This document shows positions 1-20,761 of a stretch of DNA of 20,761 nt, in pieces. The notes beneath the pieces were generated by a model, which did not search any database, had not been told where the DNA came from, and saw only the letters and a program-made list of their open reading frames with translations. Source of the stretch: a virus; IMG/VR virus record IMGVR_UViG_3300043411_000262, positions 1 to 20,761 of that record. The stretch is one strand, 5' to 3'. Position 1 is the stretch's first letter. Every line of letters begins with the position of its first letter. The position numbers were made by a program, and so were the translations under genes.

Positions 1-29
1 TGGCGGAATATCTGGAGGATGTGAAGTGA
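1..29 (+). CDS. 3' end of an upstream gene (partial)
   Basis: The third reading frame is open from the window edge and ends with codons for AEYLEDVK followed by TGA at 27-29. That stop overlaps the GTG start of the next gene in a GTGA arrangement, the same overlap seen again at 319-322, which supports a real gene end in a translationally coupled operon. Only eight residues are visible, so nothing can be said about function. Confidence 0.45.
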
Positions 30-322
30 AGACGATCAGCGAATGCACGCTTGAAGAGATACGGCAGGAGCTTTTTATATACCATCACATGTCCGCGGGT
101 GATCAACTGGCAAACATGAAAAAATATCACATTTTGATTGAGGAAATGGGACGGCGCGGGATTTATGATCCTGAGCCATTGCCATTTGATGAAGTGCAAT
201 TGCCGTTTGCTCAACTAGACTCGGCAGTGGAGCAGTTGAAGGCGGATGTGATCAAAGCGATTGAGCCGATCTTATGGCCGATCATTGAGCGCGTAGCACG
301 ATTGATGCGAGGTGAGAAGTGA
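26..322 (+). CDS. Small phage protein of unknown function (98 aa)
   Basis: I do not recognise this protein. It starts at GTG 26, chosen because a strong GGAGGA site lies at 14-19 and because the GTGA overlap couples it to the preceding gene. The protein is mildly acidic and looks mostly helical. Its last third (VEQLKADVIKAIEPILWPII, then ERVARLMRGEK) forms an amphipathic helix with a hydrophobic face. No signal peptide, cysteine cluster or catalytic motif is visible. It is the first complete member of a run of five small genes that ends at the terminator at 1551-1573, just ahead of the packaging genes. In many siphophages this position holds poorly conserved accessory genes. That role is inferred from context only. 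Confidence 0.7.
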   Translation: MKTISECTLEEIRQELFIYHHMSAGDQLANMKKYHILIEEMGRRGIYDPEPLPFDEVQLPFAQLDSAVEQLKADVIKAIEPILWPIIERVARLMRGEK

Positions 323-744
323 TCAGATGCAAAATCCACCTAGAAGATATTGGCAACACTTGCCCGCTGTGCAATGAACAGGCGTTGGATGCAAGTTTTG
401 ATGATCATAGCGACGGTTATTATGAAGATACATTTAAGTGTGAGAATTGCGGCGTAATGGTGACCTACATCACCAAGAGTGGCGACCCGCGCGAATATCA
501 TGAGTATCGAGATGGTGAGATCGAAGTGCAATTTGAATGGCCGTTTGGTCACAGTAATCCAGAAGATGACATGATGCCAGTGGAAGAGCAGCGCACCGGA
601 TTTTATACGACGGTGGATGGAACGCCAGTGCATATTCAAGGTGATCCCAACATGTCGGAAGAAACTTTTGAATTATCGCAAAAGATGATTAGTGCGGCGA
701 TTAAGCAAGTAGATTCTGATAACCCACCTTCTGATGGGCAATAG
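319..744 (+). CDS. Small zinc-ribbon-like protein (141 aa)
   Basis: Two CxxC pairs, C15-P-L-C18 and C41-E-N-C44, are separated by 22 residues, which is the spacing of a zinc ribbon. C4 and H7 lie just before. The pattern CPxC followed by CxxCG resembles the short Lar-type (restriction alleviation) zinc-ribbon proteins of phages. However, this protein is about twice their usual length, and the similarity rests on the cysteine pattern alone. The rest is acidic, with aromatic beta-like stretches and an acidic helical tail. The GTG start at 319 overlaps the previous stop (GTGA), so it is probably translated by coupling. Metal binding is likely; any role in countering restriction is speculative. 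Confidence 0.72.
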   Translation: MIRCKIHLEDIGNTCPLCNEQALDASFDDHSDGYYEDTFKCENCGVMVTYITKSGDPREYHEYRDGEIEVQFEWPFGHSNPEDDMMPVEEQRTGFYTTVDGTPVHIQGDPNMSEETFELSQKMISAAIKQVDSDNPPSDGQ

Positions 745-763
745 GTAGAGCGAGGGGGCGGCA

Positions 764-1069
764 ATGATCAGCGAATACACTGAGTTGGTTTATCAACAGA
801 TCGAAGCGGCGATGGTCAAGGCGCAGCGCGATTTGAGGCGGGGGATATTGCCGCGTGACGTGCAGACAAGGTTGCCATACAATCGGGCAGAGGGCAGCTT
901 ACGGCGTGATATGCTGGCGATGTATGAGGCGGGGCGAATCGTCAGGGTTGGGGGGCATGGTGCGCGGCGCGGGTATCGGTTGCCCAGCCGGATGGAGAAG
1001 CTAGCCTATGCGCTTAACAGGGGCATGTGGCCGCATGGGACAGAATTTGTCATTGGGTGGTCAAATTAA
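764..1069 (+). CDS. Small basic protein, winged-helix-like (101 aa)
   Basis: The ATG at 764 follows a purine-rich GAGGGGGCGG stretch. The protein is basic. Residues of roughly 27-75 read like a winged helix-turn-helix: a helix ending in LPRDVQTRL, then a second helix (GSLRRDMLAMYEAGRI), then a glycine/arginine-rich hairpin (VRVGGHGARRGYRLP) matching a beta wing. A DNA-binding regulatory role is an inference from this layout, since the family is not recognised. The C-terminal 25 residues are unassigned. It sits in the small-gene operon before the packaging genes and could regulate the switch to late genes, but nothing in the sequence demonstrates that. Confidence 0.68.
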   Translation: MISEYTELVYQQIEAAMVKAQRDLRRGILPRDVQTRLPYNRAEGSLRRDMLAMYEAGRIVRVGGHGARRGYRLPSRMEKLAYALNRGMWPHGTEFVIGWSN

Positions 1070-1083
1070 GTAAGGAGAAGATC

Positions 1084-1275
1084 ATGGCAGAGAATGAACC
1101 AATTGACGTAAATGAGTTGCGGCAATGGATGAAAGACAATGAACCTGTGCGGGGCAACACAGTGATTGATGATGCAATTGAGTATTTGATTGACACCACA
1201 TGGCGATTGCTGAAGGTCGTAGAAGCGCAAGACGCACGGATCAAGGCGCTGGAAGATAAACATGAACTGCAATGA
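1084..1275 (+). CDS. Small acidic helical protein (63 aa)
   Basis: The start is ATG 1084 because AAGGAGAAG lies immediately upstream at 1072-1080. An in-frame ATG at 1027 would give 82 aa but would overlap the preceding gene by 43 nt without a ribosome site. The protein is acidic and predicted helical. Its C-terminal half (TWRLLKVVEAQDARIKALED) has heptad spacing of L/V/I and should form a short coiled coil, suggesting a dimer. The function is unknown. It overlaps the next gene by 14 nt, in keeping with the packed operon. Confidence 0.68.
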   Translation: MAENEPIDVNELRQWMKDNEPVRGNTVIDDAIEYLIDTTWRLLKVVEAQDARIKALEDKHELQ

Positions 1276-1537
1276 ATTATTCAACCTGCCTGAAAAGTCA
1301 TTGCGCGAACAAATAGCAGACATGAGTACAGACGAGATGATTGCATTATCGGCACTTCAGAAAACGCCGGTACTCTTGGCATCTATCGCGCCAGTTGGGC
1401 GAACAGCATTGTTTGAGATGCACTGCAAGGGGTGGTTGTTTCGGGCTGAATTTGCAGACGGAGATGCAGTGTACAAGATCAAGCCTGAAGTGTTGATTGA
1501 GTTTGAACAATACTTACGTCAACAGAAATGGGCGTAA
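1262..1537 (+). CDS. Small protein of unknown function (91 aa)
   Basis: The ATG at 1262 lies inside the end of the previous gene and is probably translated by coupling, since only a weak GGAAG precedes it. The N-terminal half is helical (SLREQIADMSTDEMIALSAL). The C-terminal half, roughly RTALFEMHCKGWLFRAEFA onward, alternates a helix and short strands (GWLFRAEF, DAVYKIKPE) and could be a winged-helix-like fold. That reading is tentative. It is the last gene of the first cluster: a terminator hairpin begins 13 nt after its stop. Confidence 0.68.
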   Translation: MNCNELFNLPEKSLREQIADMSTDEMIALSALQKTPVLLASIAPVGRTALFEMHCKGWLFRAEFADGDAVYKIKPEVLIEFEQYLRQQKWA

Positions 1538-1550
1538 ATGGTTAGTACAG

Positions 1551-1573
1551 GCGCTCCAGACGGGGCGCTTTTT
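1551..1573 (+). terminator. Rho-independent terminator after the small-gene cluster
   Basis: The arms GCGCTCC and GGGGCGC form a seven-pair stem with one G-U pair and an AGAC tetraloop, followed directly by five T residues. It separates the small-gene cluster from the packaging module, implying a separate promoter for the latter between 1574 and 1708. Confidence 0.8.
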
Positions 1574-1627
1574 GATTCTGTGCGATGAAGTATTGACGAA
1601 CTGTGTAGGATGATGCAAGGCGCGGTG

Positions 1628-1642
1628 TATGCGTTTCGCATA
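1628..1642. promoter_or_regulatory. Short perfect palindrome upstream of the small terminase gene
   Basis: TATGCG-TTT-CGCATA is a perfect six-base inverted repeat with a three-base centre. It lies in the 135-bp gap after the terminator, where a promoter for the packaging genes is expected. It could be an operator or a small RNA hairpin. A TTGACG that could serve as a -35 box lies at 1593-1598, but no good -10 box is found at the right distance, so no promoter is called. Confidence 0.35.
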
Positions 1643-1708
1643 GTAAGCATAAAGTGACGAAAATTAAGGCCGTGAATGCGCGGCTGATAGACATGTTTAG
1701 GCGGTTGA

Positions 1709-2320
1709 ATGGCAAGAGCCAACAACAAGAAGTATTCGGTGGCAGACTTCAGACTGGCGATTGAGCGTGCAGGGGCATCACCGGCGGCGATCGCTAAGGA
1801 GTTGGCGTGTACACGGGGCACGGTGTACAGCTATTTGAAGCGCATCCCCGAATTAAAAGCGGCGTATGAGCAGGCAAGGGGCGGCGTGGTGGAGGATAAA
1901 CCACAATATCCCAAAGACTTGTTTGAGAGGGCGATTAAAGAATCGCACGGGGTGAAGGCAAGCGTGGCGGCTGCGGTGGGGTGCAGTCGGCAGACGGTGG
2001 ATAATGCGCTGGCAAAATGGCCGGACTTGCAAGAACTGATGGACGCGGCGCGATCAACTTTGTTGAGCAAGGCAACCAACGCGCTAGTGAATGATATTGA
2101 TAACGTGACGAGTGAAGGGCATGTACGGGCGTACATGTTCGTGCTGAAGACGTTGGGCAAGGATGAGGGATTCGTCGAAAGAACCGAAATGACCGGCGCG
2201 GATGGGGCGGCGTTGATGGATGTATCGCCGGACGTGTTGCAATCAATCAAGGACGCGGGGCTGAATGTGGCTGAAGTGCTCAAAAATTTCGCGGCGATGG
2301 TTCAAGCGGGGGCGGCGTGA
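1709..2320 (+). CDS. terS: Terminase small subunit-like, two tandem HTH units
   Basis: The small terminase recognises phage DNA and brings it to the large terminase for packaging. This 203-aa protein has two helix-turn-helix motifs: about residues 27-45 (AAIAKELACTRGTVYSYLK) and 84-102 (ASVAAAVGCSRQTVDNALA). The surrounding segments 11-57 and 68-115 align with each other (AIER/AIKE, TVYSYLKRIPEL/TVDNALAKWPDL, ending QAR/AAR), so the DNA-binding half looks like an internal duplication. The remaining C-terminal part is helical (120-155, then 175-200) and probably mediates oligomerisation and contact with the large subunit. The start is ATG 1709 after AGGCGG. Assignment rests on HTH content, size and position before the large terminase. 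Confidence 0.75.
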   Translation: MARANNKKYSVADFRLAIERAGASPAAIAKELACTRGTVYSYLKRIPELKAAYEQARGGVVEDKPQYPKDLFERAIKESHGVKASVAAAVGCSRQTVDNALAKWPDLQELMDAARSTLLSKATNALVNDIDNVTSEGHVRAYMFVLKTLGKDEGFVERTEMTGADGAALMDVSPDVLQSIKDAGLNVAEVLKNFAAMVQAGAA

Positions 2321-2643
2321 TGGCAGATCAAGAACTATATTACGTGTTTGGGATGGGCAGCGAAAAACGGAAAGCTGCTAAGGTGATAACAGAAACTGAA
2401 AAGAAAAAGCTGAAGGTGCAAGCTGTTTTGTGTGGCGCAACCTTTTATTTGAAAGCCCATGTTTACGGGCTGCTCTATTGCAAACCAGAAGATTATGCGC
2501 ATTGGGAAGCGTGGGCTAAAAAGAATTCAGGCAAGATTATTGAATGGGAAAACTACAAGTCAACCGATTATTTATATTCCCCCAACAGAAAAGAAATTGC
2601 ACGGCGGGAGATTGTTTCCGATAAGTTTGCTTCTCAGTCGTGA
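2320..2643 (+). CDS. Unknown protein between the terminase genes (107 aa)
   Basis: I do not recognise this protein. ATG 2320 shares its A with the TGA stop of the small terminase gene; a GTG at 2317 is the alternative start. It is basic and rich in lysine and aromatic residues. It has a strand-like start (LYYVFGMG), a lysine-rich helix (ETEKKKLKVQAV), a central stretch with C and Y residues (LCGATFYLKAHVYGLLYCK) and a tryptophan-containing helix (YAHWEAWAKK). The gene is locked between the two terminase genes by stop-start overlaps on both sides, so its product is made at the same time and may bind DNA or a packaging component. This is inference from charge and position only. Confidence 0.68.
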   Translation: MADQELYYVFGMGSEKRKAAKVITETEKKKLKVQAVLCGATFYLKAHVYGLLYCKPEDYAHWEAWAKKNSGKIIEWENYKSTDYLYSPNRKEIARREIVSDKFASQS

Positions 2644-4079
2644 TGCAATCCCCCGAAGCGCTCTTTGCTGCGCAGCTTTATCAACAAATCTACGGCAAGC
2701 CTCCACCGGCTCCCAAGCAGTGGTCAATTGAGATCCACGAGCAGGATGGCACAAAGCCTCTTTACACGGTCAACCGCAAAGAAAAGACAGTTAAGCTACA
2801 CCTGCATGAAGGGCAGCGGCGGGCGTGGGATAGCGTCAAGCGGTTCATCTTCATGCTGGCGGGTAAGCAAAGCGGCAAAACGATCTACGGGCCGACATGG
2901 CTGCACCGACAAATATTAGAATTGGGCGCGGGTGATTATCTGGCGATCAGTGCAACCAACGATCTGTTCATTGCCAAGATGTTGCCAGCGTTGAAACAAT
3001 ACTTTGTGAATGATTTGGGCATCGCTAAATATTGGCCGGGTGATCGCATTTTTGAGTTATGTGATCCAGACACGGGCAAGTTTGGAGCGACGCACAGTCA
3101 CGATTATGAAAAGATGTGGGGCAGAATCATCCTGAGAACGGCGGAATCAGAAGCGGGTATGCAGAGCTTCAGCGCCAAGGCGGCGTGGATGGATGAGCCG
3201 GGCTTATATGACGCGCGTGTGTGGAAAGATGTCCGCGGGCGGGTGAGCTTGGCAGCGGGGCCGGTGCTGGGCACAACCACACCTTACGACATGGGATGGC
3301 TGAAGCAACAGATTTATGATCCGTGGGTGCAAGGCGATCCTGAAATAGATGTGATCAACTTTGTCAGCACAGTCAATCCATTCTTCAGCCAAGCCGAATA
3401 CGAGTCATTACAGCGCACGATGCAACCGTATCAATTCGCGATGGATTACAAAGCGGAATTCGGGCGACCACCGGCGGCGATCTATGAGGACTTTATTGAC
3501 GCGCTGCGAGAAGATGGCGGGCATAAGGTGAGGCGGTTTGTGTTACCCAGTGAATGGCCGCGCATGGTGGCGGTTGATCCGGGGGTTGTGAATCCGGGCA
3601 AGATTTGGGTAGCACATGACACGGCGCGTGATGAGTATTACATCTACCGGGCGGAAAAGGGCGGCAAGCGTCGGGACGCCAAACAACATGCGGTTGATGA
3701 CCTGAAAATTGCGCGGGATTCTAATGAGCGCGTTATCTGGTGGGCGGTGGGTGCAAAGTCGGAGAAGTATTGGAGAGAAGATTATAAGTCGGCTGGTGCG
3801 CTTGGCATTCGCGAGCCGGACACAATGGATGTTGAGGAGGGGATTGACCGCGTAACGCAGTTGATCCGGCAACATCGGCTGTTCGTGATGGACGATTTGC
3901 GGCCATTGATTGATGAAGTGATGAGTTATTCACGCGTGATCAAGAATGGTGAAGTCAGCAAAGAAATTAAAGACAAGGCGACATTTCATCTGATGGATGC
4001 GTGTCGCTATTTTGCGGTGCAGGTAGTGAAGCCACGCCTAAACTGGCGGGTTGAGGATAAGGTGGGACGTTATGCTTGA
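2643..4079 (+). CDS. terL: Terminase large subunit (ATPase and nuclease)
   Basis: This motor pumps DNA into the procapsid and cuts it. The N-terminal ATPase shows Walker A GKQSGKT at residues 74-80, Walker B in AAWMDEPG (D184 and catalytic E185) and a TTTP coupling motif at 211-214. The C-terminal RNase H-like nuclease shows its first metal-binding aspartate in VAVDPG (D312), acidic candidates near E374-D380, and the last aspartate in HLMDACRYF (D452). The length of 478 aa fits the family. ATG 2643 overlaps the previous TGA by one base; an in-frame GTG at 2640 is possible. All key residues appear present, so the enzyme should be active. It is followed by the portal, its docking partner. Confidence 0.95.
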   Translation: MQSPEALFAAQLYQQIYGKPPPAPKQWSIEIHEQDGTKPLYTVNRKEKTVKLHLHEGQRRAWDSVKRFIFMLAGKQSGKTIYGPTWLHRQILELGAGDYLAISATNDLFIAKMLPALKQYFVNDLGIAKYWPGDRIFELCDPDTGKFGATHSHDYEKMWGRIILRTAESEAGMQSFSAKAAWMDEPGLYDARVWKDVRGRVSLAAGPVLGTTTPYDMGWLKQQIYDPWVQGDPEIDVINFVSTVNPFFSQAEYESLQRTMQPYQFAMDYKAEFGRPPAAIYEDFIDALREDGGHKVRRFVLPSEWPRMVAVDPGVVNPGKIWVAHDTARDEYYIYRAEKGGKRRDAKQHAVDDLKIARDSNERVIWWAVGAKSEKYWREDYKSAGALGIREPDTMDVEEGIDRVTQLIRQHRLFVMDDLRPLIDEVMSYSRVIKNGEVSKEIKDKATFHLMDACRYFAVQVVKPRLNWRVEDKVGRYA

Positions 4080-5607
4080 AACAATCGCACGGATTTTAAT
4101 GGCGCGTGGGCTGGTCACACATCAGTGGCAGACGGAAACACAGCAACAAGGCGATCTTGTCAAGCTGTTTAGGAACTATTATGACGGCTATCACCGGATG
4201 CAATTGACATCTGAGATGAAGGCGATGCTGAACATCAGTGATGAGCGGCTGGAACGGTATAACATCAACTATTGCAGCTTGATTGTCGACCGGATGGCTG
4301 ATCGTCTCAATGTTGATAAGTTCGAAGTGAAGGCGGTGAATCCGGCTGAAGCCATGCCGCCAGAAGCGGACGGTACAGCGGCCAGTAAGATCAAAGACCC
4401 GGCGCAAGAGTGGGTTGACGAGCTGATGGAGTACAACCGATTCGATGGTTTGCAGAGTGATATTGCAGTGGCGTATCTACGCGACGGCATGACATTCGTG
4501 ATGAGCCAATATGACGACGTGAGCAAGCGTGAAGTGCTGGCGCAAGAACTGGCGTATGACGGCGACACGGGCATGATTGTCGTGTACGAGCGGGGCAGTG
4601 CGTCATTAATCGCGGCGGCGGTGAAGATCTGGTACGACGTGCCGCAAACGGTGGAAGATCGCTTGGAAGGTGAGGCCAACACCAGCCTTTACAAGCGCGT
4701 GAATGTCTATTATCCGAACCAAACGGATAAGTATTATTCGACAGATGGCATTCAGTTGGTGGCGATGGACGCGCCAGAAGAAACGATCCGCATGGGCAAG
4801 ACGCCGGGTGTGCCGGTGACCGCGTTTTACAACAAGGGCGGCGTGTCTGAACTGACGAACATCATGCCGATGCAAGACAGCCTCAACAGCGCGTTGGTTG
4901 ATCTGGTGATGGCGGGGCGCTTGACAGCCTTTAGCGTGTTCTTTGCGGTGGGTGTGAATATGCCCAAAGCAGTGACACCGGGCATGACGATCTTTAAGAA
5001 CATCGTCGACAGTACGGGCGCGATCATCTTGCCGCAAAACGTGGAAGAGGCGCAAGCACAGGCGGCGATTCTGGGCAGCGCGAAACTGGAACGGATTCAG
5101 GGCGGCGACTTATCCCAAATTATCGCGGGGATTGAGCTGATCATTAACCAGATCGGTGTGATCAGCAGTACACCACTGCCGGGGCAGATGGGCGGCGATA
5201 GCTCATCAGGCGAGGCGCTGAAGCAACGCGAGATTGGTATGCTGGGCAAGCTGAATCGGGCGCAAGTGCAGATCGGCAACGCGTGGGAAGATGTCATCTT
5301 ACTGGCGAATATGCAGCAAACGCTTTTCGGGGATGCATCAGCACCGGCGATTGATAAGCTGGATACGCGGTGGAAGTCGGCAGAAATGCGCAACGATAGC
5401 GATGTGCTGGCGCTGTTCAAGCTGCTGAATGATGCGGGATACGAACGGGCGGCGCTGCGTGCATTGGGTCAATCGAGCCTTGCCAGCTACAGCGAAGACG
5501 ATATTGAAATGATGATCCAAGAGAAGGCGAAGGACGTGGCGATTAAAACCGTCAATTCAGGGGGGCAGCTCAACGGATTCGATAACTTCAACATTCCGAC
5601 GAATTAA
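4072..5607 (+). CDS. Portal protein (SPP1 gp6-like)
   Basis: The portal forms the ring at one capsid vertex through which DNA enters and leaves and on which the terminase docks. The assignment uses position directly after the large terminase, the length (511 aa) and family-like segments. These include an N-terminal region with YYDGYHRM and NYCSLIVDRMADRL; a mid-region with PVTAFYNKGGVSELTNIMPM then DSLNSALVDLVMA, as in SPP1 gp6-type portals; and the helical SGEALKQREIGMLGKL stretch of the stem/wing. An acidic C-terminal helix (YSEDDIEMMIQEKA) may contact head proteins. The start is ATG 4072 with AAGGTGGG at 4059-4066, overlapping the terminase end by 8 nt. Upstream in-frame codons were rejected because that ribosome site would then lie inside the gene. 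Confidence 0.92.
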   Translation: MLETIARILMARGLVTHQWQTETQQQGDLVKLFRNYYDGYHRMQLTSEMKAMLNISDERLERYNINYCSLIVDRMADRLNVDKFEVKAVNPAEAMPPEADGTAASKIKDPAQEWVDELMEYNRFDGLQSDIAVAYLRDGMTFVMSQYDDVSKREVLAQELAYDGDTGMIVVYERGSASLIAAAVKIWYDVPQTVEDRLEGEANTSLYKRVNVYYPNQTDKYYSTDGIQLVAMDAPEETIRMGKTPGVPVTAFYNKGGVSELTNIMPMQDSLNSALVDLVMAGRLTAFSVFFAVGVNMPKAVTPGMTIFKNIVDSTGAIILPQNVEEAQAQAAILGSAKLERIQGGDLSQIIAGIELIINQIGVISSTPLPGQMGGDSSSGEALKQREIGMLGKLNRAQVQIGNAWEDVILLANMQQTLFGDASAPAIDKLDTRWKSAEMRNDSDVLALFKLLNDAGYERAALRALGQSSLASYSEDDIEMMIQEKAKDVAIKTVNSGGQLNGFDNFNIPTN

Positions 5608-5614
5608 GGCCGTG

Positions 5615-5620
5615 TATAAT
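5615..5620 (+). promoter_or_regulatory. Consensus -10 box (TATAAT) for the gene at 5650
   Basis: A perfect TATAAT preceded by TG stands 8 nt after the portal stop, with the next start codon 30 nt further on. No good -35 hexamer exists at 17 nt upstream; TTCAACA at 5588-5594 is too far away. If active it would be a -10-dominated promoter giving the 103-aa gene its own transcript. Confidence 0.45.
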
Positions 5621-5649
5621 CAGCAGCGTGTTTAAGTATTGGGGGCATT

Positions 5650-5961
5650 ATGAAAACACCGGAAGATGTGGCGCAAGAGTTTCGCGATTTTGACAAAGCA
5701 TATCCAGATGCCAATTACACCTTCGCTCATGTTGTGATTGCAGATTACAACCTCAGTCATGCGGACATTCGCGGATGCTTTGAAGCGGACAACCTGCACT
5801 TTTGGGCAAAAGAATGGCTGATAGAGCAGGATGACGAATTGCGCATTGAGGAGCATTACCTGAACACAGCAGCGGCTATGAAATTTCTTCGCTATTTGCA
5901 AACATACGATGATGAATTTCTTGAGAAGGTTGCCGACATTATAGAGCCGATTAAGTTCTGA
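5650..5961 (+). CDS. Acidic small protein in a moron-like position (103 aa)
   Basis: I do not recognise this protein. It starts at ATG 5650 after GGGGGC. It is strongly acidic (many D and E), rich in aromatic residues and without cysteine clusters, a composition shared by many small phage anti-host or DNA-mimic proteins; that comparison is suggestive only. The order is probably helix, strand/loop (ANYTFAHVVIADYNL), then several helices (WAKEWLIEQDDEL, AAAMKFLRYLQTY, DDEFLEKVADII). It lies between the portal and the convergent minus-strand block, with its own TATAAT upstream and a terminator downstream, the layout of an independently expressed moron gene. A structural role in the head cannot be ruled out. 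Confidence 0.7.
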   Translation: MKTPEDVAQEFRDFDKAYPDANYTFAHVVIADYNLSHADIRGCFEADNLHFWAKEWLIEQDDELRIEEHYLNTAAAMKFLRYLQTYDDEFLEKVADIIEPIKF

Positions 5962-6007
5962 TAATTGTCTTTCTGATGTGCGATAGTATTTTACTGGCGC
6001 GGGTAAG

Positions 6008-6121
6008 ATGGTGGGCACATTGGTCGGCGAGGCTAAGTGGCTGGCCCGGATGTGGGCAATTCATCCGGAATCACTTTGGTGGTGCGATCCGTCACGACCA
6101 ACTTGCATAAATTTGTGGTGA
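6008..6121 (+). CDS. Possible 37-codon tryptophan-rich ORF
   Basis: An open frame from ATG 6008 to TGA 6119-6121 encodes 37 residues, five or six of them tryptophan, with a stretch HPESLWWCDPSRPTC containing two cysteines. It lies in the otherwise gene-free gap between the 103-aa gene and the terminator at 6137. There is no convincing ribosome binding site (only GGGTAAG abutting the ATG), and the length is within chance expectation. It is listed so the gap is described, not as an established gene. Confidence 0.18.
   Translation: MVGTLVGEAKWLARMWAIHPESLWWCDPSRPTCINLW
6046..6068 (+). other. Seven-base-pair hairpin in the 5962-6159 gap
   Basis: CCGGATG and CATCCGG form a perfect seven-pair stem around a nine-base loop. 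No U run follows, so it is not a terminator. I checked the region for a tRNA because of a GACCA sequence at 6096-6100, but no matching acceptor arm exists. It may be part of a transcript that ends at the terminator at 6137-6165, or may be chance. Confidence 0.3.
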
Positions 6122-6136
6122 TGCTATAGCAGTAAG

Positions 6137-6165
6137 AAGCCCTGAGAAATCGGGGCTTTTTATTT
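6137..6165. terminator. Terminator at the convergent junction
   Basis: AAGCCCTG and CGGGGCTT pair over eight positions (one G-U) around an AGAAAT loop, followed on the plus strand by TTTTATTT. The minus-strand 64-aa gene ends at 6160 right at this element; on that strand the U run is poor. It most likely ends plus-strand transcription from the portal/103-aa gene side before it collides with the minus-strand block, and may also help end the minus transcript. Confidence 0.75.
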
Positions 6166-6354
6166 GGCTAGTACAGCAGGAAGAATGTCAGGGGTAATGG
6201 TGAAGTGCCAAGGGGCAGGCTTAACGCCTTTGCGATTGCTTTGGATGTACAGGCGCGATCCATCGTCAGATTGACCGACAACCGTGCCAGTGTGGGCGAT
6301 CTTAAAATGATCAACGTAGATGACGGCTTTGCCGTCGTGGGTACTTGTTTTCAT
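6160..6354 (-). CDS. Small basic protein of unknown function (64 aa, minus strand)
   Basis: I do not recognise this protein. An in-frame ATG at 6390 would give 76 aa, but the ATG at 6354 is preferred because a TATAAT box lies so close upstream (6361-6366) that a transcript would start at about this ATG. The protein reads as a small beta domain: KAVIYVDHFKIAHTGTVVGQ, then SRLYIQSNRKG, then WHFTITPDIL. It resembles small single-domain phage proteins but no family can be named. It is the last gene of the minus-strand block and converges on the terminator at 6137-6165. Its own promoter separates it from the head genes behind it, suggesting independent expression. Confidence 0.62.
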   Translation of the reverse strand: MKTSTHDGKAVIYVDHFKIAHTGTVVGQSDDGSRLYIQSNRKGVKPAPWHFTITPDILPAVLAK

Positions 6355-6360
6355 AGCTCT

Positions 6361-6387
6361 ATTATAACTCAGTTTTTGGTAATGCAA
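6361..6387 (-). promoter_or_regulatory. Promoter for the 64-aa gene, probably leaderless
   Basis: Read on the minus strand: TTGCAT (6387-6382), 15-nt spacer, TATAAT (6366-6361), six bases, then ATG at 6354. The -10 box is perfect and the -35 box matches four of six, though the spacer is one or two bases short. The expected start site falls on or next to the A of the ATG, which would give a leaderless mRNA. Confidence 0.55.
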
Positions 6388-6410
6388 CACGGACGCCCAA
6401 CTATTGGGGG

Positions 6411-8081
6411 TTAGTCTATTCTACCTAGAATACGCAAGAATTCTTCACGCTTGGCCTTACGGGCGGCGTCGGTCATCACACCCTGACTGTATCCACCCAA
6501 TGCACGATTGGCAAGACTGCCGGATTCGCTGCTACTGGTGGTGTAGACAATGCTCAAATAATTGCCGTTGGCAGATTCAGTTAATCGGCGGAGTTGAGCT
6601 TCAGTCAATCGAACATTGCCAATGTCGGCAGTGGTCAAGATGGCTTTGGCTTGGGTGGCATACTGATTATTCATGAGCTTTTCAACGGCTGCACCAGTCA
6701 CATCCACGCCATTGGCGGCGGCCTGTTCCTGTACCAAACTCAATAAGTAATCCTTGCCATATTGAATGTCTTGGCTTTCCTTCACAAAACGTTTGGCAGC
6801 TTCACGCACACCAGCCGGATCAACAGCAACCGCGCCAGTGTCGAAGTCAAGCGTGGTCAATCCCATTTCATAATCAAGAATTTGTTGGGCTAATGGGCCG
6901 CGACTGCTATCCAAAAAGGCATTGAGACTTTCGGGCGTCGTGCCGGGTGATCCACTATCAGCTTCAATGTAACCGTTGAGGGTGGCAACTTGACGCGGTG
7001 CATTGGGAATAGACGTAAAAGGATTGTTGTTTGTGCCTTTTAAAGCATCCGATAATGATCCTTCTCGCAGCATGTTTCCAAAAGTAGGGTCTTTGTACTG
7101 ATGCACAAAGTCATCAAGTTTGACCTGCCCATTCTTGAATGCTTCCCACTTGGCAGGGGAGGCGGCGAAGGCGGCTTGCTGTTGTTGCCGTTCAGGGGGC
7201 AGCGAATCAAACCAATCCTTGCCGGATTGAATGTTGAGGGTGCGGCCTTTGACCTGCACAACACAGGTGCAGCGGCCAGAATGATGATCATCGACGCGGG
7301 GGACGGGATCGCCTTCATTGCGCTGGCCTGACCAAATGACCGTTCCATGCAGTGCCACACAGGATAGACAGGTGCGATCATCAAGGGCGGCGATGCGAAT
7401 CACCTCGTCAATGATGTCCACGTTGGCATTCTGATTGGCGGCGGTGGCGTCCCGATAGCTGGTGAGCTGAAGGGTACGCAGTAAATTATTGGCCTGATAA
7501 CCGGGGAGGTTTTCGGTCATGTTGCGGATCTGCGAGGCGGTGCGCAGCGGTGACCATCCGGAGGCGATGCCACGAATGGCTTGATTGTTGATGATGTCCA
7601 CAATGTCGGTGCCGTATTTGGTGAGTTGTGCTGCCCACGCGTCCGATTGGGAGTATTGAATGAGTCGGGCGACGGCTTCAGGATCAGGCTTATTCCACGT
7701 GATGCCAATGCGGGCGAGCTGCGCATCAGTCATGCCGGGAAGGGCAAGCTGGCGTTGGATACGGGCGGCGGCGTCCATGCCGGTTTGCTGTACAGCTTCG
7801 GACGCACCATCCACCACACGCCCATTGACCGTCATAGTGTCTTCAAGGTCAGCCAGTAAAGCACGCAAGACGGCATTATCAGGCGTCAGCTTTTCACCGG
7901 CGTCCATCAAGCGCTGCACTTCTTTATCCAATTCAGTGAGGCGTTGGCTAATGAGGCCGGAATTGGTGGAGCGAGCAACCGCGTTTAAGGTGGGCTGCAC
8001 CGCGGAATTGTATCCGCGATCGAGCAGCCCATTGATCAAGTCTTGAACGGTGCCCTGACGTTGAGGGCGATTCGCTACCAT
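6411..8081 (-). CDS. MuF-type head morphogenesis / minor head protein with long C-terminal extension
   Basis: Proteins of the MuF/SPP1 gp7 family bind the portal, enter the capsid in small number and affect DNA ejection. The signature is at residues 234-273: DDRTCLSC, then H245 in ALHGTVIW, then VDDHHSGRCTC, the D-x-R-T-C-x-x-C ... H-x-G-R-C-x-C pattern that probably binds zinc. Residues 1-230 are mainly helical. Residues about 280-556 form an extension not covered by the signature; with it the protein is longer (556 aa) than many family members. The start ATG 8081 shares a base with the stop of the upstream cement-like gene (TAATG), so the two are coupled. The minus orientation is unusual, since portal and MuF genes are normally adjacent and co-directional. 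Confidence 0.88.
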   Translation of the reverse strand: MVANRPQRQGTVQDLINGLLDRGYNSAVQPTLNAVARSTNSGLISQRLTELDKEVQRLMDAGEKLTPDNAVLRALLADLEDTMTVNGRVVDGASEAVQQTGMDAAARIQRQLALPGMTDAQLARIGITWNKPDPEAVARLIQYSQSDAWAAQLTKYGTDIVDIINNQAIRGIASGWSPLRTASQIRNMTENLPGYQANNLLRTLQLTSYRDATAANQNANVDIIDEVIRIAALDDRTCLSCVALHGTVIWSGQRNEGDPVPRVDDHHSGRCTCVVQVKGRTLNIQSGKDWFDSLPPERQQQQAAFAASPAKWEAFKNGQVKLDDFVHQYKDPTFGNMLREGSLSDALKGTNNNPFTSIPNAPRQVATLNGYIEADSGSPGTTPESLNAFLDSSRGPLAQQILDYEMGLTTLDFDTGAVAVDPAGVREAAKRFVKESQDIQYGKDYLLSLVQEQAAANGVDVTGAAVEKLMNNQYATQAKAILTTADIGNVRLTEAQLRRLTESANGNYLSIVYTTSSSESGSLANRALGGYSQGVMTDAARKAKREEFLRILGRID

Positions 8082-8491
8082 TAGGCGTGAACGGTGCTAC
8101 CGCGCTTGCAAATGAGTTCGACGACTCCAGACGCTACGCCCACGAACAACACATTGACATAATCGCCAGTGCCCAGATCAGCCCACGGGGCGATGCCACC
8201 GGGTGTGAGTGATTGCACGTAGATAGTGCCAGCGACGGGGGTTGCACCGATCTGAATGACCGCGCCGGGTGGGGCAACGAAGATGTCACGACCACTTACG
8301 CCACCATCGATACACACGCCAGCAACAACGCTTTCAAGGTCGGTATCACCATCAGCCAGCTTATAGGTGTTGGTGGTGGTGTCGAGATAAACGGTTTGAC
8401 CTGCCGTGATGGTTGCACCAGCCTTGCCAGTGATGGGACGTACGCCTGACGACCACAAGACGCTGGCGGCGGTTACGCTTATATCAGCCAT
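8081..8491 (-). CDS. Capsid cement/decoration-like protein (136 aa, minus strand)
   Basis: The protein resembles DUF2190-type head decoration proteins: a beta-rich chain with TITAGQTVYLDTTTNTYKLA, then a VVAGVCIDGG strand, a proline turn (VAPPGAVIQIG), a LTPGGIAPWADLG loop and two closing strands (NVLFVGVASG, VVELICKRG). Such proteins bind the outside or axes of the capsid and stabilise it; the family call is from pattern, not a search. The start ATG 8491 is chosen for GGAGGAA eight bases upstream; an open extension to 8638 has no such site and an atypical cysteine/histidine-rich composition. It is the first gene of the minus-strand pair and is coupled to the MuF gene. Confidence 0.7.
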   Translation of the reverse strand: MADISVTAASVLWSSGVRPITGKAGATITAGQTVYLDTTTNTYKLADGDTDLESVVAGVCIDGGVSGRDIFVAPPGAVIQIGATPVAGTIYVQSLTPGGIAPWADLGTGDYVNVLFVGVASGVVELICKRGSTVHA

Positions 8492-8719
8492 TGGGAATTC
8501 CTCCATAAACAACAATTGTGTATCACGATCATGGCAAGGGTGGAAGTGTTTAGCGCACAGAAGGCGCGTTATCAGAACCAATGACATTTGCGCGTTAGGT
8601 GGGGGAGGGTTGGGAAATACTTGGGAAAACATGAACACGCGTACTTAGAAGGGCCGTAAGGCTGTCAGCGGTACGCCCAACACAAGACACGATGGCGAGA
8701 TGCCACAGGAGCAGGCGAG
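8492..8719. promoter_or_regulatory. Divergent intergenic region with short direct repeats
   Basis: This 228-bp gap separates the minus-strand cement/MuF pair from the plus-strand scaffold gene and should contain promoters for one or both directions. I see no convincing -35/-10 pair on either strand. It does hold TTGGGAAA twice (8610-8617 and 8621-8628), exactly 11 bp apart, and GCGCGTTA twice (8564-8571 and 8590-8597). Such spacing on one face of the helix would suit an activator site, but both could be chance. The scaffold ribosome site AGGAG is at 8707-8711. Confidence 0.4.
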
Positions 8720-9397
8720 ATGCCGAAGACACACACAATCCGATTAGCACGACGCAACGGCGCAACGACCATCAATCTGGCGCAAAAGCGGACGTGGTAC
8801 GCGGAAGGTGACGCTGGCGATCAGCAGCTACAAAGCGGTCAACAGGGCGAAGGGCAATCGCCAAACGGGAAATATACACCGGCGACGATTGAGGACGCGG
8901 CAAAGATTATCGAGGCGCTTACCAAACGGTTGGGTGAACGGGATTCCGACCTTGAGAAATACAAACGCGACCTAAGCACCTATACAGCAGCCCAACGGAA
9001 GCAGCTTGAAGAGCAGGGGAATCACAAGGCGCTGGCCGATCAATATGCGGCTGAAGTGGCACGGTTGAAACCCATCGAAGAACGTGCGACGGCGTTGGAG
9101 GCAATCATTCGCGAGTCGAATGAGTCTCGGATTAAGAACGTTCCCGAGCAAATGCGCGGATTGATCCCATCAGATTATCCGCCCGAAAAGTTGCAACGTT
9201 GGTTGAATGCGAATGAAGCCCAGTTGGCGAAGCAGCCTGCACCGAACTATGACGCGGGGGCAGGGCTTGGCAGTGGTGGCGGCAATAGCGGGAGCACCCC
9301 CAAATTGACGGCTGATGAATTAGACGTCGCTAAACGTATGGGGATGTCTGCCGAGGATTACGCGAAAGCTAAATCCAAGCTGCCTAAGAAGGAATAA
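8720..9397 (+). CDS. Capsid scaffolding protein
   Basis: Scaffold proteins guide coat assembly into a procapsid and then leave. This 225-aa protein shows the typical build: a variable N-terminus rich in Q and G (residues 30-50), a long charged helix/coiled coil at about 57-135, a proline/glycine-rich linker (173-193) and a C-terminal basic helical clamp (LTADELDVAKRMGMSAEDYA to KLPKKE, 196-225) of the kind that binds coat protein. It lies two genes before the major capsid gene. AGGAG at 8707-8711 sets the ATG start at 8720. There is no protease-like GxSG or SxH motif, so it does not look like a fused protease-scaffold. Confidence 0.85.
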   Translation: MPKTHTIRLARRNGATTINLAQKRTWYAEGDAGDQQLQSGQQGEGQSPNGKYTPATIEDAAKIIEALTKRLGERDSDLEKYKRDLSTYTAAQRKQLEEQGNHKALADQYAAEVARLKPIEERATALEAIIRESNESRIKNVPEQMRGLIPSDYPPEKLQRWLNANEAQLAKQPAPNYDAGAGLGSGGGNSGSTPKLTADELDVAKRMGMSAEDYAKAKSKLPKKE

Positions 9398-9422
9398 TCG
9401 AATTTAGACGGGAGCGAACATA

Positions 9423-9851
9423 ATGCCAGTCGTAGACACGTCGGCAGGATTTCAGTACATGGGGCGCCTTGGTGGCGGTCCTGATTTGATCATTGAGCGG
9501 TATTTCAAAGATACCGAAACTTTGACGAAGGGTGATTTGGTCAATTTGGAAGTAGGCGAGTTTGATCTCGCAGCAACCAATGACACGGCGCTCGTAGGTG
9601 CAGTACGGCAGACCAAGGCCGGAACTGACAGCACAACCTTGATTGAGGCGTACTATGCGCCCGATGCAATTTATTCGGTTTACGATGCAAACGCACGTGA
9701 ACTAGGTGCAACACTGGACATTGCAGGCACCACCGGGGCAATGACTGTCGCGGCTTCAAGCAACGTTGACTTAATTGTGGTTGGCGGCTTTCTGGCATCA
9801 GAACGCACGTTAGTCATGATCCATCGCACCGAGCACTTTTTAACCGCGTAA
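9423..9851 (+). CDS. Head decoration/cement-like protein (142 aa)
   Basis: This small beta-rich protein lies directly between scaffold and major capsid genes, the usual place for cement proteins. Strands include DLVNLEVGEFDLAA, ALVGAVRQTKAG, TLIEAYYAPDAIYSVY and VDLIVVGGFLASERTLVMIH. The TKGDLVNLEVGE...ALVGAVRQ layout is reminiscent of DUF2190-like and lambda gpD-type decoration proteins, as is the minus-strand protein at 8081-8491, but the two do not align obviously beyond that general shape. The start ATG 9423 follows GGGAG. It would act on the capsid surface. Confidence in a head role is fair; in the exact family, low. Confidence 0.68.
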   Translation: MPVVDTSAGFQYMGRLGGGPDLIIERYFKDTETLTKGDLVNLEVGEFDLAATNDTALVGAVRQTKAGTDSTTLIEAYYAPDAIYSVYDANARELGATLDIAGTTGAMTVAASSNVDLIVVGGFLASERTLVMIHRTEHFLTA

Positions 9852-9878
9852 GTCACCCATAGAAGGAGACAGACAGCA

Positions 9879-10781
9879 ATGATTACCGCAAGTCAATTCA
9901 GCACGCTCCTAATACCGGGGATTTATCATCACTTTGAACTGGGCATGAGCTTGGTTCCGAGCCTTCGCGGCCAACTGTTTAACGTTCAGGGTTCAAACCT
10001 TGCGGCAGAAAATGGTGTTGGCTTGGGTGGTGTTTCGCCGGAAGCGTGGGATCAGTACAAAAGCAACCGTACTAAGGGACGGATCACCTTCAGCCAACTT
10101 TATACCCAAACTTATACGCATGTTGAGTACCCCGTGCAATTCGTCATTGAGAAGAAACTTCTTCAATTTGATCAGTACGGCAAAATCAACCAGTATGCAC
10201 GTCGTTTGGGTTTGAGCGCTGAACAAAAAATGGAACTGGATGCCGCAAGCTTGCTCAACAATGCTTTTAGCACCAGCTACAACTTCAGCGATGGCAAACC
10301 GCTCATCAGCGCTACCCATCCACGTAACCCAGATAGCAGCGGCACGTACAGCAACCGAGGCACGTCAGCATTGACGGCAGATGCTGTCAGCGCCACGCGT
10401 GTGGCAATGATGCACACCAAGGATGACAAGGGCAATGAAATCGGGATTATGCCGAACGAACTTTGGGTTCCCCCAGAACTTGAAGACTCGGCTATCAAGA
10501 TTACCCAATCCCTGCGTGATCCGGGCAATGCGAACAATGACGCCAACGCGCAAGGCAACGGGCGATGGAAAGTCATTCCGTGGCTGCGACTGACTGACAC
10601 CAACAATTGGTTCATGGCCGATGGTGTCATGCGCAACGAAACCACTAACTGGTACAACGTCGGCAATAGTGAGCCGATGGTGGTGGATGAAACCACAACC
10701 GAGATCGTCTATGAAACCAAACTGTTTTACAGCTTTGGCGTTGATGATTGGCGTGCGTGGTACGGGCACGAAGTCGCTTAG
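9879..10781 (+). CDS. Major capsid protein (HK97 fold, Mu gpT-like)
   Basis: This 300-aa protein is placed after scaffold and cement and has the strongest ribosome site in the head region (AAGGAGA, 9863-9869). Family-like segments are RITFSQLYTQTYTHVEYPVQ (69-88, the E-loop/spine-helix entry), AEQKMELDAASLLNNAF (114-130, spine helix), DGKPLISATHP (138-148), IMPNELWVPPELEDSAIKI (190-208) and a C-terminal FSFGVDDWRAWYGHE-like end. These match Mu gpT-type coat proteins with the HK97 fold. Length fits a coat without a cleaved scaffold domain, in keeping with a separate scaffold gene. A terminator follows 27 nt later. Confidence 0.9.
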   Translation: MITASQFSTLLIPGIYHHFELGMSLVPSLRGQLFNVQGSNLAAENGVGLGGVSPEAWDQYKSNRTKGRITFSQLYTQTYTHVEYPVQFVIEKKLLQFDQYGKINQYARRLGLSAEQKMELDAASLLNNAFSTSYNFSDGKPLISATHPRNPDSSGTYSNRGTSALTADAVSATRVAMMHTKDDKGNEIGIMPNELWVPPELEDSAIKITQSLRDPGNANNDANAQGNGRWKVIPWLRLTDTNNWFMADGVMRNETTNWYNVGNSEPMVVDETTTEIVYETKLFYSFGVDDWRAWYGHEVA

Positions 10782-10807
10782 GTTCTGATAAGTCAACTTA
10801 TTTCATG

Positions 10808-10836
10808 TCACCCCGTCACGATGGCGGGGTGATTTT
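10808..10836 (+). terminator. Terminator/attenuator after the major capsid gene
   Basis: TCACCCCG pairs with CGGGGTGA; two further pairs (one G-U) extend the stem to about ten around an ACGAT loop. TTTTG follows at 10833. It would cap the abundant capsid transcript and let only part of transcription pass to the neck and tail genes, unless antitermination applies. Confidence 0.75.
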
Positions 10837-10865
10837 GTATCTGATGTTGTAAATGAGGTGCAAAG

Positions 10866-11255
10866 ATGGCAGTTACGGATTTTGGAGCGGCGTTGACCGC
10901 TGATGTTCTTCAAGGCCAGATTCAACACGAACAACAGGTGATGAGCGCAGACGGCGCAATCACGATCAAGAGCGGTAAGGTGATCATTACCAAGGGCAGC
11001 GCGGCGGCGATCACATTGGCAGCGCCTACGGCGGGATTATTGGCAGCCGGTGGGGACGATGGCAAAGAGTTGGAAGTGTATTCAACTACGGCATTTGCCC
11101 ACACGGTGACTATCGCCAACGGTTTGGCGGGTGCTGGAGCAGGGGCAGACGTGGGCACATTCGGTGCAGCGGCGGCTAATCGTGTGACGTTGCAAGCTTA
11201 CAATGGCGCTTGGTATCTGAGCGGTGGCGCGGCTGTCGGTGTCACGTTCGCCTAA
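10866..11255 (+). CDS. Beta-rich small structural protein (129 aa)
   Basis: The start is ATG 10866 after GAGGTG. The protein is rich in alanine, glycine, threonine and valine and reads as alternating short strands: GAITIKSGKVIITKG, AAITLAAPTAG, KELEVYSTTAFAHTVTIANG and RVTLQAYNGAWYLSGG. This sandwich pattern ending in a TLxAxNGxWxLxSG element is common in small head or fibre proteins encoded just after the major capsid gene. It may be a further decoration protein or a trimeric fibre-like module. The exact role is unknown. Confidence 0.65.
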   Translation: MAVTDFGAALTADVLQGQIQHEQQVMSADGAITIKSGKVIITKGSAAAITLAAPTAGLLAAGGDDGKELEVYSTTAFAHTVTIANGLAGAGAGADVGTFGAAAANRVTLQAYNGAWYLSGGAAVGVTFA

Positions 11256-11285
11256 CTCCAATTATTCGGGAACAAGGATCGCAAT

Positions 11286-11591
11286 ATGACTCAGGTTAAC
11301 GTCCATGATATGCACAAAGCAATTGAAGGCGCTGGCGTGCCACTAGATTGTGTTCGCTGGAACCGCGAATTGAAAACTATTGAAGTACAGTTTTTACGTG
11401 GTGCCACCGACGATCAAAAGGCTTTAGCGCAAAAGATTGTTGATGAATGGGATCAAGCAGCGTTAGACACTGCGAAAAGCCGTTCATTTGATGATTTGCC
11501 AAGCTCTAAAGTTATTGTTGAAGCAAAAACAATCAAAGAATTGCAGTCAATGGCTTTACAACTGAGGTCATATATCGACGCCCAACGCTAA
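11286..11591 (+). CDS. Small protein of unknown function in head region (101 aa)
   Basis: I do not recognise this protein. The start is ATG 11286 with AAGGA at 11274-11278. It has a mixed build: an N-terminal helix (VHDMHKAIEGAG), a beta hairpin (CVRWNRELKTIEVQF) and two helices (TDDQKALAQKIVDEWDQAAL and KTIKELQSMALQLRSYI). Nothing marks an enzyme. The conserved-looking hairpin RWNRELKTIEVQF followed by a helix suggests a compact alpha/beta domain. Its third-codon composition is more A/T-rich than that of its glycine- and alanine-rich neighbours. Position between capsid and neck genes suggests a virion or assembly role. Confidence 0.65.
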   Translation: MTQVNVHDMHKAIEGAGVPLDCVRWNRELKTIEVQFLRGATDDQKALAQKIVDEWDQAALDTAKSRSFDDLPSSKVIVEAKTIKELQSMALQLRSYIDAQR

Positions 11592-11623
11592 GTAATTAGC
11601 TTGAGAAAAGGAGTTATCGAATC

Positions 11624-12001
11624 ATGGCGATTAGACGAACAGTAGTAACGGCGACGGGTGCAGCGGGCGGCGCGGGAACAGCAACCGCAACGGCAAACAC
11701 GACCACGCCTGTAGATGGTGAGATCATCGGTGTGCATCTGGCATACCTTGACGCTCCACCAGCGGCGACGTGTGATGTGACGTTGGTAGAGGCGGGGGTA
11801 TCACCTGCTCAAACCATTTTGAGCATCAGCAACGCAGCAACAGACGGTTGGTTTTATCCGATGCAGCAAGCCAAGAATACGGCAGGGACGGACATCAGCG
11901 GCATGGGGCGTGAAATATACGTGAGTGCCAACCTGACGTTGACGATTGCACAAGCGAATAATGCGGACGGTGTGACCGCAACCATTCTTTGGAAAGACTG
12001 A
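11624..12001 (+). CDS. Beta-rich small structural protein (125 aa)
   Basis: ATG 11624 follows AAAAGGAG at 11606-11613. The chain is A/T/G-rich with repeated strands (RRTVVTATGAAG, GEIIGVHLAYLDAPP, TCDVTLVEAGV, ANLTLTIAQANN, VTATILWKD), suggesting a beta sandwich. It resembles the general type of phage head or fibre accessory proteins. No known domain can be named from the sequence. Its stop abuts the next gene's start by 2 nt, so it shares a transcript with the head-tail adaptor. Confidence 0.65.
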   Translation: MAIRRTVVTATGAAGGAGTATATANTTTPVDGEIIGVHLAYLDAPPAATCDVTLVEAGVSPAQTILSISNAATDGWFYPMQQAKNTAGTDISGMGREIYVSANLTLTIAQANNADGVTATILWKD

Positions 12002-12003
12002 TT

Positions 12004-12372
12004 ATGAGCTTTTCCTACGATCTTGTAACACCCACTGATGTGACCCGCGTAAGGAGGCACATCAGTGACACGGAAGAGGCCACGGCTATCTATTCAGATG
12101 AAGAGATTAGTTTCATTCTGTCTGAAGAGGGCACGGTGGCAAAGGCAGTGATCGCCTGCATTAAACAGGTGATCGCCAAGCTGGCGGCTGAACCCAACAT
12201 GAAGGCCGATTGGTTGCAGATTGATTGGGCCAGTGCAATCGCCGCATGGAAGGGATTGTTGGCAGAGAAGAAACAGGAATTCGGGTTGGGGTGGCAGAGT
12301 TCGAGCGGTGGGCAGCACAGCTATCGTCCAGACACGCTGCAAAAAGTTGAACCGGATTACGGCGAAGAATAA
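12004..12372 (+). CDS. Head-tail adaptor/connector (gp6/gp15-like)
   Basis: Adaptors form the first ring below the portal after packaging. The N-terminal segment, with VTPTDVTRVRRHISDTEEA then YSDEEISFILSEEG, followed by a long helix (VAKAVIACIKQVIAKLA), matches the usual adaptor pattern of tDv..vR..I.Dt......sDEeI..fl and helices packing against the portal. The length of 122 aa is normal. ATG 12004 is taken as start because it follows the previous stop directly; an in-frame ATG at 11989 lies inside the previous gene and gives five extra residues. The closure partner is not adjacent but lies at 15118, after the inserted fibre genes. Confidence 0.8.
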   Translation: MSFSYDLVTPTDVTRVRRHISDTEEATAIYSDEEISFILSEEGTVAKAVIACIKQVIAKLAAEPNMKADWLQIDWASAIAAWKGLLAEKKQEFGLGWQSSSGGQHSYRPDTLQKVEPDYGEE

Positions 12373-12392
12373 CCATTATCGGGACTGATTAG

Positions 12393-13967
12393 ATGCCAAC
12401 ACTGAGTATGACAGCCAGCGCCACGAGTCACATGGGCAGCATTGCCAATGATTCAGGGCGTAATGTCACCAACAGCAGCCCGGTAAGCCTGAACCCCAAT
12501 CCCGTTTCACCGGGTTCACATGGCGGCGGTGATGAGTATTCGATGGGCGCACGCTTCACAACCGATAGCAATATTACCCCCGGATTGACGATCAGCAGCG
12601 CGTTTTACAAGATGAAAGCACAAGCCTCATGGAATGCGTCGCCGGATGTGATCGCGTATCTGGTGAGCGCCCACGCAGCGGATAATGCGGCTGTACTGGC
12701 AACCACCAACGGCAATTTAAACATCACGACACGCCCGCGCACAACGGCGGTGAGCGGTGTGTGGACGCAAACAAACATCACCGTTGACACTGAATACTCG
12801 ATTGATGTCACCAGCGTGATTCAAGAGTTGGTCAACCGTGGGGGATGGGCAGCGGGTAATGCCATTGTCATGCTGGTGGATACCAATTCCACAACTACAG
12901 CAGGGCAATGGCAGGATTACTACGGCACAGGGGCGAATGTGCCGGTGCTGGACATTACGTATGCTTCAGGGGGCACGACCTACACCAGCACGTTGACAGG
13001 CGGCGGCGCGGGTGTGGGGGCGATTGCCAAGCAAACCAACAAGGCAGCAACGGGCGCGGGTGCTGGCGTAGGGGCGTTGGCTAAACAGTCGATAAAGACA
13101 CTTATCGGAACCGGTGCAGGTATTGGGACGCTGGTCAAACAGATCAACAAAGCGTTAGTTGGTGAAGGTGCTGGCGTTGGGACGCTCATCAGACAGATCA
13201 ACAAGGTGTTGGTTGGTGAGGGTGCAGGCGTCGGGTCGATTGCCAAGCAGACGAATAAGGCGTTTACAGGCGCGGGTGATGGCAGCGGCACACTTTCAAC
13301 AGCCGCGATATTCACCAAGCTATTGACGGGCGGCGGCGGTGGTGTTGGGGCGTTGATCAAACAAGCCAATAAAGCCTTGACTGGAAATGGCGCTGGCGTC
13401 GGTGGATTGATTAAGCAGATTAACAAGTTGCTGACGGGCGCGGGTGCTGGCAGCGGCGTGTTGGACGCGGTGCTGAATTCGGGCGCGATCACTTATCTGA
13501 TGGAGTTGACAGGCGGCGGCGCGGGTGTAGGGGCGTTGGTCAAGCAAACCAACAAACTGATTAGCGGGGCGGGGGCTGGCGTCGGTGGGCGGATCAAGCA
13601 GATTAACAAGCTGCTGACAGGCGCGGGGGAGGGGAGCGGTGCGTTAAACACAAGCCGAGTCTATACCTTACTTTTAACAGGCGCGGGCGCTGGAGTGGGC
13701 GCTATCAGTAAGCAAATTAATAAATTAGTGAGCGGCGGGGGCAGCGGCACGGGGACGATTAGCAAGCTCATACAGCGCATTTTGAACGGTGCAGGCAGCG
13801 CGATCGGCAGTTTAATCGGGAGCCTGACGGGGTTAGATGTACCGGGGCATGTGGTGGCGCGGGATGCTGCAACCGGACGGGTTAGTAGTTTGGATCGGGT
13901 AATTTACAGCGTAACGGCAACAGACCGGGCGCTTTACAACGTGACAAGCAGTGACGAGGAGAGTTAA
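12393..13967 (+). CDS. Glycine-rich repeat protein with DNRLRE-like N-terminal domain (probable fibre/adhesin)
   Basis: Residues 1-190 form a beta-rich domain resembling DNRLRE-type carbohydrate or cell-wall-associated domains, judged by FTTDSNITPGLTISSAFYK and SIDVTSVIQELVNRGGW. Residues 202-480 are about fifteen units of an 18-residue repeat, consensus TGAGAGVGxLxKQINKxL, beginning near 202, 220, 238, 256, 274, 292, 312, 330, 348, 373, 391, 409, 429, 447 and 465. Every third unit has a GSG core and usually a longer insert. The tail (483-524, VPGHVVARDAATGRVSSLDR onward) is unlike the repeats and may be an attachment or oligomerisation segment. No signal peptide is evident, as expected for a virion protein. 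A fibrous appendage is inferred; the binding target is unknown. Confidence 0.75.
   Translation: MPTLSMTASATSHMGSIANDSGRNVTNSSPVSLNPNPVSPGSHGGGDEYSMGARFTTDSNITPGLTISSAFYKMKAQASWNASPDVIAYLVSAHAADNAAVLATTNGNLNITTRPRTTAVSGVWTQTNITVDTEYSIDVTSVIQELVNRGGWAAGNAIVMLVDTNSTTTAGQWQDYYGTGANVPVLDITYASGGTTYTSTLTGGGAGVGAIAKQTNKAATGAGAGVGALAKQSIKTLIGTGAGIGTLVKQINKALVGEGAGVGTLIRQINKVLVGEGAGVGSIAKQTNKAFTGAGDGSGTLSTAAIFTKLLTGGGGGVGALIKQANKALTGNGAGVGGLIKQINKLLTGAGAGSGVLDAVLNSGAITYLMELTGGGAGVGALVKQTNKLISGAGAGVGGRIKQINKLLTGAGEGSGALNTSRVYTLLLTGAGAGVGAISKQINKLVSGGGSGTGTISKLIQRILNGAGSAIGSLIGSLTGLDVPGHVVARDAATGRVSSLDRVIYSVTATDRALYNVTSSDEES
12996..13832 (+). repeat. Coding repeat array, 54-bp period, about 15 units
   Basis: The array encodes the 18-aa units listed for the gene at 12393-13967. 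Units near 12996 and 13512 share long nearly identical DNA runs around GGCGGCGGCGCGGGTGT, pointing to recent recombination between copies, while other units differ at many silent positions. Three units form a larger 54-61-residue period with five successive triplets. Copy number is therefore likely to vary between relatives. Confidence 0.85.
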
Positions 13968-13969
13968 AG

Positions 13970-14674
13970 ATGTTGGGTGAACAAGTTGGTAAAGGTGCAG
14001 GCAGCGGCGAATTAACCATCAAGGTGATTCGCGGCGGTGGGAAGAAGCGGATTAACTTGCTGTCACAGTTGATGGCGTGGTTCTGGGCATGGTGGGCGTC
14101 AACCTATGTGGCACGCTGGAAGGTCAAGAACGCGTTGACCACACCCTTCCTTATTGGATGGGCGAATCATCACGCGGCAAAAGTGGCTGGCAAGTTGCTC
14201 GGCTGGAACATCGGCATATCAGAGCTACGGGCAGAGCTGATCAAAGCCGATGGCACACGCATCAATTACGGCGTGGTGAGTCATCGTGTGGTAACGAATG
14301 CTTTTATCGCCGCACTAATTGACCATTTGGATAACGCTGGCGCAACGATTTCGGCGTACAAGTATCATGGCGTTGGAACGGGCACGACAGCAGAAGCGGC
14401 GGGTGATACGGCGCTGGTGACTGAAACCACAACCGAATTGACGGTGAACAGCACACGAGCGACCGGCACACAGACGCAACCAACAGCGGCGGACTACCGA
14501 TCAACAGCCACACAAACCTTTGACGGCACGGCCGCAATCACCGAGCATGGCATTTTCAACCAAGCGGCAACAGGCGGCGGCGGGTTGATGGATCGCAGTT
14601 TGTTTAGCGCGATCAACGTGGTCAGTGGCGACGGCATCCAATTCACATACACCTATACGCAAACCGGTAGTTAA
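13970..14674 (+). CDS. Phage tail/fibre-type structural protein (234 aa)
   Basis: The N-terminus (VGKGAGSGEL, residues 6-15) copies a repeat unit of the preceding protein. It is followed by a basic, tryptophan-rich stretch (MAWFWAWWASTYVARWK, near 35-51) that could be membrane-active or a packing surface. Residues about 75-234 look like a domain common in phage structural proteins: ISELRAELIKADGTRINYG, YKYHGVGTGTTAEAAGDTAL, TEHGIFNQ..., LMDRSLFSAINVVSGDGI and a final FTYTYTQ strand. This domain is often found beside fibre or tail genes; its biochemical role is not known to me. The start ATG 13970 has AGGAG at 13957-13961 and lies 2 nt after the previous stop, so the two are co-translated. Confidence 0.72.
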   Translation: MLGEQVGKGAGSGELTIKVIRGGGKKRINLLSQLMAWFWAWWASTYVARWKVKNALTTPFLIGWANHHAAKVAGKLLGWNIGISELRAELIKADGTRINYGVVSHRVVTNAFIAALIDHLDNAGATISAYKYHGVGTGTTAEAAGDTALVTETTTELTVNSTRATGTQTQPTAADYRSTATQTFDGTAAITEHGIFNQAATGGGGLMDRSLFSAINVVSGDGIQFTYTYTQTGS

Positions 14675-14676
14675 TC

Positions 14677-14991
14677 ATGGCAACAACCGTCAACGAATAT
14701 GATGTGGGGGATGCAGTACGGGTAACCTGTTCAACTGCGACTGATGCAGGCGTGCCGACTGATCCCACGGGGTTGACGGTGCGCTATAAGGTGGCAGGTG
14801 GAACGCCGGTTGTCAAAACGTATGGGGTTGACTCGGAAGTGGTCAAAGACTCGTCAGGTGAATTCCACTTTGACATTGCGGTAACCAGTGACATGAATGG
14901 CGCATTGGTGAAATATCGGTGGGTGGCAACTGGCGCTGTTGCGGGTGCGGATGAAAAAGCATTCCAAGTGCGTCAAAGCGCTTTCTACTAA
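14677..14991 (+). CDS. Ig-like small structural protein (104 aa)
   Basis: The ATG at 14677 follows the previous stop by 2 nt. The sequence reads as one seven-strand beta sandwich: DVGDAVRVTCSTAT, PTGLTVRYKVAGG, PVVKTYG, EVVKDSSGEFHFDIAV and ALVKYRWVATG, then an EKAFQVRQSAFY closing strand. The pattern of a leading DVGDxVRV, a middle KDSSGEFHFDI and a YRWxATG element is typical of Ig-like phage structural proteins that accompany fibre or tail genes. It completes the three-gene cassette starting at 12393. It may be displayed on the virion surface; partner unknown. Confidence 0.7.
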   Translation: MATTVNEYDVGDAVRVTCSTATDAGVPTDPTGLTVRYKVAGGTPVVKTYGVDSEVVKDSSGEFHFDIAVTSDMNGALVKYRWVATGAVAGADEKAFQVRQSAFY

Positions 14992-15013
14992 GGGAATGAC
15001 GGTTATCGGAACT

Positions 15014-15087
15014 AAACCCCACCCCTAATCCCTCCCCATAGCACGGGGAGGGGAATGAAGATGTGCGATGAAAAAGGGTAGGGGTTT
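15014..15087. repeat. GC-rich nested palindromic element
   Basis: An inner stem, CCCTCCCC (15030-15037) with GGGGAGGG (15045-15052) around a seven-base loop, is enclosed by an outer stem AAACCCC (15014-15020) with GGGGTTT (15081-15087). CCCT/AGGG pairing continues inside the outer stem. The design resembles intergenic palindromes spread through some bacterial genomes. It fills the gap between the fibre cassette and the head-closure gene and could cap the upstream transcript, since T residues follow the outer stem. Confidence 0.6.
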
Positions 15088-15117
15088 TACAGTGATATTG
15101 ATGGGCGGGAGGGCTTG

Positions 15118-15498
15118 ATGCCGCGCTTTAGTTCTCGGACATTGGCGATTGTGCAACGAAACGTGAACGAGATGCTCACGGATATTTGCACGATTAGTCG
15201 TGAGACGGGGGCGACGGGTCAAATGGGCGAACCGCTGCATGTGCTGGAGGTTGTGGCGTCAGAGGTGGCGTGCCGGGTGATCCGAGCGCGTACACCTAGC
15301 AGCAGCGCCAGCCAAGTGGTGGGGAGCCAAGAGGCGATGGTGGAAGTGTACCGGTTGATTTGTCCTTCCGGAACGGCGTTTGTGACTGATGATGTGGTGA
15401 CGACTAGCGATGGCAGCGTGTACCAAGTTGTGAACGTTGAGGATAAGTTGACAGATGGCGCTTTTGCCGGGGCGGTAATGACACGGGTGCGGACGTAA
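15118..15498 (+). CDS. Head closure / head-tail joining protein (SPP1 gp16 / HK97 gp7-like)
   Basis: Closure proteins form the second ring of the connector and stop DNA leaking out. The 126-aa chain has the expected arrangement: a beta barrel of LTDICTISRETGATGQMGEP, then SEVACRVIRAR, YRLICPSG and a VTTSDGSVYQVVNVEDK strand pair, as in phage head-tail joining proteins. The start ATG 15118 follows GGGAGGG at 15107-15113; TTG 15115 is a less likely start. It is split from the adaptor gene (12004) by the fibre cassette. Neck genes continue without interruption downstream. Confidence 0.8.
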   Translation: MPRFSSRTLAIVQRNVNEMLTDICTISRETGATGQMGEPLHVLEVVASEVACRVIRARTPSSSASQVVGSQEAMVEVYRLICPSGTAFVTDDVVTTSDGSVYQVVNVEDKLTDGAFAGAVMTRVRT

Positions 15499-15534
15499 TC
15501 CGCGCCTGCCTTTCCGTGAGCATGAGGGGAAGCA

Positions 15535-15951
15535 ATGGCAGACATGAAAGTGGTGTTGGACACCAAGGGCTTGCAGCAATTAATCCGCACTGAACCGGAC
15601 AAGGTTGAGCGCTGGTTAAAAGGTGTTGCTGAAGCGATGGTGACTGACATCAAACTGAGCATGAACACATCGCCACCCGGACAAAGTTACACACGCGGCG
15701 GCATTACGCATGTTGCCAGCCAGCCCGGTAATCCTCCCAACGTGGACATCGGGACATTGAGAGCGTCGATCCGGCAAGAAAAGGCTGGAAGCATGACGTA
15801 CCAGATTAGCGATGGCGTAGAGTATGGGCTTTATTTGGAAGACGGCACGGAGAACATGGCACCACGTCCATTCATGCAACCGGCGTTTGATCGTGCCAGC
15901 AAGACGGTGGGCGAAGATGCGGCGCGTAATCTGGGACTTGAGGACGTATGA
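15535..15951 (+). CDS. HK97 gp10-like neck/tail completion protein
   Basis: This 138-aa protein carries the hallmark pairs of the HK97-gp10/SPP1 gp16.1-type family: SQPGNPPNVDIGTLRASI at about 62-79, and EYGLYLEDGTENMAPRPFMQ at 96-115, followed by PAFDRA. The N-terminal half holds a helix (KVERWLKGVAEAMVTDIKLS). The protein acts at the head-tail interface in joining tails to filled heads. ATG 15535 follows GAGGGGAAGC. The next start overlaps its stop (ATGA), so the neck proteins are made in step. Confidence 0.88.
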   Translation: MADMKVVLDTKGLQQLIRTEPDKVERWLKGVAEAMVTDIKLSMNTSPPGQSYTRGGITHVASQPGNPPNVDIGTLRASIRQEKAGSMTYQISDGVEYGLYLEDGTENMAPRPFMQPAFDRASKTVGEDAARNLGLEDV

Positions 15952-16388
15952 CGGTTGGAGCGCACGAGGCGTTGAATCAAGTGCTGATTGCCCATCTACG
16001 GAATGCATCGCCATTGTGGGGCGTGAAGGTGCAGCCGTTAGAGATTGCCAGCTCGAACCTAGAAAAGCCGTATGTGGTTTTCTTTCCGGCCAGCAACGGG
16101 CGCTTTTTGGGAAATGCCAACAAGAAACGGGCGCAAATCGTCATGAGCATCAAGGGCGTGGCGAAAGACATGGCATCGGCGCTGGCGATTCAGGAAGCGA
16201 TCACCGGCTTGTTGGATGACAGCGGGTCACAGGACATCAGCCCACGGTTGCCTTATCACGCGGGGTGGGTGGTCACAACGGTGACTGAAGATCGGGCGAT
16301 CTGGTTACAAGAACAATTCGCCGGTGCGGAAAATATTTATCACGCCGGGCATCAATATCAAGTAAACATGGAGCGACGAAATGGCTGA
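15948..16388 (+). CDS. Tail terminator / tail completion protein (gp17/DUF3168-like)
   Basis: The protein is assigned by order (directly after the gp10-like protein and before the tail tube), length (146 aa) and shape. It has an N-terminal helix (AHEALNQVLIAHLRN), a KPYVVFF strand, a central hydrophobic SIKGVAKDMASALAIQEAI helix, and beta strands near GWVVTTVTEDRAIW and YQVNMER at the end, as in terminator proteins that cap the tail tube and bind the neck. The ATGA overlap with the upstream gene is evident. The last 8 nt overlap the tube gene. Identity to a specific family is inferred, not searched. Confidence 0.75.
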   Translation: MTVGAHEALNQVLIAHLRNASPLWGVKVQPLEIASSNLEKPYVVFFPASNGRFLGNANKKRAQIVMSIKGVAKDMASALAIQEAITGLLDDSGSQDISPRLPYHAGWVVTTVTEDRAIWLQEQFAGAENIYHAGHQYQVNMERRNG

Positions 16389-16803
16389 ATATAACGGCAA
16401 TGCGATCTATTTGCGGATGAACGCGATCAATGTTGAATCTCTGTGGAAGAACATGGAGATTTCCCAAAGCATCGGTGATGAAGATGTGACCGCTGGAGCA
16501 GGGGCAGTGTGGGAAGAACACGCTGGCAAGCTGCGCGGCGCATCGGCAAAGATCACTCTGGCATACAACGACACTCAGGCAGCAACCGACATGGCAGCAC
16601 TGTACACGGCCAATTCGGTCATTGCGGTGGTATATGGTCCGGAAGGCAGCACCGTCGGCAAGCCCTGTGATTCGCGTAGTTGGTTGGTCACTGGCGTGTC
16701 TGGCCCATCCACCAACGTGGAAAAGTCGATGGTGGTGTTGGAATTTGATCTGGTGGCGACCGGAACCCCAACCAAGAATATTTTTGCTGGCGAAACGTTC
16801 TAA
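16381..16803 (+). CDS. Major tail tube protein
   Basis: The tube protein polymerises as hexameric rings around the tape measure. The 140-aa chain fits small siphophage tubes: short strands NAIYLRMNAINVESLWKNM, then the AGKLRGASAKITLAYND segment, SVIAVVYGPEG and SMVVLEFDLVATGTP, alternating strands around one helix. Its place between tail terminator and tail chaperone is the canonical one. It starts at ATG 16381 with GGAG upstream, overlapping the terminator gene by 8 nt. Tube subunits are needed in many copies; no special regulation is visible here. Confidence 0.8.
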   Translation: MAEYNGNAIYLRMNAINVESLWKNMEISQSIGDEDVTAGAGAVWEEHAGKLRGASAKITLAYNDTQAATDMAALYTANSVIAVVYGPEGSTVGKPCDSRSWLVTGVSGPSTNVEKSMVVLEFDLVATGTPTKNIFAGETF

Positions 16804-16827
16804 ATTCGCTAGCTTTGAAAGGCACAT

Positions 16828-17241
16828 ATGAGCAGCACAAAGAAACCACAACCAAAGTTTGATTTTTCGCGCGTGGGCAAGAAGTGGCAAGAAGAGTTTT
16901 CACAATCTGCCGAAACTGCGACCCGCGCCAGCTTCACCATCCAGCGGCCATTGCGCAAACAACGCCGCGATGAGGAAGACGACGATTACAGCGAATATGT
17001 GCAGAAGTTCTACGACGACAAAGAAGCGGCTGTAGATCAGGTCAAGGCGATGGGCGATGTGCAAACCAAGCTGATGGTGCAGGTGTTGGCGGATGTGCCG
17101 CGTGAATGGTTGTTGGGCAATGCGCCGGATGTGATCGATTGGAGCGATGTGGCAAGTCTGGATTACATCCAATCTGATTACTATGAAGAATTGTTGGACA
17201 TGATACGGTCAGGCGGGGCGCGAAAGAACGCAAAAAACTAG
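16828..17241 (+). CDS. Tail assembly chaperone, short form (gpG-like)
   Basis: Tail chaperones coat the tape measure during tail assembly and are absent from the finished virion. This 137-aa acidic helical protein starts at ATG 16828 (GAAAGG at 16817-16822). It contains FDFSRVGKKWQEEFSQSAE, an acidic RDEEDDDYSEYVQKFYDD stretch and a VLADVPREWLLGNAPDVIDW segment. It ends at TAG directly after an A AAA AAC slippery site, where a fraction of ribosomes should shift to -1 and make the long form. Position (tube - chaperone - tape measure) agrees. Confidence 0.82.
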   Translation: MSSTKKPQPKFDFSRVGKKWQEEFSQSAETATRASFTIQRPLRKQRRDEEDDDYSEYVQKFYDDKEAAVDQVKAMGDVQTKLMVQVLADVPREWLLGNAPDVIDWSDVASLDYIQSDYYEELLDMIRSGGARKNAKN

Positions 17242-17444
17242 CATGGGACTACTCGCTGGCGGTGAAGGCACCGGGCAGCGTGAGCTTTTATCCGGATGAG
17301 ATCAGCCGTATTCAAGATGTAGAGCTGATCCTGATGGGTGTGCAGCCAAGTGAATTGGCGGGTATGTCCCTACAAATGCGTGAAGATGTGATGGCAATCG
17401 CGCAAGCCAAAGACGCGCTTCAGAACAAGAAAATGCCAAGCTGA
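16828..17444 (+). CDS. Tail assembly chaperone, -1 frameshift product (gpGT-like)
   Basis: The zero-frame codons gcA-AAA-AAC-TAG include the heptamer A AAA AAC at 17232-17238. After a -1 slip the frame continues from 17238 (CTA) for 68 codons without a stop to 17442-17444, adding LAWDYSLAVKAPGSVSFYPD and the rest through KKMPS. The joint product is 205 aa. The downstream part has no ribosome site; its only early start, GTG 17262, would omit LAWDYSLA. The extension ends directly at the terminator at 17444-17470. A lambda G/GT-type frameshift between tube and tape measure genes is a widely conserved siphophage feature, which makes this reading much more likely than a separate gene. Confidence 0.85.
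17232..17284 (+). promoter_or_regulatory. Programmed -1 frameshift signal with downstream hairpin
   Basis: The slippery site A AAA AAC (17232-17238) abuts the zero-frame TAG. Downstream, CTCGCTG (17252-17258) pairs with CAGCG-t-GAG (17276-17284), and inside it CGGTG (17260-17264) pairs with CACCG (17269-17273) around AAGG. This gives about twelve to fifteen pairs with small bulges. The spacer of 13 nt is longer than the usual 5-9 nt for a stimulatory hairpin, so the structure may be helpful rather than essential. Confidence 0.75.
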
Positions 17445-17470
17445 ACGCTCCCAATTACGGGGGCGTTTTT
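17444..17470 (+). terminator. Rho-independent terminator after the chaperone gene
   Basis: AACGCTCCC pairs with GGGGGCGTT over nine positions (one G-U) around AATTAC, followed by TTTTTG. It starts on the last base of the frameshift product's stop codon and lies upstream of the tape measure gene, implying partial read-through or a further promoter near 17471-17546. Confidence 0.8.
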
Positions 17471-17500
17471 GTTTGGTGCGTTACCTCGTGGGGCAGATGT

Positions 17501-17533
17501 TAGGGTTGCTTTGATGATTGAGAAGCAACCTTA
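17501..17533 (+). promoter_or_regulatory. Hairpin just upstream of the tape measure ribosome site
   Basis: TAGGGTTGCTT (17501-17511) pairs with AAGCAACCTTA (17523-17533) over eleven positions (one G-U) around an eleven-base loop. The ribosome site GGAAG (17536-17540) and ATG (17547) follow at once. No U run follows, so it is not a terminator. It could protect the 5' end of a processed mRNA, or affect translation of the tape measure. Confidence 0.55.
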
Positions 17534-17546
17534 TCGGAAGCAATAG

Positions 17547-19484
17547 ATGGCAACACAAGTCGCAAGTTTGTTCGGTGTCCTAAGCCTTGATGACAAGGAT
17601 TTTAAGCGTGGTGTAAAAGACGCTGATAAGGATATGACGGGCATAGGTGATCGACTGAAAGGGCTAGGCGGTAATCTCACCAGCCTCGGCAGTGACTTGA
17701 CGATGGTGGGCGCTCCCTTTCTGGCATTTGCAGGGCTAGCCGTGAAATCGGCAGCGGATGCAGAGGCAGGAACAGCACAGTTAGAAGCGGTGTTGAAGTC
17801 AACGGGCGGCACGGCGGGTGTTACTAAAGATTCAGCGCTGGCATTGGCTTCAAAGCTAGAGAGCTTAACAACCTTCAGTGATGATGCGGTGCTAAGTGCT
17901 GAAAACATGCTGCTGACGTTCACGAACATCGGCAAAGATGTGTTTCCTGATGCCACGATGACCACATTGAACATGAGCAAAGCACTAGGGCAAGACCTTA
18001 AAAGCAGCTCTATTCAATTGGGCAAGGCGTTAAATGATCCGGTGGCGGGCATCACGGCGCTTTCACGAGTGGGTGTGACGTTTACCGAACAGCAAAAAGC
18101 CCAAATTGAAACGATGGTTAAAGCTGGCGATGTCGCCGGTGCCCAGAGGCTTATTCTCGAAGAATTGGGACGCGAATTCGGTGGATCAGCTACAGCAGCC
18201 GCGGATACATTCAGCGGGCGGCTTGAACAGATGGCAAATAAGTTTGACAACTTAATGGAGGCGATTGGCGAGAAGCTGATGCCAGTTGCCGAACAATTTA
18301 TTGATTGGGTAGGGCAAGCCATAGAGTGGTTTACAACACTTGACCCCAATATTCAAAACATCATTCTGGGCGTGGTCACCTTCATGGGGGCGCTGGCGGT
18401 TATTGGTCCAGTGATTGCAGCGGTAGGCGTTGGATTAACGGCGATCGGCGGCATTCTGGGTGCAATCGGTGGCGCAATTGCGTTTGTGTTATCGCCAATC
18501 GGCTTGGTGATCGCGGCGGTGGTGGGGTTGGCAGCGGCCTACTTCACAAACTTTGGCGGCGTGCGTGATTTCATTGATAACAATGTGCGGCCAATCCTTG
18601 AAAACGTATTCAATTGGATGGCTGGCGTTTGGGAAAACACGATTAAGCCGGGATTGGAAGCGCTGCGTATATGGTTTGTCGAAACGGCATTCCCTGCAAT
18701 CGGTAAGGCGGTCGAAGATTTCAAGACGAACATCTTTGAACCAGTCGCCACATTCATCGGCAACGTGTGGGAAAACATCATTGGTCCCGGACTTGAGAAA
18801 TTACGCGAATGGTTCATTGATACGGCATTCCCTGCAATCGGGAAAGCGGTCAATGATTTCAAGACGAACATCTTTGAACCGGTTGCCACGTTTATTGGGG
18901 ACATTTGGACACTTGTAGGCAAGGGACTAGGACTATTCTTCGATTGGATGGCAGCACCGGGCGGCGGGTTGGATCAGATTAAAGTAGCGCTGAACAACTT
19001 TAAAACCAACGTGTTAGAGCCAGTGATTAAGTTCATCCAAGATATTTGGACGAAGGTTCAGCCATTCCTAGACAGTTTCAAATCTGGAATCGCAGGGGTC
19101 TTTAATTGGATCAAAGACAATGTCATTCAACCGATTATTGATAAGGTTCAGTGGTTGATCGACACAATCCACAAGTTAGCTGGAGAACAACCGACCAGTG
19201 GGCAGATGATGCAGAATGGTTTGCCAGCCAACATGCAGATGAGCGTACCGGGGCGAGCGGGGGGCGGATCGGTGATGGGGGGTAGGCCGTATCTGGTAGG
19301 GGAGCAGGGGCCGGAACTGTTCACACCGAGTTCAAGCGGCAACATCAGCACGGCGGGTGAAACGGCGGGGATGATGGGCGGGTGGACGATCAACGGGGGG
19401 ATTCACATCCATGCCAATTCAGAAGCGGAAGGGCAATCGGCAATGCGGGGCGCGTTGGCAGCGGCACGAGCGAGGGGCTATTAA
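17547..19484 (+). CDS. Tail tape measure protein
   Basis: The tape measure sets tail length and is ejected ahead of the DNA. The 645-aa chain shows the usual order: an N-terminal helix-rich region (residues 1-260, with SLFGVLSLDDKDFKRGVKDA and DPVAGITALSRVGVTFTEQQ, typical of the family), a hydrophobic membrane-spanning-like segment (272-332), a repeat zone (361-499), and a C-terminus with GRPYLVGEQGPELFTPSSSG (579-598), common to many tape measures. Three 46-47-residue repeats start at 361, 407 and 453, the first two nearly identical (TAFPAIGKAV, DFKTNIFEPVATFIG). At roughly 1.5 angstrom per residue a tail near 95-100 nm is expected. No lysozyme or peptidase motif is evident. The start ATG 17547 has GGAAG upstream. 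Confidence 0.93.
   Translation: MATQVASLFGVLSLDDKDFKRGVKDADKDMTGIGDRLKGLGGNLTSLGSDLTMVGAPFLAFAGLAVKSAADAEAGTAQLEAVLKSTGGTAGVTKDSALALASKLESLTTFSDDAVLSAENMLLTFTNIGKDVFPDATMTTLNMSKALGQDLKSSSIQLGKALNDPVAGITALSRVGVTFTEQQKAQIETMVKAGDVAGAQRLILEELGREFGGSATAAADTFSGRLEQMANKFDNLMEAIGEKLMPVAEQFIDWVGQAIEWFTTLDPNIQNIILGVVTFMGALAVIGPVIAAVGVGLTAIGGILGAIGGAIAFVLSPIGLVIAAVVGLAAAYFTNFGGVRDFIDNNVRPILENVFNWMAGVWENTIKPGLEALRIWFVETAFPAIGKAVEDFKTNIFEPVATFIGNVWENIIGPGLEKLREWFIDTAFPAIGKAVNDFKTNIFEPVATFIGDIWTLVGKGLGLFFDWMAAPGGGLDQIKVALNNFKTNVLEPVIKFIQDIWTKVQPFLDSFKSGIAGVFNWIKDNVIQPIIDKVQWLIDTIHKLAGEQPTSGQMMQNGLPANMQMSVPGRAGGGSVMGGRPYLVGEQGPELFTPSSSGNISTAGETAGMMGGWTINGGIHIHANSEAEGQSAMRGALAAARARGY
18627..19043 (+). repeat. 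Tandem 138-bp repeats in the tape measure gene
   Basis: Copies at 18627-18764 and 18765-18902 encode almost identical 46-residue blocks and are also very similar in DNA (for example GATTTCAAGACGAACATCTT in both). A third copy, 18903-19043, is diverged (47 residues; NNFKTNVLEPVIKFIQD still matches). A whole number of codons per copy means gain or loss of a unit would change tail length without breaking the frame. Confidence 0.85.
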
Positions 19485-20345
19485 ATGAATACGTTGAAGC
19501 GCTTCGGTAGTGGCAGCAAGCTATACACGTTTCCAGCCAATTCGCAGGTGAGCTACAGCGACAACTTTGCGAGCTTGGTGACCAAGACAAGCCGGATGGC
19601 AGGCGTCAACGGGGGATTGAGCGCGTTGGGTACGGGGCGGGGACTGTCACCGATCGGGACGGTGCGAGCGGACATCTGGCTGAAGTTCAATGATTACGTG
19701 GAAGCTACCGATAATATTGCTTCGCTGCGTCAAATGGCGGATTGGGGATTGATGCCCTTGTGGCGACAACCGCTATACGGCGCTGAACAATTCTGTTGGG
19801 CAAGACTGACCGATTTACCACGTTCGGAAGATGTCAAAAACGTTCCACACAAACAGATCAAAATTCCGGTGACGTTTGAAGTACCTGATCCGTTCTGGTA
19901 TCGGACGGTAAGCGGACGCGGCTTTTTGTGGGATGACGGATCAGCACAATGGGACGATGGCACGGCCAAGTGGGATCTGTCGAGCGCTGCATCAGCCGTA
20001 CCGGGAACATTCACCTATACGCAAAACGGCAATTATTTCCTGCTCCCACGGATTCAGATTGTCAATTCGGTCAGTGATCGCCACGGGATTCGCATCAGTC
20101 GGATTGTGGACGGTGCGCCAGAGGATGACATCCGGTATAACGCCACGCTGGCAAGTGGGACGTATTTGGATATTGATCCGGCACGGCGACGGGTGAGCAT
20201 CGGACCGGTGGGCACCAACGCGATGGCAAACTTTTCAGCCTCCACGCCGGATTGGTTCCGGCTGATGCCCGGATCAAACACAATCAAGGTCCAGGCCAGT
20301 GGCAGCCTGTTTATGTATATCAGTTATTTGGAGCGCTTCATATGA
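19485..20345 (+). CDS. Distal tail protein (Dit, SPP1 gp19.1-like)
   Basis: Dit forms the hub ring at the tail tip that binds the tube and the adsorption device. Evidence: position right after the tape measure, length of 286 aa, and family-like features. These are an N-terminal beta domain with GLSPIGTVRADIWLKF (54-69), a VPDPFWYRTV turn (133-142), then a second domain with GNYFLLPRIQIVNS (182-195), LDIDPARRRVSIGP (228-241) and the WFRLMPGSNTIKV ending (257-269) seen in siphovirus tail components. Residues 148-164 hold a WDDGSAQWDDGTAKWD repeat in the linker. It starts directly after the tape measure stop with no clear ribosome site of its own, so coupling is likely. Confidence 0.88.
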   Translation: MNTLKRFGSGSKLYTFPANSQVSYSDNFASLVTKTSRMAGVNGGLSALGTGRGLSPIGTVRADIWLKFNDYVEATDNIASLRQMADWGLMPLWRQPLYGAEQFCWARLTDLPRSEDVKNVPHKQIKIPVTFEVPDPFWYRTVSGRGFLWDDGSAQWDDGTAKWDLSSAASAVPGTFTYTQNGNYFLLPRIQIVNSVSDRHGIRISRIVDGAPEDDIRYNATLASGTYLDIDPARRRVSIGPVGTNAMANFSASTPDWFRLMPGSNTIKVQASGSLFMYISYLERFI

Positions 20346-20761
20346 CAATTGCACTGACGATTAGCACATTGGCGGCCATTGCCACAACAGTCAACGCGGC
20401 GGATGTGACCACGCCGGATAATGAAAATCTGGCGCACATCAACAACATTCTGAACGGCGCAACCGAAGCTGAAGCGCTGCTGTTTGTGGAAGATGCGTTG
20501 GCTCCAACCACGCCAGCATCCACCATGTGGAAGACGTATTTCAAGCCGGACGGCATGTACATTATTGATGATGCGGGGACTGAGACGCTAGTGGCTCCCA
20601 CCACATCCAACCTTGTGGCGCAGGTGTGTAATACGCGGTTGACATTGACCAGCGCCACGCCGGTGACCACATCGGACGTGACAGCAGCAACGAATATATA
20701 TGTCACGCCTTACAAGGGCGAACGAATCGCACTGTATGACGGCAGCGGCACATGGGTGATG
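20342..20761 (+). CDS. Tail/fibre-type structural protein, 5' part (truncated by window)
   Basis: ATG 20342 overlaps the Dit stop (ATGA) and the frame is open for 140 codons to the window end. The first 35 residues (MTIALTISTLAAIATTVNAA) look like a signal peptide but could equally be a fibre-type coil, as expected for a virion protein. Downstream come PASTMWKTYFKPDGMYIIDD, a LTSATPVTTSDVTAATNIYV strand and YVTPYKGERIALYDGSGTW, a segment common in phage tail fibres and adhesins. Context (just after Dit) fits a tail-tip or receptor-binding component. The missing C-terminus prevents a firmer call. Confidence 0.7.
   Translation, partial: MTIALTISTLAAIATTVNAADVTTPDNENLAHINNILNGATEAEALLFVEDALAPTTPASTMWKTYFKPDGMYIIDDAGTETLVAPTTSNLVAQVCNTRLTLTSATPVTTSDVTAATNIYVTPYKGERIALYDGSGTWVM

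Follow-up and report, generated by a model that had tools for sequence, protein, structure and literature searches.

The neck passage structure proteins of lactococcal phages are a hotspot of diversity: their genes lie in the connector region, a conserved N-terminus is joined to an exchanged, non-homologous C-terminal part, and some of them carry carbohydrate-binding domains (Smug et al. 2023, PMC10684548). This pattern, in which the N-terminus is kept and the remainder is exchanged, has been reported for receptor-binding proteins as well (PMC10684548). Fibrous shafts made from simple repeats are known from other viruses. The triple beta-spirals of adenovirus and reovirus consist of short beta repeats with a Gly/Pro bend (PMC7565637), and in the triple-stranded beta-helix of T4 gp5 the motif VxGxxxxx recurs every 8 residues (PMC4576200).

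The stretch of viral DNA analysed here (the window, 20,761 nucleotides) is a 20.8 kb record with a structural module in which TerL (2640), portal (4051), head protein genes, major capsid (9879) and several small genes precede the repeat gene, and a phrog_5417 gene (13970), a small gene (14677), adaptor, Neck1, tape measure (17547) and Dit (19485) follow it. The tape measure and Dit genes indicate that the phage is long-tailed and siphovirus-like. A minus-strand head morphogenesis or minor head gene (6411-8081) and a small gene (8081-8638) are situated between the plus-strand portal and major capsid genes; this stretch (6411-8638) is an unusual inversion inside the structural module. The tape measure gene (17547-19484) contains an internal tandem duplication at about 18650-18950 (ETAFPAIGKAVEDFKTNIFEPVATFIGNVWENIIGPGLEKLREWF / IDTAFPAIGKAVNDFKTNIFEPVATFIGDIW). 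The repeat gene is placed in the head-tail connector region, with the following features:

11989-12372, plus strand: upstream gene, phrog_1732 (unknown function), connector-like by position only
12393-13967, plus strand: open reading frame of the repeat protein, the putative fibre shaft, 524 aa
12393-12974, plus strand: N-terminal domain, aa 1-194, 81% identity in sister phage L211
12957-15059: block exchanged relative to L211, delimited by a break in nucleotide homology
12993-13835, plus strand: repeat array, fifteen units (A units 18 aa, B units 20-25 aa)
13263-13322, plus strand: first B unit (unit 6), FTGAGDGSGTLSTAAIFTKL
13431-13505, plus strand: second B unit (unit 9), 25 aa, LTGAGAGSGVLDAVLNSGAITYLME
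13614-13673, plus strand: third B unit (unit 12), LTGAGEGSGALNTSRVYTLL
13836-13964, plus strand: C-terminal segment, aa 482-524, 43 residues, no match
13970-14674, plus strand: neighbour gene, phrog_5417 family (weaker match to phrog_4176, tail fibre)
14677-14991, plus strand: small gene within the exchanged block, no family match
15115-15498, plus strand: head-tail adaptor, phrog_763
15535-15951, plus strand: tail completion or Neck1 protein, phrog_5

The N-terminal domain is presumed to be the virion-proximal anchor of the protein, because it is the conserved part. It had no match in Pfam and only one viral relative was found; it may resemble DNRLRE/jelly-roll domains. The C-terminal segment is a possible tip or capping piece. 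An antisense open frame of 170 aa with APTPAP-type repeats spans part of the array (12980-13492, minus strand) and is most likely a side effect of codon usage in the repeats.

A preliminary description of this DNA had proposed fifteen 18-residue glycine-rich units at 12996-13832. The array is genuine, and all fifteen units were located, although the measured limits are slightly wider (12993-13835, residues 201-481). The units start at residues 201, 219, 237, 255, 273, 291, 311, 329, 347, 372, 390, 408, 428, 446 and 464, giving spacings of 18, 18, 18, 18, 18, 20, 18, 18, 25, 18, 18, 20, 18 and 18; unit 15 is degenerate. Self-identity (residues 196-490) was 0.397 at a shift of 18 and 0.322 at a shift of 56, both above all of 2000 shuffles, whose best value at any shift from 12 to 61 had a mean of 0.159 and a maximum of 0.203. 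The GSG cores and longer inserts that had been noted near residues 292, 348 and 409 are found in units 6, 9 and 12 (inserts of +2, +7 and +2). These divergent units set long periods of 56 and 61 residues, in agreement with the second-level period of 54-61 residues given earlier. Since the first five units show no superperiod, the claim that every third unit differs holds from unit 6 onward only. Codons differ in 60% of same-residue pair comparisons at conserved positions, so the array is old and maintained as protein rather than a product of recent DNA duplication.

Several familiar repeat designs do not account for this period. Glycine occupies positions 3, 5, 7 and 9 of the A units, and position 10 in two of them, with none at 11-18; it does not recur at every third residue of the array as in collagen. 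Shifts of 6, 9 and 12, which would reveal the sub-period of a left-handed beta-helix hexapeptide or an RTX nonapeptide roll, were outside the 15 highest, as was the shift of 8 corresponding to the VxGxxxxx octapeptide of T4 gp5. Searches of the repeat region against Pfam, PHROGs, NCBIfam and PDB sequences gave no family match. The repeat, which the preliminary description did not recognise either, belongs to an uncatalogued family among phage fibre shafts.

A tblastn search and DNA scans for two patterns (a pair of KQxNK copies 54 bases apart; LxFxG in three copies) located relatives in about ten phage contigs, all told. The repeat is present in L003, L002, L028, L017, L204, L014/L030, L029, L105 and L203, in 7 to 45 copies, and in each of these the leave-one-out profile score exceeded the protein's own reversed, shuffled and column-permuted controls. 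For the window the profile gave 142 bits against 59 for the reversed sequence, 31.7 for the best column-permuted and 5.7 for the best shuffled one; reversed sequences still score well, the unit being almost symmetric in its composition. Part of the profile score therefore reflects periodic composition, and the bits should not be taken at face value. L003 is the podovirus MW202615.1, whose repeat ORF (998 aa, L003:4716-7712) is missing from the GenBank annotation. What the record shows there is a 'hypothetical protein' of 603 aa (UOF79353.1) together with several small CDS, annotations that lie mostly on the opposite strand. The cultured Rhizobium phage RHph_TM16 (gene EVB27_046, protein QIG66716.1) was matched by tblastn with L017 (38%, 2e-7), and its translation, read by eye, has longer B-like units at 4, 7, 11 and 14 (e.g. 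LAVAAVTTVAALTPATLRRT, LLVTATTTASALATKAFLKV). Because it failed to match the repeat profile, we regard it as a probable member only. Two uncharacterised phage proteins retrieved from BFVD with Foldseek, A0A6J5M2L1 and A0A6J7XE87 (probability 0.98-1.00, 22-27% identity), may be further members.

Other candidates were dropped. L018, at 20 bits, stayed below the permuted maximum of 26.6. The profile was not matched by the 21-residue repeats of L211, nor was it passed by any of the 93 matches from a pattern scan of genome contigs. When 798 bacterial genomes from two phyla were searched with the profile, without a positive control, one weak match only emerged, a prophage fibre of coiled-coil type with its own 18-residue NEVNRAT repeats, which we judged to be unrelated.

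Comparison of the relatives shows which features of the array are general. The A unit common to them alternates in/out over positions 1-11, with small residues at 3 and 9, and contains a K-Q-x-N-K segment. In weighted columns from ten families, position 1 is L/V/I, 3 is G/A (88%), 5 is L/V, 9 is G/A (90%) and 11 is L/I, mostly with T/S/A between the hydrophobic positions; these are followed by K/R at 13 (96%), Q at 14 (67%), N at 16 (56%) and K/R at 17 (96%). B units are longer by at least two residues, have no KQxNK and in many cases end in [KRH]-x-[FVI]-[LYT]. The window follows this grammar: its A units show the alternation, the small residues and [KR]Q-x-[NS]-K at 13-17, and units 6, 9 and 12 are longer, lack KQxNK and are spaced at 3-4 units. 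The same spacing occurs in L003, L029, L204, L017, L014 and RHph_TM16, with exceptions in L002 (15, 8, 12) and L028 (7). Of 20 gaps between B units, 15 measured 3 or 4 units, against a maximum of 13 in 20,000 random placements, a count that takes in the by-eye reading of RHph_TM16 and is inflated by block duplication, the gaps within one protein not being independent. The spacing of 18 residues and the A/B grammar are kept across relatives at about 25-40% identity. The three-unit superperiod described earlier is thus one case of a looser rhythm of 3-4 units. The glycine core was likewise described correctly for the window phage, where it alternates with an amphipathic segment, but relatives carry TLTPAG, STSLVP, TVTTTA or ALSFIG in its place; it is a local variant peculiar to this phage and not the defining feature. 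The real content of the finding is the A/B grammar together with the cassette exchange described below.

The sister phage L211 aligns to the window at 10188-12956 (87.6%) and again at 15060-16503 (96.9%), and between 12957 and 15059 no nucleotide match was found. In the window this block holds the repeats, the phrog_5417 gene and the gene at 14677. Its counterpart in L211 comprises the gene for the N-terminal domain, here with another short end, a pair of small genes, a protein of 555 aa carrying 21-residue repeats, a virion structural gene of phrog_3758 and one more small gene. The N-terminal domain of L028 recurs in L211, where it precedes the different 21-residue array. Since the exchange took place between near-identical phages, the block is likely to be a host-contact element. 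Other repeat arrays, apparently unrelated, occur in comparable structural genes at L211:3924-5591, L005:5290-8091, L006:2476-5202 and L007:6409-7605 (repeats GTSSVTDGTDTQSGAGTLALV, SGTATESADTSSGTVTVTLPA, GLATEVDTALALAAVQ and AGLSATIGAA, respectively), which suggests a pool of interchangeable repeat shafts.

The explanation we prefer, with a probability of roughly 0.6, is that the array forms a shaft, of beta structure and probably oligomeric, in a virion fibre at the neck or collar that is exchangeable and contacts the host. Such a fibre would consist of the N-terminal domain, the repeat shaft and a short C-terminal end. Each 18-residue A unit would adopt beta structure, with hydrophobic or small residues alternating with Thr, Ser or Ala over positions 1-11; the small residues at 3 and 9 would permit bends, and K-Q-x-N-K would make a surface turn. 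Units of this kind would stack into a shaft, perhaps a trimeric one, whose length is set by copy number, and the B units, two to seven residues longer and without KQxNK, would form regular bulges every 3-4 units. The shaft is exchanged between close phages in a cassette that also takes in the remainder of the protein and the two genes after it, and the N-terminal domain is retained, much as in neck-passage proteins and in tail fibres that probe the host surface.

Attachment at the neck or collar is suggested by gene order alone. A phrog_5417-family gene lies no more than two genes from the repeat gene in six loci (window, L003, L028, L204, L014 and L029), which makes its product a likely assembly partner; these neighbours share an alignment that also includes L002, and nothing useful was found for the family in PDB. 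In L002 a Gly_rich_2 tail-fibre gene (PF21722, phrog_863; L002:1086-2327) stands between the neighbour-family gene and the repeat gene. The idea that the N-terminus of the neighbour acts as one repeat unit that docks into the shaft was rejected (p 0.03 to 0.3 for 18 columns against shuffles). The N-terminal domains of the relatives include lectin-like Laminin_G_3 domains in L204, L029 and L105 (below cut-off in L014) and an Ig-like domain, also below cut-off, in L003, and some match virion structural PHROGs. Against a neck position, the cassette adjoins terminase genes in L003, L017 and L028. The suggestion of a virion fibre with a long axial period made in the preliminary description thus gains indirect support from the position in the connector region, the fibre- or virion-family neighbour, the lectin-type domains and the recurrence of B units every 3-4 units in several otherwise dissimilar phages.

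The same context bears on whether a shaft of this design might belong to a head decoration or head fibre instead. The N-terminal domains of L002 (phrog_10356) and L204 (phrog_8510) match head-and-packaging virion PHROGs and the neighbour in L003 has a secondary match to the head protein phrog_240. In the window, however, the repeat gene lies just ahead of connector genes, and a podophage tail-fibre entry exists in Pfam for the neighbour family, so that a place on the head is possible but doubtful.

With respect to the fold of the putative neck fibre, a beta structure is rather probable, and about the same holds for a role of the array as a shaft. Proline at position 7 of the A unit, and Gly, Asp or Pro tolerated at 15 in relatives, favour turns and disfavour helix. 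AlphaFold models of the window (11 alignment rows; pLDDT 43, pTM 0.28) and of L204 (13 rows; pLDDT 62, pTM 0.45) both had strands where the alignment covers the units and helices where there are few or no rows. The column pattern is compatible with the two antiparallel strands and Gly/Pro turn of a triple beta-spiral, but the two models are not confident. An axial rise of 15 A takes 17 residues in a beta-spiral and 31 in a triple beta-helix (PMC7565637), so that residues 201-481 would extend over about 25 nm and 14 nm, respectively; as a solenoid, 15 coils at 4.8 A each would give about 7 nm. Foldseek searches of PDB and BFVD gave no significant match (none with E <0.001).

It might be argued that the repeats form a monomeric beta-solenoid, with one unit per coil and bends at 3 and 9, making an adhesin-like surface and not an oligomeric shaft. 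The middle of the L204 model does show two strands per unit, broken at positions 2-3 and 8-10; the first model weakly resembles the adhesin 3pet (Foldseek probability 0.97, E 0.42) and the second the beta-helical acyltransferases LpxD and GlmU. Against this, AlphaFold usually models true solenoids confidently, even from thin alignments, and both of these models were of low confidence; no Foldseek E-value was below 0.01, and Lys at 13 and 17 would fall in a coil strand. We consider a solenoid unlikely, and an oligomeric spiral is preferred to it only tentatively. The low model confidence, the glycine-rich composition and the strongly variable copy number would also suit a low-complexity linker, flexible or semi-ordered, in which replication slippage and not a fold preserves the pattern. 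This is quite improbable, as the 60% codon divergence at conserved residues opposes recent slippage and the strict spacing and A/B grammar persist in distant relatives. An alpha-helical shaft, with five turns of helix per 18 residues and a design like that of many coiled-coil tail fibres of phages, finds some encouragement in the AlphaFold helices at KQINKLL segments without alignment rows and in the weakly matching NEVNRAT prophage fibre, but it is quite improbable in view of Pro at position 7 or 9 in L028, L014, L203, L029 and L003, of cores rich in Thr and Val, and of the Gly, Asp or Pro allowed inside KQxNK.

The repeat offers a sequence signature for a probable fibre shaft that current annotation overlooks, as in MW202615.1, where the gene is left unannotated and a CDS is drawn on the opposite strand. 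That one rhythm persists over cores of quite different residues reveals which parts of the unit are important, and bears on how simple repeats make long beta fibres. A probable member is present in a cultured Rhizobium phage, which makes the role directly testable. We would only tentatively go further and propose an undescribed class of phage beta-fibre, in which A and B units alternate quasi-regularly at a pitch of 3-4 units, unit order encodes length and surface pattern, and the cassette moves between siphoviruses and podoviruses.

How does this protein compare with known systems? Polyglycine-II phage adhesins and collagen-like fibres are also high in glycine, but glycine in the window repeat stands at alternate core positions, is replaced in relatives and forms no Gly-X-Y triplet. 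T4 gp5 is likewise a phage beta shaft with a simple repeat, the period being 8 there and 18 here. With the triple beta-spirals the window repeat shares in/out alternation, and it would also share short beta repeats with a Gly/Pro bend and length by copy number; it differs in having 18 residues per unit, a KQxNK segment, quasi-regular longer B units and no PDB sequence match, and its trimeric state is putative. The podophage GP4 fibre I gp80 (PF23140) and phrog_5417 are families of the neighbour gene and not of the repeat protein, and the PF23140 cut-off is approached by the L003 copy only (26.9 bits, cut-off 27). The neck passage structure proteins are similar in having a connector-region gene, a conserved N-terminus and an exchanged C-terminus, without homology as judged from PHROG searches, where the window repeat protein had no match. 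In contrast to them, the exchanged part in the window opens with a long shaft of regular repeats and extends over two more genes.
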